From positions 124,001 through 188,000 of the forward strand of contig NZ_NFJL01000004.1 in the NCBI RefSeq assembly GCF_002159835.1: a stretch of 64,000 nucleotides of DNA. The letters are read 5' to 3'. Of the stretch, positions 1 through 64,000 are shown one piece after another (the first letter of the stretch is position 1; each line of letters begins with the position of its first letter). Under the pieces are notes generated by a model. The model searched no databases. It was not told the origin of the DNA and was given only the letters and a program-made list of their open reading frames with translations. The translations under genes were made by a program, and so were the position numbers. The DNA comes from Blautia sp. An249. GTDB lineage: Bacteria; Bacillota; Clostridia; Lachnospirales; Lachnospiraceae.

Positions 1-75
1 GATCCCCAGGCTTTTATTAACGTGATTAAGACAGATTATATTAACGGGCGCTTTTACCATAAGGCCGATTACTGA
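1..75 (+). CDS. YitT-family membrane protein, C-terminal end only
   Basis: Only the last 24 codons lie in the window; the reading frame runs open from base 1 to TGA at 73-75. The peptide ends with a DPQAFINV stretch followed by NGRFY, which resembles the end of the cytoplasmic DUF2179 domain of YitT-family membrane proteins. That family match is from memory. The gene converges on the chromate transporter gene and their stop codons overlap by 7 bp. Confidence 0.55.
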   Translation, partial: DPQAFINVIKTDYINGRFYHKADY

Positions 76-641
76 CAGAAACCTGCTGTAAGGGAAATGA
101 CTGCATTCAGGATTCCGCACAGAACCATGACGAGAATCGGATTCCAGTTTTTCCCTTTCAGCAGATATATGGCCGCCAGAAACAGCACCGCCATATTGAG
201 TTTTATATTTCCGGGGGTTATGGCCTTTGCCTCTCCCCAGAAGGCGGATATTAAAATCGTTACCCCTGCAGAGGCAATAATGGCCACAACGGCCGGGCGC
301 AGTGTATTCAGCACCCCCTGCAGAATTCTCAGGTTTTTATATTTCAGATACAGAAACGCCAGAATCGACACAATGACACAGGAGGGAAAGATACATCCCA
401 GTGTGGCCGTAACCGCCCCTGGTATTCCTGCCACGCGAATTCCCACAAAGGTTGCAGCATTCACAGCTATGGGGCCGGGCGTCATCTGGGAAATGGTAAT
501 TAAATCCGTAAACTCTGATTGGCTCAGCCATCCGTGAAGCTCTACGATCTGCTCCTGGATTAACGGAAGGGCTGCATATCCTCCTCCGAAACTGAATAAG
601 CCAATCTGCAGAAAACTCATAAACAGACGCAGATAAATCAT
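69..641 (-). CDS. Chromate transporter, half-size subunit B
   Basis: A 190-residue integral membrane protein of the CHR (ChrA) family, which in clostridia occurs as two half-size proteins that together form the anion transporter. The N-terminal FSFGGGYAALPLI segment and the SQMTPGPIAVNAATFVG motif are hallmarks of the family. About five or six hydrophobic segments follow. Its start codon overlaps the stop of the upstream partner by 4 bp, so the two are translationally coupled. The true substrate (chromate or another oxyanion) cannot be told from sequence. Confidence 0.9.
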   Translation of the reverse strand: MIYLRLFMSFLQIGLFSFGGGYAALPLIQEQIVELHGWLSQSEFTDLITISQMTPGPIAVNAATFVGIRVAGIPGAVTATLGCIFPSCVIVSILAFLYLKYKNLRILQGVLNTLRPAVVAIIASAGVTILISAFWGEAKAITPGNIKLNMAVLFLAAIYLLKGKNWNPILVMVLCGILNAVISLTAGFCQ

Positions 642-1201
642 TTCTCTCTCCTTATCTTATACCATGTCCTGAGTACCCCGATTGCAATACACCCAAGAAT
701 GATATACACAACTTTAATATTCAGAAAACAGGAAGCGCCAAAAGCTGCCGCCATAACCAGAATGGAGGTCTTATCTTTCAGCAGGAAATAGTCTTTTCCC
801 ATATCAAAGACCACCGCAGCAATCACTGCTCCCACGCCTGCCTGCATTCCCTCCAGGATCAGACGCACATACAAGTTAGACTGAAAAACCGTGTAGAAAA
901 AGGACAAAACAGAGATCGTCAGAAACGGAGGCAGGATAGTTGCTGCAATCGCCGTAACCATCCCGGCGGCGCCGGCCAGTTTGTACCCGATTACAATGGC
1001 CCCATTGACTGCAATGGCTCCCGGAGAAGACTGGGCGATAGCTACCAGATCCAGCATCTCTTTGGAATCGATCCACTTTAATTCATCTACAAACTTCTTT
1101 TTCATCAGGGTAATGATCACATATCCCCCTCCGAAGGTAAAGGCGCTCAGATAAAAGGTGGATATAAAAAGTTTCCACAAACGTTTGCTCTTTTCTTTCA
1201 T
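638..1201 (-). CDS. Chromate transporter, half-size subunit A
   Basis: A 187-residue CHR-family membrane protein, paralogous to the next gene: it carries the same FTFGGGYVIITLMKKKF and AQSSPGAIAVNGAIVIG motifs near residues 22 and 53. It is the first gene of the pair and has an AAGGAGGA ribosome binding site before its ATG. The pair should work as a heterodimer in the cytoplasmic membrane. Roughly 100 bp separate it from the upstream LamG gene, with a terminator in between, so it is probably a separate transcription unit. Confidence 0.9.
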   Translation of the reverse strand: MKEKSKRLWKLFISTFYLSAFTFGGGYVIITLMKKKFVDELKWIDSKEMLDLVAIAQSSPGAIAVNGAIVIGYKLAGAAGMVTAIAATILPPFLTISVLSFFYTVFQSNLYVRLILEGMQAGVGAVIAAVVFDMGKDYFLLKDKTSILVMAAAFGASCFLNIKVVYIILGCIAIGVLRTWYKIRREK

Positions 1202-1246
1202 ACTTTTGTTTTCCTCCTTTTTCCATTATAAATCCTTTGTCCCGAA

Positions 1247-1285
1247 AAGAAAAGCGGGAACACCTGCCTGACAGGTATTCCCGCT
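1247..1285 (-). terminator. Intrinsic terminator after the LamG gene
   Basis: On the minus strand a GCGGGAATACCTG / CAGGTGTTCCCGC stem with a four-base loop is followed by TTTTCTTTT. It closes the GH43-LamG transcription unit just before the chromate transporter genes. Confidence 0.85.
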
Positions 1286-1302
1286 CCAATCTCAGAGACT
1301 GT

Positions 1303-4300
1303 TTATTTCTTAGCGCCCTTTACTCCGGCGGAGTTATAAGTACCCCAGAGGGTGGTTCCGTCGCTTTGTTTTACATAAGCGCGTACGGTGTAGTAGTAAT
1401 TTCCGCCTTTAACGCCGGTGGTATCTGTATAGCTGCGTACATCCTTACCAACTGTAGCAATCGTCTTCCAGGAAGTATTGGCTGTTCTTCTGAATACACG
1501 GTAGCCGTCTGCGAAGCTGTTCGCTCCGGCTTTGGAACCGGTCCAGGTTACTGTTACACCTTTGGTGCTGCCGGATGCGGATAATCCCGGGGAAGACGGC
1601 ACTGCCATTCCTCTTACCGTCTTCTGGTAACCGCTGGCCACGCTGCCTGCATAAGCTTTTACGGTGTAATAGTAGCTTACTCCCATCTTAGCCGTTGCAT
1701 CCCGGTAAGTCAGAGTATCGGCGCTTACCGTTCCAATGGACTTAAAGGTGGTTCCCACTTTCGCTTCTTTCCGGTAAATGACGTATTTCTGAGCCCCGGT
1801 TACACCTGTCCAGTTTACGTCTACAGTACAGTAATTGATGGATCTGGTGCTTACAACCGGCGTCTTCAGGTAATCTACCGGAATGGTAACTTTTACATCT
1901 GAAGGATATTTGGTTGCTGCTCCCTGTGCATTTTCCTCCCAGAAGCCTTTCACTGTATAGTAATAGGTCACTCCGTCTGCTGCTGTCTGATCTACATAGG
2001 AAGTGGTTCCTGCATTTACATTCGCCAGACCTTTGAAGGCTGTGCCTGCTGTCTTTCTGTAAATCCGGTAACTCATGGCATCCGGTACTTTCTTCCAGGA
2101 TACGGTTACACTCTTATTGCTGTTTACTTTCGCCATTACTTCCGGCATTACGTCCTGGAATTCTTCCTGGGTTCCTGCTGTCACTCTCACCATTACATCC
2201 GTAGGATATTTGGTTGCACTTCCTTTCGCATCTGCTTCCCAGAAGCCTTTTACCGTATAGTAGTAAACAGTTCCCGGTACGGCTGTATCATCTGTAAATT
2301 CCAGAACATCGCTTCCTACGGTCATAAGGCCGGTAAAGCTTCCGCCCGCTTCTTTCCTGTAGATTCGGTAGCTGTTTGCTCCTTCAATCTTTTCCCAGGT
2401 TACTTTCACACTGTCATCTTCCAGTACTTCTGCGTCCACAGAAGGCATCATCTGCCGGAACTCTTCTTCTGTTGGTCCTTCCGGTTCCTGTGGTTTTTCC
2501 CCTACGGTTACGCAGGTGGAATATTCCATCTTAAATCCGTCGCTTTTTGCTTCTACGGTTACAGTCACAATAGCAGTACCGTTTGCAAGCGCTTTAACCA
2601 CACCGTTTTCATATACGGCTACGGTTTCATTGTCAGAAGCATAAGATACAAGAACTGCGTCTTTTACTTCTTCCGGAACAGAAAACAGGGTTTCTGTATC
2701 CCCGATTTCATATTTCGCATCTTCTTTCGGTGCGTTTGCTTCAATGATCTCCCAGGGATCTTCATAGTTTTCTTTGTATACCAGTTTGGAAATGGCTTTC
2801 TTTACTGTATCAATGGCAGTATCCACTTCCGACTGGGTTTTTACGTCTGTGTTGACGGTCTCCAGAATCTGATTCATTTCTGCCACAGACTCTTCCGTAT
2901 AAAGGGTGGTATCCAGTGCTTCCACCTGTGCCAGAAGCTGATTCAGTTCCGTCAGATCCAGTTGTTTCACTGTAACTTCAAATTCTTTGGAAGCTGTTAA
3001 GGTTCCGGTTGTTACCGTTGCTGTCAGAGTAACCGTTTTGTCCTCGCTGCTGTTATAAACATTTCCCTTGGTATCCACTGCTGTTTCATCTGTGGTTGTC
3101 CATGCAATCGTCAAATCATCCAGAGCAGTTGGAAGGGTTAAATTATAGAGAACCTGATCAAAGGACTCATTTTTCGGTCCCAGTACCACTGCATCAGATA
3201 CGGCGCTCTCTAATTTTTCCTGCAGACCTGTCTGGTAGGCAGGATCCGAACCCTGAATATCGGCTGCAGTTCTGGCACGGTTATAAACTTTATAGGAATC
3301 TACTTTTCCAAGGAAGTTGGTATCGGCTGACCAGCAGGATTTTCCGATAAATCCCAGAATATCCCCGGATGTTCCGGCTTTTACAATGTCTTCCATGCTG
3401 AAGTTGGTGTTCAGCGCTTTACCGATTTCAATTCCATCCACATACAGGGATACTTTTCCATGATCAAAGACCATATCTACTGTATAATACTGTTCCGGCG
3501 TCTGTGTGGAAACAGTGCTGAATAAATATTCTGTGGAAGAATTCTTAATTCCTGAACGAATTGCTCCGGAGCTGAAGCTTGGGCAGTAGAACAGATAGTT
3601 GTCTCCCGTTCCTTTCACATTGGATCCGATATTAAACAGCCAGGAGGCGCTTCCTGAACCGGCGCTTCTGGAATATTTCGCCTCAATGGTAAAAGCCTCT
3701 TTGTCTGACAAATCTTCATAGACGCCCATAGGGATCGTAACGTAGCTGGCTGTATCGGTAATTTCCATTACGTCTCTGTCCCCGTCCTGGATAAACTGCA
3801 CGCCGTCTGGATTTACAATGGCTGCGTCATTTCCAAAACCGGAGGTATCTTTCAGCACGCCCTCTTCTGCCCCCTCCATGGAATAAGAAGCCACTACGCC
3901 CTCTGCGTTGACAGGCTCTTTTACTTCCACGGAAGTGGAACCGGTTTTCGTTACACTGCCTATGGTGACCGTAGTAGTAATCGTGGTAGTTCCGGCCTTA
4001 AGTCCGGTTACAATACCGTCTTCAGAAATCTGAACAATTTCCGGATCTGTGGCTGTATAACTGATTTCGGCATCTGCAGCCGTTACGCCGGCGGGCAGTT
4101 TCAGATTTATGTTTGCCGTATCTTTCTCATAAATAGAAATACTATCTGCAACGGTAATCTCTTTCTCACCCAGAATTTCTTCCGGTGACCGTGTATCGTA
4201 TAAGCTATATACCTCATCAGCGGTCAGCGCCTGATCGTAAATCTGGATTTCATCTACGACACCCTTAAACAGGGGATCCCAGTTGTTGACGCCGATACAA

Positions 4301-5082
4301 ATATCATTGGATTCGCCCACCAGAGATCTGGCTGCCTGCATGGTTCCTGCCAGTTCTCCGTTCATGTAGAAGTCCAGATTCTTAGCATCCTGAGAAATGG
4401 TTACCATGGTCCACTCATCCTGAGGGAGCTCTACTCCGGTAATGCCGGCAGACCAGCTGAACCCGTCTCCGTTGCTCCATACCCGCAGATGACTTCCGTC
4501 ATTTTCTTCTCCTGCCACAGAAACCCAGTTCTCCGTAGCGCCTACCGGGGAACCCATGAAAACCAGGGAAGAGAAATTACCCATGGCCGCCGTCCTTTTT
4601 ACCCAGAAGGAAACCGTATGGGTTTCTCCCAGATTCAGCTGGTTCAGTTCCAGACCGTAATTTCCAAGGACGATACCCTGTCCGCTGTAGCCTTCTGCAT
4701 ATTCGGCTGAACCGCTGTAAGCAGCTCTTTTCTGCGCTTTCATTGTACTGCCGTCTAAATCCCCTTCAAAGGAAAAGGTCTTCACTGGCTGTGCTTCCTC
4801 TCCTGCACTGTAGGCCTGTATACCGTCTTCTAAATCCAGGCTGTCCTCTTCATAGAAGCCTGCCGCCTCGGTGTCTTCTTCGTCCGGGTTTTCCAGCTCT
4901 AACTCCTCTTCCGATTCCTCTTCTTCATCAGAAAGCAGATTCGAGTCGTCTTCTAATAATAATTCCTCCTCTTCGTACTCCTCTTCCAGGGAAGCAGAAT
5001 ACGCGGTTGTGGGAGCGGCCAATACTGTTGATGCTACCATCACACCTGCCAGAAGGCCTGAAAAAACTTTTCTATATTTCAT
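1303..5082 (-). CDS. Secreted multidomain LamG / Ig-like / FN3-like surface protein
   Basis: A 1259-residue exported protein, second gene of an operon with the GH43 enzyme (15 bp apart, strong RBS). Order: signal peptide (1-30, ending near TAYSA); a very acidic segment at about 31-75 made largely of Glu and Asp; LamG/concanavalin-like domain (about 100-295); Big2-like Ig domain (305-385); second LamG domain (390-605); another Ig-like domain (615-705); a FIVAR-like helical segment (710-770); a further Ig-like domain; then four FN3-like modules (from about 880 to the end). The first two FN3 modules are near-duplicates sharing the SYRIYRK and YYYTVKGFWE motifs. There is no LPXTG or SLH anchor. 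No catalytic domain is visible, so carbohydrate binding or scaffolding beside the GH43 enzyme is the likely role. Confidence 0.8.
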   Translation of the reverse strand: MKYRKVFSGLLAGVMVASTVLAAPTTAYSASLEEEYEEEELLLEDDSNLLSDEEEESEEELELENPDEEDTEAAGFYEEDSLDLEDGIQAYSAGEEAQPVKTFSFEGDLDGSTMKAQKRAAYSGSAEYAEGYSGQGIVLGNYGLELNQLNLGETHTVSFWVKRTAAMGNFSSLVFMGSPVGATENWVSVAGEENDGSHLRVWSNGDGFSWSAGITGVELPQDEWTMVTISQDAKNLDFYMNGELAGTMQAARSLVGESNDICIGVNNWDPLFKGVVDEIQIYDQALTADEVYSLYDTRSPEEILGEKEITVADSISIYEKDTANINLKLPAGVTAADAEISYTATDPEIVQISEDGIVTGLKAGTTTITTTVTIGSVTKTGSTSVEVKEPVNAEGVVASYSMEGAEEGVLKDTSGFGNDAAIVNPDGVQFIQDGDRDVMEITDTASYVTIPMGVYEDLSDKEAFTIEAKYSRSAGSGSASWLFNIGSNVKGTGDNYLFYCPSFSSGAIRSGIKNSSTEYLFSTVSTQTPEQYYTVDMVFDHGKVSLYVDGIEIGKALNTNFSMEDIVKAGTSGDILGFIGKSCWSADTNFLGKVDSYKVYNRARTAADIQGSDPAYQTGLQEKLESAVSDAVVLGPKNESFDQVLYNLTLPTALDDLTIAWTTTDETAVDTKGNVYNSSEDKTVTLTATVTTGTLTASKEFEVTVKQLDLTELNQLLAQVEALDTTLYTEESVAEMNQILETVNTDVKTQSEVDTAIDTVKKAISKLVYKENYEDPWEIIEANAPKEDAKYEIGDTETLFSVPEEVKDAVLVSYASDNETVAVYENGVVKALANGTAIVTVTVEAKSDGFKMEYSTCVTVGEKPQEPEGPTEEEFRQMMPSVDAEVLEDDSVKVTWEKIEGANSYRIYRKEAGGSFTGLMTVGSDVLEFTDDTAVPGTVYYYTVKGFWEADAKGSATKYPTDVMVRVTAGTQEEFQDVMPEVMAKVNSNKSVTVSWKKVPDAMSYRIYRKTAGTAFKGLANVNAGTTSYVDQTAADGVTYYYTVKGFWEENAQGAATKYPSDVKVTIPVDYLKTPVVSTRSINYCTVDVNWTGVTGAQKYVIYRKEAKVGTTFKSIGTVSADTLTYRDATAKMGVSYYYTVKAYAGSVASGYQKTVRGMAVPSSPGLSASGSTKGVTVTWTGSKAGANSFADGYRVFRRTANTSWKTIATVGKDVRSYTDTTGVKGGNYYYTVRAYVKQSDGTTLWGTYNSAGVKGAKK

Positions 5083-5097
5083 GTTTCTTTCCTCCTT

Positions 5098-6945
5098 TTA
5101 CCATGTCTGGCTTTCTTCCACTACGCGAATGGTTACATCCTTGCTGACGGTTTCCCCATTTGCCTCATAGGTAACGGTCAGTTTCTTCCTGCCTGTGGTG
5201 CTCATATCGATTTCATCCGCATTGGTTGTATAATTGGTAACACGTTCTTTGTCGCCGTTTTCATAGGTTACCGTTACGCGCATATCGTCCACATTCAACT
5301 TGCTTCCCACTGTATAAAGCCGTTTTGTCTTCAGCACGCTTACATCGCTGGGGGCAGAATCAGAATCTACCAGGAAGGTACAGCTTTCTGCATCAGGATT
5401 TCTGCTTAATTTCAAATCTCCGTCCTCACTTACCAGATAATATCCGGGCATGTACACACTTTCAAAGGTGGTTCCATAACCTGCAAATCCTTCCAGACTC
5501 CGGAAGGTAATCTTCTCTCTGGTTGCAGCAGCGCCGTCTGCGTCCGGAGTTAAAATAACACCGTTTTCATCGGCAGAGATATAAAGTCCCGGTTTGTTAT
5601 AAGACTGAATGGAAACATAGGCGTCGTTATCCGGATTGGATTTTCCTTCTTCCAGTTCCCATAAAGCGTCTTCTTCCTCGCCGTCATTGGTCATCAGCAT
5701 GCCTCTCTTTAACGGATATTCAGAATCCGCGGTAGGATTCACAAATTTTTCATGAGCCACAGCCACTCCCTGGGTATCGGTTATAGTGGAAGTAAATCCG
5801 CTTAAGCCTGTGGATGTTTCCAGAATCGGATCCAGAGAACCGTCTTCGTTAAACTCGATCTCTGTAATACATGCAGAACGGCGGTAGCCGCTTCCTCTGG
5901 TAAGCTGTCCGTTGTGGTATACGAAATAGGTCTTGCCGTTAAAGTCGAAGACTGCTTCGTGGTTGGTGTTGGAGGTAGCCGTCGGCGGCATCAGTTCTCC
6001 TCCCCATTCCCAGGTATCTGTCATAATACTGTCGGCGGTTGCATAAGCCATCTGCTCGCGCCAGCCTGCCGCGAAGAACATATAATATTTCCCATAATAG
6101 TTTCCGTCTTCATCCTGACGGCGGTAGATCCAGGGGGCTTCTGTATAGTTCCATCCGGACGGATAGCCTGTAACAGTCTGGTACTTAATGTCTTCTCCCA
6201 GAGTAACCTGTCCGTCTTTGTCCTGATCAATCACATAGAGATGACCATCGGCGTCAACATCTGCTTCACAGGAATAGGTATTGACATTTCCCCAGGTTAT
6301 GTAGAGATGTTCTTCTCCGTTCTCATCTGTTTCCACCCAACCGGTAGGATCGATGTCGCTCCATGCACTGGAAGCGCCCATCTGACCTGTCAGGCCTGTC
6401 TGGGAACTCAGAATCAAAGGTTCCTGCACCGGTACGAAATCGCCGTCCGGTGTATCGCATTCCGCTACGCCGATACAATGTTCCCGGTTCTGGCCGGGCC
6501 AGTTGGCAGTAGTACAAAACAGAAGGTAATATTTCCCCTTAAATTTCATCACCTGCGCTGCCCATGCAGTATTATTATCTACACGCCAGTTCACCGATTT
6601 CATGTTCATAATCATGTTTTCATACTTCCAGTTCACTAAATCCTTACTGGAGTAACAGTAATATTCAGGGATCTGATAATACTCACCCGGCGCTGTGTCA
6701 TGACCCACATAAGCATACACCGTATCTCCGTCTACCAGGATAGACGGATCGCCTCCATAGGCCAGCTCGCCATCCTCGCCAAATCCCAGAAAGGGATTGC
6801 CCATGGTGCTTTTTGTGAGTACTTTTTCGGTTGGAACCGTAATTCCGTCTTGGGCCGCCTGTACGCTCTGCGGCTCCATGATGCCTGCTGAGACAGGCAG
6901 CATGGCCAGGGTTAAGAGGCCGGCCAGTACTTTTTTCATTTTCAT
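5098..6945 (-). CDS. Secreted GH43 family glycoside hydrolase with AbfB (CBM42-like) and Ig-like domains
   Basis: A 615-residue exported enzyme with a signal peptide (1-31). The five-bladed propeller of family GH43 spans about 60-390: the catalytic base is probably Asp66 in YGGDPSIL, the pKa-modulating Asp lies in SAWSDIDPTG, and the acid Glu lies in NYTEAPWIYRR. Residues about 415-520 resemble an AbfB arabinose-binding domain (SIQSYNKPGLYIS, MPGYYLVSEDG). Residues 535-610 form a group-3 bacterial Ig domain. GH43 enzymes release arabinofuranose or xylose from plant polysaccharides; an AbfB domain points to arabinan or arabinoxylan, but the exact substrate is not settled. It heads the operon with the LamG protein. 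Confidence 0.85.
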   Translation of the reverse strand: MKMKKVLAGLLTLAMLPVSAGIMEPQSVQAAQDGITVPTEKVLTKSTMGNPFLGFGEDGELAYGGDPSILVDGDTVYAYVGHDTAPGEYYQIPEYYCYSSKDLVNWKYENMIMNMKSVNWRVDNNTAWAAQVMKFKGKYYLLFCTTANWPGQNREHCIGVAECDTPDGDFVPVQEPLILSSQTGLTGQMGASSAWSDIDPTGWVETDENGEEHLYITWGNVNTYSCEADVDADGHLYVIDQDKDGQVTLGEDIKYQTVTGYPSGWNYTEAPWIYRRQDEDGNYYGKYYMFFAAGWREQMAYATADSIMTDTWEWGGELMPPTATSNTNHEAVFDFNGKTYFVYHNGQLTRGSGYRRSACITEIEFNEDGSLDPILETSTGLSGFTSTITDTQGVAVAHEKFVNPTADSEYPLKRGMLMTNDGEEEDALWELEEGKSNPDNDAYVSIQSYNKPGLYISADENGVILTPDADGAAATREKITFRSLEGFAGYGTTFESVYMPGYYLVSEDGDLKLSRNPDAESCTFLVDSDSAPSDVSVLKTKRLYTVGSKLNVDDMRVTVTYENGDKERVTNYTTNADEIDMSTTGRKKLTVTYEANGETVSKDVTIRVVEESQTW

Positions 6946-7074
6946 AATTACCCTCCGTTCCTTTTCTTTTTCTTCTTGGTATTATATCACAATTAATATT
7001 CTAAAAGGTTTGTTTTCTTACGCAAATTGTTAGATTTTTTTACAATCACCCGGAAAGACTTCAGCAGAATTGTC

Positions 7075-8523
7075 TTAACGCACCTTCTGAAATCCTCTGT
7101 CTGCCTTATATCCTTCTTCCAGTTCCAGCACCTTTTCAAACCTATCGTTTAAAAAGTACGTGGTAACCTGCTCATCCTGCCACCTCTCTGTCCGGAACCA
7201 TCCATTCTCACAATCGTCCCAGATTCCTCCTTCCGAAGTGAACAGTTTCTTCCCTTTTGTGTCATATACCTCATATTCTCTGGCAAAGCCCGTATCTGCC
7301 CAGATAAGTCCGCTTCCATTTGTGAAAAATCCGATCTCCCAGAATGTCTGAGGCAGGATTTCTTTTCCGTCTTTTGTGCTGACTCCCATAGCTCCGATCT
7401 CCCCGGTAATCCGAAGACCTTCATACTGGGGCAGTGTTTCTTTCTCTTTTTCCACAGACTCTGTCAGTTCCTTCTCCTGAAGTTCCTCCTGACTGTCATA
7501 TCGAAACGGGATCTGTACCTCTCCACTGGAATCTAACGCCCCGTATTTCTCTGTTTCCGGCTCCAGTGCAAGTACCAGATCTTCTGCCGGGATGAAGCTT
7601 ACCGGCTCATAAGACTCGCCCAGGAATTCTCCTTTTTCATTTATCAGATATATCCCGGTAATGTCAGAAATACAGATTAAATATCCGTCGGAAAAGGACA
7701 CCCCCTGTACAAAATTGCACTCTATCTGAAGAACTTTTTCTCCTCTTTCATTGAAAAATACGGTATCTTCTTCTAATTCTTTATTTCCCATTACCAGATA
7801 TTCATAAGGTTCTGTCTCATATACGGTAACTTTTGGTTTTTCCCTTTCCTGGACATACTCCATAACTCCGGCCCAGAGCCCTGCAAAGAGTAACAGGGAC
7901 AGTCCCATAACCGCCATTCTTCCCGCCTTTTGTTTCTGAGGCTCCCGACGGCACAGGAAAAAGGCGGCCCCAAAAGCTGCCGCCCACCAAAGGGGCTCCC
8001 ACTGTCGGCTCACTCCCAGAAGGGAAAGAGCCGTCTTTATACTCTGCCAGAATATTATGGCCCCTATCCCCGCGTTTAAAAGTCTCAGCAGGTTTCCCTT
8101 CCACAGCGTACGGTTCAAAATCCAGAACACAAGCAGAACCACACAGGCAGCCGCAAACATGGTATAAACGATCTGGGTACTGTAAATTCCCCATCCGAAG
8201 TCTTCTTCCAGATTGTTGTAAGGATATAATTTCAGATAAAAATCCGGCCACTGCAGGACAAAACAGTAGAACAAAAACAACTGGCAGGTAAGCAGTTCTG
8301 CATACTTCCAGTTTGCAAGTCCCAGATACAGGGCCACGGCTGCAAGAAGCATAAAAATTTCAGCAAACCTTACTTCCGTGCTAATGTCTGTATCGCAGTA
8401 TTTTCCCAGAAAGAGCAGGAAGATATTGGCCGCCGTCAGGTTCCTGACTCCATAATCTCCCAGTACTCTCAGATAAAAAATTCCTGCTGCCCCAAAAAAG
8501 ATGATCCAAAAAACACTTTCCAT
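7075..8523 (-). CDS. Membrane protein with C-terminal WG-like repeats
   Basis: About 482 residues when started at the ATG giving MESVFW, which has an AGGAAAGGGG site upstream; the frame stays open 12 codons further. The N-terminal 220 residues hold about seven hydrophobic helices; the rest is a soluble segment with repeated turn-like units (EKYGALDSSGEVQIPFRYD, FFNERGEKVLQI, VYDTKGKKLFTS) typical of WG/beta-propeller-like repeats, probably outside the cell. Its N-terminal half resembles the neighbouring 170-residue protein, including a YPYNNLEEDFGW motif, so the two arose by duplication. Function unknown. Confidence 0.65.
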   Translation of the reverse strand: MESVFWIIFFGAAGIFYLRVLGDYGVRNLTAANIFLLFLGKYCDTDISTEVRFAEIFMLLAAVALYLGLANWKYAELLTCQLFLFYCFVLQWPDFYLKLYPYNNLEEDFGWGIYSTQIVYTMFAAACVVLLVFWILNRTLWKGNLLRLLNAGIGAIIFWQSIKTALSLLGVSRQWEPLWWAAAFGAAFFLCRREPQKQKAGRMAVMGLSLLLFAGLWAGVMEYVQEREKPKVTVYETEPYEYLVMGNKELEEDTVFFNERGEKVLQIECNFVQGVSFSDGYLICISDITGIYLINEKGEFLGESYEPVSFIPAEDLVLALEPETEKYGALDSSGEVQIPFRYDSQEELQEKELTESVEKEKETLPQYEGLRITGEIGAMGVSTKDGKEILPQTFWEIGFFTNGSGLIWADTGFAREYEVYDTKGKKLFTSEGGIWDDCENGWFRTERWQDEQVTTYFLNDRFEKVLELEEGYKADRGFQKVR

Positions 8524-8545
8524 CTCCCATTCCCCTTTCCTCTCA

Positions 8546-9058
8546 TCACGGGCCGCCAAACAGAATTACAATTATTCCTGTCAGAACCAGCATCCCCGTA
8601 ACGGCAATATTAACTCCTCTCAGCATGTGAAGTTTCCACCATTTCCTGTTCAGTATACAGAGGACTGCAGTAAAAACCGCCGCAGCCAGACACAGCCCTG
8701 CAGTCACAGGAATACTGAAAACAGCCCACATAATATCCTCTCTCATATTGTTGTAAGGAAAGACAATGCCATACAGAATCGGCCATCCCAGTATAAAGAG
8801 ATTTAAAATCCCGCAATAATAGGTCAGGATTCTTCCCCAGGGAACCGAAAAAAGTTCCAAAACCAGCACAAAAATCGAAAACGCTGTAAGCATCCAGGAA
8901 ATCCCCACCTCCACGGAAATCATAAGATCACTGAACCTGGAGACCAGACACAGGAAAATCTGTATGGCAAGTATATTCCGTTTCCCGTAGTTGCTTAACA
9001 CCTTCCAGTAAAAAACAGCAAATCCCAGCAGAGCAAATGCAAATACAAAATCTTCCAC
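8546..9058 (-). CDS. Small polytopic membrane protein, paralogue of the WG-repeat neighbour
   Basis: 170 residues with about five hydrophobic helices and no soluble domain. Its FPYNNMREDIMWAVFS segment aligns with YPYNNLEEDFGWGIYS in the next gene downstream, and both share the N-terminal pattern VLxxYGxRN. It therefore corresponds to the membrane half of that protein. It lies 22 bp upstream of the paralogue's chosen start and is probably cotranscribed with it. No known function. Confidence 0.6.
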   Translation of the reverse strand: MEDFVFAFALLGFAVFYWKVLSNYGKRNILAIQIFLCLVSRFSDLMISVEVGISWMLTAFSIFVLVLELFSVPWGRILTYYCGILNLFILGWPILYGIVFPYNNMREDIMWAVFSIPVTAGLCLAAAVFTAVLCILNRKWWKLHMLRGVNIAVTGMLVLTGIIVILFGGP

Positions 9059-9088
9059 TTCTCTTTTCCTTCCTTTTTCTCCTTTGCC

Positions 9089-10042
9089 TCACTGCAGAGC
9101 CTTTTCCAGATTCCTGCAGACCTCTGAAACCAGTTCTCTGTTCTGAATTGTCTGCATCCAGTCCTCCGGCAGCGGATATACAAGTCCTGCCAGTCCCCCG
9201 GCCACTGCAGCCGTTGTATCCGTATCATATCCGCAGTTAATACAGCTTAGAATGACATCTTTAAAGCTTTCACCTCGCATCAGACTCCATAAGGCTGTCT
9301 TTAATGTATCCACCACATAGCCCTTTCCGATTATCTCCACGGCCGGCCGCTTTGCCAGTTTCTCAGGATTTTGGATTTCTGAAAAATGCTCCAGCTGACC
9401 GCCGTATTTCGGATCTCTTTCATAAAAGGAAAAAGCTTTCTGCACCCCTTTTTGAATTCCCTCTTTTAAGCAGCCTGTTCTCATAATCTCCAGCGCCGCA
9501 CAGATATAAATTCCACAGGCCACAATGCTTCTGGGATGTCTGTGTGTCAGGGAAGAAACCTCTGCCACCAGCTTCATCTGCTCCTCACCGATTTCCATAT
9601 CCGGATACTTCTTTCTGATATAAAAAGCCAGGGGCAGAATCCGCATTAAAGAGCCGTTTCCATTATCCCGCCCCTGAATCCCTCCGCAGAGAACCGGATC
9701 CCGGAATTTGAAACGGGAAATGGACTCTCTGCAGCTGTTTCCGCAGTCAAAAACTTTCTGTCCTGCTGTATAGCCCCCCTAATACAGCCACCGCTCAAAC
9801 CTCTGCATAATATCCCGGTAATCCACCAGAGGCCATGTCTCAGCCAGACTGTCTGCCAGACATAAGGTCATACTGGTGTCATCGGACCAGGTTCCCGCCG
9901 GCTGATTATGGGAACCATATCCTATCATTTCTTCTTTCGCCGGATGAAAAAGCATCTCCCTTTTCGTCCGGAATTCATAAGGAACGCCCATGGCATCTCC
10001 CAGACAAAGACCGAAGATCCCCTGATAGATATATCCGTTCAT
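9089..10042 (-). pseudogene. ADP-ribosylglycohydrolase family protein interrupted by one amber codon
   Basis: The frame encodes a full-length (about 317 codon) ADP-ribosylglycohydrolase-like protein with an in-frame TAG at 9779-9781. Before the stop are the family signatures GLCLGDAMGVPYEF and GTWSDDTSMTL (metal ligands); after it come FDCGNSC, GNGSLMRILPLAF and the second metal-binding motif CGYDTDTTAAVAGGLAGLVY. No frameshift is needed to join the halves. The ATG at 10042 is preferred because the GAGAGG site is correctly spaced from it. The family removes ADP-ribose from proteins or small molecules. Either the gene is freshly inactivated, the base is a sequencing error, or the stop is read through. 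Confidence 0.8.
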
Positions 10043-10123
10043 AATTCTCATCCTCTCTCATATTTCTCTTTTTTTCATTTTATTATAACCGTCCGGAAAT
10101 GTAAAATTGTTTCACGGCATGCA

Positions 10124-10210
10124 AAAAGATGGCCGCCGTCAGCCATCTTTTACAGTATTCATTATAAAGTTTTCCTACAGAAAAACCCCGGAAACCATAC
10201 GGTTCCGGGG
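10124..10210 (-). terminator. Tandem intrinsic terminators after tuf
   Basis: Downstream of tuf on the minus strand, CCCCGGAACC pairs with GGTTTCCGGGG (10186-10210) and is followed by TTTTT. About 35 bp further a second stem, AAAAGATGGC with GCCATCTTTT (10124-10151), is symmetric and could also stop transcription arriving from the other side. Confidence 0.8.
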
Positions 10211-10268
10211 CAATCTTACGCTTGGACACAAAGTTATCTTACGATAACAAATCTATATTCAGATTAGA

Positions 10269-11462
10269 TTACTCGATAATGGAAGCAACACGGCCTGATC
10301 CTACAGTACGTCCACCTTCACGGATAGCGAAAGTAAGACCCTGGCTCATAGCGATTGGGTGGATCAGTTCGATTGTCATTTCGATGTTATCTCCAGGCAT
10401 GCACATTTCTGTACCTTCCGGCAGATTGCAGACACCTGTTACGTCAGTTGTTCTGAAGTAGAACTGAGGTCTGTAGTTGTTGAAGAATGGAGTATGACGT
10501 CCACCTTCGTCTTTTGTCAGAACGTATACCTGAGCGGTAAATTTTGTATGGCAGGTTAATGTTCCTGGTTTAGCCAGAACCTGTCCTCTTTCGATTTCAG
10601 TTCTCTGAACACCACGAAGCAGTGCACCGATGTTGTCACCAGCCTGAGCTTCGTCTAACAGTTTACGGAACATTTCGATACCTGTTACAACAACTTTACG
10701 TGTTTCTTCTTTAATACCAACGATTTCAACTTCTTCAGATACGTGAAGAACACCAGCTTCTACTCTACCGGTAGCAACTGTACCACGTCCTGTGATAGAG
10801 AATACGTCTTCGACTGGCATTACGAAAGGTTTGTCTGTGTCACGCTGTGGATCCGGAATATAATCGTCAACAGCTTCCATCAGTTCCAGGATCTTGTCGC
10901 CCCATTCGCTGCTCGGATCTTCCAGAGCTTTCAGAGCGGAACCCTGAATTACAGGAATGTCATCTCCCGGGAACTCATATTCGCTTAACAGTTCACGAAT
11001 TTCCATTTCTACTAATTCAAGAAGTTCTTCGTCGTCTACCATGTCACATTTGTTCATGAATACAACGATATATGGAACACCTACCTGACGGGACAGAAGG
11101 ATGTGCTCTTTTGTCTGAGCCATAACACCGTCTGTTGCTGCTACTACAAGGATAGCGCCGTCCATCTGAGCTGCACCTGTGATCATGTTCTTAACGTAGT
11201 CAGCATGTCCTGGGCAGTCAACGTGTGCGTAATGTCTTTTTTCTGTTTCATATTCAACGTGTGCTGTAGAGATAGTAATACCACGTTCTCTTTCTTCTGG
11301 AGCTTTATCGATGTTTTCGAATGCAACAGCTTCACCTGTACCTAATCTCTCATGCAGAGTTTTGGTGATAGCAGCTGTTAAAGTTGTTTTACCATGGTCT
11401 ACGTGGCCGATGGTACCAATGTTACAATGTGGTTTTGTTCTCTCAAACTTAGCTTTTGCCAT
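10269..11462 (-). CDS. tuf: Translation elongation factor Tu
   Basis: A 397-residue EF-Tu, the GTPase that delivers aminoacyl-tRNA to the ribosome. P-loop GHVDHGKTT is at residues 19-27, followed by the switch II DCPGH and NKCD of the G domain; domains 2 and 3 complete the protein, with the usual C-terminal [10 protein letters not shown]. It is the last gene of the str operon, after fusA, with its own RBS (AAGGAGG) and a probable extra promoter in the 135-bp gap. Confidence 0.98.
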
Positions 11463-11532
11463 TTCTAAACGTCCTCCTTAAAAATGCGCCCAATCTTCGA
11501 GGGCATATTATTATTTTTCGGATTAAAACTTG

Positions 11533-11570
11533 CTATCCTTGATTATATTGCAAATCAAGGATATTTGCAA
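11533..11570 (-). promoter_or_regulatory. Internal promoter for tuf with overlapping inverted repeat
   Basis: On the minus strand TTGCAA (11565-11570) and TATAAT (11542-11547) are 17 bp apart. The same stretch contains the inverted repeat ATCCTTGATT / AATCAAGGAT (11533-11563), which covers the -10 region. It gives tuf a promoter of its own, possibly with a regulator site or an RNA hairpin. Confidence 0.6.
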
Positions 11571-11597
11571 GCATTTTTCTCTCATTCTTCCTAACAC

Positions 11598-13712
11598 TTA
11601 TGCTTTCTTGGTAAGCACTTTTTCCTGTACGGATTTTGGAACCGGTTCGTATCTGTCAAAGAACATGGAGTAGTTACCACGGCCCTGAGTTCTGGAACGC
11701 AGGTCTGTTGCGTATCCGAACATTTCAGCCAGAGGTACGAATCCGCGGATCATCTTGCCTCCGCCGATGTCGTCCATACCTTCGATACGTCCACGGCGGG
11801 AGTTAATATCGCCGATAACATCACCCATGTAATCTTCCGGTGTAGTAACTTCCACACGCATGATTGGCTCTAACAGTACCGGAGCGGCTTTTGCCATTGC
11901 ATCCTTAAATGCCAGAGAACCGGCAATATGGAATGCCATTTCGGAAGAGTCGACTTCATGGTAAGAACCATCGTATACGTTTGCATGGATACCAACTACC
12001 GGGAATCCGCCAAGGATACCAGCCTTCATAGCTTCTTCGATACCTTCGCCTACTGCAGGGATATATTCCTTCGGAATTGCACCGCCCACAACTGTGGATT
12101 CAAACTTAAACAGTTCTTCTCCGTTGGCATCCATAGGCTCGAATTTAACTTTACAGTGTCCGTACTGACCACGTCCACCAGACTGTTTTGCATATTTGCT
12201 TTCCACATCCACAGGTTTTGTGAAGGTTTCTTTGTATGCTACCTGAGGAGCACCAACGTTAGCCTCTACCTTGAATTCACGAAGCAGACGGTCAACGATG
12301 ATTTCCAGATGCAGCTCACCCATACCTGCGATGATGGTCTGTCCTGTATCCTGATCCGTATGAGCGCGGAAGGTCGGGTCTTCTTCAGCCAGTTTTGCCA
12401 AAGCTTCGCCTAATTTGCCCTGTCCGGCTTTTGTCTTAGGCTCAATTGCAAGCTCGATAACCGGTTCCGGGAATTCCATGGATTCCAGAATAACCGGATG
12501 CTGGTCGTCACAGATGGTATCACCGGTTGTGGTGAATTTAAATCCGATTGCTGCTGCAATATCGCCGGAATAAACTTTATCCAGTTCCATACGTTTGTTG
12601 GCGTGCATCTGCAGGATACGTCCCACACGCTCTTTCTTGTTCTTTGTAGCGTTTAATACATAAGAACCGGAATTCATGGTACCGGAATAAACTCTGAAGT
12701 ATGCCAGTTTACCCACAAACGGGTCTGTCATAATCTTGAATGCCAGTGCAGAGAACGGCTCATCGTCAGAAGAATGTCTTACAATGTCATTTCCATCCAG
12801 ATCCACACCTTCGATAGCAGGGATGTCTGTAGGAGCCGGCATAAACTCTACAATTGCATCCAGTAATTTCTGAACACCTTTGTTTCTGTAAGCAGTACCG
12901 CAGCAAACCGGAACAGCAGAGCACTCGCAGGTTGCTTTACGCAGTACTTCTTTCAGACGGTCAACGGAAGGTTCGTCTCCTTCCAGATATTCCATCATTA
13001 AATCATCATCTAATTCACAGATTTTTTCTACCAGTTCTGTGTGATACAGTTCTGCGTCATCTTTCATGTCGTCCGGGATCTCCGTAATGGAAATATCTTC
13101 GCCCTTCTCGTCATTGTAGATGTATGCCTGCATCTCGAACAGGTCAATGATTCCCTTGAATTCGTCTTCTTTACCGATTGGTAACTGAAGGCAGATTGCG
13201 TTTTTACCCAATCTTGTTTTGATCTGTTCTACAGCTCCGTAGAAATCTGCTCCCAGAATGTCCATCTTATTGATGAAAGCCATTCTCGGTACGTTATAAG
13301 TGTCAGCCTGACGCCATACGTTTTCAGACTGCGGCTCAACTCCGCCCTTTGCACAGAAGACACCAACGGCACCGTCTAATACACGGAGTGAACGCTCAAC
13401 CTCTACAGTAAAGTCTACGTGTCCTGGAGTATCAATGATGTTGATACGGTGTTCCAGAGCACCGTCTTTCGGTTTACAATGTTCCTGTAACGTCCAGTGA
13501 CAGGTTGTAGCGGCTGAAGTAATTGTGATACCTCTTTCCTGTTCCTGCTCCATCCAGTCCATGGTTGCAGTACCTTCATGAGTATCTCCAATTTTATAGT
13601 TTACACCAGTATAATATAAGATACGCTCTGTCAGTGTGGTTTTACCAGCATCGATATGAGCCATAATTCCAATATTTCTGGTTCTCTCTAACGGATATTC
13701 TCTTCCAGCCAA
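11598..13712 (-). CDS. fusA: Translation elongation factor G
   Basis: A 704-residue EF-G, the GTPase that drives ribosomal translocation. The G domain begins [18 protein letters not shown] (P-loop), followed by the G2 segment [19 protein letters not shown] and NKMD; domain IV and the C-terminal domain V are present ([25 protein letters not shown]). It sits between rpsG and tuf in the conserved str operon. Confidence 0.98.
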
Positions 13713-13755
13713 TGGATTTTCCTCCTCTAATAATCAAGCGGCTCTGCACCAGATA

Positions 13756-14399
<644 letters not shown>

Positions 14400-14816
14400 T
14401 TATTTTTTCTTCGGTCTTTTAGCGCCGTATTTGGAACGGGCCTGTTTTCTGTTCGCAACACCTGCAGTATCCAGTGTACCTCTGATGATGTGGTATCTGG
14501 TACCTGGCAGGTCCTTTACTCTACCTCCACGAATCAGAACAACGCTGTGCTCCTGAAGATTGTGACCTTCTCCCGGGATATAGCTTGTTACTTCGATTCC
14601 GTTGGAAAGACGAACTCTGGCGATTTTTCTAAGAGCAGAGTTAGGCTTCTTAGGTGTAGCAGTTTTAACGGCTGTACACACACCTCTTTTCTGAGGAGAA
14701 GACATATCTGTTGTTTTCTTTCTCAGAGAGTTGAAGCTCTTCTGCAGAGCCGGTGCTGTAGATTTCTTTACACTGGTCTGACGTCCTTTTCTTACTAACT
14801 GGTTAAATGTTGGCAT
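14400..14816 (-). CDS. rpsL: 30S ribosomal protein S12
   Basis: 138 residues, starting [12 protein letters not shown] as in all bacterial S12 proteins, with the conserved decoding-site loop [11 protein letters not shown] and the [11 protein letters not shown] motif. The lysines altered in streptomycin resistance are wild-type in appearance (KKPNS). First gene of the str operon, with a GGGAGGTG RBS. Confidence 0.98.
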
Positions 14817-14889
14817 TCCATTTCACCTCCCGATTATTTTCTCCACATTTCCTGTGGTTCTTGCGGTTGCTATTGTTTAAATTATGGCA

Positions 14890-14950
14890 TAAAAAGCGAA
14901 ACGCTTTTCACACGCTGAATCATTATATCTCCTAAAAATCTCTCTGTCAA
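14890..14950 (-). promoter_or_regulatory. str operon promoter and leader hairpin
   Basis: On the minus strand TTGACA (14945-14950) and TATAAT (14922-14927) are 17 bp apart, a full-consensus promoter; transcription would start near 14915, about 100 bases before rpsL. The leader begins with a small hairpin AAAAGCG-TTT-CGCTTTTTAT (about 14890-14908), which looks like a weak early terminator. Confidence 0.8.
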
Positions 14951-14979
14951 GGAGTTTCCTTGTAAAAACCCTGTAAAAA

Positions 14980-15609
14980 CTATTTCGTTCCGAAAATCCG
15001 GTCTCCTGCGTCTCCCAGTCCCGGACAGATGTAGGCGTCCTTATTTAAACAGCGATCCAGATGTCCGCAGTAAATCTGAATATCCGGATGAGCCTTATGA
15101 AGCCGTTCGATGCCCTCCGGGGCGGCAATCACGCACATAAACTTGATATTCTTTCCGCCTTTTTCTTTAATAAAGTCCACAGCAGCCTTGGCAGAACCTC
15201 CTGTCGCCAGCATGGGATCCAGCACAACCACCAGACGCTCTTCAATGGGATCCGGCAGTTTGCAGTAATATTCATGGGGTTCGTGGGTTTCGTGATCCCG
15301 GTACAGGCCGATATGACCCACTTTAGCGCTGGGCACCAGGGTTAATAATCCGTTTACCATTCCCAGACCGGCTCTTAAGACAGGTACAATAGCCAACTTG
15401 CGTCCGGCAATCATGGGCGTTTTACAAACTTCCAGCGGGGTTTCCACCTCTACCTCTTCCATCGGAAGATCCCGCAGGGCTTCATATCCCATTAAAACGG
15501 CAATCTCTTCCACCAGTTTCCGAAACTCATTGGTTCCTGTTGCCTTGTCTCTCAGCATACTGATTTTATGCTGAATCAGCGGGTGTTCCATCAGAAATAC
15601 GTTTTCCAT
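14980..15609 (-). CDS. upp: Uracil phosphoribosyltransferase
   Basis: 209 residues from the ATG giving [15 protein letters not shown]; the GGGAGGATTT site precedes this ATG, not the longer frame. The PRPP-binding loop [16 protein letters not shown] and the C-terminal uracil-binding [17 protein letters not shown] identify it. It salvages uracil to UMP. It follows lrgB by 45 bp on the same strand. Confidence 0.96.
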
Positions 15610-15654
15610 TGTAAATCCTCCCTTTTCCTTTGCTTTTTCTGCCTTTTTCAACTG

Positions 15655-16347
15655 CTACATAAAATTTACAAATACCGAGGCTCCCGCCACAGTCAGAAGG
15701 CCTGCCACAGCGATGGACAGACTGCTCATAGCTCCCTCCGTCTCCCCCATCTCCATAGCCTTAACCGTACCCACGGCATGAGACGCCGTACCTATGGCCA
15801 CTCCTTTTGCCACCGGTTCTGTAATCTTAAATACCCTGCAGATCGCCTCCGCAGTCATATTTCCCAGAATTCCTGTAATAATAATCACTGCAACCGTAAT
15901 CGTCACAATGCCGCCCAGTTCTTCTGAAATTCCCATTCCTATGGCTGTGGTAATGGATTTTGGAAGAAGAGTTACATATTGTTCCTTCGTAAACCCAAAA
16001 GCCAGGGAAAGAAGGAATACGCTGACCAGGCTGGTGAGAACCCCTGCGGCGATTCCCCCGAACACTGCGGCCGCATTTTTCTTCAGAAGCTGTATCTGTT
16101 TATAAAGGGGAATGGCCAGACATACAGTGGACGGCGTCAGCAGATAGTTCAGGTATTTGGCGCTTGCATTATAGGTATTATAATCGATATGAAGAATCTT
16201 TAAAACCACTATTACGAAAATGATGGAAATTAATAGAGGATTCAGTATGGCAAGACGCCATTTCTTCTGTACCGCTCTTCCCAGCTCGTAACCCAGAATG
16301 CTGATTACAAGTCCGAAAAATAAAGACTGATTTAGCATCTCCTGCAT
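15655..16347 (-). CDS. lrgB: LrgB/CidB-family membrane protein
   Basis: 230 residues with about six to seven helices. The LrgB family signature is seen in PKSITTAIGMGISEELGG and IGTASHAVGTVKAMEMGETEGAMSSL is split across the last helices. LrgA/LrgB pairs act as holin/antiholin-like proteins that influence murein hydrolase export, or as transporters of pyruvate and glycolate. One base separates its start from the lrgA stop region, so they are coupled. Confidence 0.9.
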   Translation of the reverse strand: MQEMLNQSLFFGLVISILGYELGRAVQKKWRLAILNPLLISIIFVIVVLKILHIDYNTYNASAKYLNYLLTPSTVCLAIPLYKQIQLLKKNAAAVFGGIAAGVLTSLVSVFLLSLAFGFTKEQYVTLLPKSITTAIGMGISEELGGIVTITVAVIIITGILGNMTAEAICRVFKITEPVAKGVAIGTASHAVGTVKAMEMGETEGAMSSLSIAVAGLLTVAGASVFVNFM

Positions 16348-16348
16348 T

Positions 16349-16702
16349 TTACTTCTTCTCCTTTCTGCGAATCATCCATTGTGCCGCCTTTCCGGAGACA
16401 ATCATAACCAGCTCAGTGGTTACAGCCGTAACAAACAAAAGCTGTATCCAGATTTCTTTTAAATCCGCCCAGGAATTCAAAAGGCCCACGGCCGCCGGTA
16501 TAAACATCACCGGCATAATGTCAATCAGAAAACTGCCGGTCTCTTCCACCTTATCCAGAGGAACCCAGCCCATTATCAGAGCAAACAGCATCAGCACCAG
16601 TCCATAGATACTGGCTGGTATGGGGACAGGAATCAGCAGATTTAAAATCTCTCCGCAAAAAGAAATCAGCATAATAATACCGAATTGTTTAATATGACAC
16701 AT
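16349..16702 (-). CDS. lrgA: LrgA/CidA-family holin-like protein
   Basis: 117 residues from the ATG giving MCHIKQFGII, chosen because AAAGGAG lies 6 bases upstream; the frame is open 12 codons further, into the promoter. Four hydrophobic helices with the family motifs LNLLIPVPIPASIYGLVLM and LIDIMPVMFIPAAVGLL. Works with LrgB. Its promoter (TTGACA at 16762-16767, TATAAT at 16738-16743, 18 bp apart) faces away from apbE. Confidence 0.9.
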   Translation of the reverse strand: MCHIKQFGIIMLISFCGEILNLLIPVPIPASIYGLVLMLFALIMGWVPLDKVEETGSFLIDIMPVMFIPAAVGLLNSWADLKEIWIQLLFVTAVTTELVMIVSGKAAQWMIRRKEKK

Positions 16703-16737
16703 CACGTTCTCCTTTTTCTCTATTACAAAACACGTCA

Positions 16738-16823
16738 ATTATAGAGAGCATTTCTTAAAAATGTCAACCGTTTTCTTCCGGAAGCTGCCAATACTTGACG
16801 GTTTTTTCCCATTGCACTAAAAT
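16738..16823. promoter_or_regulatory. Divergent promoters for lrgA and apbE
   Basis: Minus strand: TTGACA (16762-16767), 18-bp spacer, TATAAT (16738-16743) for lrgA. Plus strand: TTGACG (16795-16800), 17-bp spacer, TAAAAT (16818-16823) for apbE. Confidence 0.7.
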
Positions 16824-16864
16824 AAAAAATCATATAAAAATTCGTTCCCGTAAGGAGATTGTCT

Positions 16865-17902
16865 ATGCCATCCAGAAAAACCGTATGTCTGCGAATTGCA
16901 ATACTCTTAGTTTTCCTGTTCGCAGGTCTGATTATTTATAAAACTCAGCCGAATATGGAAATACAGGGAGAAGAATCTCCTGTTTCCGCCACCGGCTTTT
17001 ATTTCAATACCTCCATAAAGATTACCCTTTATGATTCCCGGGATTCTTCCCTTCTTGATCAGTGCATGGAATTGTGCGAAACCTATGAGAACCTGTTCAG
17101 CCGGACAGATCCTGACAGCGAACTCTACCGGCTCAATCACAGGCAGCTTCCTGAAACTTCCAGAGGCTATGAAGTCTCTGATGATACGGCCCGGTTAATC
17201 AAAAAAGGGCTGGAGTACTGCCGCCTGTCCGGCGGCGCCTTCGATATTACCATTGCTCCGGTCTCCGATCTGTGGGATTTTACCTCCGGCTCTCACCAGA
17301 TTCCCTCTGCCTCTGACTTACAGGAGGCGGCATCCCATGTAAATTATCAAAACGTATCTGTGGAGGGAAACTATATCTCTTTTCAGGATCCGGATATCCA
17401 GATTGATCTGGGGGCCATCGCCAAAGGTTATATTGCCGATCAGTTAAAAGACTATCTGGTTTCTCAGAAAGTGACGAGCGCTATCATTAATCTGGGCGGA
17501 AACGTGCTCTGTATCGGCTCCCATACTGACGGAACCCCCTTTCAGATCGGTCTGCAGAAGCCTTTCTCAGACCGAAACACAACTGTATCCACTTTAAATA
17601 TCAGCGACTGTTCTGTGGTTTCTTCGGGGATTTATGAACGTTATTTTGAAAAGGACGATACCATCTATCATCATCTTTTAAATCCCCGGACCGGCTATCC
17701 CTACCAGAACGGCTTAGTCTCTGTTACCATTGTCTCTGAAAGTTCTGCAGACGGGGATGGTCTAAGCACCTCCTGTTTTGCCCTGGGACTGGAAAAAGGA
17801 ATGGAACTGGCAGAAAGCCTTCCGGATACCTACGCCTGCTTTATAACCGAAGACGGAACCCTTCATTACAGCCGGGGATTTGAAGAAAAGTTTCTCAAAT
17901 AA
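16865..17902 (+). CDS. apbE: FAD:protein FMN transferase (ApbE)
   Basis: 345 residues from the ATG at 16865, 7 bases after TAAGGAG. An N-terminal hydrophobic segment (about 8-25) exports and anchors the enzyme. It transfers FMN from FAD to Thr in proteins such as Rnf/Nqr subunits outside the membrane. Family motifs: GGAFDITIAPVSDLWDF, DLGAIAKGYIADQL, INLGGNVLCIGS and the C-terminal SSADGDGLSTSCFALG (Mg and FAD binding). It stands alone and converges on phoU. Confidence 0.93.
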   Translation: MPSRKTVCLRIAILLVFLFAGLIIYKTQPNMEIQGEESPVSATGFYFNTSIKITLYDSRDSSLLDQCMELCETYENLFSRTDPDSELYRLNHRQLPETSRGYEVSDDTARLIKKGLEYCRLSGGAFDITIAPVSDLWDFTSGSHQIPSASDLQEAASHVNYQNVSVEGNYISFQDPDIQIDLGAIAKGYIADQLKDYLVSQKVTSAIINLGGNVLCIGSHTDGTPFQIGLQKPFSDRNTTVSTLNISDCSVVSSGIYERYFEKDDTIYHHLLNPRTGYPYQNGLVSVTIVSESSADGDGLSTSCFALGLEKGMELAESLPDTYACFITEDGTLHYSRGFEEKFLK

Positions 17903-17950
17903 AAATGCTGCAGAATGCATTTCCTTTTTCGGAAAAACATCCTGCAGCGT
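17903..17950. terminator. Bidirectional terminator between apbE and phoU
   Basis: GCTGCAGAATG (17907-17917) pairs with CATCCTGCAGC (17938-17948), with A-rich and T-rich flanks, between two convergent genes. Confidence 0.75.
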
Positions 17951-17963
17951 CTTGTTTTGTTTC

Positions 17964-18626
17964 TTAAAATACACGGTACGTTCCGATATTTCCGGTTTCC
18001 CGGAACAGTTCCCATTCTGAAATATTGATGGCGTGATCCCCGATTCGCTCCAGATATTTTGCAATCATTAAAATATCCACGCAGGTATCCACATCTTTCT
18101 GTTCTTTTTTCAGCCAGTTTACCACATCCATTTTCACCTGGTTGAAAAGTTCGTCCACCTTATCGTCCCGCTTGTAAAATTCTTTGGCAGCCTTCTCATC
18201 TCTGCTCTCCAGAAGCTCTAACGCATCGTGAAGGACGCTTCTTGTCTCTTCAATCATAACCGGCAGCGATTGGGAATATTCCTTAAAATCTGTAAAGTTA
18301 AGGCGTAAAATCAGATCTGCCATGTCTGCCACATGATCACCGATACGTTCAATATCACCCACCAGTTTTAAGGCAGAGGAAATCAGTCTCAGGTCCGGAG
18401 CCACCGGCTGCTGCTTTGCAATCAGAAACAGACATTTGGATTCTACCTTCCGTTCCATTTCATTGATATGACGATCATTCTCCTGTACAGCGAGAATCGT
18501 CTCTTTATCTTTTACTTCAATGGCTCCAAACAGGCGGTTATAAGCTTTCTCCACTTCGTTCCCGATTTCCCGGATGCCTTCTTTTAACTCTCTTAATTCT
18601 TTTTCAAAGTTTCTTCTTACTGACAT
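17964..18626 (-). CDS. phoU: Phosphate signalling protein PhoU
   Basis: 220 residues from the ATG giving MSVRRNFEKELREL; AAAGGAG lies 5 bases upstream. The all-helical protein holds two PhoU repeats, each with an acidic E/D metal-binding signature (SALKLVGDIERIGDHVADMAD, LMIAKYLERIGDHAINISEW). PhoU restrains the Pst transporter and the Pho sensor kinase. Last gene of the pst operon. Confidence 0.96.
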   Translation of the reverse strand: MSVRRNFEKELRELKEGIREIGNEVEKAYNRLFGAIEVKDKETILAVQENDRHINEMERKVESKCLFLIAKQQPVAPDLRLISSALKLVGDIERIGDHVADMADLILRLNFTDFKEYSQSLPVMIEETRSVLHDALELLESRDEKAAKEFYKRDDKVDELFNQVKMDVVNWLKKEQKDVDTCVDILMIAKYLERIGDHAINISEWELFRETGNIGTYRVF

Positions 18627-18643
18627 ATGCGCTCCTTTCCTGA

Positions 18644-19402
18644 TCAACCAAAACGGCCTGTGATATAATCTTCCGTCCTCTTGTCTTTTGGTCTTGAGAA
18701 AATATTGTCGGTGGTATCAAACTCTACCACTTCGCCAACCAGGAAAAATGCCGTGTAATCAGACACTCTGGCCGCCTGCTGCATATTGTGGGTTACAACT
18801 GCCACCGTATAGTCTTTCTTTAATTCAGACATTAACTCTTCTATTTTCAGGGTAGAAATCGGGTCAAGGGCAGAGGTCGGCTCGTCCATCAGCAGTACTT
18901 CCGGCTGCACGGCCAGCGCTCTGGCAATACAAAGCCTCTGCTGCTGTCCTCCGGAAAGACCCAGGGCTGATTTTTTCAGCCGGTCCTTTACCTCGTCAAA
19001 AATAGCCGCTCCCCGCAGACTCTCTTCCACAATCTCATCCAGTTTCTTCTTGTTTTTGATTCCGTGGATTCTCGGTCCGTAAGCCACATTGTCGTAAATA
19101 CTCATAGGAAAAGGATTGGGCTGCTGGAACACCATACCGATTTTCTTTCTCAGCAAAGCGGTATTTACCTTCGGATCGTAAATATTTTCTCCGTCCAGCA
19201 GAATCTCTCCTGTAATTTTTACATTATCCACCAGATCGTTCATTCTGTTCAGCGTTTTTAAGAATGTGGACTTACCACATCCGGAAGGGCCGATAAATGC
19301 TGTTACGGCGCCCTCCTTAATTTGCATGTTCACATCTTTCAGTGCATGATTCTGTCCATAATATAAATCCAATCCATGGACACAGATTTTATCACTACTC
19401 AT
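18644..19402 (-). CDS. pstB: Phosphate ABC transporter ATP-binding protein
   Basis: 252 residues from the ATG giving [10 protein letters not shown] (TGGAGG 5 bases upstream). Walker [19 protein letters not shown]-loop [19 protein letters not shown], signature [15 protein letters not shown], Walker [15 protein letters not shown]. The [11 protein letters not shown] segment is specific to PstB. It energises phosphate import through PstC and PstA. Confidence 0.97.
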
Positions 19403-19424
19403 ATTAACCTCCATCTACTCCCTG

Positions 19425-20300
19425 TTATCTCTCCCGGTTTACATCAAAATGTTTTGCCAGAAACTTGGTAAGCAGGTTCATAACTAAAACCAGTATTAAA
19501 AGTACCAGCGCAATACCAAAGGCCACGTCGTACTCTGCCTTGGATGTGCTTAAGTACATTTGAATCGTAAGAGTCCCGCCGGATTCCAGAATCTTATGGA
19601 AAAATGCTCCGGCTCTCGGGAGCAGATACCCACTGCCGGCTGTAAATAAAAGAGCTGCAGATTCTCCTACAATTCTTCCGATGGAAAGAATAATTCCCGT
19701 GATAATTCCCGGCATAGCAGAAGGCAGAAGAATCGTTCGTATCATGTACCATTTACCGGCTCCCATACCCAGGGCTCCGTTACGATAACTGTCAGGGACC
19801 GTGCGAAGAGCCTCCTGCGTGTTTCTGGTAATCAGCGGAAGAATCATTAGGGTCAGAGTCAGGGATCCGGTTAGAAGGGAATATCCCAGCCCGATCACTT
19901 CGCCGAAAAACACCATACCAAATAAACCGAATATAATAGACGGAATTCCAGCCAGAGTTTCTGTGGTAAACTCGATAATATTTACCAGTCTGCCCGGCCT
20001 GGCGTATTCGTTCAGATAAACAGCGCTTCCTACCCCAATAGGAACCGCAATCAGCAGGGTAATCACCACAATATATAAAGTATTCACAATATTGCCGGCG
20101 ATTCCCACCGTATGTTTCAGGGTGCTGGTAACGGTGGTCAGAAATTCCCAGTTAATCACTCCCGCCCCTTTGAAGGCCACATACACAATAATAAATACCA
20201 AAAGGAGTGTGGCAAATGCCGCTGATAAATAAATGGCACCATAAATAAACCATTCTGAAATCCTTGTCTGTTTTCCATAAATAGACGCTTCTTTATTCAT
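19425..20300 (-). CDS. pstA: Phosphate ABC transporter permease PstA
   Basis: 291 residues with six helices; the EAA loop is EALRTVPDSYRNGALGMGAGKWYMIRTI in outline, and PLITRNTQEAL and ETLAGIPSIIFGLFGM are typical of PstA. It overlaps the end of pstC by 8 bp. Confidence 0.95.
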   Translation of the reverse strand: MNKEASIYGKQTRISEWFIYGAIYLSAAFATLLLVFIIVYVAFKGAGVINWEFLTTVTSTLKHTVGIAGNIVNTLYIVVITLLIAVPIGVGSAVYLNEYARPGRLVNIIEFTTETLAGIPSIIFGLFGMVFFGEVIGLGYSLLTGSLTLTLMILPLITRNTQEALRTVPDSYRNGALGMGAGKWYMIRTILLPSAMPGIITGIILSIGRIVGESAALLFTAGSGYLLPRAGAFFHKILESGGTLTIQMYLSTSKAEYDVAFGIALVLLILVLVMNLLTKFLAKHFDVNRER

Positions 20301-21228
20301 CGTTGCTCACTCCCTTTTTCAGCAATTTACTTAGGCACAGATTAATAATCATAATAAATACAAACAGTACCAGCCCGATGGTGAACAGCACCTGTCTGTG
20401 GAGATCCGCTGCATATCCCATTTCGCTTACAATCGCAGTTGTCAGGAAACGAACCGCATTAAAGGGCAGCGGAAAATTGACAGCGCTTCCGCATACCAGG
20501 GTGATGGCCATTGCCTCTCCGATGGCTCTGCCCACGCCCAGAACGATTGCCGTAATCACGCCTGACTTAGCCGCCGGAAGAAGTACCTTAAAGATTGTCT
20601 GAATCTTAGAGGCTCCCAGTGCAAGAGAGGCAGATTTCAGGCTTCCATGTACTGCTTTTAAAGAGGATTCACTGATATTAATTACCGTAGGTAAAATCAT
20701 AATAGCCAGAACAATAATGGCTGACAGAAGGTTCGCTCCTCCTGTAAACTGGTGCGTGTCCGAATCCTTAAAAATCCAGAGTTCCAGTTTATACATTATC
20801 GGGTTCAATATTAAAAGTCCCAGCAATCCGTAGATAACGGAAGGGATTCCGGCCAAAAGCTCCACGGCCGGTTTTACAACTGCCGCCAGTTTCGGCGGTG
20901 CAACTTCCGCCAGGAATACGGCTGTCAGTACTCCCACAGGCACTCCTATCAAAATCGCCATAGCCGTACCGATAATGGATGTTAAAATAATATAGAGGAT
21001 TCCATAAGAAGGTTCCGCACTGGTAGGCTCCCAGGCCGTTCCAAACAGGATGTCCAGCGGTCCTACTTTAAATATGGCAGGGGCTCCGCTGTATATCATA
21101 TAAATTGTAATGGAGGCGACTGCTAAAACCGCGCAGATGGAGCATACAGTAAAGATATACTTTGCTGTAGTCTCCACCGCGGATTTTGCCGCCTTCGTAC
21201 CAATAATAGACAGACCTTTTTCTCTCAT
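20293..21228 (-). CDS. pstC: Phosphate ABC transporter permease PstC
   Basis: 311 residues if started at the ATG giving MREKGLSIIGTK, which has GGAGAAG upstream; the frame is open 9 codons further to a GTG without an RBS. Six helices, with the PstC motifs GVLTAVFLAEVAPPK, LLAGIPSVIYGLLGL and the cytoplasmic EAA loop around GSLKSASLALGASKIQT. Partners with PstA. Confidence 0.94.
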   Translation of the reverse strand: MREKGLSIIGTKAAKSAVETTAKYIFTVCSICAVLAVASITIYMIYSGAPAIFKVGPLDILFGTAWEPTSAEPSYGILYIILTSIIGTAMAILIGVPVGVLTAVFLAEVAPPKLAAVVKPAVELLAGIPSVIYGLLGLLILNPIMYKLELWIFKDSDTHQFTGGANLLSAIIVLAIMILPTVINISESSLKAVHGSLKSASLALGASKIQTIFKVLLPAAKSGVITAIVLGVGRAIGEAMAITLVCGSAVNFPLPFNAVRFLTTAIVSEMGYAADLHRQVLFTIGLVLFVFIMIINLCLSKLLKKGVSNDE

Positions 21229-21275
21229 AATCTTCTCCGTCGTATCCGAATTCACACGTAAGGCGTTAACAATAC

Positions 21276-22175
21276 TTAGTCAACTGTAATCAGTCCTGCA
21301 TCTTTTACTACCTGCTTTCCTTCATCAGAAGACAGATACTCAAAGAAAGTCTGAACTGCTTCGCTCTGTGCGGAAATTTCTCCATTGGTAGCCATTACGA
21401 ACGGACGGCTCAGGAAGTAATCACCGGATTTGATGGATTCTTCTGTAGGTTCTACTCCATCCAGCATCAGCGCTTTTACAGAATCATCTAGAACGTCTAA
21501 AGATACATAACCAATGGCTCCCGGTGTGGATGCAACTTTTGCCATAACTGCTCCGGTGCTGTCCAGCTCGCTGGCATATTTGCACTTGTCTGTGATTTCC
21601 AGAATTTCCTCAAATGCATCACGGGTTCCGGACCCGGCTTCTCTTCCGATTACAACGATAGGAGCTGCATCTCCGTCAACTTCCTCCCAGTCAGTAATCT
21701 CTCCTGTATAAATCTGTGAAAGCTGTTCTTTAGATAAATCCTCTGTTGTAGTTGCCGGATTTGTAACAACAGCGATTCCGTCGATGGCGACAATATTTTC
21801 CACAGCGCCTTCTTCCTTCTCGCTGTCACTTAAGTTTCTGGAAGAGTTTCCAATATCTACGCTCTTACTCAGCACTGCTTCAACGCCTGCGGAAGAACCG
21901 GTAAATTCTGCGGTCACGCTTACGCCCGGGTACTTCGCCATGAAAGCTTCTGCTGCTGCATTTGCCAGTTTTTCCATGGAAGTACTTCCTGCCATAGAAA
22001 CGGTTCCGCTTAAATCTTCCCCGGATGCATCGGCAGAATCAGAAGTTCCTTCAGCAGAACCTGTATCTGCGCCGGAATCTGCTGCTTCTTCAGAAGAACC
22101 TCCGCATCCCATAACGCCTGCTGCTGTTAATGTACAAACACCTAAAATCGTTGCAATCTTTTTAAAATTTTTCAT
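21276..22175 (-). CDS. pstS: Phosphate-binding lipoprotein PstS
   Basis: 299 residues with a lipoprotein signal (lipobox around AAGVMGC, lipidated Cys), then a Ser/Gly/Asp/Glu-rich linker and the phosphate-binding fold. Ligand motifs are SGTVSMAGSTSME near the start and GREAGSGTRDAFEEI in the hinge region. It captures phosphate outside the membrane. First gene of pstSCAB-phoU; a candidate PhoP box lies upstream. Confidence 0.96.
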   Translation of the reverse strand: MKNFKKIATILGVCTLTAAGVMGCGGSSEEAADSGADTGSAEGTSDSADASGEDLSGTVSMAGSTSMEKLANAAAEAFMAKYPGVSVTAEFTGSSAGVEAVLSKSVDIGNSSRNLSDSEKEEGAVENIVAIDGIAVVTNPATTTEDLSKEQLSQIYTGEITDWEEVDGDAAPIVVIGREAGSGTRDAFEEILEITDKCKYASELDSTGAVMAKVASTPGAIGYVSLDVLDDSVKALMLDGVEPTEESIKSGDYFLSRPFVMATNGEISAQSEAVQTFFEYLSSDEGKQVVKDAGLITVD

Positions 22176-22284
22176 AATCATACTCCTCCCTAGAGTTCAT
22201 GTTTTCTTAATCCTTAGCGGGATGTCTCATCCCTGCTGCGATTCTTATCCTATCATCTTTTTTTTGGTGTTTATATCATGATCC

Positions 22285-22353
22285 GGTAAACATTATGTTA
22301 GATTTGTGTAAAAAAGGCAGCCTTTATAAATGTTTTTGTTAGTTAAAACTAAC
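22285..22353 (-). promoter_or_regulatory. Candidate PhoP box and palindrome upstream of pstS
   Basis: On the minus strand three 7-bp elements, TTTACAC, CTAACAT and GTTTACC, are spaced about 11 bp apart (22285-22313), like the direct repeats bound by PhoP-type response regulators. A separate perfect palindrome, GTTAGTT-AA-AACTAAC, sits at 22338-22353. I could not place a convincing -10/-35 pair. Confidence 0.45.
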
Positions 22354-22361
22354 TTTCATTC

Positions 22362-22394
22362 AAAAATTATAGGGCCTACGCCCCATAATTTTTA
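22362..22394 (-). terminator. Intrinsic terminator after thiD
   Basis: On the minus strand AAAAATTATGGGGC, a four-base loop, and GCCCTATAATTTTT form a long stem ending in T residues, 25 bp after the thiD stop. Confidence 0.8.
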
Positions 22395-22418
22395 TCCCAA
22401 CAGAAATATAAAGAACAA

Positions 22419-23222
22419 TCAAATCCAGGTTCCCCTTAGTTCATAACCATGGTGAAGAGGGCCGCTTCCCTCTCCCAAATCCAACATCGCCCTTAAAGCT
22501 CCGGTCAGGTAAGCCTTCGCCCGTGAGATCGCCTCCGGCAGCGGATACCCCTTTGCCAGATTAGAAGCAATAGCGCTGGAAAGGGTACAGCCTGTTCCAT
22601 GGGTATTGGGATTATCAATTCGTTCTTCCCGATACCAGTGAAATTTTCCTTCTATATATAATAGGTCTTCTGCATCCTTTTTCCCATGTCCCCCTTTACA
22701 GAGCACGGCGCAGCCACATTCCTCTGCAATCATACGTGCAGCTTTTTTCATGTCTGCCGCAGACTCTATCTTAAGTCCCGACAGCACTTCCGCCTCCGGT
22801 ATGTTGGGTGTCAGTAAGGAGGCAAGAGGAAACAGTTTTTCCTTCATTGCTGCTACTGCCTCCTGTTCCATCAGACTGGAACCACTGGTAGACACCATCA
22901 CCGGGTCTGCCACAACGTTGGAAGCCTGATACTGTTTTAATTTCTCCGCAACTGCTTCGATTAAAGCCCCGGTGGGGATCATTCCGATTTTTACTGCATC
23001 GGGATAAATATCTGTAAAAATACAGTCCAGCTGACTTTTTAAAAATTCCGGTTCTACCTGATAAATCCCCGCTACTCCCCGGGTGTTCTGGGCAGTCAGG
23101 GCGGTGACAACGCTCATTCCATAGACGCCGTTTGCCTGCATGGTCTTTAAATCTGCCTGGATACCTGCGCCTCCGCTGCAGTCGCTTCCTGCAATGGAGA
23201 GAACTGTCTTCATCTTCTTCAT
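22419..23222 (-). CDS. thiD: Hydroxymethylpyrimidine (phosphate) kinase ThiD
   Basis: 267 residues from the ATG giving MKKMKTVLSIAGSDCSGG; this ATG overlaps the stop of the preceding gene (ATGA), so translation is coupled. Ribokinase fold with SIAGSDCSGGAGIQADLKT, VADPVMVSTSGS and the catalytic NPNTHGTGCTLSSAIA anion hole. It phosphorylates HMP and HMP-P in thiamine synthesis and salvage. Confidence 0.96.
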   Translation of the reverse strand: MKKMKTVLSIAGSDCSGGAGIQADLKTMQANGVYGMSVVTALTAQNTRGVAGIYQVEPEFLKSQLDCIFTDIYPDAVKIGMIPTGALIEAVAEKLKQYQASNVVADPVMVSTSGSSLMEQEAVAAMKEKLFPLASLLTPNIPEAEVLSGLKIESAADMKKAARMIAEECGCAVLCKGGHGKKDAEDLLYIEGKFHWYREERIDNPNTHGTGCTLSSAIASNLAKGYPLPEAISRAKAYLTGALRAMLDLGEGSGPLHHGYELRGTWI

Positions 23223-23884
23223 CCCTTCTTCTGCTCCTTTTCCAAAAACTCTTCCGGAAACTCTTTCCATGTATACAGATACAGATCCGAAACCTTTCTG
23301 AGCTCCTCTTCTTCCTCTTTGCTGCAGGCATCGAAGATTCCTGCCACATGAAATCCGGCCTGTCTGGCTGTCTTCGCTGCATACAGGCCATCCTCCGCTA
23401 CCCAGGTATCTTTTGCCGGCACATCCATCTGGCGGGCTGCCTCCAGAAAAATATCCGGTGCATCTTTCCCTTTCCCTATTTCCGTGCAGGTGAAAATTTT
23501 CTGAAAATACTTTAAGACGCCCAGTCTCTCCAGAGCCTTTTCTATAAAGTCACGCTCTGAAGATGTGGCAATGGTCATGGGAATCTTCTTCTCATGAAGT
23601 TTTTTAAGAACTTCTTTTACACCGTCTTTTAATTTTACTTCCTCGGAGTAGTACTTAACTATCATCTCCTGAATTTCTTCCACAATTTCCTCTGTTTCTC
23701 CTTCTAACGGATAATGTGCCTTCAGGTAGCGGACTCCTTCCTCAGTTGTCATGGGAAACAGCTTTTTCCCCAGATTTTCCTCCGGCCGGATTCCTTTTGT
23801 TTTCAGATACCAGGCGCCTAGCTCTCCCCAGAATCCCATGGAATCCAACAGGGTTCCGTCCACATCAAAAATTATTCCTCTCAC
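23219..23884 (-). CDS. HAD-superfamily phosphatase in the thi operon
   Basis: 221 residues, GTG start overlapping the thiE stop (GTGA). Motif I is IIFDVDGTLLDSMG (nucleophile Asp8), motif II is MTIATSSERDF, and the acidic motif III/IV region is VAEDGLYAAKTARQAG. This is a subfamily IA, beta-phosphoglucomutase-like fold. Its place between thiE and thiD, with overlapping ends on both sides, suggests dephosphorylation of thiamine phosphates or pyrimidine phosphates, but the substrate is not shown by sequence. Confidence 0.85.
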   Translation of the reverse strand: MRGIIFDVDGTLLDSMGFWGELGAWYLKTKGIRPEENLGKKLFPMTTEEGVRYLKAHYPLEGETEEIVEEIQEMIVKYYSEEVKLKDGVKEVLKKLHEKKIPMTIATSSERDFIEKALERLGVLKYFQKIFTCTEIGKGKDAPDIFLEAARQMDVPAKDTWVAEDGLYAAKTARQAGFHVAGIFDACSKEEEEELRKVSDLYLYTWKEFPEEFLEKEQKKG

Positions 23885-24534
23885 TGTTCTGTGCCTTCCT
23901 CCAGCATTCGTTCTACTTCTTTCCGAAGTTCTCTGGCCGCCTGTTCCACATCTTTCTGGGCAAAAATGGCGCTTACTACTGCAATTCCGGCTGCCTTGCT
24001 GCCTTTTAGTTTCTTTATATTGTTTTTATGGATTCCTCCGATGGCCACCACCGGAATAGCCACTTGTCCGCAGATATGAGCCAGTCCCTCCAGTCCCACA
24101 TCGGTGGCGTCTGACTTGGTTCCTGTGGGGAAAACTGCCCCTACCCCCAGATAATCAGCGCCGCCCTCCTGGGCCAGAAGAGCCTGCTGACAAGTATGGG
24201 CGGAAACTCCTATGATTGCCTGGTCTCCCAGCTCTCTGCGTACTTCTTTTACATCCATATCATCCTGCCCTACATGCACTCCGTCAGCCTGCAGTCTGGC
24301 TGCCAGTTTTACGTTGTCGTTAATAATCAGAGGTACCTGATACTCCCTGCAGAGCTTCTGAATCTGAAGAGCCTCCTGGTAGAATCCCTCTTCGTCCATT
24401 TCTTTTTCCCGAATCTGGATCATGGTGGCGCCGCCTTTTAAAGCCTTTTCCACCTGGCTGCAAAGGCTTTCTCCTTCCAACCAGCTTCTGTCCGTAACTG
24501 CATATAACTTCAGTTGTTCTTTATCGAATTTCAT
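23881..24534 (-). CDS. thiE: Thiamine-phosphate synthase ThiE
   Basis: 217 residues from the ATG giving MKFDKEQLKLYAVTDRSWL (AAGGAGGA upstream); the longer open frame lies inside thiM. TIM-barrel motifs: MIQIREKEMDEEGF, LIINDNVKLAARLQADGVHVGQDDMD, GVGAVFPTGTKSDA and VVAIGGI. It joins HMP-PP and thiazole phosphate into thiamine phosphate. It overlaps thiM by 14 bp. Confidence 0.96.
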   Translation of the reverse strand: MKFDKEQLKLYAVTDRSWLEGESLCSQVEKALKGGATMIQIREKEMDEEGFYQEALQIQKLCREYQVPLIINDNVKLAARLQADGVHVGQDDMDVKEVRRELGDQAIIGVSAHTCQQALLAQEGGADYLGVGAVFPTGTKSDATDVGLEGLAHICGQVAIPVVAIGGIHKNNIKKLKGSKAAGIAVVSAIFAQKDVEQAARELRKEVERMLEEGTEQ

Positions 24535-25342
24535 ACTTTGCTTCCTCCTTGAGAAGTTGTCCGTCCATCTGACTGACTGCATCAATGATTCTGTTCCGAT
24601 AGGTTGCATTCCCCTCCGAGGGCTGCAGGGCTTTCCATCCCAGTTCCCCGGCTGCCCCCATGGCGCATACTGCCTCTGCTGCCGCCTGCAGGGGATGATC
24701 CCGGTTCGCTGCCAGAAAGGCCGCCAGCATTCCTGACAACTGGCACCCTGTCCCGGTGATTTTTCCCATCTGCGGTTTCCCGTTTCGTATTACATAGCAC
24801 CGTTCGGCATCACTGACTAAATCAATGGCTCCTGTAACAGCAAGGATGCACCCCGTACTTCCGGCAAATTCTTTAACAAATTCAATGGAAGTTTCCAGAT
24901 TTTCTTCGGTTACAGAATCTGCCTGATCCGCGTCTACACCTTTGGTTTTTCCGCTTCCATAAGCCAGGGTCTTGATTTCTGACATGTTTCCCCGGATAGC
25001 CGTAAACTTTATCTCTTCCATTAACTTTAACGCTGTCTGGGTTCTCAGGGTACTGGCTCCGGCGCCCACCGGATCAAAAACCACCGGATTTCCCAGTTGA
25101 TTCGCCTTCTTTCCGGCCAGTATCATGGCCCCTATGGTTCTCTGGTTTAAGGTTCCGATGTTGATATTCAGCCCCTGGCAAAGAGCAGTAATTTCCTCCA
25201 CCTCCTCTTTCTCATCTGCCATAATGGGACTTGCCCCGCAGGCCAGTATGATATTAGCCACATCGTTGACTGTTACGTAATTGGTAATGTTATGAATCAG
25301 GGGGCTTTTCTTTCTCACTTGTTCTAAGCAGGTACCTGTCAT
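24521..25342 (-). CDS. thiM: Hydroxyethylthiazole kinase ThiM
   Basis: 273 residues. Typical ThiM opening SPLIHNITNYVTVNDVANIILACGASPIMAD, here with the NVNVGT-equivalent NINIGTLNQRT, PVVFDPVGAGAS, and the catalytic TGTGCQLSGMLAAF. It phosphorylates the thiazole alcohol for salvage. First gene of the thiM-thiE-HAD-thiD operon; no thiC, thiG or thiS is nearby, so the locus serves salvage. Confidence 0.96.
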   Translation of the reverse strand: MTGTCLEQVRKKSPLIHNITNYVTVNDVANIILACGASPIMADEKEEVEEITALCQGLNINIGTLNQRTIGAMILAGKKANQLGNPVVFDPVGAGASTLRTQTALKLMEEIKFTAIRGNMSEIKTLAYGSGKTKGVDADQADSVTEENLETSIEFVKEFAGSTGCILAVTGAIDLVSDAERCYVIRNGKPQMGKITGTGCQLSGMLAAFLAANRDHPLQAAAEAVCAMGAAGELGWKALQPSEGNATYRNRIIDAVSQMDGQLLKEEAKYEIR

Positions 25343-25380
25343 ATTCTTTATCCTTTCTTTTCTCTGTAAACGTATGAACG

Positions 25381-25428
25381 CCGCATCCTAATAAATAAGC
25401 AAAGTACTTAAATATTAAGATGCGGCAC
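25381..25428 (-). promoter_or_regulatory. Long hairpin in the thiM leader
   Basis: In the minus-strand RNA, GCCGCATCTTAATA pairs over 14 bp with TATTAGGATGCGGC (one G-U pair) around a 19-base loop. On the plus strand the same stem would contain a C-A mismatch, so the structure favours the minus-strand transcript. No T run follows, so it is not a plain terminator. It lies between the malic enzyme stop and the thiM RBS and could protect an mRNA end or regulate thiM. Confidence 0.5.
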
Positions 25429-25466
25429 TCCCTGTTTATTTGCAGTCCCTACAATTTTCAGGATTC

Positions 25467-26639
25467 CTAAATTCTTGCAACGCCTGTCTTTCTTGCTGCC
25501 TCTGCAACTGCTTTGGCAACTTCTTCTACAACTCTCTTGTCAAACGGATCCGGGATGATATATTCCGGTTTAAGGTCCTTTTCTTCAATCAGTCCTGCAA
25601 TCGCATATGCAGCGGCCACTTTCATTTCATCATTAATGTCTTTGGCACGTACATCCAGAGCTCCGCGGAAAATTCCCGGGAAAGCCAGTACATTATTGAT
25701 CTGATTTGCAAAGTCGCTTCTACCGGTTCCTACAACGGCTGCTCCGGCTGCTTTCGCTTCATCCGGCATAATCTCCGGAACTGGATTTGCCATCGGGAAT
25801 AAGATAGGATCTTTTGCCATAGATTTAACCATTTCCTGGGTTACTGTTCCGGGAGCAGATACACCGATAAATACATCGGCTCCCACAAACATGTCCTTAA
25901 TGCTTCCTTTCAGTTTATCCCTGTTGGTAATCTTAGCCATCTCTTCTTTTTCTGCATTGAGTCCTTCTCTGCCTTCATAGATAGCGCCTGTCCGGTCACA
26001 CATAATTACATTTTTCAGTCCCAGGCTGATTAACAGTTTGATAATTGCAATACCGGCTGCACCTGCACCGGAAGTTACAACTTTAACGTCCTCAATTTTC
26101 TTTCCTGTCAGTTTTAAAGCATTAATTAAAGCTGCACAAACAACTACGGCTGTTCCGTGCTGATCATCATGGAAAATCGGAATATCACAGCATTCTTTCA
26201 GTTTTCTTTCAATCTCAAAACATCTGGGGGCTGAAATGTCTTCCAGGTTTACCCCGCCAAAGCTTCCTGCAATCAGGCTGACTGTCTTCACAATTTCATC
26301 TACATCTTTCGTTCTGACACATAAAGGAAATGCATCTACGTCTGCAAAGGTCTTAAACAGAGCACATTTTCCTTCCATTACCGGCATACCCGCTTCCGGT
26401 CCGATGTCTCCTAAGCCCAGTACTGCCGTACCGTCTGTGACAACTGCAACCATGTTGTGACGACGGGTATATTTATAGGAAAGATCAACGTCTTCTGAAA
26501 TTTTCAGGCAGGGTTCTGCTACTCCGGGTGTATACGCAACAGACAAATCTTCCGGTGTGTCGATGTTCGCGCGGGTAACTACCTCGATTTTACCTGCCCA
26601 CTTTTCATGCTGTTCCAGTGCAAATTCCTTTTTATCCAT
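25467..26639 (-). CDS. NAD(P)-dependent malic enzyme
   Basis: 390 residues, the short bacterial form. It decarboxylates malate to pyruvate and CO2. N-terminal VAYTPGVAEPCLKI, the catalytic Lys region GDIGPEAGMPVMEGKCALFK, metal-binding EDISAPRCFEIE and HDDQHGTAVVV, and the nucleotide-binding GAGAAGIAI followed by CDRTGAIYEGR. It lies 41 bp downstream of ldh and may be cotranscribed with it. Cofactor preference cannot be decided by eye. Confidence 0.95.
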   Translation of the reverse strand: MDKKEFALEQHEKWAGKIEVVTRANIDTPEDLSVAYTPGVAEPCLKISEDVDLSYKYTRRHNMVAVVTDGTAVLGLGDIGPEAGMPVMEGKCALFKTFADVDAFPLCVRTKDVDEIVKTVSLIAGSFGGVNLEDISAPRCFEIERKLKECCDIPIFHDDQHGTAVVVCAALINALKLTGKKIEDVKVVTSGAGAAGIAIIKLLISLGLKNVIMCDRTGAIYEGREGLNAEKEEMAKITNRDKLKGSIKDMFVGADVFIGVSAPGTVTQEMVKSMAKDPILFPMANPVPEIMPDEAKAAGAAVVGTGRSDFANQINNVLAFPGIFRGALDVRAKDINDEMKVAAAYAIAGLIEEKDLKPEYIIPDPFDKRVVEEVAKAVAEAARKTGVARI

Positions 26640-26680
26640 TTATATCGTCTCCTTATTATGAATTTAAAAACAATCTTAAC

Positions 26681-27625
26681 TTATGCTTTTACCTGTTCCC
26701 AGAATTCTTTTAACATTTTAACAGAAGAATCCATAGAAGCTCTTTCTCCTTCGTCCATGGAAATTCTCAGAGTCTGCTCAATACCGCCCCAGCCTACACG
26801 GCAGACAGTGGATACCGCTACGCCGGCCCAGTCGCCAAAGCTTCCGTCTAATACATGGGAAACCGGAAGCAGCGCTCCGTCATCCTTCATAATTGCTTCT
26901 ACAATGTTTGATACTGCCATGGCAATACCATAGAAAGTAGCGCCCTTCAGTCCGATAACTTCCGCTCCGGCATTCTTGGTATGCTGCGCAATTGCTTCTC
27001 TGTCCAGGGCTACTCCTACCTGAAGTGCATATTCATCCAGAGAAAAACCTCCGATATTGGCGGAACTCCAGATTGGCACCTGGCTGTCTCCGTGTTCTCC
27101 CAGAATGTATGCATTTACGTCTTCAATATTTACATGAAGTTTAGAACTCAGAATATAGCGGAATCTTGCTGTATCCAAAGATGTTCCGCTTCCGATAACT
27201 TTGTTTGCGGGAAGTCCGGAAGTCTCCCAGATTGCCATGGTTGTAATATCGGCCGGATTAGAAACTACTAAAATCAGAGGATTCACCGCATATTCCATAA
27301 TGTTTTCGGTAATGCTGCGAACAATAGATACATTTGTTTTCGCCAGATCCAGACGGGTCTGTCCCGGTTTTCTGGCAATTCCGGCAGTGATAATAATCAG
27401 CTGCGCATCTGCGCATTCTTCATAACCGCCCTGACGAACCCATACCTGTTTGAAAAAGCTGGTTCCGTGTGCAATATCCAGCGCGGCTCCTTTCGCTCTG
27501 TCTTCATTTACGTCTACTAATACAATGTCGTTAGCCTGTTTACGTACCATTAAGGTGTACGCAATGGCTTCTCCTACATTTCCTGCCCCAATCACAACAA
27601 TCTTATTTTTATGTGAGGTTTTCAT
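26681..27625 (-). CDS. ldh: L-lactate dehydrogenase
   Basis: 314 residues. NAD-binding VVIGAGNVGEAIAYTLM, the catalytic loop ARKPGQTRLDLAKTN (Gln before Thr-Arg marks lactate rather than malate dehydrogenase), SNPADI, SGTSLDTARFRY and the proton-relay His in LGEHGDSQVPIWS. Reduces pyruvate to L-lactate and regenerates NAD+. Promoter upstream: TTGAAA (27706-27711), 17 bp, TAAAAT (27683-27688). Confidence 0.96.
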   Translation of the reverse strand: MKTSHKNKIVVIGAGNVGEAIAYTLMVRKQANDIVLVDVNEDRAKGAALDIAHGTSFFKQVWVRQGGYEECADAQLIIITAGIARKPGQTRLDLAKTNVSIVRSITENIMEYAVNPLILVVSNPADITTMAIWETSGLPANKVIGSGTSLDTARFRYILSSKLHVNIEDVNAYILGEHGDSQVPIWSSANIGGFSLDEYALQVGVALDREAIAQHTKNAGAEVIGLKGATFYGIAMAVSNIVEAIMKDDGALLPVSHVLDGSFGDWAGVAVSTVCRVGWGGIEQTLRISMDEGERASMDSSVKMLKEFWEQVKA

Positions 27626-27682
27626 TCTCTCTTATTCCTTCCTTTCCCTGGACGTTTTTGTTTTTATAAAAAATACGCCTTT

Positions 27683-27711
27683 ATTTTACTATATCAGCGG
27701 TATTTTTTCAA
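27683..27711 (-). promoter_or_regulatory. Promoter of ldh
   Basis: Minus strand TTGAAA and TAAAAT 17 bp apart, about 55-60 bases before the ldh start. Confidence 0.6.
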
Positions 27712-27865
27712 TCAATATTTGTGTTTTCCGAAAATATTCGGGACAAATTCAAGGGGATTCCTCCTGACATAAAGACAGTTGATTTCTCCCTCAGGCAGCA
27801 ATGTTTTTCTGGATATTTTGTTTTTTTTCCTATATAATAAAATCCTATGATGGAGGAATTATACT

Positions 27866-28696
27866 ATGGAAAAACATCCGATTACGCCTTTTGTAAAATG
27901 GGCCGGAGGGAAACGGCAGCTCCTCGGACACATACGAGAACGGCTTCCGAAGACGTTTCACCGTTATTTTGAACCTTTTGTAGGCGGAGGAGCGCTGCTG
28001 TTTGAGCTGCTTGCCCCTGACGCTGTAATCAACGACATCAATAAATCTTTGATCAATGCCTACCGGCAGATTAAATCCTCGACAGACCAGGTGATTACGT
28101 CTTTATCTGCCCTTGATGAGGCGATTGCAGAAGGCGGAAAATCTTATTATTATACACAGAGGCAGAACTATAACGACAAACTGATGCGTGATGAATATGA
28201 TGTGGAAATGGCCGCGTTATTTATCTTTATTAATAAACATTGTTTTAACGGTCTTTATCGGGTAAATGGCAAAGGTCTTTTTAATGTTCCCTATAATAAT
28301 AGTCTTTCCAAATCCTTTGAAGAAGAAAATCTGTACCGCATCGCTGAATATTTAAAAACCATAGAGATCCTGCAGGGTGATTTTCAGACTGCCTGCAGTC
28401 TGGCAGAACCGGGTGATTTCATTTTCTTTGACAGCCCCTACGCCCCTTTAAACCCTTCTTCTTTCGAGTCCTATACCAAAGAAGGATTTGATGTGGAAAG
28501 TCACAGACGGCTGGCAGCTTTATTTCGCCGGCTTACTGAAAAGGGCTGTTACTGTATGCTGACAAACCACAATACCGATTTCATCAACCAGCTCTATGAA
28601 GGATTTCATAAAGATGTGGTTTCTGTTAAGCGCTATATCAACTCTGATGCCAGCAACCGAAAAGGAGAAGAAATTATTATAACCAATTATGAGTGA
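27866..28696 (+). CDS. DNA adenine methyltransferase, D12 class (DpnM/Dam-like)
   Basis: 276 residues, class alpha (D12) N6-adenine methyltransferase. Motif I is FVKWAGGKRQLL and FEPFVGGGALLFEL (AdoMet binding); motif IV reads FFDSPYAPL, where Dam and DpnM have DPPY. The NKHCFNGLYRVNGKGLFNVPY segment is typical of GATC-methylating members. It overlaps the next methyltransferase gene by 8 bp. The arrangement matches dpnM-dpnA of the DpnII system, which methylates GATC. The Ser in motif IV is unusual and may lower activity. Confidence 0.9.
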   Translation: MEKHPITPFVKWAGGKRQLLGHIRERLPKTFHRYFEPFVGGGALLFELLAPDAVINDINKSLINAYRQIKSSTDQVITSLSALDEAIAEGGKSYYYTQRQNYNDKLMRDEYDVEMAALFIFINKHCFNGLYRVNGKGLFNVPYNNSLSKSFEEENLYRIAEYLKTIEILQGDFQTACSLAEPGDFIFFDSPYAPLNPSSFESYTKEGFDVESHRRLAALFRRLTEKGCYCMLTNHNTDFINQLYEGFHKDVVSVKRYINSDASNRKGEEIIITNYE

Positions 28697-29486
28697 ATTT
28701 ACCGATAAGATTGTCCGGGTAAGAACCCGCCCTTACTATCAGAGTTCCCGGGCGCAATTATATCTGGGCGATTGTTTTCATCTGTTATCCCGGACACTGC
28801 CGGAAAGTATTGATATGATTTTTGCGGATCCGCCTTATTTCTTAAGCAACGACGGCATCACCTGTCAGGGAGGAAAGATGGTTTCCGTAAACAAGGCCTC
28901 CTGGGATCAGGGAGCCAACTGGCGGCAGAAACATGAATTTAACCGCCGGTGGATCCGCCGCTGCCGGAAAGTCCTGACTGGCAATGGTTCCATCTGGATC
29001 TCCGGTACTCTTCATAACATTTATTCCATCGGCATGGCCCTGGAACAGGAAGGATTTAAAATTATAAATAACATTACCTGGCAGAAGACCAACCCGCCGC
29101 CTAATCTTGCCTGCCGCTGTTTCACCCATTCCACAGAAACCATTCTCTGGGCGCAGAAAAATGATAAAAAATCCAAACATCTGTTTCACTATGACTTAAT
29201 GAAGGAAATGAACCAGGGGAAACAGATGAAAGATGTATGGACCGGTAGCCTGACAAAACCTTCTGAGAAAACAGAGGGAAAACATCCCACGCAGAAACCG
29301 GAATACCTGCTGGAACGAATCCTTCTGGCTTCCACCGATGAAAATATGCTGATTCTGGATCCCTTCTGCGGATCCGGCACCACCGGGGCAGTCGCCCTGC
29401 GTCTTGGACGGCGTTTTATCGGATTTGATAACGTGGAAGAATATCTGGAAATCAGTAAAAAACGTCTGATAAAAGCAGAATCCTGA
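28689..29486 (+). CDS. DNA adenine methyltransferase, class beta (DpnA-like)
   Basis: 265 residues. Motif IV comes first (FADPPYFLSNDG, near residue 45) and motif I last (LDPFCGSGTTGAVALRLGRRFIGFD), the order of class beta enzymes such as DpnA, which can methylate single-stranded GATC. KHPTQKPEYLLERI is also typical. In DpnII systems the third gene encodes the GATC endonuclease; none follows here. Stop at 29484-29486, after which coding sequence ends. Confidence 0.9.
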   Translation: MSEFTDKIVRVRTRPYYQSSRAQLYLGDCFHLLSRTLPESIDMIFADPPYFLSNDGITCQGGKMVSVNKASWDQGANWRQKHEFNRRWIRRCRKVLTGNGSIWISGTLHNIYSIGMALEQEGFKIINNITWQKTNPPPNLACRCFTHSTETILWAQKNDKKSKHLFHYDLMKEMNQGKQMKDVWTGSLTKPSEKTEGKHPTQKPEYLLERILLASTDENMLILDPFCGSGTTGAVALRLGRRFIGFDNVEEYLEISKKRLIKAES

Positions 29487-29623
29487 TTCTTAAACAAGCC
29501 TCACATTCCCGGATAAAGGACGAAGTTGGCCTGAATGTACAAACAAGACTCTCCAGTTCGTACATCTGATTCCCATCCAGGATAACGCTTTAATAAGGCT
29601 ATTATGAAGTTACAGATTTGAGA
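29487..29623 (+). other. Non-coding stretch after the methyltransferase pair
   Basis: About 140 bp with no supported gene, RNA or repeat, at the point where a DpnII-type endonuclease gene would be expected. Confidence 0.4.
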
Positions 29624-29733
29624 TTGAAGAAACAGCGGCGGCATGGTAATATATGGACAGGGAAACCATAGAGCCGGGCGGCTTACCCTCTGATATTCGG
29701 AGGGGCTAACCCTCCAGACGAAAGAAAGGAGGG
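29624..29733 (+). promoter_or_regulatory. Toxin 1 promoter and self-masking leader
   Basis: TTGAAG (29624-29629) and TAATAT (29647-29652) are 17 bp apart. In the leader, CCCTCC (29710-29715) can pair with GGAGGG (29728-29733), which includes the Shine-Dalgarno sequence, so the ribosome binding site would be hidden in a stem. A second GAGGGG/ACCCTC pairing lies just upstream. Masked sites of this kind are usual in type I toxin mRNAs. Confidence 0.65.
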
Positions 29734-29739
29734 CTGCCA

Positions 29740-29832
29740 ATGAATGTTACATATTCTGATTTAATTCAGTTTTGTATATTTATTGTTTCCCTTGTCGGTC
29801 TGTGTTATCAGATTTTCAAGGGAAAGAGATAG
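29740..29832 (+). CDS. Holin-like type I toxin peptide, copy 1
   Basis: A 30-residue hydrophobic peptide starting MNVTYSDLIQFCIFIVSLVG and ending in basic residues (KGKR). One membrane helix with a charged C-terminal tail is the build of small 'putative holin-like toxin' peptides of Firmicutes, which depolarise membranes. AAAGGAGGG lies 7 bases before the ATG. The mRNA can be opposed by an antisense RNA from the promoter at 29936-29964. Copy 2 lies inverted 550 bp away. The family match is from memory; toxicity is inferred. Confidence 0.75.
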   Translation: MNVTYSDLIQFCIFIVSLVGLCYQIFKGKR

Positions 29833-29861
29833 CCGCCAACTACTGGGAATAGTTGACGGCT
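29831..29861. terminator. Hairpin at the end of toxin 1
   Basis: AGCCGCCAACTA pairs with TAGTTGACGGCT around a seven-base loop, starting at the toxin stop codon. It is symmetric enough to form in both the toxin mRNA and the opposing RNA. There is no long T run. Confidence 0.55.
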
Positions 29862-29929
29862 GACATCATAAAGATGTAATGCTGTAAATTATTCGGGGTA
29901 GGCCGCTTCTCTGGCTTTCCCTCTTTTCT
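29833..29929 (-). ncRNA. Candidate antisense antitoxin RNA, copy 1
   Basis: A strong minus-strand promoter (29936-29964) would start an RNA near 29929 that runs into the 3' end of the toxin 1 transcript. Nothing in it codes for a protein. Only its promoter and its likely overlap with the toxin mRNA are visible; its 3' end is not known and it may reach the toxin coding region. Confidence 0.55.
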
Positions 29930-29935
29930 ATTCTC

Positions 29936-29964
29936 AATATAGCACATCTGGAAGCAGGATTCAA
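29936..29964 (-). promoter_or_regulatory. Antisense RNA promoter, copy 1
   Basis: Minus strand TTGAAT (29959-29964), 17-bp spacer, TATATT (29936-29941). The same promoter sequence recurs inverted at 30252-30280. Confidence 0.7.
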
Positions 29965-29982
29965 GCAGATTCCTTGATAAGC

Positions 29983-30233
29983 TAGTGTAAAGTTACTGTA
30001 GGAAAACTAAATAGACAAAAGAATGACGGAAGACGCAGAAGCAAAGCTACTGGAAGAGGCCGTGCAGACCAGCTACTGCAAAGGTGGAGAACAGGTATGC
30101 ATTACGGAAGAGGCGGTGAGGGATCGCCGTCCCCAAAGAAAGCCCTGAAATACCTTTACATTGACGGAAACCAAATCTGAACCACATCTTAGGTATAGTC
30201 TGTCTTTAATTTTCCCACAGTAACTTTACGCTA
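29983..30233. mobile_element. IS-derived remnant or MITE with 24-bp inverted ends
   Basis: The ends match in 22 of 24 positions as inverted repeats (29983-30006 and 30210-30233; common core GTAAAGTTACTGT). The 251 bp between the outer ends hold only short open frames without an intact transposase. The ends resemble those of IS256-family elements as I remember them. No target-site duplication can be made out. It sits at the centre of the inverted toxin pair. Confidence 0.55.
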
Positions 30234-30251
30234 TCAAAAACCACAAAAACC

Positions 30252-30280
30252 TTGAATCCTGCTGCCAGATGTGCTATATT
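30252..30280 (+). promoter_or_regulatory. Antisense RNA promoter, copy 2
   Basis: TTGAAT (30252-30257), 17-bp spacer, TATATT (30275-30280), on the plus strand: the mirror image of the copy 1 promoter, with a nearly identical spacer. Confidence 0.7.
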
Positions 30281-30286
30281 GAGAAT

Positions 30287-30378
30287 AGAAAAGAGGGAAA
30301 GCCAGAGAAGCGGCCTACCCTCAAATAGTTAAGTTAAACTTTTTACAGTCTGGCCGTCACTACTGCGAATAGTGGCGG
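30287..30378 (+). ncRNA. Candidate antisense antitoxin RNA, copy 2
   Basis: The transcript expected from the promoter at 30252-30280 would run rightward into the 3' end of toxin 2. It shares with copy 1 the segment around AGAGGGAAAGCCAGAGAAG. It contains the hairpin GCCGTCACTA / TAGTGGCGGC (about 30353-30379). End point unknown. Confidence 0.55.
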
Positions 30379-30474
30379 CTATTTTCGTCTATCCTTGAAA
30401 ATCTCGTAAACAAGACCGACAAGGGCAACAATGAATATTAAAAGCTGAATTAAATCAGCGTATGTAACATACAT
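30379..30474 (-). CDS. Holin-like type I toxin peptide, copy 2
   Basis: A 31-residue peptide starting MYVTYADLIQLLIFIVALVG and ending DRRK, about two thirds identical to copy 1 and inverted relative to it. AAAGGAGGG lies upstream of the ATG. The frame is open 46 codons further 5', but the leader there is the same hairpin-forming sequence as in copy 1, so the short peptide is preferred. CCCTCC in the leader can again mask the Shine-Dalgarno sequence. Confidence 0.75.
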   Translation of the reverse strand: MYVTYADLIQLLIFIVALVGLVYEIFKDRRK

Positions 30475-30542
30475 TGGCAACGCCCTCCTTTCCTCTTCAG
30501 TCTGGAGGGTTAGCCCCTCCGAAAGTAGGAGGGTAAGCCGCC

Positions 30543-30659
30543 TTTGGCTCCTGGCAAGAAAGCGCAATTCAAAAGAAAAAATACTATGCCGATTTATACG
30601 ACAATCATCCATCAGATCAGATAATTAACGAGTTCAAAGAATTTCTAGGTAATAAATAA
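30543..30659 (+). pseudogene. 3' fragment of an unidentified gene
   Basis: An open frame enters from the toxin 2 leader and ends at TAA 30657-30659, reading KKKYYADLYDNHPSDQ and ending NEFKEFLGNK. It looks like real coding sequence but has no start or RBS. It might be the tail of a recombinase or another mobile-element protein cut by the toxin island; no family is recognised. Confidence 0.4.
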
Positions 30660-30663
30660 TAAA

Positions 30664-30703
30664 ATCCCCCTCACCCGACACACCGCCGGAAAAGGGGGAT
30701 AAA
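30664..30703. terminator. Possible terminator after the gene fragment
   Basis: ATCCCCCT and AGGGGGAT form a stem with a long loop, followed by AAAATTT. Weak for either direction. Confidence 0.45.
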
Positions 30704-30743
30704 ATTTGCTCTAATATCATTTTGGCATGATTTTGGCGTTCCC

Positions 30744-30772
30744 TTGACTGTCATCTCTCTTTATGCTATACT
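30744..30772 (+). promoter_or_regulatory. Promoter of queT
   Basis: TTGACT (30744-30749), 17-bp spacer, TATACT (30767-30772), about 120 bases before the queT start. Confidence 0.75.
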
Positions 30773-30843
30773 GTCCCACGTTGCAAAGCCCATCAAAACC
30801 AAGGTCTATCGGGCTTGCCGCCGATTCCCGGCGTTAAATGAAT

Positions 30844-30886
30844 CGAGTGTTCGAGACCTTCCACTCGTAAAACAAAACTAAAGGAG
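30844..30886 (+). promoter_or_regulatory. preQ1-I type riboswitch before queT
   Basis: CGAGTG and CACTCG form the P1 stem around the loop TTCGAGACCTTC, followed by an A-rich tail (TAAAACAAAACTAAAGGAG) that can form the class I pseudoknot and contains the Shine-Dalgarno sequence. This fits the preQ1-I pattern, and the gene downstream imports queuosine precursors. Two further hairpins (AAGCCC/GGGCTT and GCCG/CGGC) lie upstream in the leader. It probably blocks translation when preQ1 is bound. Confidence 0.7.
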
Positions 30887-30894
30887 TAATTAAA

Positions 30895-31395
30895 ATGAAA
30901 AAACAAAACGTACTGTTCATGACACAGGCTGCTATGATTGCAGCAATCTATGTGGTGCTCACACTTGTGTTTGCCCCATTCAGTTTCGGCGAGGTTCAGA
31001 TTCGTATTTCTGAAGCGCTGACGATTCTGCCTGTATTTACACCGGCAGCCATTCCCGGCTTATTCGTCGGATGTCTTATTGGCAACTTCGCCGGAGGCGC
31101 CATTCTTCCGGATATTATCTTTGGAAGTATCGCTACCTTAATCGGCGCATTTTTCACTTACAAACTCAGAAACCAGAAGCGCATCCTGGCTCCTGTGCCT
31201 CCGATTCTGGCAAATATTCTAATCGTACCTTTGGTACTGCGTTACGCCTACGGTGTAGCACTCCCCATTCCTTTCCTGATGCTTACAGTGGGAATCGGCG
31301 AAGTCATCTCCTGTGGCGTACTGGGATTACTGATCGCTGCTGCTTTAAGCCGGTATCAGAGTACTATTTTTAAAACTTCCCATGCAGCAAAATAG
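30895..31395 (+). CDS. queT: Queuosine precursor transporter QueT
   Basis: 166 residues with five or six helices; an S-component-like membrane protein of the QueT family. The FSFGEVQIRISEALTILPVF segment is characteristic, as is IGNFAGGAILPDIIFGSIAT. It supplies precursors for queuosine in tRNA. A preQ1-type riboswitch precedes it and a terminator follows it. Confidence 0.9.
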   Translation: MKKQNVLFMTQAAMIAAIYVVLTLVFAPFSFGEVQIRISEALTILPVFTPAAIPGLFVGCLIGNFAGGAILPDIIFGSIATLIGAFFTYKLRNQKRILAPVPPILANILIVPLVLRYAYGVALPIPFLMLTVGIGEVISCGVLGLLIAAALSRYQSTIFKTSHAAK

Positions 31396-31407
31396 AATCA
31401 TTTTTTT

Positions 31408-31446
31408 ACCGTCCGGTCGCTGAAACTGACCGGGCGGTATTTTATT
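31408..31446 (+). terminator. Intrinsic terminator after queT
   Basis: ACCGTCCGGTC (31408-31418) pairs with GACCGGGCGGT (31428-31438), followed by ATTTTATT. The T-rich tail runs into the -35 box of the next promoter. Confidence 0.8.
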
Positions 31447-31473
31447 GACAGCCTTTTTTGTGTGTGCTAAATT
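31445..31473 (+). promoter_or_regulatory. Promoter of the pseudouridine synthase gene
   Basis: TTGACA (31445-31450), 17-bp spacer, TAAATT (31468-31473). Confidence 0.65.
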
Positions 31474-31516
31474 ACTCCCATATATACCTTGAACTTTTGG
31501 AAGAAAGGAGGGGCAA

Positions 31517-32464
31517 ATGGACAGACTCTGGAAATTTCAAATCGAGGCAGTCTGGAACCAGCGAACCATTGAAGATTTTCTGAGGCGCCATCTGAATTTT
31601 ACCCGGCGCCAGATTAGCAGCCTGAAATTCATGGAAGACGGAATCCGCTTAAATGGCCAAAAGGTCAGAACCACATGCCGGCTCCACACCGACGATTGGC
31701 TCACTATCCATCTGCTGGATCGAAAATCCGGGGATAAGACCCGAATTCCTTCTGTTTCCCGGACAGCTTTCTCTCCGGTGGTACTGTACGAAGATGAAGA
31801 TCTCCTCGTGGCCGATAAACCTGCAGGCCTTCCCGTTCATCCATCCCGGGGACACTACGGGGATACCCTTTTGGATTTCTTACGTCATAATTTGTCTGCA
31901 GATGGAAGTACCCTCCATCCTGTGGGCCGTTTGGATAAGGATACTGCCGGAATCGTGATGATTGCCAGGCACCGGGCCAGCGCGGCCGCTCTTAGTTCCC
32001 AGCTTCAGAACCGGCAGATGGAAAAAACTTATCTGGCTCTCGCAAAGGGAACTTTCGAAGCAAAAGCAGGAGAAATCACTGCCCCCATCGCCCCCAGAGA
32101 AGACTGCCTTAACCAAATGGAGATCTCAGAAAAGGGAAAGCCTGCCGTTACCAGTTATCAGGTGCAAAAAGAATACTTCACTTCAGAAAAAGGCTTTCCA
32201 TATTCCCTGCTGACCTGTCGGCTGAAGACAGGAAGAACTCATCAAATCCGGGTTCACATGGCCTGTACTGGCCATCCCCTTTTAGGCGATCCCATTTACG
32301 GAATCACCCCCAATCCCCTTTTTCCTTCGCTGGGATTATGCGCTTTTTCCTGCTCTTTTTACCAGCCATTTACGAAAAAGCGTATCCGGGTAACTACAAA
32401 ACAGAAAGAATGGTGTATCCTATGGAACGAATTTATGAAATCCAGATCCGGGGAATCCCCGTAA
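31517..32464 (+). CDS. RluD/RluA-family pseudouridine synthase
   Basis: 315 residues. An S4-like RNA-binding region (about 17-75, with ISSLKFMEDGIRLNGQKV) precedes the catalytic domain, whose motif HPVGRLDKDTAGIVMIAR carries the catalytic Asp. Also LVADKPAGLPVHPSRGHYGDTLLD and LKTGRTHQIRVHMACTGHPLLGDPIYG. It converts uridines in rRNA or tRNA to pseudouridine; the target site is not predictable. AAGGAGGGG lies before its ATG. The 3' end overlaps the next gene by 43 bp. Confidence 0.93.
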   Translation: MDRLWKFQIEAVWNQRTIEDFLRRHLNFTRRQISSLKFMEDGIRLNGQKVRTTCRLHTDDWLTIHLLDRKSGDKTRIPSVSRTAFSPVVLYEDEDLLVADKPAGLPVHPSRGHYGDTLLDFLRHNLSADGSTLHPVGRLDKDTAGIVMIARHRASAAALSSQLQNRQMEKTYLALAKGTFEAKAGEITAPIAPREDCLNQMEISEKGKPAVTSYQVQKEYFTSEKGFPYSLLTCRLKTGRTHQIRVHMACTGHPLLGDPIYGITPNPLFPSLGLCAFSCSFYQPFTKKRIRVTTKQKEWCILWNEFMKSRSGESP

Positions 32465-33003
32465 AAGTAGAACGAAAATCGATTAAGCATCTGTACCTTC
32501 GCGTCCGGGCAGACGGAAGTGTATCTGTCTCAGCCCCTTTGAGAGTCAGTAAAAAAAGAATTGAACAGTTTGTGGAAGAGAAACTGGAATGGATCTTAAA
32601 GCAGAGAAATACCCGTATGACCTCCCCTTCCCCTTCGGAGTCTCCAAAGGACTACCGGAGGAAAATGGAGAATTATCAGCGGATTCTTACAGAGAAATTA
32701 TCGGTTCTTATTCCCAAGTGGGAGTCTGCCACCGGACTGCATGCCACCCAGTGGAAACTGAGGGATATGAAAACGAGGTGGGGAAGCTGCACTCCTTCTT
32801 CCGGCCGTATCCGCCTGAACCTTCAGTTAGCTGCTTACCCCACCCTCTGTCTGGAATATGTGATTGTCCATGAACTGGTTCACCTGAAAATCCCCGGCCA
32901 TCCAAAAAAATTCTGGGAAACAGTCGGATACTATTTCCCAGAATATAAAAAAGCAAGAGATTTACTGCGCCAGGGTATTCCTTATTCTTCCCCGGGGAAC
33001 TGA
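32422..33003 (+). CDS. YgjP-like (M48/SprT-type) metallopeptidase domain protein
   Basis: 193 residues from the ATG giving MERIYEIQIRGIPV; the frame is open further upstream inside the pseudouridine synthase gene, so the start is uncertain (an ATG four codons earlier is also possible). Zinc motif EYVIVHELVHLKIPGHPKKFW (HExxH then His) and the typical MKTRWGSCTPSSGRIRLNLQLA. YgjP/DUF45 proteins are metal-dependent proteases of unclear substrate. Its 3' end overlaps the convergent oxidoreductase gene by 22 bp. Confidence 0.85.
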   Translation: MERIYEIQIRGIPVKVERKSIKHLYLRVRADGSVSVSAPLRVSKKRIEQFVEEKLEWILKQRNTRMTSPSPSESPKDYRRKMENYQRILTEKLSVLIPKWESATGLHATQWKLRDMKTRWGSCTPSSGRIRLNLQLAAYPTLCLEYVIVHELVHLKIPGHPKKFWETVGYYFPEYKKARDLLRQGIPYSSPGN

Positions 33004-33956
33004 ATCTGGAACTTTCCCCGGATCTCATCCAGAATTTCCATAATCCGGATGGTTTCTGCATGAGGCATCTGCGGGCATTCAATTTCGCCTTTTTCCAGCG
33101 CTTCCCGGCAGGCCAGCACTTCATACTCATAACCATTGATCTGTTTGGGAACCTGATAGATCGCCGTCATCTTTCTGTCCAGATTAAAGACTCTGATTTC
33201 TTCACAGTTATTAATATTCTGAACTTCAATATACCCTTTATCTCCATTGATAACTCCCAGACGATCCGTCTGCGCTACCATCGTGGTATATAAGAAAGCA
33301 ACTTTCCCATCCTGGAAGTAAATAGTGATACTGTCCTGAGCGTCTACTCCGGTCTCAATCTTTGTACAGGAAGCCTCGATTCTCTCAATCTTATCACCAA
33401 ATACCATAGAAGCAAAATTAATAGGATAAACTGACAGATCCAGAAGGGCTCCTCCGGCCAGCTCCGGCCGTTTCATCCGTTCCTTATCGGCCATCACGTA
33501 ACCCAGATTTGCGCTTAAAGAGGTTATCTTTCCGATCACTCCGCTTGCCACCACATCGTCAATCATCTTTCTGCTCGGCATATAACGTGTCCAGATGGCC
33601 TCTGTAAGCAGTACCTTCTTCTCCTCTGCAAAAGCAATCAGATCTTTCGCCTGTGCTGCATTCATGGTAAACGCTTTTTCACATAAAACCGCTTTTCCAT
33701 GTTCGATACACATCTTGGCATGGGCATAATGATGGGAATGGGGTGTGGCAATATAAACCAGATCCACCTGAGGATCTGCTGCCATTTCTTCATAAGAACC
33801 ATAGGCTTTCTGAAAGCCCCATTTTTTGGCAAAAGCTTCTGCCCTTTCCAGATCTCTTGCCGCCACTGCGTATGCTTCCACAGAATCATCCAGCCCGTTA
33901 ATGGCTTCCGCCATACTTCTCGCTATATTACCTGCGCCTAAAATTGCTACTTTCAT
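32982..33956 (-). CDS. Gfo/Idh/MocA-family oxidoreductase
   Basis: 324 residues from the ATG giving MKVAILGAGNIARSMAEAI (TGGAGGA upstream). Rossmann fold with GAGNIA, then the conserved YIATPHSHHYAHAKMCIEHGKAVLCEKAFTMNAAQA region, where EKAF replaces the usual EKP. The C-terminal domain carries GGALLDLSVYPINFASMVFG. An NAD(P)-dependent sugar or diol dehydrogenase; the substrate is unknown. It stands alone between convergent and codirectional genes. Confidence 0.88.
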   Translation of the reverse strand: MKVAILGAGNIARSMAEAINGLDDSVEAYAVAARDLERAEAFAKKWGFQKAYGSYEEMAADPQVDLVYIATPHSHHYAHAKMCIEHGKAVLCEKAFTMNAAQAKDLIAFAEEKKVLLTEAIWTRYMPSRKMIDDVVASGVIGKITSLSANLGYVMADKERMKRPELAGGALLDLSVYPINFASMVFGDKIERIEASCTKIETGVDAQDSITIYFQDGKVAFLYTTMVAQTDRLGVINGDKGYIEVQNINNCEEIRVFNLDRKMTAIYQVPKQINGYEYEVLACREALEKGEIECPQMPHAETIRIMEILDEIRGKFQIQFPGEE

Positions 33957-34026
33957 ATTTTCATCCTCCAGTTTCCAATCTTCTCTCAAAAGAATAGCAT
34001 TCTTTTTCTTCCAATACAACCCTCAA

Positions 34027-35439
34027 TCATCTATCGGTTTCCCGGATTTTCCGGTTCAGTTTCCGCATTTCCGGCACAATGAAAAAGGCTACAATCAAAG
34101 CTGATGTGGCGTCAGCAATGGGCGCAGAATAGAGGATTCCTCTCAGTCCCATGAAAAGAGGCAGAATCAAAATCAGCGGAATCAGCAGCAAAAGCTGTCT
34201 CAGCATGGAAAGTATGGACGCTTTAAGGGGCTGTCCGGTGGCCTGAAAATAATTGGTAGAGACAATCTGAAAGCCTGCACAGAAAATACTGAACAGGTAG
34301 ATCCTCAGACATTTCACTGCAAAGTCTGTAAACTGGGCGCTCTCTTCTCCGAAAATCCCGATAATTGCTTCCGGCCAGGTCTGACAGACTATCCATCCCA
34401 GAAGAATCAAAAGGGTGGCGGCGCCTACAGCCATCAGATAGGTTCTTTTTATCCGGTGGAATTTTAAGGCGCCCCGGTTGTATCCCAGAATCGGCTGGGC
34501 TCCGATTCCTACGCCGATTCCCACAGAAGCCATGATCATGGCAATCTTCATCACGATTCCCATAGCGCTTAAGGCCGCATCGCCTCCTATATCGCTTTGA
34601 TTTCCATAGTATACCAGGGAATTATTCATTACCACCTGCATAATACAGGCCACGGACTGGGTAATCCCGGAAGAAATCCCCAGAGCCAGAAAATCCAGGA
34701 TCAGCTTGCCTTTCAATCCCATTTGCCTTCTCTGAATCCGCATATGCTGAGGTTTCTTAGAGGGCCGCAGAAAGTATACCGTCAGAACAATCGCTGAAAT
34801 AATCTGAGATGTGATAGTGGCAATAGCAGCTCCTTTCACACCCCAGTGGAAAACAAAGATATAAACCGGGTCTAAAATCGTATTTAATCCTGCGCCGATT
34901 AACATTCCGTACATGGAAAGCCGGGGATGCCCGTCCGTTCTGGCCAGATTGGAAAGTACAATACTAATCAGATTAAAGGGGGTTCCGATCAGAATGATGG
35001 ACGTATAATCAATGGCATAGGGCATCACCGTGTCCGTCGCCCCGAACAGCCGCAGCAAAGGCTTTAAAAACAAAAGACCTGCCGCCATTAAAAGGATTCC
35101 TACAATAATTGTAAAAAGAAAAGCCTGATTTAACGTCTTCTCCGCCTCTTCTTCCTTTTTCTCACCCAGACGGATAGCCGCATAGGCGCTGCTTCCGGAA
35201 CCGATTAATGTTCCAAAAGCCAGTAAAATGGTCATAATGGGAAAGGCCACCGTGGTTGCCGCATTTCCAAGGTATCCCACTCCCTGACCGATAAAAATCT
35301 GGTCTACAATGTTATAAATGGAATTAATAAGACAGGAAATTATCGCCGGTACTGAAAAAGTCAGTAAAAGTTTCCCTATGGGTTCCGTTCCCAGAGGGTT
35401 TTCCATTCTGCCAGTTGTCATCTGTTTTGTTTCCTCCAT
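34027..35439 (-). CDS. MATE-family efflux transporter
   Basis: 470 residues with 12 helices in two MATE repeats. The first has NSIYNIVDQIFIGQGVGYLGNAA, the second ISSGITQSVACIMQVVMNNSLVYYG and GIGAQPILGYNRGA. It should export drugs or metabolites using a Na+ or H+ gradient. Cotranscribed with the MarR regulator (19-bp gap), which probably controls it. Confidence 0.92.
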   Translation of the reverse strand: MEETKQMTTGRMENPLGTEPIGKLLLTFSVPAIISCLINSIYNIVDQIFIGQGVGYLGNAATTVAFPIMTILLAFGTLIGSGSSAYAAIRLGEKKEEEAEKTLNQAFLFTIIVGILLMAAGLLFLKPLLRLFGATDTVMPYAIDYTSIILIGTPFNLISIVLSNLARTDGHPRLSMYGMLIGAGLNTILDPVYIFVFHWGVKGAAIATITSQIISAIVLTVYFLRPSKKPQHMRIQRRQMGLKGKLILDFLALGISSGITQSVACIMQVVMNNSLVYYGNQSDIGGDAALSAMGIVMKIAMIMASVGIGVGIGAQPILGYNRGALKFHRIKRTYLMAVGAATLLILLGWIVCQTWPEAIIGIFGEESAQFTDFAVKCLRIYLFSIFCAGFQIVSTNYFQATGQPLKASILSMLRQLLLLIPLILILPLFMGLRGILYSAPIADATSALIVAFFIVPEMRKLNRKIRETDR

Positions 35440-35458
35440 TTTCTTTCCTCCTTGTAAG

Positions 35459-35893
35459 TTATTTCAAAGCTTCACAGGAATTTTCTGCCATCCGCTCCAG
35501 TTGCCGGTAACACCTTTCGGCCTCTTCCGGAGAGAATCCTGCAAACAGCTTTTCCTGCCAGTCATTTCTCAGACGGTATATTTTCCGGATAAAGGGCATG
35601 GCCTCTTCCGTTACATATAAATGACGGATCCGCCGATCCCGGGTATCGGTTTCCATCCGGATATACCCAAGCTCTGCCATCTTCTGCACCGCCTTGGTCA
35701 CGGTTCCTTTATCAAAGTTTCCCTGTCTGGCCAGGTCATACATGGTAATTCCCTCATTTTCATAAATACGAAGCAGAAAAAAATGCTGGCCGCTCCCGAT
35801 GGGATCCTCTTCCAGAGCCGTATCAAAATAGCGTTTTGTATTGCGCTGTAAAATAGAAATAAATTTTGCAACCGTAACTTTTTGGGGGCTCAT
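35459..35893 (-). CDS. MarR-family transcriptional regulator
   Basis: 144 residues. The winged helix covers about 30-105: MYDLARQGNFDKGTVTKAVQKMAELGYIRMETDTRDRR is the recognition helix and wing region. The gene is the first of a marR-MATE operon and has an AAGGAGGG RBS. Two inverted repeats in its promoter are probable sites for the protein itself, so it likely represses the operon until a ligand binds. Confidence 0.9.
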   Translation of the reverse strand: MSPQKVTVAKFISILQRNTKRYFDTALEEDPIGSGQHFFLLRIYENEGITMYDLARQGNFDKGTVTKAVQKMAELGYIRMETDTRDRRIRHLYVTEEAMPFIRKIYRLRNDWQEKLFAGFSPEEAERCYRQLERMAENSCEALK

Positions 35894-35931
35894 TATTTCC
35901 CTCCTTTCACAATCTTACTTCCGCATAAAGA

Positions 35932-35996
35932 AAAGAAAGTTGGGTACGCAACTTTCTTTTCTCTATTATAACGTTATTTAGTTGGACAGTCAACTT
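35932..35996 (-). promoter_or_regulatory. marR-MATE promoter with two operators
   Basis: Minus strand TTGACT (35988-35993), 17 bp, TATAAT (35965-35970). One inverted repeat, AGTTG-6-CAACT (35980-35995), overlaps the -35 box; a longer one, AAGAAAGTTG / CAACTTTCTT (35933-35958), lies just downstream of the -10 box. Both share the half-site AAGTTG, as expected for a MarR dimer. Confidence 0.75.
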
Positions 35997-36021
35997 TCTT
36001 TTTTCCTGAATTCTTCTCTTG

Positions 36022-36426
36022 TTACCAACTGCATTTTCCACAATTTGTACAATGGAGACAGTCTGATTTATGAATTTGGGGAATCCATGGAGAAACTTCT
36101 GTCTCACACGCTCTCAGATCCACCGTCTCCTCTTTATACCGGGTTTTCAGTCCCAGTTTCCCATTGCCCATATCCTTAATCATCAGACAATAGATACAAA
36201 ACTGTTCCGGATTCATGCAGCTCTGATAAAGGGTGGGCGCCCAGATCTCCCACTGACTTTGCCCCCTCTTTTTTATCCGTATCTGCCCTGCTTTGCTGAT
36301 AACCTCTGAAATTCTCCCATCCGGGGCAAACTGTATCCCGGGAGTCGGGGTACACGGATAGCTTTCTTCTGTTCTGCCCGCAATTTCCTGCAGAATCTCC
36401 TGCAGCTTTTTCTCTTCCACTGTCAC
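36022..36426 (-). CDS. Hypothetical protein with C-terminal Cys cluster
   Basis: 134 residues, not assigned to a family. The last part has the pattern CLHCTNCGKC (four Cys spaced CxxCxxCxxC), which could bind zinc or an iron-sulfur cluster, and a few more Cys lie near CMNPEQFCIYC. The rest is mixed helix and strand without membrane segments. Probably cotranscribed with the 81-residue gene just upstream. Confidence 0.6.
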   Translation of the reverse strand: MTVEEKKLQEILQEIAGRTEESYPCTPTPGIQFAPDGRISEVISKAGQIRIKKRGQSQWEIWAPTLYQSCMNPEQFCIYCLMIKDMGNGKLGLKTRYKEETVDLRACETEVSPWIPQIHKSDCLHCTNCGKCSW

Positions 36427-36451
36427 TGTCTCTCCTCTCTGAAAATATGCA

Positions 36452-36697
36452 TCATCGGAAGTTTTTCTTAAGTTCTTTCACCAGAATGTCTTCATAATCC
36501 CCTTCAATGTCCTGACTCTTTCCCGTATGAAACAGATTCGTTTCTACTCCGCAGGGCGTATCCCCGTCTGAGAATTCCCAGATATGATAACTTAATCCTC
36601 TGTGCAGGAAATCTATACTTCCGCAGTTATCCTCCTCCCAGTAATGATATTCAATTCCCAGTTCTTTTAACGTTTTCTGTGTGTTTTCTAACCGCAT
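36452..36697 (-). CDS. Small conserved-type hypothetical protein
   Basis: 81 residues: MRLENTQKTLKELGIEYHYW, then a strand-rich middle (FLHRGLSYHIWEFSDG) and a charged tail. Soluble, no motif recognised. It follows the ABC-F gene by 27 bp on the same strand and so may be part of that transcript. Confidence 0.6.
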   Translation of the reverse strand: MRLENTQKTLKELGIEYHYWEEDNCGSIDFLHRGLSYHIWEFSDGDTPCGVETNLFHTGKSQDIEGDYEDILVKELKKNFR

Positions 36698-36724
36698 ACT
36701 ATCCGCTCCTTTTTGACTTATTTT

Positions 36725-38224
36725 TTAAAACGAAATCACTTTTGTCCCGCATTTTTCTGCAAAAACCCGATCGTGTTCCACAATCAGCATGGTAGGTTTA
36801 TATTCCAGAATCAGGTTCTCAATCTGCATCCTGGAAAAAACGTCAATATAATTAAAAGGTTCATCCCACAGATATAAATGGGCCGGCTGAATCAGACTCG
36901 CCGCAATTAAAACCTTCTTTTTCTGCCCCTGAGAATACGTCTCCATAGGCCTTAAAAATTGCGCTCTGTCAAAATCGAGCTGTCTCAGCAGGGCTTTAAA
37001 CAGACTTTCCTCCATCTCCCTTTCTCTCAGGAAGTCCTCCAGAGGCCCCTGTAACCAGGAAGTATCCTGACTCATATAAGAAATTTTTAACCCGCCGGGA
37101 ATCTCCAGAATTCCCGTATGAGACACATTCTCTCTGCCCAGGACAGCCTTTAACAAGGTGGATTTTCCACATCCGTTCTTTCCCTGCAGGAAAACCCGTT
37201 CTCCCTTTCTAAGCTCCATCTGAAAATCTCGGATCACCTCTTTCTCTCCGTAAAAAAGGGATAAATCCTTTGCCCGGATATAAACTTCTCTTGGATGCGC
37301 AAGGGGCATCAGCTTTAAAGAAACGGGAGTTTCCAGGTTCTTTAACAGACTGGATTTTTCCTCAATCATCTTCTCCTGCCGCCGCTTCAGGTTTTTCCTT
37401 CTCTGCTGCATCTTCCTGGACTTTTCTCCCAGATAGGCTCTGGTCCCGATATTGCGGTTGGTATCTTTCTCTGGTATATAGCCAATCTTTCTGCTCTCCG
37501 AGGCGTCCGCCCAGCCGGAAGTCCGTCTGGCCGCTTCCTGAAGCCTTTTAATCTCTCCCTTATGTTTTTCATTTTGTGTCAGTTCAAAATGATCTCTTCT
37601 TTGCTTATTCTCCCACCAGGTGCTGAAGTTCCCCTTTTCCACCTGAATCTGGTTTCTTTCCAGACTTAATATGTGATCCACACAGGCGTCCAGAAAATTC
37701 CGGTCATGGGAAACCAGGATAAATCCTTTCTTTCTGCCTAAATAGCTGCAGACGATCTCCCTTGCCTGACTGTCCAGGTGATTGGTAGGCTCATCAATCA
37801 AAAGGAAGGCATTTTCCCCGGAGAAAAGAGCCGCCAGCATAACCTTCGTCTGTTCTCCGTAACTCAGCGTCTCAAAAGGCTGATACAAAATTTCCCCATT
37901 CACCTTCAGCAGCTCCAACTCCCGGCAGATCTTCCATAATTCCACATCCGGTTTCAGGCTTTCCACCACTTCCAGAGTCATTTCTTTCTTTTTTTCTTCC
38001 GGCACTTCATAGGGAAAATACTGAAATTCACAGGGTGCGTCAATCACTCCCTTATATTCGTACTCTCCTTTGAGAAGTTTCAGAAACGTAGTTTTCCCTT
38101 TGCCGTTTCTTCCGATAAATCCCAGTTTCCAACTGGTATCCACATGAAAAGATACATCCTCAAACACATTTTCCCAGCTTCCCTCATAACAAAAGGTCAG
38201 CCCCGCCACACGGATTTGTGACAT
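36725..38224 (-). CDS. Lsa-type ABC-F ribosomal protection protein
   Basis: 499 residues from the ATG giving MSQIRVAGLTFCYEGSW; AAGGAG lies 8 bases before it, whereas the upstream ATG and GTG are too close to that site. Two ABC domains without membrane segments: Walker A GRNGKGKTTFLK and GKNGCGKSTLLK, signatures LSYGEQTKVML and YSQGQKKKVLI, Walker B LLIDEPTNHLD and LWDEPFNYID. The linker between them carries a charged coiled coil. Lsa/Vga-type members protect the 50S subunit from lincosamides, streptogramins A and pleuromutilins. Resistance spectrum is not predictable. Its leader contains a terminator. Confidence 0.9.
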   Translation of the reverse strand: MSQIRVAGLTFCYEGSWENVFEDVSFHVDTSWKLGFIGRNGKGKTTFLKLLKGEYEYKGVIDAPCEFQYFPYEVPEEKKKEMTLEVVESLKPDVELWKICRELELLKVNGEILYQPFETLSYGEQTKVMLAALFSGENAFLLIDEPTNHLDSQAREIVCSYLGRKKGFILVSHDRNFLDACVDHILSLERNQIQVEKGNFSTWWENKQRRDHFELTQNEKHKGEIKRLQEAARRTSGWADASESRKIGYIPEKDTNRNIGTRAYLGEKSRKMQQRRKNLKRRQEKMIEEKSSLLKNLETPVSLKLMPLAHPREVYIRAKDLSLFYGEKEVIRDFQMELRKGERVFLQGKNGCGKSTLLKAVLGRENVSHTGILEIPGGLKISYMSQDTSWLQGPLEDFLREREMEESLFKALLRQLDFDRAQFLRPMETYSQGQKKKVLIAASLIQPAHLYLWDEPFNYIDVFSRMQIENLILEYKPTMLIVEHDRVFAEKCGTKVISF

Positions 38225-38241
38225 CTGCATCACTCCTTCAT

Positions 38242-38276
38242 AAAAAAAGGAACCGCCCGTTATCCGGCGATTCCCT
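38242..38276 (-). terminator. Attenuator terminator in the ABC-F leader
   Basis: On the minus strand GGAATCGCC and GGCGGTTCC form a stem (one G-U pair) followed by seven T residues (38242-38248), only about 18 bases before the ABC-F start. A terminator placed here, downstream of a promoter and small ORFs, points to attenuation. Confidence 0.8.
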
Positions 38277-38358
38277 GAATTCCTGTCTGAGCGGGTATCT
38301 TTCCATATAAAAAAGGATCTGGAAAACCTCCGTTCTCCAAATTATAAAGAAACCCCAT
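38260..38358 (-). CDS. Possible leader peptide 2 of the ABC-F gene
   Basis: A 32-codon frame beginning MGFLYNLENGGFPDPF and ending QTGIQGIAG, with its TAA inside the loop of the attenuator terminator. The RBS is weak (AAAGG, 13 bases upstream). A ribosome here would physically open the terminator. Coding is inferred from position only. Confidence 0.45.
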   Translation of the reverse strand: MGFLYNLENGGFPDPFLYGKIPAQTGIQGIAG

Positions 38359-38424
38359 GAATCTAAATCTATCCTTTGATAACGCGGCAATTCCCCAATA
38401 CGTTCGTACTGGTTCCTGATTTAT

Positions 38425-38457
38425 TTACCTGTTTTCAAAAAATAGATTTATAATCAT
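38425..38457 (-). CDS. Possible leader peptide 1 of the ABC-F gene
   Basis: A 10-codon frame MIINLFFENR starting about 20 bases after the predicted start of transcription, with AGAGGTG 5-6 bases upstream of the ATG. Ribosomes stalled by a drug on such a peptide could switch the leader fold to antitermination. Confidence 0.5.
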   Translation of the reverse strand: MIINLFFENR

Positions 38458-38482
38458 GCTTTCACCTCTTTCTCTGCAGTTC

Positions 38483-38511
38483 ATCATACCATATCTCTAT
38501 TTCTATGGCAA
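38483..38511 (-). promoter_or_regulatory. Promoter of the ABC-F leader
   Basis: Minus strand TTGCCA (38506-38511), 17-bp spacer, TATGAT (38483-38488); the transcript would start near 38476, giving a leader of about 250 bases. The rest of the 400-bp gap holds the leader ORFs and terminator. Confidence 0.7.
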
Positions 38512-38515
38512 TCCC

Positions 38516-38620
38516 TTATCGCACGATCTTTCCTTCTTTAATTCCACTCATCCATTCTAAGATATGCTTCTGAAATAAGAGAATATCGGGATTTGTCTCC
38601 TGCTCCCTGCGGGTCAGCAT
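38516..38620 (-). CDS. Short ORF after the EndoQ-UvrD gene
   Basis: A 34-codon frame starting MLTRREQETNPDILLFQKHI and ending KEGKIVR, 9 bp downstream of the EndoQ-UvrD stop. Its composition is protein-like but there is no clear RBS. It may be a small protein or the tail of a decayed gene. It ends at the -35 box of the ABC-F promoter. Confidence 0.35.
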   Translation of the reverse strand: MLTRREQETNPDILLFQKHILEWMSGIKEGKIVR

Positions 38621-38629
38621 ATAGGCGGA

Positions 38630-41600
38630 TTATTCAAACAAACTCATCTGATGTCCATATTCTTCCGGCTTTTTCCTTCCGGCCTTTTCCCGGTGCAGAA
38701 TTTCTTCTGACAGCCCTGCCAAAAACGGGGATTCCTCTTTGGCTCCTGTCAGAATCAGTTCCTCCTTGGCTCTGGTCATTCCCACATAGAGAAGCCGTCG
38801 CTCTTCCTCAACATCGATCTCCTCCCTTTTTCTCTCCAGGGGAATTTTCCCTTTCTCTGCACCGTAAATGACAACCACCGGAAACTCTTTCCCTTTGGCT
38901 CCGTGAAGAGTCGTCAGAGTTACCGCATCGGCCGCATATTCCTTTTTCGGACACCGCTTCAAATCACTTTCCGTTCCCAGAACCAGGCTGTTTAGAAATT
39001 CCTTCATCGTCTTATAGAAGACGGCCGTCTCTTTTAACTGACGGACTGCTTCCTGCTCCTGAAGCTCCATGGTCTCCATCCACAGCTCCATAAACTTCTG
39101 GGGCTTCTTCTTTTGCCATGGACTCAGAAACTGCTCCCTGGCTGTCTGTAAAACCTGTTCCGCCATAGAATCTTCCTCCAGATTCCACAGCAGTCTGGCT
39201 GCCTGTTCTTTTGCATAAGAATTTTCCGGCTCTTCCAGATAACGGAAGAAGCAGATGCTTCCTCTGACCTTCTCATCCTGCAGAAAGTCATCCCTTCCTG
39301 CAACCACATAGGGAATCCCCTCCTGCTTCAGACATCGCTCCAGCAAGTCTGCCTGACGGTGGGTCCGGTAGAGAACGGCGATTTCTCCGAATCCCCGCAC
39401 CTTTCTGTCCTGAAACTTCCAGGCTCTCTCCTGGGCTTCCAGCATTCCCATTCCGCCCACCAGCCGGTTGATTTCCTTTGCTGTAAAGACGGCGGCGGCA
39501 AACTCATCTGCCGTGTGCACCATTCTTACCGGTTCCCCCTCTTCCCGATTCCCATGCAAAAGGCGTTCCCCACCCGGGTTTTGAGAAATCACTTCAGCGC
39601 CCGCTCTTAAAATCCGGGGCGAACAACGGTAATTCTCCTTTAGCCGAATCCGGTGCATATCCGGAAAATCCCGGGCAAGTTTCCGGAAACATTCAGCATC
39701 AGAACCCCGAAAACCATAAATGGCCTGATCCGGGTCTCCGATTGCAAATATTTCTCTGCCGACTTTATTCCATTCTTTTATCAGTTCATATTGAACAGGA
39801 TTTACATCCTGAAATTCATCCACCAGCAGGTAAGTAAACGGCTGTCTCCAGTCGTCCCTTTCCTTAAGGCTGCGGGTTAGTTTCAGGGTCTCCAGTAAAA
39901 GCCCGTCAAAGTCCAGCAGATTTCTCTCCTTCAGATACTGTTCATAGGCTTTTACAGCCTTTTCCCAGGTTTCCTCCGCTGCTTCCGGCTCCTTTCCGCA
40001 GGCTGTCCGGGCGCGCCGCTCCAGAAACTCTTTAGGAGTAAGGTTCCCTTCCCATCCGGCCAGAACTTCTCTGGCTGCTTCTTTTGCCTCTTCCTGATCC
40101 AGGAGGGTAAACTCCCTTCCCCGGGCTTTTAAAAAGTCCAGACAGATTTTATGGAAGGTTCCCACCTGTATTGTCCGAAGAGAACGTTTCTTCCCCAGTT
40201 TTCTTTCCAGTCGTTCTCTGATCTCTCCGGCTGCCTGGTTGGTAAAGGTAACGGCTGTAATCATGGAGGGCTTTACCTTTCTGTTTTCCAGCAAATAGCA
40301 AAGGTGGGAAATCAAGGTCTGGGTCTTCCCTGTGCCGGGTCCGGCAATCACGGCAATCCCTCTTTCCTGGGCACGGACTGCTTCCATCTGCTCTTCATTA
40401 AAGCAAATCTCTTTCTCTTCCTTTGTTTCTTTCGGAGTTGCCTTTGGGGAGGAAACGGGCAGTTCCCTGGTCTTCGCCTTTTCTTCCCTCCGGGAGGGCG
40501 TATCAAGCAGGCTGAAGAAATCCATCTGGCCTTCCAGGTTATTTAATTCCCCGGATCCAAAAAAGCGAATGGTTCCGTACTCCCCGTCGAAGCCTGGAAT
40601 TCTCTCCACCTTTCCCTCCCGCAGTCTCTGGATTCCCTCTCCGATCAGATGGCCTGCCACAGAGGCAATTTCTTCCGTGGGAATTGTTCTTAGAATCTCA
40701 AATTCCGGGCCCAGTTTCTTTAACATCCCTTCGTATTCCTTCTGCACCGCCTTGCTGGACGGGGCATGTCCCACAGCGGATCCGATAATTTCCGGAAGGG
40801 GCACCAGACTTTCAAAGGCTTTTGCATCTTTTTTCTCATACCCTTCCTCTCTGTCTGCAAGCTGCTCCACCCGGTGAGATACCCCTATGGTAATCTTCCT
40901 TCCGCAGACAGGACAGATTCCCTGATATTTCTCTGTCTGGGAAGGCGTCAGACACAGGTTGCATTTTCTGTGCCCGTCCATATGATATTTCCCCTCTTCC
41001 GGGAAAAACTCTATGGTTCCGTAAAGTCCTTTTCCTTTCTGAATGGCCTCATAAAGCCCCTGATAAGACATTTCTATATCCAGCAGATTGGCTTCTCTTC
41101 CCAGCTTCGCCGGAGAATGGGCATCGGAATTGGAAATCAGATGGAACTTATCCAGGGCCGATACTCTCCAGTTCATAGGGGGATCGGAAGACAGACCCGT
41201 TTCCACTGCATGAATGTACGGGGTTAAATCTTCGAAACATTCTTCTGCCGAATCGAATCCGGAAAAGGCTCCGAACATGGAGAAATGAGGCGTCCAGATA
41301 TGAGCCGGCACATAGATCCCCTCCGGGCTTATATCCAGCATAATTTCCAGAAGATCCCGGCAGTCCAGTCCCAAAATGGGACGTCCGTCTGAGTGAATGT
41401 TCCCCACATTCTCTAACTTCCCGGAAACTTTCTGTGCCTCTTCAAGTCCGGGCAGGAGAAGAAGGCTGTGAACCTTTCTCACCCGGCCGTTTTTCTTATA
41501 AATGGAACTGATTTCTCCAGTAATTACAAACCGGGGCCGGAAACTGTCTGTAACGGACGCATCCCGGATGCGGTATTCTTCTTTTAACACATAAAGCCCA

Positions 41601-41779
41601 TCCTCCGCAGGTTCAAGCTTTTCTTTCAGCTCTTCCCTCCACTGAGGATGGGTAAAATCACCGCTTCCCACAAGATGAATGCCCTTTTTTCGCGCCCATA
41701 AATCCAGATACTCCGGCGTACAGTCTTTACTGGTTGCGCGGGAGTACCTGGAATGGATATGTAAATCTGCAATATACAT
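38630..41779 (-). CDS. EndoQ-like PHP endonuclease fused to a UvrD/PcrA-type helicase
   Basis: 1049 residues. Residues 1 to about 430 resemble endonuclease Q (PHP domain): metal motif DLHIHSRYS at 4-12, GSGDFTHPQW, SNSDAHSPAKLG, and a zinc knuckle CNLC...CPVCGR near 275-295. EndoQ cuts DNA at deaminated bases. A charged linker follows (about 435-465). Residues 470-1040 form an SF1A helicase: Walker A AGPGTGKTQTL, Walker B LLVDEFQDVNPVQ, GDPDQAIYGFRGSD, ENYRCSPRI, TLTTLHGAKGKEFPVVVI, LLYVGMTRAKEELIL. The protein would couple lesion incision with unwinding. Separate EndoQ and UvrD proteins exist elsewhere; here both are one chain. Confidence 0.9.
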   Translation of the reverse strand: MYIADLHIHSRYSRATSKDCTPEYLDLWARKKGIHLVGSGDFTHPQWREELKEKLEPAEDGLYVLKEEYRIRDASVTDSFRPRFVITGEISSIYKKNGRVRKVHSLLLLPGLEEAQKVSGKLENVGNIHSDGRPILGLDCRDLLEIMLDISPEGIYVPAHIWTPHFSMFGAFSGFDSAEECFEDLTPYIHAVETGLSSDPPMNWRVSALDKFHLISNSDAHSPAKLGREANLLDIEMSYQGLYEAIQKGKGLYGTIEFFPEEGKYHMDGHRKCNLCLTPSQTEKYQGICPVCGRKITIGVSHRVEQLADREEGYEKKDAKAFESLVPLPEIIGSAVGHAPSSKAVQKEYEGMLKKLGPEFEILRTIPTEEIASVAGHLIGEGIQRLREGKVERIPGFDGEYGTIRFFGSGELNNLEGQMDFFSLLDTPSRREEKAKTRELPVSSPKATPKETKEEKEICFNEEQMEAVRAQERGIAVIAGPGTGKTQTLISHLCYLLENRKVKPSMITAVTFTNQAAGEIRERLERKLGKKRSLRTIQVGTFHKICLDFLKARGREFTLLDQEEAKEAAREVLAGWEGNLTPKEFLERRARTACGKEPEAAEETWEKAVKAYEQYLKERNLLDFDGLLLETLKLTRSLKERDDWRQPFTYLLVDEFQDVNPVQYELIKEWNKVGREIFAIGDPDQAIYGFRGSDAECFRKLARDFPDMHRIRLKENYRCSPRILRAGAEVISQNPGGERLLHGNREEGEPVRMVHTADEFAAAVFTAKEINRLVGGMGMLEAQERAWKFQDRKVRGFGEIAVLYRTHRQADLLERCLKQEGIPYVVAGRDDFLQDEKVRGSICFFRYLEEPENSYAKEQAARLLWNLEEDSMAEQVLQTAREQFLSPWQKKKPQKFMELWMETMELQEQEAVRQLKETAVFYKTMKEFLNSLVLGTESDLKRCPKKEYAADAVTLTTLHGAKGKEFPVVVIYGAEKGKIPLERKREEIDVEEERRLLYVGMTRAKEELILTGAKEESPFLAGLSEEILHREKAGRKKPEEYGHQMSLFE

Positions 41780-41845
41780 GCTAATTCCTCTTCTTTCGTA
41801 AATGTTTTTCCCATCACCCTTTCTTTTATCTTAGCACTCCCGGTT

Positions 41846-43234
41846 CTATCTCTCAACTGCTGCCCGATAGATTTTATCCAGTTCTCTGCGTTTTTCTTTT
41901 TCTAACTCATACTCCCCGGGCTCCTTTAAGATGTCCAGGCAGATTTCCTTTAAGATGTCTTCTGCGCCTTTCTCTCCTGTCTGCATCCATTTCTGCAGGG
42001 TTTCCTTTGGGGAAAAGGCCCTGGATTTTACATACTCGCCGTAATCGTCCAGACTTCGGTCGCTTCCCACAAATCCCCGCTGAATCCCTTCTCTCATTTC
42101 TTCCAGAAACGTACTTTCCATGCAATCTGCTACCGTTCCGTCGCAGATCTGCTGGGCGAAGGAAATAGCCTCCAAATCCTGAATCATACAAAGGGGATCA
42201 AACAGTTCGTCCAGACTTAAAGTTCCCACGCAATAAAAACGCTTCGCTCCGTACAGAGCTCCTGCCATAATCATCATTCCCTTTTCCATTCCGGTTCTGC
42301 CGTCTGCAGACTTGCCCCAGGTGTGAATGTTCGTGCTGGAGTAGTCCGGTTCTTCCTCATGAATGTATGCAGCCAGCTCGGCGGCCATTCTCTCCATCAG
42401 AAACTTTTCCGGACTTCCGAAAGCGATATTAAAATCCCGGAAATCAAAGGGAAACAGATTGGCCCGTATTTCTCCGGAAAGTCCGGTGAGGGCTTCTGTT
42501 AAGACGGCGCCTCCCGCCACTTCTGCCAGCGCAGCGGCAAAACCCATAGACAAATTCATCGGGGTAGTCACACCCAGGTTCGGCATGGCAAAGGTATAGA
42601 AAGAATCCAGTCGTTCCTTATTTTCCAGTACGATTTCCAGGGAATCGCCCCCGTAGGTTAAAGGACTAATCATATACACAGGAAGATGTTTCATGGGTTG
42701 TCCCATGACCTGACTCATCTCAAAGAGATATTCCGCTGCCTTTAAAGAATCCGGAGCCAGCGGCCAGCAGCGGGAACAATTCTCTGCTGCGATTTTATAT
42801 CTGGCCAGGGAAGACAGTTCTTTTGGCACATCACAGGGATACCCGGGAATTACCGGATTCAGAGGATACCTCTTACTGGCCTTCTCCACAAAGGCGGCAT
42901 ATTCTCCCAGACTTTCCATGGTATATTCTTTGATCTTTCTATCCTGTACATCCCGGTACTGGTAAGTATACAGACTGGCTTCCCCGTGAAGGCGGTTTCC
43001 ATGCTTATCTTTGGGCGTTTTTATCTTCTTCTGCTTTTCCATAAACTCTTCATAAAGTTTCCGCTCTATGAAAGCCCTGTGATCCTTCATGGTGATTCCC
43101 GGACAATGTTCCAGATGTTCTTCTGACTTTTTGTCAGTTACCTTAATCCCAATCTCTTCCAGCACCTTCCCGGCGCCTTCTGTTATCTTTTCGGCCTGTT
43201 CCCGGCTCAGATACATTCCTTCCCAGTTCTTCAT
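41846..43234 (-). CDS. MttB-family (non-pyrrolysine) methyltransferase-like protein
   Basis: 462 residues of the trimethylamine methyltransferase (MttB) superfamily, TIM barrel. Opening GMYLSREQAEKITEGAGKVLEEIGIKV and the AMPNLGVTTPMNLSMGFAAALAEVAGG region fit the family. It has no in-frame amber codon, so it belongs to the non-Pyl branch, which demethylates betaines or related quaternary amines by moving a methyl group to a corrinoid protein. No corrinoid protein or activase gene lies in the window. Its ATG overlaps the stop of the SIS gene (ATGA), so it belongs to the sugar ABC operon. Confidence 0.85.
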   Translation of the reverse strand: MKNWEGMYLSREQAEKITEGAGKVLEEIGIKVTDKKSEEHLEHCPGITMKDHRAFIERKLYEEFMEKQKKIKTPKDKHGNRLHGEASLYTYQYRDVQDRKIKEYTMESLGEYAAFVEKASKRYPLNPVIPGYPCDVPKELSSLARYKIAAENCSRCWPLAPDSLKAAEYLFEMSQVMGQPMKHLPVYMISPLTYGGDSLEIVLENKERLDSFYTFAMPNLGVTTPMNLSMGFAAALAEVAGGAVLTEALTGLSGEIRANLFPFDFRDFNIAFGSPEKFLMERMAAELAAYIHEEEPDYSSTNIHTWGKSADGRTGMEKGMMIMAGALYGAKRFYCVGTLSLDELFDPLCMIQDLEAISFAQQICDGTVADCMESTFLEEMREGIQRGFVGSDRSLDDYGEYVKSRAFSPKETLQKWMQTGEKGAEDILKEICLDILKEPGEYELEKEKRRELDKIYRAAVER

Positions 43235-44280
43235 GCTTCCTTTCTCCCGTCATAGTCTTTTACTACTTTTGATAAATAGCGAAATCCGTCTACTTCCAGT
43301 CCTTTCCTTCTCGCTGTCTGTTCCGCCAGAAGCTGAAGAGGAACCAGGAAATAAAGGGGAGCAAAACATTCTTCCCCCGCGTCTTCAATAAGAATCCTGT
43401 GTTCCGTACAGGGATGACAATACTTGCCGCAGTCTGTAATCAGATAGATGTCTGCGCCGATATTTTCCAGAAACCGGATATGTGTCTGCGTCTCCCGGGC
43501 CTGTTTCCCGCCGGAAGCCAGAAACAGCACGGGCAGCCCCTTCTCCGTCACTTCCAAGGTTCCATGGCGGAAGTCTCCGATACTTGATCCCATGGTATGA
43601 AGAAAGGTTTTCTCCTGCATCATCAGCGCTCCTTCGATTGCCGCTGCTCCCAGCAGTCCCGCCCCCAGGATGTAGAAGTTTTCCTTTGTCAGCAGGGTAT
43701 TGACCAGAAGATCCAGACCGGTATCTGCCTGCTTCAGTGTCTTTTCCAGTTTCTCTGGTATTTCATAAAATTTCTGCTGATATTCTTCCTTCCATCCAAA
43801 GGCTAAGATTGTCAGAAGAAGAACGGTAGCCAGGTTGGTTTTTGTAGCGGAGCTTACCTCCTGTTCACAGTACAGAGGAAGAACCTCCGAAGCGTTTCTT
43901 CCCAGAGAGGAGTCCGGCTCATTGGTGATTCCCCACAGTTCTGCTCCCGTCTCTTTGACCTTTTCTCCATAAAGTTTTGTCTCAATGCTTTCCCCGGACT
44001 GGGATACAAAAATCACCAGTGTCTCCCGGTCAAAGGAGGGAAGCAGATACGGCAGATCTTCTGCCGGAGTTACCAGAGGCTTTAACCCGCTGTGAAGATA
44101 GAATGCATATTTCGCCATCTGGCAGGCATAAAGAGAAGCTCCCATTCCCGTAAGTACCAGTTGTCTTTTCTCCGTTAGTTTCTGATGATAAAGCTTCGCC
44201 TTCGGCAGATATTCCTCCAGCAGTCTTTTTGCCACCTGGGGCTGATCGTGGATTTCTTTCCACATTTGTGTGTTTTCCAT
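43231..44280 (-). CDS. SIS-domain protein, FrlB/GlmS-isomerase-like
   Basis: 349 residues with two SIS domains (LTGMGASLYACQMAKYAFY at about 43, FVSQSGESIETKLYGEKV at about 90, and ILGAGLLGAAAIEGALMMQEK near 210). The end, GLEVDGFRYLSKVVKDY, follows the pattern of the GlmS isomerase tail. The family includes sugar-phosphate isomerases and fructoselysine-6-phosphate deglycase. With a PfkB kinase and a sugar ABC transporter in the same operon, an amine-sugar phosphate deglycase or isomerase is likely. Confidence 0.85.
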   Translation of the reverse strand: MENTQMWKEIHDQPQVAKRLLEEYLPKAKLYHQKLTEKRQLVLTGMGASLYACQMAKYAFYLHSGLKPLVTPAEDLPYLLPSFDRETLVIFVSQSGESIETKLYGEKVKETGAELWGITNEPDSSLGRNASEVLPLYCEQEVSSATKTNLATVLLLTILAFGWKEEYQQKFYEIPEKLEKTLKQADTGLDLLVNTLLTKENFYILGAGLLGAAAIEGALMMQEKTFLHTMGSSIGDFRHGTLEVTEKGLPVLFLASGGKQARETQTHIRFLENIGADIYLITDCGKYCHPCTEHRILIEDAGEECFAPLYFLVPLQLLAEQTARRKGLEVDGFRYLSKVVKDYDGRKEA

Positions 44281-44302
44281 GGTTACCTCCTCTTTCTATT
44301 TT

Positions 44303-45142
44303 CTATCCTTTCACCGAACCTGTGGTTAATCCCTTTGTTAAATATTTCTGGAAACAGATATAAAGGAGTACAGACGGCACCATGACAATGTTTAACCCGG
44401 CAAAGAGGGTTACCCAGTCTGCCTTTAACTTAAAGGATTCCATTAATGCAATAATCCCCACCGGCAGCGTCTGCAGTTCCTTATCCTGTAAAAAGGTCAG
44501 TGCAAAAATGTAATCGTTCCAAATCCAGACAAAATTAAAAATCACAATGGTGATAACTCCGTTTTTCGACAGAGGGAAAATCACCTTCCAAAAGGCCTTA
44601 TGGGCCGTACATCCGTCTATGGCTGCCGCTTCTTCCAGTTCTTTGGGCATACTTTTGTAAAATCCGCTCATAATCAGAATGGAATAGGGCAGGCTGAACA
44701 CCACGTATAAAATTACCAGACCGATTCGGGTATTCCAAAGGTGCAGATCATACATCACCGTGAATTCCGATGGCAGAATCAAAGATGTGGGTACGTACAG
44801 GCCTGCGATAAACAGCATCAGAAGGGCCTCCCCCCATTTCTTCTGTGTTCTGACCAGAAGATAAGCCACTGTACTGGAGAGAATCACCACCAGAAAAACG
44901 GAAATCAGTGTAATCACAATACTGTTTAAAGTATACGTCTGAAAGTCGATTTTCACCCATGCGTTCACATAGTTTTCCAACTGCCATTTTTTCGGCAGAG
45001 CCCATGGGTTTGCCACAAATTCCCCGTTCGTCTTAAAAGAAGTATAAATAACCCAGAATACAGGGAATAAAATCGCAAGCCCATAAAGCCCTGAAAATAA
45101 ATCTCTGACCGCGCCTCCTGCTTTCACTTTCTTTCTATTCAT
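44303..45142 (-). CDS. Carbohydrate ABC transporter permease (CUT1), second subunit
   Basis: 279 residues, six helices, MalG-like. EAA motif EELEEAAAIDGCTAHKAFWKVIFPL. Overlaps the preceding permease by 8 bp. No ATP-binding subunit is encoded in the operon; a shared ATPase such as MsmK probably serves it. Confidence 0.93.
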   Translation of the reverse strand: MNRKKVKAGGAVRDLFSGLYGLAILFPVFWVIYTSFKTNGEFVANPWALPKKWQLENYVNAWVKIDFQTYTLNSIVITLISVFLVVILSSTVAYLLVRTQKKWGEALLMLFIAGLYVPTSLILPSEFTVMYDLHLWNTRIGLVILYVVFSLPYSILIMSGFYKSMPKELEEAAAIDGCTAHKAFWKVIFPLSKNGVITIVIFNFVWIWNDYIFALTFLQDKELQTLPVGIIALMESFKLKADWVTLFAGLNIVMVPSVLLYICFQKYLTKGLTTGSVKG

Positions 45143-46028
45143 CTCGATACCCCGCTTTCATACCCTTCATAATGATAAAAATAATCAGGAACAATACTGC
45201 AAACAGCAATACGCCGATAGCGGAGGCATACCCATAATCGCTGTAAGTAAACGCATGCTCGTACAGATAGGTGGTCAGAAGCTCTGAGGCCCGGTTAGGT
45301 CCTCCTTTTGTCATAACGTACACCAGTTCAAAGGAATAATTAAAAGCGGTCACACAGAAGAACACCAGAGAAGTCCTGATTTCCTGCCAGATTCCCGGAA
45401 TGGTCACATGCCAGAACTGCTGCCGCTTATTGGCTCCGTCAATAGCCGCCGCTTCGTAGCAGTCCTCTGAGATATTTAAAATGGCTGCAATAAACATCAC
45501 CATATAAAACCCCACATTAATCCAGACCAGAGGCACAACCAGGGCGCCCATAATCACGTCCGACTCTCCCAGCCAGACATGCTGCAGAGCGGACAAGCCG
45601 ACTTTTTCTAAAAATCCGTTTACCAGTCCAAAGGACGGATTGTAGATAAAGGTCCATAACACAGCCACCACAGCAATGGACATTACATATGGAATAAAGT
45701 AAATAATCCGAAGCCCCTTGTGGTATCTTCTCCTGCTTTTGGTCACCATGACTGCAAAAGCAAGGGCCAGAGTGAAGGTAAAGAGAGTGCAGAAGACTAA
45801 GATGAACAGATTGTTTCCCAGCGCCTTCCACACAATGGGATCTTTTACCAGTCTGCGGAAGTTTTCCAGTCCCACGAAGGTAATCTCATCAGAGAACCCG
45901 CTCCAGCTGCATAAGCTCAGAAAAAGGGATTTGAGACACGGATAAACGCAGAACACTCCGTAAATGATTAGGGTCGGTATTAAATATAGAATAATCAGGC
46001 TCTTTTTCTTTCCAGTCACTTTACTCAC
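45135..46028 (-). CDS. Carbohydrate ABC transporter permease (CUT1), first subunit
   Basis: 297 residues, six helices, MalF-like; GTG start. EAA motif EDCYEAAAIDGANKRQQFWHVTIPGI. Overlaps pfkB-type gene upstream by 8 bp and the second permease downstream by 8 bp. Confidence 0.92.
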   Translation of the reverse strand: MSKVTGKKKSLIILYLIPTLIIYGVFCVYPCLKSLFLSLCSWSGFSDEITFVGLENFRRLVKDPIVWKALGNNLFILVFCTLFTFTLALAFAVMVTKSRRRYHKGLRIIYFIPYVMSIAVVAVLWTFIYNPSFGLVNGFLEKVGLSALQHVWLGESDVIMGALVVPLVWINVGFYMVMFIAAILNISEDCYEAAAIDGANKRQQFWHVTIPGIWQEIRTSLVFFCVTAFNYSFELVYVMTKGGPNRASELLTTYLYEHAFTYSDYGYASAIGVLLFAVLFLIIFIIMKGMKAGYRDE

Positions 46029-47163
46029 CTGTACTTTCTGTCCTTAGAACTTTTTCTTCTTTTACTCTGCCGGGCTCCTCCTGAAGAAAGGCCGCCAACC
46101 GGGAAAGATTCGGGCTTTTGCCGTATCTTACATAATATCCGGAAACGGCATTTCCCAGCTTCAGGCTTTCCTTTAAAGAAAAGCCGTGCAGAAGCCCAAA
46201 GCAAAGCCCGCCGTTAAAATTGTCTCCGCCTCCTGTGGAAATCCTGGGAACGGCCGTATAATACCCTGTCTCAAATTCCAGTCTGCCGTTTTGGTACCCG
46301 TAGGAAGAATCACACAGATGCAGAATAAAGTAATCAATTTTCAGAGCCCGTCCGATGCGTTCCGCCATTTCCTCCATATGTACCGGGTTCTTTAAAAACA
46401 ATGCCTTATAAATCAGCCGGCCCTCATTTTCATTTACACTGAGAATGGTTTTCCGGTATCTGGTTATCTGCTCCTCCAGCTTCAGAATCCTCCTTAATTC
46501 TTCGGAAGTTTTTCTGGATGCATCGGAAATATCCATCAGGAACCAGTTCTGCTCTCTGTCTTCTTTTCCTCCTGCAATGCAGTTTTCATAGACCTTCCCG
46601 AACAGCTCTGTAGCGCCTTCCAGCTCGCTCCAGTTCAGCATGGCGGCAAGCCTGCTGTCCTGGAAATATTCCCGCAGCGTACTCTGAGAAATTCTCCTGG
46701 TCAGGTTCTCCCAGTTCAGTTCTTTTAAAGAGTCCATGGAAGAGAGCATCACCTTTCCGTCATGAAATTCGATGGCGTTACACTGTCCCATTTCACAGAC
46801 CGTATGAATCCGGCAGTTTTCACTTATCTGTTCCATAAGAGGATCTTTCTGAGGGTACCCCATACTTCCAACGCAGTGTATCTGTACTCCAAGAGTTCCC
46901 AGACTGTTGGCAAAGATGGCCATATTTCCGCCGATTTTCTCTTCCTGTATTTCCATTTCCAGAGAACAGCTCATATTTTTCTTAGATACTAAGTATCTCC
47001 CGAATTCTTCGATTGTATGAAAATAACGGGTCTTCCGATCATCGTTCTTCTTTCTTACCAGCCGGACGACTGTATCTTTTACCGCATCAAATCCTACAAC
47101 TGCCCAGACGGAAGAATTCTCAAAAGCGATTCTCTGTAATTTCCGAACAATCTTATTCTCCAC
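46021..47163 (-). CDS. PfkB-family carbohydrate kinase
   Basis: 380 residues, longer than usual, GTG start with AGGAGA upstream. Ribokinase fold: EEKIGGNMAIFANSLGTLG (substrate-binding Gly-Gly), and the C-terminal STGGGDNFNGGLCFG, the anion-hole and catalytic Asp motif. It would phosphorylate the imported sugar or fructosamine; compare FrlD. Substrate unknown. It overlaps the binding-protein gene by 11 bp. Confidence 0.88.
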   Translation of the reverse strand: MENKIVRKLQRIAFENSSVWAVVGFDAVKDTVVRLVRKKNDDRKTRYFHTIEEFGRYLVSKKNMSCSLEMEIQEEKIGGNMAIFANSLGTLGVQIHCVGSMGYPQKDPLMEQISENCRIHTVCEMGQCNAIEFHDGKVMLSSMDSLKELNWENLTRRISQSTLREYFQDSRLAAMLNWSELEGATELFGKVYENCIAGGKEDREQNWFLMDISDASRKTSEELRRILKLEEQITRYRKTILSVNENEGRLIYKALFLKNPVHMEEMAERIGRALKIDYFILHLCDSSYGYQNGRLEFETGYYTAVPRISTGGGDNFNGGLCFGLLHGFSLKESLKLGNAVSGYYVRYGKSPNLSRLAAFLQEEPGRVKEEKVLRTESTGE

Positions 47164-48469
47164 TTTCTATCTCCTGTGCTGTCTGATCCATTCGTTCACA
47201 AAATTCTTCGGCGTTAATCTCTTCCTGTATCAGGGCATTAATACAGTTATTTAATTCCTCTAATACCTCTTTATAACGTACTTTATATGTGGCAGAAAGA
47301 ATGGTCACATTATCATCTGCCATCTCCCACATCGCCTGGGCGCTTTCAGGGAGAGCATTCATCACTTCATCACTCTGTTCTTCCAAAGCCAGCATAAATC
47401 CGGTGTTTTCTGCAACGTATTCGGCATTTTCTTCTGAATAGAACAACTGTACCAGTTCCTTAATGTATTCCAGTTTTTTATCATCTTCCTGTTTCGGCAG
47501 TACCATACACTCCACAACTGCTGTGGAAGACGTCTTTTCACTGTCTTCTCCGGGTGCATACATGGGTGATAACTGGAAATCCTGGGGCCACTGGCCTTCC
47601 ATCTCTCCTTCCAGCCAACTTCCGGACGGAACGAAAGCGTCTTTGTTACCGATAAAGTCAATCTGAGACTGAATGTGATCCATAGCCAGAGAATTCTTAT
47701 CAATATAGCCTGCGTCCCGCATTTCTTCCAGCCGCTGAATTACCTCCAGAACCGCCGGCTGTTTCCAGGCTCCCGGTTCGTTTTGATTAATCGCCTCCAG
47801 AGACTGGGGATCCAGGTTATACATCATGGGCACCAGGAAGGCGTCCGCCAGCATAAAGGGATATACCCCTGCATAAATCATGGGTGTTACGCCGCCGTCT
47901 TTTATCTGTCCGCAAAGTGCAAGATATTCTTCCCAGGTCTTTGGAACTTCCCAGCCCTTTTCCTGGAACAGCTTTCCACTGTAAAAATTGCCTGCGATCA
48001 GTTTACTGGTGGGCAGAAAATAGTGGGAATCTTCGATTTTTCCCATTTCCAGGCCTGCAGAGAAAATAGTTTCTCCCAGGGTCTTCGTTCCTTCTGCATT
48101 CTGTTCCTCTAAGATGTCATCCACAGGATATAAAAGACCTTCCTCTGCAAAACCATAGTAATCCACATCACTAATCCAGCTATAGAAGATGTCCGGCGCC
48201 TCCTGTACATTTAAAAGGTTCCGGATAACTTCAGAGGCCTTGGCATTGCTTTCAAATTCCACTTTCACATCGGGATGGGCCTCCTGAAACTTCTCAAGGG
48301 GAAGATCCCAGAATTGTTCCGACACCTCCTGCTGCCACATAATGGAGATGGTCATCTCTTCAGAATCTCCGCCTTTCGCGGTTTCTCCCTCACTGCTGCT
48401 TCCACCGCATCCTGCCAGGCCAGCCAGCAGTGCGCCTGCACATAAAATTGCTACAACCCTTTTCTTCAT
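47153..48469 (-). CDS. Carbohydrate-binding lipoprotein of an ABC transporter
   Basis: 438 residues with a lipoprotein signal (lipobox LAGC near residue 21) and the family 1 extracellular solute-binding fold (SIMWQQEVSEQFWDL, NVQEAPDIFYSWISDVD). First gene of the operon SBP-PfkB-permease-permease-SIS-MttB. Ligand unknown. Confidence 0.92.
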   Translation of the reverse strand: MKKRVVAILCAGALLAGLAGCGGSSSEGETAKGGDSEEMTISIMWQQEVSEQFWDLPLEKFQEAHPDVKVEFESNAKASEVIRNLLNVQEAPDIFYSWISDVDYYGFAEEGLLYPVDDILEEQNAEGTKTLGETIFSAGLEMGKIEDSHYFLPTSKLIAGNFYSGKLFQEKGWEVPKTWEEYLALCGQIKDGGVTPMIYAGVYPFMLADAFLVPMMYNLDPQSLEAINQNEPGAWKQPAVLEVIQRLEEMRDAGYIDKNSLAMDHIQSQIDFIGNKDAFVPSGSWLEGEMEGQWPQDFQLSPMYAPGEDSEKTSSTAVVECMVLPKQEDDKKLEYIKELVQLFYSEENAEYVAENTGFMLALEEQSDEVMNALPESAQAMWEMADDNVTILSATYKVRYKEVLEELNNCINALIQEEINAEEFCERMDQTAQEIESGE

Positions 48470-48493
48470 AAATACCTCCTGCCTTCTTTTCTA

Positions 48494-48522
48494 ATTCTAT
48501 TTATAAATCTGAATATCGTAAA
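48494..48522 (-). promoter_or_regulatory. Promoter of the SBP-to-MttB operon
   Basis: Minus strand TTTACG (48517-48522), 17-bp spacer, TAGAAT (48494-48499), about 20 bases before the SBP RBS. It lacks the ROK palindrome found upstream of the neighbouring regulator. Confidence 0.55.
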
Positions 48523-48553
48523 AACCCCCATTTTTTCGGTATTCAGGATTTAC

Positions 48554-49720
48554 CTAGATGGGCATCCACTTGGAAAAAACCATTTCCGACGCGCCTTTTA
48601 CCATAGTCGTACTGCTTTCCTCGTCCAGATAAATCTGAGGAAGATCTTCCTCTGCCACCAGCATTCTGGTTTTCATCTCCTCAATACTGGTCTGCAGGCA
48701 GATTTTTAACGTTTCCGTAGTTCCTCCCCCGATTAAAATACAATCCGGATTAAACATGTTATTTAAAATCGAAAGCAGCCGGCCGAAAATTTCTCCATTC
48801 TCTGTCAGTACTTTCCCGGCCTCTGGATCCTTTTCTTTTATCAGATTCAGAAATTCGCCATAGGACTTAAGCTCTTTTCCTGCGTACAGCCGGTATTTCT
48901 CCACATACCCCTGAATCCGCAGATCACTTTCCACACATCCGTAATTCCCGCATAGATGACATTTCATCTGAGGATTGCCAATGGGCATATGACAGATTTC
49001 CGGCGCATACCCCCGGGATCCGCAAATCAGGTTTCCGTTGGCAACCACTCCGATTCCGAGACCTTCATCTGCAAAGATATAAATCAGATTTTCCTGCTCC
49101 TGCCCGTGTCGTTTCTGCATATATTCCGACAATACGCACAGGTTGGATTCGTTATCCACATAAACGGTTTTCTTTAAAGCCTCCGACAGCATTTCTTTCA
49201 TCGGCTGATTGTTAAACATCTCAATCTCCGAAGATACAATGTGATGGGTTTTCTTCTCGAAAATTCCGGGAACTGCCACGCCGACCCCAATGATCTGCCA
49301 TTCCTGAAAGGTATCCAGCACCTGTTCTTCGTATATCTCCCTGCAGAGATTCACAATCGCTTCCACATCACAGTCTTTTTCATAAGCAAATTTCTCGTCA
49401 AAAACCATCTGGTTCCCATAGTCCAGCACGCAGACACGAATCCACCCAAATCTGGTCAGATCCAGGCAAAGGGAAAGCAGGTTTTCGTACTGGATGGAAA
49501 TGGTTTTGGGTGTTCTTCCCACAACCTTCGTATCTTCTTTTGCTTCTTCCTGGATATAGCCTTTTTCCCTCATCTCATTACAGATATTGGAGACCGTAGC
49601 AAAACTTAAATTTAATTCTTCAGCCATGACTTTTTTCGTCACTCGTTTTTCTTTTCTTAAATAATCCATGATCTCTTTTCCATGGACTCTTTTCAATTCA
49701 ACGGAACTGTCTATCTTCAT
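48554..49720 (-). CDS. ROK-family transcriptional regulator
   Basis: 388 residues. An N-terminal winged helix (about 10-65: DYLRKEKRVTKKVMAEELNL, then SFATVSNICNEMREKG) precedes a ROK domain with IFADEGLGIGVVANGNLICG and a zinc-binding CHLCGNYGCVES. ROK repressors sense sugars or sugar phosphates. It lies directly upstream of the SBP-to-MttB operon and is its likely regulator; it also has an operator at its own promoter. Confidence 0.9.
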   Translation of the reverse strand: MKIDSSVELKRVHGKEIMDYLRKEKRVTKKVMAEELNLSFATVSNICNEMREKGYIQEEAKEDTKVVGRTPKTISIQYENLLSLCLDLTRFGWIRVCVLDYGNQMVFDEKFAYEKDCDVEAIVNLCREIYEEQVLDTFQEWQIIGVGVAVPGIFEKKTHHIVSSEIEMFNNQPMKEMLSEALKKTVYVDNESNLCVLSEYMQKRHGQEQENLIYIFADEGLGIGVVANGNLICGSRGYAPEICHMPIGNPQMKCHLCGNYGCVESDLRIQGYVEKYRLYAGKELKSYGEFLNLIKEKDPEAGKVLTENGEIFGRLLSILNNMFNPDCILIGGGTTETLKICLQTSIEEMKTRMLVAEEDLPQIYLDEESSTTMVKGASEMVFSKWMPI

Positions 49721-49759
49721 TTTGTATTCCCCTCTATTATTTTATCTATTATTTTAATA

Positions 49760-49809
49760 ATTATTTTAATGGCTAAAATAATAGTATATAATTCTGCTCC
49801 CTATGTCAA
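49760..49809 (-). promoter_or_regulatory. ROK gene promoter and palindromic operator
   Basis: Minus strand TTGACA (49804-49809), 17 bp, TACTAT (49781-49786). The palindrome ATTATTTTA-5-TAAAATAAT (49760-49782) covers the start point, and two further TAAAATAAT half-sites follow towards the gene. This looks like ROK autoregulation. Confidence 0.7.
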
Positions 49810-49930
49810 CAGGAAATCTCTGGAATATTAGACAAGGTTCTTTCTCCTTTTTTAGGCAGGACTTACAAAGCCCGGAATAAATTTGGAGAAACCGCTTAAA
49901 ATGGTATTATATGATTTTCCCGTTTATGAC

Positions 49931-50021
49931 TGATTTTGATTGTTTGTGAATTTTTAATAAATTATTCGTAAAAATATCGTGCATAAATATGATTGATTTT
50001 GATTGAATTTGATTATATAAT
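49931..50021 (+). promoter_or_regulatory. fruK promoter with FruR-type direct-repeat operators
   Basis: TTGATT (49993-49998), 17 bp, TATAAT (50016-50021). The 12-base repeat TGATTTTGATTG occurs at 49931-49942 and again at 49994-50005, overlapping the -35 box, with a further TTGATT after it. The 63-bp distance is about six helical turns. Direct TGATT repeats suit a DeoR-family regulator such as the fruR product downstream. Confidence 0.7.
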
Positions 50022-50053
50022 AACTACAACAAATAAACGAGGAGGTACTTGGG

Positions 50054-50959
50054 ATGATTTATACCGTTACTTTTAATCCGTCCTTAGATTATATTGTCAC
50101 CATGGATCAGTTTCAGCTTGGACGAACGAACCGAACCCTGACGGAACAGATGCTCCCCGGCGGAAAGGGGATTAATGTATCTACAGTTTTAAATAACCTG
50201 GGGATTGAGACTACGGCTCTCGGATTTACCGCCGGCTTTACCGGAGAGGAAATCTGCCGGAAGGTCCGGGCCCTTGGGATTCCCTATGATTTTATTCCTG
50301 TGGAAGAGGGCTTTTCCAGAATTAATGTGAAATTAAAAGATTATGACGGGACAGAGATTAATGGAAAAGGCCCGCAAATACCGCCGGATAAAATCCAGCA
50401 GCTTTTTGAGAAACTGGATACCCTGAAAGAAGGCGACACCTTAGTTCTGGCCGGCAGTATTCCGGAAAGTCTTCCGGATTCCATCTATAAAGATATTCTG
50501 AAACGACTGGCAAAGAAAAACATTTTATTCGCGGTAGACGCTACGAAAGATTTGCTCCTGAACGTACTGGAATATCATCCGTTTTTAATCAAACCCAACA
50601 ACCATGAACTGGGGGAAATTTTCGGCGTCAGCTTAAGCGCCCGGGAAGAAGTCGTCCCTTACGCCAGAAAGCTTCAGGAACAGGGCGCGGGAAATGTCCT
50701 GGTTTCTATGGCAGGACAAGGCGCCGTGCTGGTGGATGAAACCGGAGAAACCCATATGCTGCCTGCCCCTGAAGGAACGCTGGTAAACGCCGTAGGTGCG
50801 GGAGATTCCATGGTCGCCGGTTTTCTGGCCGGATGGACAGAAAGAAAAGATTATCACCATGCCTTTAAAATGGGGATTTCCGCCGGAAGCGCCAGTGCTT
50901 TTTCCGAACTTCTGGCCACCAGGGAAGAAATCCTCCGTATTTATCAGACTTTAAAATAA
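50054..50959 (+). CDS. fruK: 1-phosphofructokinase
   Basis: 301 residues, PfkB family. Starts MIYTVTFNPSLDYIVTM, with LPGGKGINVSTVLNNLG and the C-terminal VNAVGAGDSMVAGFLAGW anion-hole motif. It phosphorylates fructose 1-phosphate to fructose 1,6-bisphosphate. First gene of fruK-fruA-fruR. Confidence 0.96.
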   Translation: MIYTVTFNPSLDYIVTMDQFQLGRTNRTLTEQMLPGGKGINVSTVLNNLGIETTALGFTAGFTGEEICRKVRALGIPYDFIPVEEGFSRINVKLKDYDGTEINGKGPQIPPDKIQQLFEKLDTLKEGDTLVLAGSIPESLPDSIYKDILKRLAKKNILFAVDATKDLLLNVLEYHPFLIKPNNHELGEIFGVSLSAREEVVPYARKLQEQGAGNVLVSMAGQGAVLVDETGETHMLPAPEGTLVNAVGAGDSMVAGFLAGWTERKDYHHAFKMGISAGSASAFSELLATREEILRIYQTLK

Positions 50960-50989
50960 TCCCATTTTCTCAAAGAAAGGAGTACAGTT

Positions 50990-52909
50990 ATGAGAATCGT
51001 AGATTTATTGGATCCCAAGAGCATCTCGCTGGACGGCGCGCCGAAAACCAAACCGGACGCTCTGGATCAAATGGTAGACTTAATGGTAAACAGTGGTAAA
51101 ATCCGGGATAAAGAAGCCTATCGGAAACAGGTTTACCTGCGTGAAGAAGAAAGCACTACAGGAGTGGGCGAAGGAATTGCCATCCCTCACGGAAAAGGGG
51201 AATCCGTTATCCGTCCCGGGCTGGCTGCCATGGTAGTAAAAGACGGGGTAGATTTTGATTCCCTGGACGGACAGCCTGTGCACCTGATTTTCCTAATCGC
51301 AGCCCCAAATACCAAAGACAATGTACATCTGGATGTTTTAAGCAAACTTTCCGTCTTACTGATGGACGAAGAATTTGTTGAGAAATTAAAATCTGCCTCT
51401 TCCGTGGAAGAATTTCTGCGGATTGTGGATCAGGCCGATCAGGAAAAACCGGATTTGGACCAACAGCTTTCTTCTCCCTCTGAAGACGCTCCTGTTTCCC
51501 AGGCCTGCAGAATTCTTGCCGTTACCTCCTGTCCCACCGGAATCGCCCATACGTATATGGCCGCAGAAGGACTGGAGAAAGCCGCGAAAAATAAAAACTG
51601 TACCATCAAAGTGGAAACCAGAGGTTCCGGAGGCGCCAAAAATGTCCTGACCGAAGAGGAAATTGCACAGGCCGACTGTATTATCGTAGCCGCCGACGCC
51701 AAAGTACCTATGGATCGGTTCCACGGAAAGAAACTGATTGAATGTCAGGTATCCGACGGCATCAGTAAAGCAGACCAGCTTTTAGAACGGGCAATAAGCG
51801 GAGACGTTCCCGTATATCAGGGCGGTACTTCCGGCGAAAGCCAGACCCCGGTAAAGGCCTCCGGAGGCGTCGGACATAAAATCTACATGCAGCTTATGAA
51901 CGGTGTCTCCCACATGCTTCCTTTCGTGGTAGGCGGCGGTATTCTCATTGCCCTTGCCTTCCTCATTGACGGATTCAGCGTGGATATTAACTCCCTCTCC
52001 GAAGATATGCGTGCAAACTTCGGTACCATTACCCCCGTTGCCGCCACTTTAAAAGGCATCGGAGACATTGCCTTCGGCTTCATGCTCCCCATTCTGGCAG
52101 GTTTTATTGCCATGAGTATCGGCGACCGTCCGGGACTGGCCCTGGGCTTTGTGGGCGGCATGATCGCAGCCAATGGAAAATCCGGTTTCTTAGGAGCGCT
52201 TGCCGCCGGTTTCATTGCCGGATACCTGATTCTCCTTTTAAAGAAAGTATTCGACAGACTGCCCGCAGCCATTGAGAAAATCGCACCTGTACTGCTCTAT
52301 CCTTTTGTAGGTATCCTGCTTATGGGACTGATCATGAATTTCCTGGTAGAGCCTCCCATCGGCGCCCTGAATACGGCCTTAAATACGGCTCTGACCAATA
52401 TGAGCGGATCCAGTAAGATTCTTCTGGGAATCATTGTGGCAGGCATGATGTCCATCGATATGGGCGGCCCCTTTAATAAAGCAGCCTACGTATTCGGCAC
52501 CGCTTCCATCGCAGCAGGAAATTATGATATCATGGCCGCCGTTATGATCGGCGGAATGGTTCCTCCCTGTGCCATTGCACTTGCAACCTTATTATTTAAA
52601 AACAAATTCACCAAAGAGGAACGGGAATCCGGCCCGGTAAACTTCATCATGGGACTTGCCTTTATCACAGAGGGCGCCATTCCCTTCGCCGCCTCCGATC
52701 CCCTGCACGTTCTGCCTTCCTGCGTCATCGGTGCGGCCGTATCCGGAGCCCTTTCCATGACCTTTGGATGTACTCTTATGGCGCCCCACGGCGGAATCTT
52801 CGTCTTCCCGGTGGTAGAACATGCGCTGTTGTATCTGGCAGCCCTGATTATCGGAACCATAGTGGGCGCCGTACTCCTGGGCCTTCTTAAGAAAAAAGTC
52901 GCCCAATAA
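50990..52909 (+). CDS. fruA: Fructose-specific PTS enzyme IIABC
   Basis: 639 residues. EIIA domain (about 1-150) with His67 in GIAIPHGKG; EIIB domain (about 172-270) with Cys181 in AVTSCPTGIAHTYMAAE; EIIC membrane domain (about 295-635) with roughly ten helices. It imports fructose and delivers fructose 1-phosphate to FruK. The RBS AAAGGAG is 30 bp after fruK. Confidence 0.96.
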   Translation: MRIVDLLDPKSISLDGAPKTKPDALDQMVDLMVNSGKIRDKEAYRKQVYLREEESTTGVGEGIAIPHGKGESVIRPGLAAMVVKDGVDFDSLDGQPVHLIFLIAAPNTKDNVHLDVLSKLSVLLMDEEFVEKLKSASSVEEFLRIVDQADQEKPDLDQQLSSPSEDAPVSQACRILAVTSCPTGIAHTYMAAEGLEKAAKNKNCTIKVETRGSGGAKNVLTEEEIAQADCIIVAADAKVPMDRFHGKKLIECQVSDGISKADQLLERAISGDVPVYQGGTSGESQTPVKASGGVGHKIYMQLMNGVSHMLPFVVGGGILIALAFLIDGFSVDINSLSEDMRANFGTITPVAATLKGIGDIAFGFMLPILAGFIAMSIGDRPGLALGFVGGMIAANGKSGFLGALAAGFIAGYLILLLKKVFDRLPAAIEKIAPVLLYPFVGILLMGLIMNFLVEPPIGALNTALNTALTNMSGSSKILLGIIVAGMMSIDMGGPFNKAAYVFGTASIAAGNYDIMAAVMIGGMVPPCAIALATLLFKNKFTKEERESGPVNFIMGLAFITEGAIPFAASDPLHVLPSCVIGAAVSGALSMTFGCTLMAPHGGIFVFPVVEHALLYLAALIIGTIVGAVLLGLLKKKVAQ

Positions 52910-52981
52910 GAATCCCTTCTTGCCAAGGAGCTGCCTTTGTGTGTAAAATAACGGTAAGAAACACAGAAAGGAAGACTGCTT

Positions 52982-53725
52982 ATGCTTACAGAAAAACGGC
53001 AGGAAGAAATTCTAAACCTTCTGGAATCAAAAGGCAGTGTCACCGTACAGGAACTGACAGAGCGGTTTCACGCTTCCGAATCCACAATCCGACGGGATCT
53101 GACCGTTCTTCATAAGAAGGGGGACCTTGTGAAAGTGTTCGGCGGAGCCGTACAGAACACTGCCAGAATCAGTACGAAAGAAGAGCAGGTCGCTTTTCGT
53201 ATGGAGCTGAACCGGGAAGAAAAACAAATCATTGCCCGGTATGCGGCATCCCTTATCGAGCCCGATGATTTTATTTATCTGGATGCCGGAACCACCACCT
53301 GGTATATGATTCCTTATATAAAAGAACATTCCGCCTCCTTTGTCACAAACGCCGTTTCCCACGCACTTTCCCTTTCGGAAAACGGGTTTCGCGTCATCCT
53401 TCTGGGCGGAGAATTAAAGGCGGCTACAGAGGCGATTGTGGGAAATGAAGCCTATGTAAACCTTCAGAAATACAATTTTACTAAAGGGTTCTTCGGAACC
53501 AACGGGGTGAACCGTTTCTCCGGATTTACCACTCCGGATATTAATGAGGCCATGATTAAAGAATGTGCCATGAAACATACACAGACCCCCTACGTCCTTT
53601 GCGATAACAGCAAGTTTCGCCAGACCAGCGCCGTCAGTTTCGGAGAATTCTCTGCTGCACGGATTATCACAGAGAAGCTCCCTGATGAGACCTACCGAAA
53701 CACAGAAAATATAATCATTCCATAG
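52982..53725 (+). CDS. fruR: DeoR-family fructose operon regulator
   Basis: 247 residues. N-terminal DeoR helix-turn-helix (RQEEILNLLESKGSVTVQELTERFHASESTIRRDL) and a sugar-phosphate sensor domain (FIYLDAGTTTWYMIPY, FVTNAVSHALSLS, GTNGVNRFSGFTT). It presumably represses fruKA through the TGATT repeats and senses fructose 1-phosphate. It lies last in the operon instead of first. A terminator follows. Confidence 0.93.
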   Translation: MLTEKRQEEILNLLESKGSVTVQELTERFHASESTIRRDLTVLHKKGDLVKVFGGAVQNTARISTKEEQVAFRMELNREEKQIIARYAASLIEPDDFIYLDAGTTTWYMIPYIKEHSASFVTNAVSHALSLSENGFRVILLGGELKAATEAIVGNEAYVNLQKYNFTKGFFGTNGVNRFSGFTTPDINEAMIKECAMKHTQTPYVLCDNSKFRQTSAVSFGEFSAARIITEKLPDETYRNTENIIIP

Positions 53726-53738
53726 ATTCACAGAAATT

Positions 53739-53767
53739 AAGCCGGCAGCATTTTCAACTGCCGGCTT
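53739..53767. terminator. Bidirectional terminator between fruR and the cytidylate-kinase-like gene
   Basis: AAGCCGGCAG (53739-53748) pairs with CTGCCGGCTT (53758-53767), between convergent genes. Confidence 0.85.
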
Positions 53768-53772
53768 TCCTG

Positions 53773-54360
53773 TTATCTCCCCGCAAGTTCCAGAATCATC
53801 TGGATGCATTTTTCATATCCCAGTTCACTGCTGTTTAGACACAGGGTATAATTCCCCGCATATCCCCATTCCTCATCCGTGTAATATTTATAGTGAATGC
53901 TTCTCTTTTTGTCTGTGGATTTCATACGTTTCTGAGCTTCCGCCTCAGACAGGTGATACAGCTCCATAATCCTCTTTACTTTCTGGCTCCAGTTCCCGCT
54001 GATGAACACATGAAGGCCGTCGTCCCATTCCCTCAGAATATGATCTGCGCACCTTCCCACGATTACACAGGGGCCCTTTTCTGCTGCTTCGATAATTATC
54101 TTTCTCTGTACCGAATACATGTAGTCTTCCAATGACTGTCCGGTAGCATTTCTTCCCACAAATGCATAGCTCAGAATACTTTTCGTGGGAGAATACTCCC
54201 CCTTTTCTTCTACAAATCTGGGAGAAAATCCGGTCTCTTCCGCTACTTTTGCAATTATCTCCTTATCGTAGAACTCCATCCCGGCGCGTCTGGCAATCTC
54301 CTCTCCGATATACCTTCCTCCGCTTCCGAACTCTCTGCTGATAGTAATAATTTTCTTCAT
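53773..54360 (-). CDS. Cytidylate-kinase-like family protein
   Basis: 195 residues from the ATG giving MKKIITISREFGSGGRYIGEEIA (GGAGGGG 6-7 bases upstream). P-loop EFGSGGRYIGEEIARRAG replaces the usual GxGKS/T. The YSVQRKIIIEAAEKGPCVIVGRCADHIL segment is typical of the family. These proteins are common in Lachnospiraceae; the true substrate is not known. It overlaps no functional gene but starts 2 bp after the MATE pseudogene. Confidence 0.88.
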   Translation of the reverse strand: MKKIITISREFGSGGRYIGEEIARRAGMEFYDKEIIAKVAEETGFSPRFVEEKGEYSPTKSILSYAFVGRNATGQSLEDYMYSVQRKIIIEAAEKGPCVIVGRCADHILREWDDGLHVFISGNWSQKVKRIMELYHLSEAEAQKRMKSTDKKRSIHYKYYTDEEWGYAGNYTLCLNSSELGYEKCIQMILELAGR

Positions 54361-54362
54361 AG

Positions 54363-55023
54363 TCACCCCTCCAATCCTTGAATTTTCTTCCTTTGAATCC
54401 GTTTCATTAAAACACAGGCAATGACTGCGGTTGCCGCTTCTGTAACAGGGAAGGTCCACCATACAAGCCAGACTTTTTCCGATGATGCAGCAGCGATTTC
54501 AGCCAGTCCCCAGGCTACCTTATAAAACAGTCCGTAAGCAGTAACTGCCGTCTCTCCAATGGTTCCCAGAATCAGATTCAGCCCGTAAGTCATCACCGAC
54601 ATCAGCGCCTGGGCAATAATTGCCGGCAGTCCAATGGCGTAGATTCCTCCTACAATTTTCCCTTCTGGTTTTATATAGGAAATCCTGTTTTTTATTTCTT
54701 TATTATACCGTAAATGAAAGAGAAATGCCAGCGCCATAGACACAATCTGACCGATGACTGTAGCATAGGCAGCGCCTTTTACCCCCATCTCGGGGAATCC
54801 CAGATACCCGTAAATAAAGATCGGATCCAGGATCACATTGGTAAGCGCTCCTGCAATCTGTGCAATTGTTGAATTTTTCCCTCATGTTAGATACAAACGC
54901 ACTGTCCACAATGTTATAAACTGCCTGCAGTACCATAGACAGAATCATGGGAATTCCCATGGTAAGCATTAACTTATTTACCTTCGTTGTTCCCATTTTA
55001 CTCATAGATTCCTGTGTTTTCAT
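54363..55023 (-). pseudogene. MATE efflux gene decayed by two internal deletions
   Basis: Begins like an intact MATE protein (MKTQESMSKMGTTKVNKLML, then MVLQAVYNIVDSAFVSNM), but after about 47 codons the frame shifts and a long section is missing; the second half resumes with [21 protein letters not shown] in another frame. A later section is also missing, because [16 protein letters not shown] joins directly to the C-terminal end. Only about 220 of the usual 450 residues remain. The RBS (GGGAGG) is intact. It should not make a working transporter. Confidence 0.8.
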
Positions 55024-55079
55024 TTTGACCTCCCTAAATTAACTTATAATCTGGAGACTTTAGGAAAGCTGCCACAACC

Positions 55080-55119
55080 AAAAAAAGATGCGTAAACCCT
55101 CATCTGGATTTACGCATCT
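55080..55119 (-). terminator. Terminator in the leader of the MATE pseudogene
   Basis: Minus strand AGATGCGTAAA / TTTACGCATCT stem followed by seven T residues (55080-55086). A possible promoter, TTGACA (55160-55165), 17 bp, TAATTT (55137-55142), sits before it, inside the end of the phosphatase gene. It either ends the upstream operon or attenuates the MATE gene. Confidence 0.7.
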
Positions 55120-55154
55120 CGCTACTCGATAAAATAAAATTATCAGATTTGAAT

Positions 55155-55796
55155 TTAATTGTCAAGTCTTTGCCGTTCCTGAAAATTTCCTGTAATATCC
55201 AGGGCTTCTTCTGCTAAAGTAAATTCTCCTTCCCGGCATATTACCACTGTCACACAGCAGTTTTTCTGCTCTTTTCCATCCCAGAATCTGGCCGGCGGCC
55301 AGTGATTTACTGTACAGATCATCCCCCGGATAAGAGCTCCGTGGGCTGCGATTAAAACATAGTCCTGCTCCTTTTCCAGAGGGAGGATCTGTTCCTTAAG
55401 GAAGCTGCGGCACCGCCTGAGTAATGCAGAGATGGACTCTCCTCCTTCAGACGGGAGGTACTTTCCGGGCGCATGGAAATAAGAATACAGATTCAAATCC
55501 GGCCGGCCATGAATCAGAGGGAGGGACTGTCCCTCGTCTTCCCCATAAGAAATTTCTTTCAATCGGTCGTCTTCATATAAAGGGCATTCTCTACCTTTCA
55601 GCAGAATTTCAGCCGTTTCTCTTGCCCGCAGCATTGGGCTTGTAAAAGCCGTCTTAAAGGGAATCGGGGACAGACAGCGGGCTGCCGCCTGTGCCTGTCG
55701 GCGGCCCTGTTCGTTAAGAGGATTATCTGCCTGACCTTGTATCCTGCCTTCTTTATTCCATTTCGTTTCCCCGTGTCTGACAAAATACAGTCTCAT
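55155..55796 (-). CDS. Histidine phosphatase family protein (GpmB/CobC-like)
   Basis: 213 residues, RHG motif YFVRHGETKWNKEGRIQGQADNPL with catalytic His9, and the second His in LIAAHGALIRGMI. It removes phosphate from sugars or phosphoglycerate-like compounds. The start lies only 3 bp after the stop of the ribose-type permease, so it is the last gene of the operon and perhaps acts on a phosphorylated sugar of that pathway. Confidence 0.87.
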   Translation of the reverse strand: MRLYFVRHGETKWNKEGRIQGQADNPLNEQGRRQAQAAARCLSPIPFKTAFTSPMLRARETAEILLKGRECPLYEDDRLKEISYGEDEGQSLPLIHGRPDLNLYSYFHAPGKYLPSEGGESISALLRRCRSFLKEQILPLEKEQDYVLIAAHGALIRGMICTVNHWPPARFWDGKEQKNCCVTVVICREGEFTLAEEALDITGNFQERQRLDN

Positions 55797-55799
55797 TTC

Positions 55800-56783
55800 T
55801 TATTTCCTGAAGAAAATCCGTTTCATTTTTTCTTTAATTACCGGATTGTCTTTGATGGCGTCAATAAATACGGCAATCAGCACAACGGCGCCTGTTACAA
55901 TAGTTTCCCAGTAGGAAGAAATCCGCAGGAGGGTAATACAGGTACTGATTACACTGCTTAACAGACCACCGATGATGGTGCCTACTACGCTTCCTACACC
56001 TCCTGCCATGGACGTTCCGCCCAGCACGGCTGCCGTAATGGAATCCATCTGCCAGCTCTCGCCGATGCTGGCCTGGAAGGAAGCCAGTTTACAGGCCATT
56101 AACACGCCTGCAATGGCAGAGAGGAAACCGCTCAGGCAGTAAACCAGCATTTCGATTCTTTCTGTGGGGATACCCACGATTTTCGCACAGTTTCTGTTTC
56201 CGCCCAGGGCGTAGATATAGCGTCCCACTTTCGTTTTTTTCAGCATAATGGTAAGCAGGATACAGATCACTGCCATAATAATTACAATATTGGGAAGGAA
56301 GCCGCCGATTACTCCATTTGCCAGGGTTTCTGCGGATTCGGCCATCCCTGTAATGGGCATGCCTTTTGTGATAACATATACAATGCCTTTATAAATTTCC
56401 ATGGTTGCCAGAGTTACAATAAAGGGCGTCATCTTAAAATAAGCAATGAAAAATCCGTTTACAGCGCCCAGACCGATTCCTATCAGGCTGGAAAGAACAA
56501 TGGCCAGGTAGGGATTGATTCCATAGTTCACCATGAAAATCGCTCCGAACATCCCGCAGACCGATCCGATAGTTGCTACAGACAGGTCAATGCCGCCCGT
56601 CAGCAGGACAATGGTCTGCCCGAATCCTACAATGATGACGAAGGCTGCCGCCCTGGTCAGGGTACTCATGTTGTAAGCGGTAAAAAAGTTACCTGTTGTA
56701 ATATGTACAATAATTCCCACTAATATGGTTACAATTAATACCATACCGGCTGTAGATTTAAAGAATTTCGTTACTTTATTCAT
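55800..56783 (-). CDS. Ribose/sugar ABC transporter permease (RbsC-like)
   Basis: 327 residues with about ten helices. Typical GGIDLSVATIGSVCGM and GGTSMAGGVGSVVGTIIGGLL motifs of CUT2 permeases. Works with the ATPase and binding protein upstream. Substrate probably a pentitol or pentose. Confidence 0.93.
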   Translation of the reverse strand: MNKVTKFFKSTAGMVLIVTILVGIIVHITTGNFFTAYNMSTLTRAAAFVIIVGFGQTIVLLTGGIDLSVATIGSVCGMFGAIFMVNYGINPYLAIVLSSLIGIGLGAVNGFFIAYFKMTPFIVTLATMEIYKGIVYVITKGMPITGMAESAETLANGVIGGFLPNIVIIMAVICILLTIMLKKTKVGRYIYALGGNRNCAKIVGIPTERIEMLVYCLSGFLSAIAGVLMACKLASFQASIGESWQMDSITAAVLGGTSMAGGVGSVVGTIIGGLLSSVISTCITLLRISSYWETIVTGAVVLIAVFIDAIKDNPVIKEKMKRIFFRK

Positions 56784-56802
56784 TTTTGTAAAAACCTCCT
56801 CA

Positions 56803-58299
56803 TCACTGAAATGCCACTTTCAATACATCTTCCTGGGTAACAAGATCAACATCATCAAGATAACCGCTGATCCTGCCCCGATGAACGACCATGATTCTGT
56901 CCGCCAGCGCCAGCACTTCTTCCATTTCAGAGGAAATTACAACAACAGATACGCCATTGTCCGCCAGTTCTCTGATTAACTGATGAATCTCGCCTTTTGC
57001 ATTTACGTCAATACCCCGTGTAGGCTCATCCAGAATCAGCATTTTAATTCCCTTTGCCATCCAGCGGGCTACAATTACTTTCTGCTGATTACCGCCGGAA
57101 AGATTTTTAATTAATGTCTCCCGGGAAGCTGTTTTTATTTTAAAGGATTTGATATATTCTTCTGTAAGATCCGCCGCCTGTTTCCAGTCAATGAGGCCGT
57201 GTTTCTTCAGTTTATCATAAGAGGGCAGCAGCATGTTTTCCATCACAGACATACTGGGCGTTATGCCGTCGTGCCTTCTCTCCTCTGAAACATACCCCAT
57301 TCCCTGGTTAATAGCATCAATGGGAGATTTAATAGGTACTTCTTTTCCTTCAATCAGAATTTTGCCGCCCGGCTCTTTTTCCGTAATACCGAAAACACAT
57401 TTGAAAATTTCTGTTCTGCCTGCGCCTACCAGCCCTGCCACACAGAGGATCTCCCCTTTGCGTATCCGGAAATTCACATCTTCAAATTCCCCTTTTCTGG
57501 TCAGGTGCTGTGCTTCCAGAAAGACTTCTTCCGATACCTGTCTTTTGACCCTCTGGGTCTTCTTTACTTCTTTTCCTGCCATCAGATTAATCATCTGATC
57601 CTTAGTAATCTCTGAAACCGGGACCTCCTTTACCAGACATCCGTCTTTCATAATCGTGATTCGGTCACACTGTTCCATAATTTCGTCCAGGTGGTGGGAA
57701 ATGAAAACCATTGCCGTGCCGCCTTTTTTCAGCTCCTGCATGGAACGGAACAGGCTCTCTGTCTCCTTGTTGGTCAGAACGGCCGTAGGCTCGTCCAGAA
57801 TCAGAACCTTCGGATGATAAGCCAGAGCTCTGGCGATAGATACCAGCTGCTGATAAGCGGCTGAGAGATTTTTCACCGGCTGGCTTACGTCCACTTTTAC
57901 CTCCAGAATCTGAAGCAGTCTTTCAGCTTCCTGTTCTGCCAGTTTCCAGTTAATCAGACCTTTCCCCACTTCGTTTCCCAGAAAAATATTTTCTGCCACG
58001 CTGGCTTCCGGAATCAGATTCAGCTCCTGGGGAACCAGAACAATATTCTTTTTCAGCGCTTCTTTGGGAGAGGAAAACCGAATCGGTTTTCCCTCCATAT
58101 ATACTTCTCCGCTGTCACAGTAAAACTGCCCGGTCAGAACATTCATCAGCGTACTTTTCCCAGCTCCGTTTTCACCGATCAGAGCGTGAATCTCACCCTT
58201 TCTCAGCTTCAGGGAAACTCTGTCAAGAGCCTTTGTCCCAGGGAAGGTTTTCACAATGTCCCTCATTTCTATTACATATTCATTCTCGCTACTGTGCAT
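56803..58299 (-). CDS. Ribose/sugar ABC transporter ATPase (RbsA-like)
   Basis: About 498 residues from the ATG giving MHSSENEYVIEMRDIVKTF, chosen for a GGAG 9 bases upstream; an ATG three codons earlier is also possible. Two ATPase domains: Walker A GENGAGKSTLMNV in the first, degenerate GLVGAGRTEIFKC in the second; signatures NLSAAYQQLVSIARAL and NLSGGNQQKVIVARWM. It overlaps the end of the binding-protein gene by 11 bp. Confidence 0.92.
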   Translation of the reverse strand: MHSSENEYVIEMRDIVKTFPGTKALDRVSLKLRKGEIHALIGENGAGKSTLMNVLTGQFYCDSGEVYMEGKPIRFSSPKEALKKNIVLVPQELNLIPEASVAENIFLGNEVGKGLINWKLAEQEAERLLQILEVKVDVSQPVKNLSAAYQQLVSIARALAYHPKVLILDEPTAVLTNKETESLFRSMQELKKGGTAMVFISHHLDEIMEQCDRITIMKDGCLVKEVPVSEITKDQMINLMAGKEVKKTQRVKRQVSEEVFLEAQHLTRKGEFEDVNFRIRKGEILCVAGLVGAGRTEIFKCVFGITEKEPGGKILIEGKEVPIKSPIDAINQGMGYVSEERRHDGITPSMSVMENMLLPSYDKLKKHGLIDWKQAADLTEEYIKSFKIKTASRETLIKNLSGGNQQKVIVARWMAKGIKMLILDEPTRGIDVNAKGEIHQLIRELADNGVSVVVISSEMEEVLALADRIMVVHRGRISGYLDDVDLVTQEDVLKVAFQ

Positions 58300-59392
58300 T
58301 CCCTTCATCTCCATATAACATCTCAATGTATTTATCTGCATCATCTGCAAAAACAGATGTGGAGCCTACATTTGTGGATTCCTCTACGGTTTCCCCGTCG
58401 ATTGTCATAACTGCATCATAGATTAATTTGTATCCCATGTCGTAGCAGTTCTGCACCTGAGCCACATATAAAGTACCGTCCTTTAAGTATTCCAGAGTTC
58501 TTAAGTCATGATCCATGCCGCCGATTACAATGTCGCCTGATTTTCCTGCGTCCTTGACTGCCTGGCAGGCGCCTACCGGATTAGACATATTGTTGCAGAG
58601 GATTCCGCCTAAGTCCGGATATGCCTGGAGCCAGGATTCGGTGATGCTGATAGCCTTTTCCACGGAGTCATCGTCACGCTGTTCATCCACTATTTCAATG
58701 TCCGGATATTGGGCGATGGTATCTTTAAATCCTTCCAGACGTTCCTCGTGGGAAGCGGCTCCCATGGTTCCGGAAAGAATGGCGATCTGACCTTTTCCGC
58801 CCATCTTTTCACACACAGCTTCTGCAAGAGCGCATCCGTCATTATAATTATCTGTATTGCCTACGAAAAAGGCTCTGTCGCTGTCTTCCACATCGGAGCT
58901 GGCGAAGGTTGCCACCGGCACCCCTGCGGATACAGCTTCATTAATCGCCTTTGCAGTTGTCTCCGGCTGGTTTACATCTACAGCAATCAAATCATAGCCC
59001 TGGCCCACAGCAGTTTCAATGGAGTTTACCTGGTCAACTGCATCCGGCTGTGCCGGTCCGTACCATTCGTAGTCAATGGTAACGCCTTTTTCTTCCATAT
59101 CGGCTACTGCCGCATCCACACCGCTTTTTATGGCGTCATACCAGCTATGGATGTTTTTGTATGTACAGTAAATCTTATAGCTGTCTTTTTTTGGCTCATA
59201 ACTGGTATCAAAACCGGCGTCTGCCAGATCCGTTTTTCCTGTGGCGCTGTCCCCTGCCTTGGCTGTGGTTGCAGACTCTGTGCCGGACTGCGCATCGGAA
59301 CCTTCGGTATCGCCGGAACCGCCGCAGCCTGCCAGTACGGAAACTGCAAGAATTGCTGATAAAGCTGCTGTGATAAATCTTTTCTTAAACAT
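58289..59392 (-). CDS. Sugar-binding lipoprotein of a ribose-type ABC transporter
   Basis: 367 residues from the ATG giving MFKKRFITAALSAIL (GGGAGGA upstream). Lipobox LAGC, then a Ser/Thr/Asp-rich linker and a periplasmic-binding-protein fold (family 1/ribose): YDLIAVDVNQPETTAKAINEA, FVGNTDNYNDG, GQIAILSGTMGAASHEERLEGF. It gives specificity to the transporter; the residues do not tell which pentose or pentitol. Confidence 0.92.
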   Translation of the reverse strand: MFKKRFITAALSAILAVSVLAGCGGSGDTEGSDAQSGTESATTAKAGDSATGKTDLADAGFDTSYEPKKDSYKIYCTYKNIHSWYDAIKSGVDAAVADMEEKGVTIDYEWYGPAQPDAVDQVNSIETAVGQGYDLIAVDVNQPETTAKAINEAVSAGVPVATFASSDVEDSDRAFFVGNTDNYNDGCALAEAVCEKMGGKGQIAILSGTMGAASHEERLEGFKDTIAQYPDIEIVDEQRDDDSVEKAISITESWLQAYPDLGGILCNNMSNPVGACQAVKDAGKSGDIVIGGMDHDLRTLEYLKDGTLYVAQVQNCYDMGYKLIYDAVMTIDGETVEESTNVGSTSVFADDADKYIEMLYGDEGNAQ

Positions 59393-59447
59393 CTGTTTTC
59401 CTCCCAATCCTAAATTCTGTTTTCTGCCCCATCTAAGATGGTTTTCC

Positions 59448-60491
59448 TTACATCTTGATCACTGCTTTAATAATTTCATCTTTATGATTCATGCTGTCTT
59501 CCAGAGCCTGGATGCAGTCTTTAAAATCAAACACATGAGATACAATTTTCTTTAAAGGAATCATTCCGGTCTCTACGGCTTTGATCGCTTTCGGCCACAG
59601 GTTTCTGTAACGGTATACGGAATAGATGGTTCCTTCCATGGCGTTTAATGTGGCGATGTCAAGCTCCAGCACAGGTTCCGGGGAAACACCCACCAAGGTT
59701 ACTTTACCTGCCCTCTTAATTAAACGACAGCTCTGCAGCGTTGTAATTCTGTTTCCGGCACATTCGTATACCTGATCGGCGCCTCCTCCCGGAAGGGTCT
59801 TAGCAAACTCTTCAATGCTTTCTCTTGTACTGTTAAAGACTCTGGTTGCTCCTACTTCCATAGCTTTTTCCAGCCGTTTATCCAATACATCAGCCACATA
59901 GATTTCGCTGACCCCTCTTGCCTTCAGGCTCATAATGGTGCACAGCCCGATGCATCCGCTGCCCAGTACAATCGCAGTCTCTCCCACTTTTGCATTTGAC
60001 AGTTCTGTTGCATGAAGTCCTACACTTAAAGGTTCAATCAGTCCGCCTTCCATGGTTCCCACATTCTCCGGCAGTTTATAGCACATACTGGCATCATGTA
60101 CGCAGTAGTCAGCAAATACGCCGTCTCTCTCCCCTGGAATGGCAAGCATTTTAATATTCTGACACAGATTATAATGTCCGCTGCGGCAGTCCGGACAGGT
60201 TCCGCATGGTACCGCAGGTTCGATGGATACCTTGTCTCCTATCTCAAATCCTTCTACCCCTTCTCCGATGTCCGTTACCACGCCCCCGGGTTCATGGCCC
60301 AGGGCAAGAGGACCGTCCAGTTCCCAGTTAGCCAGTCTTCCTTCCTGATAGAAATGAAGGTCAGAACCGCAGACACCTACATATTCCAGTTTAATCTGAA
60401 GTTCTCCTTTTCCCGGCTGAGGGATCTCACGCTCTGTCCATTCCAGTTTCTGCTTGCCCGTCAATACACATACTTTCATTTTACCCTGCAT
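59448..60491 (-). CDS. Zinc-dependent polyol (sorbitol/xylitol-type) dehydrogenase
   Basis: 347 residues, medium-chain dehydrogenase. Catalytic zinc: VGVCGSDLHFY and GHEPGGVV; structural zinc: the four Cys of CGTCPDCRSGHYNLC. NAD-binding VLGSGCIGLCTIMSLKARG. With the sugar kinase and transketolase beside it, it most likely oxidises a pentitol such as xylitol to a ketose. RBS AGGAGG. Confidence 0.9.
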   Translation of the reverse strand: MQGKMKVCVLTGKQKLEWTEREIPQPGKGELQIKLEYVGVCGSDLHFYQEGRLANWELDGPLALGHEPGGVVTDIGEGVEGFEIGDKVSIEPAVPCGTCPDCRSGHYNLCQNIKMLAIPGERDGVFADYCVHDASMCYKLPENVGTMEGGLIEPLSVGLHATELSNAKVGETAIVLGSGCIGLCTIMSLKARGVSEIYVADVLDKRLEKAMEVGATRVFNSTRESIEEFAKTLPGGGADQVYECAGNRITTLQSCRLIKRAGKVTLVGVSPEPVLELDIATLNAMEGTIYSVYRYRNLWPKAIKAVETGMIPLKKIVSHVFDFKDCIQALEDSMNHKDEIIKAVIKM

Positions 60492-60512
60492 CTTAAATAC
60501 CTCCTGTTTTCC

Positions 60513-61454
60513 TTAATAAGCCTTTCTGGCAATTAATTTTTTCACCTGTTCTGCAATTCCCGGAACATCCATGTGATAGTAAGCAAAAACTTCACTGTCT
60601 GTTCCGTTGGGAACGTCTTCATCGGGTATTCCCAGAATCTTCATGGGAACCGCCTGATTTTCACTGACTACCTCGGCCACACTTCCCCCCAGGCCGCCGT
60701 ATTCACTGTGTTCTTCTAATGTAAGGATACATCCGCATTCCTTCGCCGCCTCCAGAACCGCTTCCTGATCCAACGGCTTGATAGTGTGCATATCGTATAC
60801 CCTCACATGGATTCCTTCCTCTTCCAGCGCTTTTGCCGCTTCCAGAGCTCTCCATACCAACTGTCCGCAGGCAATAATGGCTGCGTCTTTTCCTTCATAC
60901 CATTTTACAGCTTTTCCGATTTCCACCTTTGTTTCTTTTTCATAAATCACCGGTACAGCTCCTCTTCCGGTACGGATATAAGCCGGAGTGTCGATCTTCA
61001 GCATTTCCTCCACAAGGCCTCTCATCTGATTAGCGTCTGACGGAATCTCCACAATCATTCCCGGAATGGCTCTCATCAGAGCTATATCCTGCAGGGAATG
61101 ATGGGTAGCTCCCAGAGCTCCATAGCTGAGCCCTCCGCTGATTCCCACAATCTTAACATTATTATGGGAATAAGCCATATCCACTTTCACCTGTTCTGCA
61201 GAGCGCATACTATAAAAGCTGGCAGGCCCGATGGCGTATACCTTCTTTCCCATACTGGCCATTCCTGCTGATACGGTCACTGCATTCTGCTCCGCAATTC
61301 CCATCTCCACAAACTGCTCCGGCAGTTCGGTCGGATAGCTTCCTAAAGACGCGGAACCCCGGGAATCTGTACAAACCACAACAATATCTTTATCCTTTTT
61401 CGCTTCTTCCAGGATTTTCTCTGAAAAAGCGCCTCTGCATGTTTCTTTCTCCAT
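60513..61454 (-). CDS. Transketolase, C-terminal subunit
   Basis: 313 residues; pyrimidine-binding and C-terminal domains of transketolase (FVEMGIAEQNAVTVSAGMASMGKKVYAIG, VRVYDMHTIKPLDQEAVLEAAKE). It pairs with the N-terminal subunit, whose stop overlaps its start (TAATG). Split transketolases of this kind transfer two-carbon units from xylulose 5-phosphate and related ketose phosphates. Confidence 0.93.
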   Translation of the reverse strand: MEKETCRGAFSEKILEEAKKDKDIVVVCTDSRGSASLGSYPTELPEQFVEMGIAEQNAVTVSAGMASMGKKVYAIGPASFYSMRSAEQVKVDMAYSHNNVKIVGISGGLSYGALGATHHSLQDIALMRAIPGMIVEIPSDANQMRGLVEEMLKIDTPAYIRTGRGAVPVIYEKETKVEIGKAVKWYEGKDAAIIACGQLVWRALEAAKALEEEGIHVRVYDMHTIKPLDQEAVLEAAKECGCILTLEEHSEYGGLGGSVAEVVSENQAVPMKILGIPDEDVPNGTDSEVFAYYHMDVPGIAEQVKKLIARKAY

Positions 61455-62287
61455 TATCTCAACTCCTCCCGATATTGCTTCATTGCTGTTTCCATTGCTT
61501 CTACCTGTTCCTTCGTAGGCACTTTATGGTGCCATCCGGCCTGATTCTCTGCACATGCAAGCCCTTTTCCTTTGGTAGTGTTAGCAATGATGCAGACCGG
61601 AGTTTTCTCCTCAACCGTATCAAGGGCTTCAAATATTTCATCATAATTATGGCCGTCTATTACAAGGGTTTTAAATCCGAATGCCTCCGTCTTTTCTTTC
61701 AGATTTTCCAGAGGCATTACATCCTCTGTGTCGCCGCTGATCTGAAGATGATTTCTGTCAATAATCCAGGTCAGATGGTTCAGATGAAACTTGGATGCCG
61801 CCATCGCCGCTTCCCAGTTGCTTCCTTCTGCCAGCTCTCCGTCTCCGGTAAGGACAAATACCCGGTTGTCTTTCCCGTTCTTTTTCAGCGCCAGCGCCAT
61901 TCCTGCCGCCAGACCCAGTCCGTGGCCCAGAGAACCTGTATTGGCTTCCACTCCTTTAATTTTTTTATTGGGATGTCCTCCCAGTTTTGCCCCGAATGTT
62001 CCGAACTGGTCTAATTCTTCCTGGCTGACATAGCCGTACTCAGACAGAACAATATAATAGGCTTCTGCGGCATGTCCTTTACTTAAAATAAAATGATCTC
62101 TCTGGGTCCAGTCCGGATTTTGCGGATCGTGCTTCATGTAGTCAAAAACAGAAACTAAAATATCAGCCTCTGATAAATCTCCCCCAATGTGTCCCCCTTT
62201 TCCGTTGTAAATCAACTCCACGGTTTTTGTCCGTACATCTGCCGCCTGAAGCATAAGCTGTTTTTTATGCTCTTGTGTAAGTTTCAT
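61454..62287 (-). CDS. Transketolase, N-terminal subunit
   Basis: 277 residues from the ATG giving MKLTQEHKKQLML (AAGGAGGAGG upstream). TPP-binding GDGELAEGSNWEAAMAAS ending in IIDRN, and GSLGHGLGLAAGMAL. It forms the first half of a split transketolase with the next gene. Confidence 0.94.
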   Translation of the reverse strand: MKLTQEHKKQLMLQAADVRTKTVELIYNGKGGHIGGDLSEADILVSVFDYMKHDPQNPDWTQRDHFILSKGHAAEAYYIVLSEYGYVSQEELDQFGTFGAKLGGHPNKKIKGVEANTGSLGHGLGLAAGMALALKKNGKDNRVFVLTGDGELAEGSNWEAAMAASKFHLNHLTWIIDRNHLQISGDTEDVMPLENLKEKTEAFGFKTLVIDGHNYDEIFEALDTVEEKTPVCIIANTTKGKGLACAENQAGWHHKVPTKEQVEAMETAMKQYREELR

Positions 62288-62315
62288 AGAAACCTCCTCC
62301 TTCATTTGTTGCATT

Positions 62316-63800
62316 TTACTTTAATAACATTTCAACGGCTGTTTTCCATCCGTCTTTTTTCTCTTCTCTCATCTTTGCCTCCATCCCTGGGGTAAAGCGC
62401 TGATAAGAAATGGACTGATAAATTTCATTTTCGTCGTAAACCCCTGCAGAAATTCCAGCCAGATAGGATGCGCCGATTACGGAAAGCTCTTCTGCATCCG
62501 GAATCTTAATTCCGGCCTCTGATATGTCACTCTGAAACTGCATCAGATAGGCATTTCTGGTGGGACCTCCGTCCACACACAGTTCTTCTATTGTCAGTCC
62601 CGTATCTTTTCTCATAGCGTCCACCACATCGTTAATCTGATAGGCGATGCAGTCGCAGGCTGCTTTTACCAGTTCTTTTTTCCCGGTGGAACGATTCATT
62701 CCCACAATCATGGCTCTGGCTTCGTTGTTCCACCAGGGCGCTCCCAGTCCGGAAAATGCCGGGACAATATAAGTCTGATCCTGACTGTTTGCCTCCAGGG
62801 CAAGGGCCTCTGTTTCCTTCGCCGAAGCAATGATTCCTATTTCGTCCTTCAGCCAGGAAATCACAGCTCCTGTATAATTGATATTTCCTTCCAGTACATA
62901 AGAAACCCGGCCTTTTACCTTCCATGCCAGAGAGGTAGACAAACCGTGACGGCTGGCAATCTGCTGGCCGCCCGTATTTAACATCACAGAGGATCCGGTT
63001 CCGTAAGTGGCTTTGATGTTTCCCTCCCCGCGGCAGTTATGACCGAACAGAGCTCCGTGGGAGTCTCCCAGGACTCCGCAGATGGGAATGGGCTTTTCCA
63101 GAAATCCTTCCAAATCCGTTTCCCCAAATATTCCGTCCGAATCTGTCACCTCTGCCAGAGCGTCCGCCGGAACCCGGAAATATTTTAAAAGCTCTTCATC
63201 CCAGCAAAGATTCTCCAAATGAAATAACTGGGTTCTGCTGGCATTGGAATAGTCTGTCCGAAAGGACCTTCCCCCGGTCAGTTTATAAATCAGCCAACTG
63301 TCAATGGTTCCCAAAGCAAGTCTGTGCTGCTGCGCCTTTTCTCTGGCTTCGGAAATATTCTCCATAAACCAGGTCATCTTCGACGCCGGATAGTAGGGAG
63401 ATAATTTCAGTCCCGTCTTTTTGTATATCTCCTCTTCACAGCCATATTTCTGCTGAATTTCCCTGCAAATCTCCTTCGCCCGGTTGCACTGCCAGACAAT
63501 GGCGTCAGCGAGAGGTTCCCCCGTCTCTTTATCCCACGCCACGGTGGTTTCCCTTTGGTTGGTAATTCCCATACAGCAAATCTCCGAAGAAGAGATCCCA
63601 GCCTTCTCAATCACCTTCCTGCAGGCCTGAACCACATTCCTGTAAATTTCCGAAGGGTTATGAGAAACCCACCCCCGATGATCCACTATCTGCTCATGGG
63701 GCAAATCATATCTGGCTAATAAAAAACCTTTTGGATCAAAAAGGACTGCTTTCGTTCCCTGTGTGCTCTGATCCACCCCTAACACATAAAATGTTTTCAT
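62316..63800 (-). CDS. FGGY-family carbohydrate kinase (xylulokinase/glycerol kinase-like)
   Basis: 494 residues from the ATG giving MKTFYVLGVDQSTQGTKAVLFD; the longer frame starts at a GTG with no RBS. FGGY signatures: MGITNQRETTVAWDKETGEPL, YGTGSSVMLNTGG and the C-terminal ELCVDGGPTRNAYLMQF. It phosphorylates a sugar, most likely D-xylulose or a similar ketose produced by the dehydrogenase. It heads the operon kinase-transketolase N-transketolase C-dehydrogenase-binding protein-ATPase-permease-phosphatase. The exact substrate is open; glycerol kinase-like traits are also present. Confidence 0.88.
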   Translation of the reverse strand: MKTFYVLGVDQSTQGTKAVLFDPKGFLLARYDLPHEQIVDHRGWVSHNPSEIYRNVVQACRKVIEKAGISSSEICCMGITNQRETTVAWDKETGEPLADAIVWQCNRAKEICREIQQKYGCEEEIYKKTGLKLSPYYPASKMTWFMENISEAREKAQQHRLALGTIDSWLIYKLTGGRSFRTDYSNASRTQLFHLENLCWDEELLKYFRVPADALAEVTDSDGIFGETDLEGFLEKPIPICGVLGDSHGALFGHNCRGEGNIKATYGTGSSVMLNTGGQQIASRHGLSTSLAWKVKGRVSYVLEGNINYTGAVISWLKDEIGIIASAKETEALALEANSQDQTYIVPAFSGLGAPWWNNEARAMIVGMNRSTGKKELVKAACDCIAYQINDVVDAMRKDTGLTIEELCVDGGPTRNAYLMQFQSDISEAGIKIPDAEELSVIGASYLAGISAGVYDENEIYQSISYQRFTPGMEAKMREEKKDGWKTAVEMLLK

Positions 63801-63933
63801 TTTGTTCTTACACCCCACATAATTGTTTGTTTTTCTTTTTATAATGTTCTATTATGTTCCTTTAGCGTTATAATAATACTGTTTTTTCCATTTGTCAATA
63901 GTTTTCGTTTCTTTTTTGTTTTTATTTTGTTCT
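63799..63933 (-). promoter_or_regulatory. Promoter of the FGGY-kinase operon with repeated operators
   Basis: Minus strand TTGACA (63893-63898), 17 bp, TATTAT (63870-63875). GAACA-type elements read on the minus strand recur: GGAACATAAT and AGAACATTAT in tandem at 63841-63860, 10 bp apart, and further GAACAAAAT copies near 63799-63808 and 63922-63933. They probably bind a regulator encoded outside the window. Confidence 0.65.
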
Positions 63934-63958
63934 TTTTCAAACATTTTTATTGCAACTC

Positions 63959-63987
63959 TTGCACTTTTCTTCGTTCTCTACTATAAT
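63959..63987 (+). promoter_or_regulatory. Rightward promoter at the window edge
   Basis: TTGCAC (63959-63964), 17 bp, TATAAT (63982-63987), divergent from the FGGY operon. The gene it serves lies beyond base 64000; a regulator would be typical. Confidence 0.6.
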
Positions 63988-64000
63988 AATTTTATAAAAA

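Follow-up and report, generated by a model that had tools for sequence, protein, structure and literature searches.

Within the window, a 64,000-nucleotide stretch of the Blautia sp. An249 genome, a gene for a divergent MttB-like protein is built into a sugar transport operon that hints at an undescribed route for consuming methylated amino sugars. The reading we prefer, in which the operon serves the catabolism of an amino sugar whose nitrogen bears one or more methyl groups, falls a little short of an even chance. We propose tentatively, and would on balance doubt, that the MttB-like protein represents a new corrinoid-dependent MttB subfamily whose members remove methyl groups from N-methylated amino sugars, free or phosphorylated, with kinase, demethylase and deaminase feeding carbon to glycolysis and methyl groups to the one-carbon metabolism of gut anaerobes.

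The six-gene run occupies the minus strand at 41846-48469, and the ORF coordinates bear out the initial annotation, which had placed six genes with overlapping or near-contiguous ends there. In the direction of transcription, the genes encode a substrate-binding lipoprotein (47153..48469; called a lipoprotein from its N-terminal sequence by eye), a PfkB-superfamily kinase of 380 aa (46021..47163), two sugar ABC permeases (45135..46028 and 44303..45142), an SIS protein of 349 aa (43231..44280) and the MttB-like protein of 462 aa (41846..43234). Gene ends overlap by 11 nt between binding protein and kinase, 8 nt between kinase and permease, 8 nt between the two permeases and 4 nt between SIS and MttB-like genes; a 22-nt gap separates permease and SIS. 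Pfam matches across the run included SBP_bac_1 (72 bits), Khk and PfkB (126 and 28), BPD_transp_1 in both permeases (77 and 55) and SIS (106). The best NCBIfam model was UgpA for the first permease and GlcU, then UgpE and MalG, for the second, each below its cut-off.

A gene for a ROK/NagC-like regulator (48554..49720, minus strand; Pfam ROK, 132 bits) lies 84 nt upstream of the binding protein gene, as calculated from the coordinates. Upstream of it, a promoter-like site and A/T-rich boxes are kept in 3/3 near loci, those of the window and of two relatives (L013 and L014) with a ROK gene in the same position. The site, TTGACA-N17-TACTAT at 49781..49809 (minus strand), is identical in L013 and reads TTGACA-N17-TAATAT in L014. 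The boxes, repeats of (T)TAAAATAAT at 49736..49769 (minus strand) just downstream of the -10, are proposed as a putative ROK operator; the 22-base box pattern, which was derived from this sequence itself, had a mean count of 0.00 when the window was shuffled 100 times. Both its shared direction of transcription and the conserved promoter-like site in front of it suggest that the ROK gene belongs to the operon, probably as its first gene.

The identical seven-gene order was found in Lactonifactor longoviformis DSM 17459 and in a "Clostridia bacterium" genome. The arrangement is not due to chance, as all seven genes keep their order in two further genera, where the genes on either side differ. 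The single operon that had been suggested at the outset is supported. Co-occurrence of the six genes in relatives, a point raised by the initial annotation, was likewise found: besides the shared order, orthologues of the MttB-like and SIS proteins occur in the same 3/299 genomes of the family, and the MttB gene is linked to the transporter genes in both near relatives. The operon is rare, yet tightly conserved. A search of a plasmid collection at E 1e-20 gave no match, so plasmid carriage is not supported.

The assignment of the last gene to the MttB family proved genuine, with 63.1 bits to Pfam MTTB (PF06253) against a curated cut-off of 25. The match is weak for that family: the genome's five other MttB paralogues score 303-492 bits. 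Profile-profile comparison aligned the protein with ordinary MttB over its whole length (454 columns, probability 99.9), and the PDB MttB structure 7xcm was matched at E 1.3e-23. The C-terminal region, which in MttB touches the corrinoid protein (PMC9842639), aligned with gaps of just one or two residues. Identity to seven ordinary MttB homologues, five of them from the window's own genome, was 13-21%, and the window protein and its five relatives formed one side of a 100/100 branch, in a set in which the L030 row was cut by a contig end and from which the same-genus MttB matches L035 (in-frame TAG) and L037 (partial) were omitted. The window protein's own frame is open, with no in-frame TAG or other stop, which rules out a pyrrolysine MttB. 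Judged by its sequence, the protein belongs to a separate, distant clade within the MttB superfamily, and we infer that it acts as a methyltransferase.

Several features of the clade bear on a different role. In a remote alignment with uncertain residue pairing, Gly110, Thr111 and Gly372 of MttB fall at L88, Y89 and D342 of the window protein, and both corrin-contact residues named in PMC9842639 are altered. The same remote alignment places an equivalent of Tyr364 in 4/6 clade members. Ile-His-Thr (303-305) is invariant in all six rows, at or beside the pyrrolysine site. AlphaFold models of the MttB-like protein (3-row alignment; mean pLDDT 38, pTM 0.29) and of the kinase (mean pLDDT 55, pTM 0.57) were too poor for use. 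The changed positions, the invariant motif and the low identity on a separate branch would suit a protein that has lost methyltransferase function and whose TIM barrel now serves another step on the sugar phosphate, for example as an isomerase, epimerase or lyase, in an operon for the breakdown of an amino sugar or glycoside without methyl groups. The genomic context adds to this, as a corrinoid gene is absent from all six loci while sugar genes accompany the MttB-like gene in every one (6/6). We nevertheless regard a repurposed barrel as unlikely, at a level that must be taken seriously, given the whole-length match that includes the corrinoid-touching C-terminal region, the Tyr364 equivalents, and corrinoid-type and RACo-type genes in 6/6 carriers.

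The corrinoid partner had been expected to lie elsewhere, and a candidate arrangement is present on a different contig of the same genome, where a corrinoid protein gene is found 12 nt from a gene for a pterin-binding methyltransferase. When profile matches were mapped, no corrinoid-type gene fell within any of the six MttB-like loci; where one shares the contig, the smallest distance was 94 kb (G013). RACo-type matches occur in 163/391 genomes of the class vs all six carriers, a comparison that ignores relatedness and genome size. Next to the ordinary MttB paralogues of this genome lie, in one case (C1), a corrinoid gene and, in another (C33), a gene for a BCCT transporter.

The SIS protein scored 177 and 160 bits against NCBIfam GlmS models (cut-offs 381 and 418), 78 against NagB-II (430) and 53 against a further model (580), all below the curated cut-offs. 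In its profile alignment, the 16 GlmS-type rows cover the C-terminal tail as far as position 340 and the putative phosphosugar isomerase 3fj1 to 342; NagB-II 8eol aligns just to 290 and 3fkj just to 281. Residues E488, H504 and K603 of E. coli GlmS, which we take to be the catalytic Glu, His and Lys, correspond to E223, H239 and K338 (alignment counted by hand), and the phosphate loop SQSGES spans S93-S98, so that the window SIS has both the loop and the catalytic positions of GlmS/NagB-II enzymes. The K485 position of GlmS is M220, and the SIS homologue of one distant carrier, G304, has Tyr at the H504 position. We propose that the window protein is a stand-alone SIS enzyme of GlmS-isomerase/NagB-II type, a putative amino-sugar-6-phosphate deaminase.

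The kinase, the proposed kinase of the imported sugar, matched the prokaryotic ketohexokinase profile (Khk, PF25270) at 126.4 bits (cut-off 35), a family that presumably rests on haloarchaeal ketohexokinases. Characterised haloarchaeal ketohexokinases yield fructose-1-phosphate (PMC11519228). No match to FrlD (NF007321) was found up to E 0.01. The initial annotation had seen in the SIS, kinase and transporter genes the outline of fructoselysine (Frl) catabolism, and this was not supported: FrlB gives the SIS protein 31 bits (cut-off 430) vs 177 for GlmS, both SIS and kinase are closer to other families, and Frl membership was rejected.

That annotation had further suggested an amine-sugar conjugate with a methylated amine as the substrate. 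If this were an Amadori or Heyns conjugate, the kinase and an SIS deglycase would free the amine and the MttB-like protein would demethylate it. The component set does equal that of B. subtilis frlBONMD (PMC12632257, in excerpt), a GlmS-like SIS could conceivably act on 2-amino (Heyns) conjugates, and free quaternary amines are substrates of MttB superfamily members (PMC8604678, in excerpt). We find a conjugate rather improbable in view of the SIS and kinase scores given above and of the neighbours of two distant clade members, which lie near NagB-like genes.

Six carriers of the MttB-like clade were found in total, three close and three distant (G304, G696 and G645). In G304 the gene stands in a run SIS-ROK-SBP-MttB, its adjoining binding protein gene shortened. 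In G696 the row is MttB-GH4-BadF kinase-NagB-like. The G645 gene is followed by GH3, and a NagB-like gene lies 3.5 kb off, convergent and outside the operon of the MttB-like gene. Of these two loci, one has binding protein and permease genes in an adjacent divergent cluster, and the other is cut off where its contig ends. The proximity of SIS- or NagB-like genes in these loci is noted without a base rate for such genes near random genes. The URO-D fold includes corrinoid methyltransferases. A 78-aa fragment between the shortened gene and the MttB-like gene of G304 resembled a URO-D C-terminus (15.4 bits, E 0.0097, below cut-off) and was discounted; the 355-aa product of the gene that follows GH3 in G645 was at first taken by eye to be URO-D-like, a label that was dropped for want of a match in NCBIfam (E up to 0.01), Pfam (1) or PDB (1). 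As the SIS and kinase are not of Frl type and two distant members lie near NagB-like genes, a methylated nitrogen of the sugar itself fits better than a separate glycated amine.

The binding protein is NgcE-like, of the GlcNAc/diacetylchitobiose family (TIGR03851, 189 bits, cut-off 400), and the ROK protein NagC-like (96 bits), both under the NCBIfam cut-offs; none of the NagB, SIS, NgcE and NagC matches exceeded its model cut-off, and Pfam found no NagA among the seven genes. An NgcE-like binding protein would also suit an amino sugar that bears a quaternary amine such as phosphocholine, a decoration known from the surface glycans of bacteria, with the MttB-like protein demethylating the choline part and the operon using the sugar. 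The MttB homologue MthB demethylates phosphocholine, although it has a linked corrinoid partner of its own (PMC12155760, in excerpt), and genes for a phosphodiesterase, a choline kinase or a choline transporter are missing from the seven; we consider such a substrate very unlikely.

For the preferred reading, a methylated amino sugar, we infer both the substrate and the order of steps. The NgcE-like lipoprotein and the two permeases would import the amino sugar, powered by an ATPase encoded elsewhere, and the Khk/PfkB kinase would phosphorylate it, at C6 if the later steps are correct. Next, the MttB-like protein would methylate a corrinoid protein whose gene lies elsewhere, and a pterin-dependent methyltransferase would hand the methyl group on to tetrahydrofolate. 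The SIS protein would deaminate and isomerise the amino-sugar phosphate to fructose-6-phosphate and ammonia or an amine, and the ROK regulator would control the operon. Imine chemistry is closed to a C2 nitrogen that is quaternary, which is why demethylation would need to come before deamination; the demethylase would take the place of the deacetylase NagA in GlcNAc catabolism. Precedents are choline, which is phosphorylated by MthK and then demethylated by MthB (PMC12155760, in excerpt), and the corrinoid protein MtqC, common to several MttB homologues (PMC8604678, in excerpt).

Observations on the side of this pathway are the seven-gene order, the shared 3/299 genomes, the GlmS scores of the SIS protein, the NgcE- and NagC-like matches, the NagB- or SIS-type neighbours of distant clade members, the whole-length MttB homology and the corrinoid and RACo genes in 6/6 carriers. 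On the other side are the six loci without a corrinoid-type gene, the changed corrin-contact positions, the NagB, SIS, NgcE and NagC scores below cut-off, M220 and the G304 Tyr in the SIS proteins, the convergent NagB-like gene of G645, the fructose-1-phosphate product of haloarchaeal Khk, which is unsuited to a C6-type SIS enzyme, a clade of six members only, three of them close, the lack of any gut N-methylated amino sugar among the papers listed in a literature search, and the unusable AlphaFold model.

The MttB superfamily comprises thousands of proteins (PMC8604678, in excerpt), and in 2025 MthB was counted as the sixth member with a defined physiological substrate, the known substrates being trimethylamine, carboxylated quaternary amines and phosphocholine (PMC12155760, in excerpt). 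If the proposal is true, the sugar-linked clade would extend MttB-superfamily enzymes to carbohydrates and name a testable substrate class. N-methylated amino sugars would then be suggested as a gut nutrient, a topic without a match among the papers listed in the literature searches.

Compared with known systems, the window protein resembles the non-pyrrolysine MttB homologues MtgB, MtpB, MtcB, MtyB and MthB in its whole-length profile match and in a corrinoid partner that may be elsewhere, as with MtqC, which in E. limosum serves MtpB, MtcB and MtyB (PMC8604678, in excerpt). It differs from them in its separate branch, 13-21% identity, changed corrin-contact positions and place inside a sugar operon. 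The choline pathway of Eubacterium limosum relies on a kinase, MthK, to supply the MttB homologue MthB with an acidic substrate, as we propose here (PMC12155760, in excerpt). The present operon differs in that its kinase is a sugar kinase of PfkB type, accompanied by an ABC importer for sugar and an SIS protein resembling amino-sugar deaminases, and in having no linked corrinoid protein. The SIS protein shares its sequence, phosphate loop and E488/H504/K603 equivalents with NagB-II, GlmD and the GlmS isomerase domain, but it scores below all NCBIfam cut-offs and lacks a glutaminase domain, and the seven genes are without NagA. Like B. subtilis frlBONMD, the operon combines an SIS protein, a PfkB-superfamily kinase, a binding protein and two permeases (PMC12632257, in excerpt); unlike it, its SIS and kinase match other families better, and it adds an MttB-like protein and a ROK regulator.

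The operon runs on the minus strand. The initial annotation described six genes with overlapping or near-contiguous ends (41846-48469), encoding a binding protein (SBP), a kinase, two permeases, a SIS protein, and an MttB-like protein, and the reading frames, families, and spacing were as described. A ROK gene (48554-49720) lies 84 nt upstream in the same direction. The co-occurrence proposed as a check was borne out: the order ROK, SBP, kinase, permease, permease, SIS, MttB is the same in two near relatives, Lactonifactor longoviformis DSM 17459 (locus L013) and a 'Clostridia bacterium' (L014), and the flanking genes differ in these loci. Gene overlaps in L013 are approximately those of the window; in L014, the kinase and SBP genes share 35 nt, given the start that was used, and 51 nt separate the SIS stop from the MttB ATG. 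Upstream of ROK is TTGACA-N17-TACTAT in the window and L013 and TTGACA-N17-TAATAT in L014; A/T-rich boxes like TTAAAATAAT come next in each of the three loci. The 22-base pattern of these boxes, derived from the same sequence, had a mean count of 0.00 when the window was shuffled 100 times. The window's promoter-like site is among the two best matches of the region (10/12), and the promoter scan gave 14 sites versus 11.7 in shuffles (sd 3.5); as this is no excess, the argument for a promoter rests on conservation. A single predicted transcript spanning all seven genes is likely.

Lactonifactor has, further upstream than its ROK promoter, a perfect inverted repeat with 22-base arms (L013:3238-3281) that was not seen in the corresponding stretch of the window or L014. 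Directly downstream of the window operon, a 1049-aa ORF (38630-41779, minus strand) appears by eye to combine a PHP-type phosphoesterase part with a UvrD-type helicase part; it is not at the corresponding place in L013 or L014.

The MttB-like protein scores 63 bits with Pfam MTTB and 85 of 525 with TIGR02369. Profile-profile comparison of its clade (the window protein, two near, and three distant members) with seven ordinary MttB homologues gave a probability of 99.9 across 454 columns, and the clade profile matched MttB (7xcm/7xcl, E about 1e-23), MtgB (9yce/2qne, E about 1e-14), and 4yyc (E 2e-9), with nothing else in the PDB at E 0.001. Identity is 33-66% within the clade (15 pairs), 22-34% among the ordinary homologues (21 pairs), and 13-21% between the groups (42 pairs), and the branch separating them has support of 100/100 in an unrooted tree. 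The MttB structure shows Thr111 and Gly372 in contact with the corrin, a role in assisting catalysis for Tyr364, and contact between the corrinoid protein and the neighbouring subunit's dimerization loop (PMC9842639, in excerpt). In the profile alignment, Gly110 and Thr111 of MttB pair with L88 and Y89, Gly372 with D342 (invariant in six rows), Tyr364 with Y334 (Tyr in 4/6), and pyrrolysine 334 with the invariant H304, versus N302 in a single-sequence alignment; these positions were hand-counted, and single-residue pairing is uncertain at such low identity.

This clade has a rare, patchy distribution suggestive of horizontal spread. The protein was found in 3/299 family genomes at E 1e-30, the window's genome counted; profile searches brought in G304 and G645 (3/391 class genomes at E 1e-25, again counting the window's) and G696 (with G304, 2/32 genomes in the family of G304), and found none besides G645 itself among the 13 genomes of its family and none besides the window's genome among 398 phylum genomes, these samples overlapping and their E-value limits differing. 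A SIS profile search at E 1e-70 recovered the same three family genomes (3/299) and no other. Scanning 84,980 species, one genome each, with two peptide patterns, an approach blind to distant relatives, gave two loci, L. longoviformis DSM 17459 and 'Clostridia bacterium isolate C2', the same relatives as in the family search (G133 and G013). PF06253 at E 1e-8 detected three matches of 70 to 263 bits in 2/24 other same-genus genomes, of which L036 groups with ordinary MttB proteins in a tree that left out L035 and L037. L035 (G1088:C15), an MttB homologue whose 512-codon frame contains a single in-frame TAG, is possibly a pyrrolysine MttB in the window's genus.

A SIS or NagB-like gene lies within the same gene run in five of six loci and nearby in the sixth, a raw count uncorrected for how often such genes neighbour a random gene. 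The G304 contig (5,299 bases) carries on one strand the C-terminal part of a SIS gene, ROK, a shortened SBP (239 aa), and MttB; between the last two, at approximately L017:2600-2840, is a fragment weakly like a URO-D C-terminus (15.4 bits, below cut-off), possibly marking a deletion or assembly joint. The G696 contig (7,827 bases), whose start truncates MttB, has MttB, GH4, a BadF-type kinase, and a NagB-like gene consecutively. In G645, MttB is followed by a BglX-like GH3 and a 355-aa protein (L018:6534-7601) that matched nothing in Pfam, NCBIfam, or the PDB; the run is divergent from regulator (LacI-type by eye) and SBP genes, and a convergent gene 3.5 kb away is NagB-like (168 bits, under the cut-off).

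The sugar-side proteins point away from the fructoselysine (Frl) outline of the initial annotation. For the SIS protein, GlmS is the best match (177 bits in NCBIfam; a profile gave 135 bits to 1moq), with NagB-II next at 78 bits and FrlB far behind at 31 bits; on this distance and on the family of the kinase we rejected the operon as a Frl system. The phosphate loop is kept in the SIS protein, as are the residues matching E488, H504, and K603 of GlmS, which have catalytic roles; the counterpart of K485 is lost. The binding protein resembles NgcE (189 of 400 bits) and the regulator resembles NagC (96 of 650); none of the seven genes encodes a NagA-type deacetylase. The kinase is a Pfam Khk member, and characterised haloarchaeal ketohexokinases yield fructose-1-phosphate (PMC11519228, in excerpt), a product that counts against a simple C6 scheme.

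Corrinoid-type and RACo genes in the six carrier genomes are support, not proof, for demethylation. The window's genome encodes three stand-alone TIGR02370-like proteins below the 215-bit cut-off, two on contig C55 and one on C1. One of the two C55 genes is separated by 12 nt from a Pterin_bind gene, arranged like a corrinoid/THF methyltransferase pair of the shared kind; MtqC is common to MtpB, MtcB, and MtyB (PMC8604678, in excerpt). TIGR02370 matches occur in 6/6 carriers and 9/14 control genomes, and include frames of 803 aa in G304 and 1257 aa in G696 that are probably methionine synthase; restricted to frames <260 aa and >90 bits, each carrier has at least one match, the weakest in G696 (255 aa, 94 bits). 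RACo_C_ter matches occur in 6/6 carriers (best E <=1.9e-76 in each) and RACo in 163/391 class genomes at E 1e-40, so that six of six has a probability of 0.005 for independent draws, the carriers being not quite independent. The window's genome also has five ordinary MttB homologues (contigs C33, C14, C66, C1, and C9), one adjoining a BCCT transporter gene and one a corrinoid protein gene, and looks equipped for demethylation of several amines.

The simplest reading using every gene would be uptake, phosphorylation, N-demethylation, and deamination, in which we infer the demethylation and the substrate. N-methylated amino sugars occur naturally, as TMG-chitotriomycin contains trimethylglucosamine. 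Among the papers listed, which include one on TMG-chitotriomycin synthesis, none tied such a sugar to the gut, and the titles and abstract starts of the listed open-licence papers showed no report of an MttB homologue located within an operon for amino sugars. The proposed order, phosphorylation before demethylation, is borrowed from choline breakdown, in which MthK first phosphorylates the choline that the MttB homologue MthB then demethylates (PMC12155760, in excerpt). The reading also draws on GlcNAc catabolism, which has a deacetylase at the step where the proposed pathway would have a demethylase.
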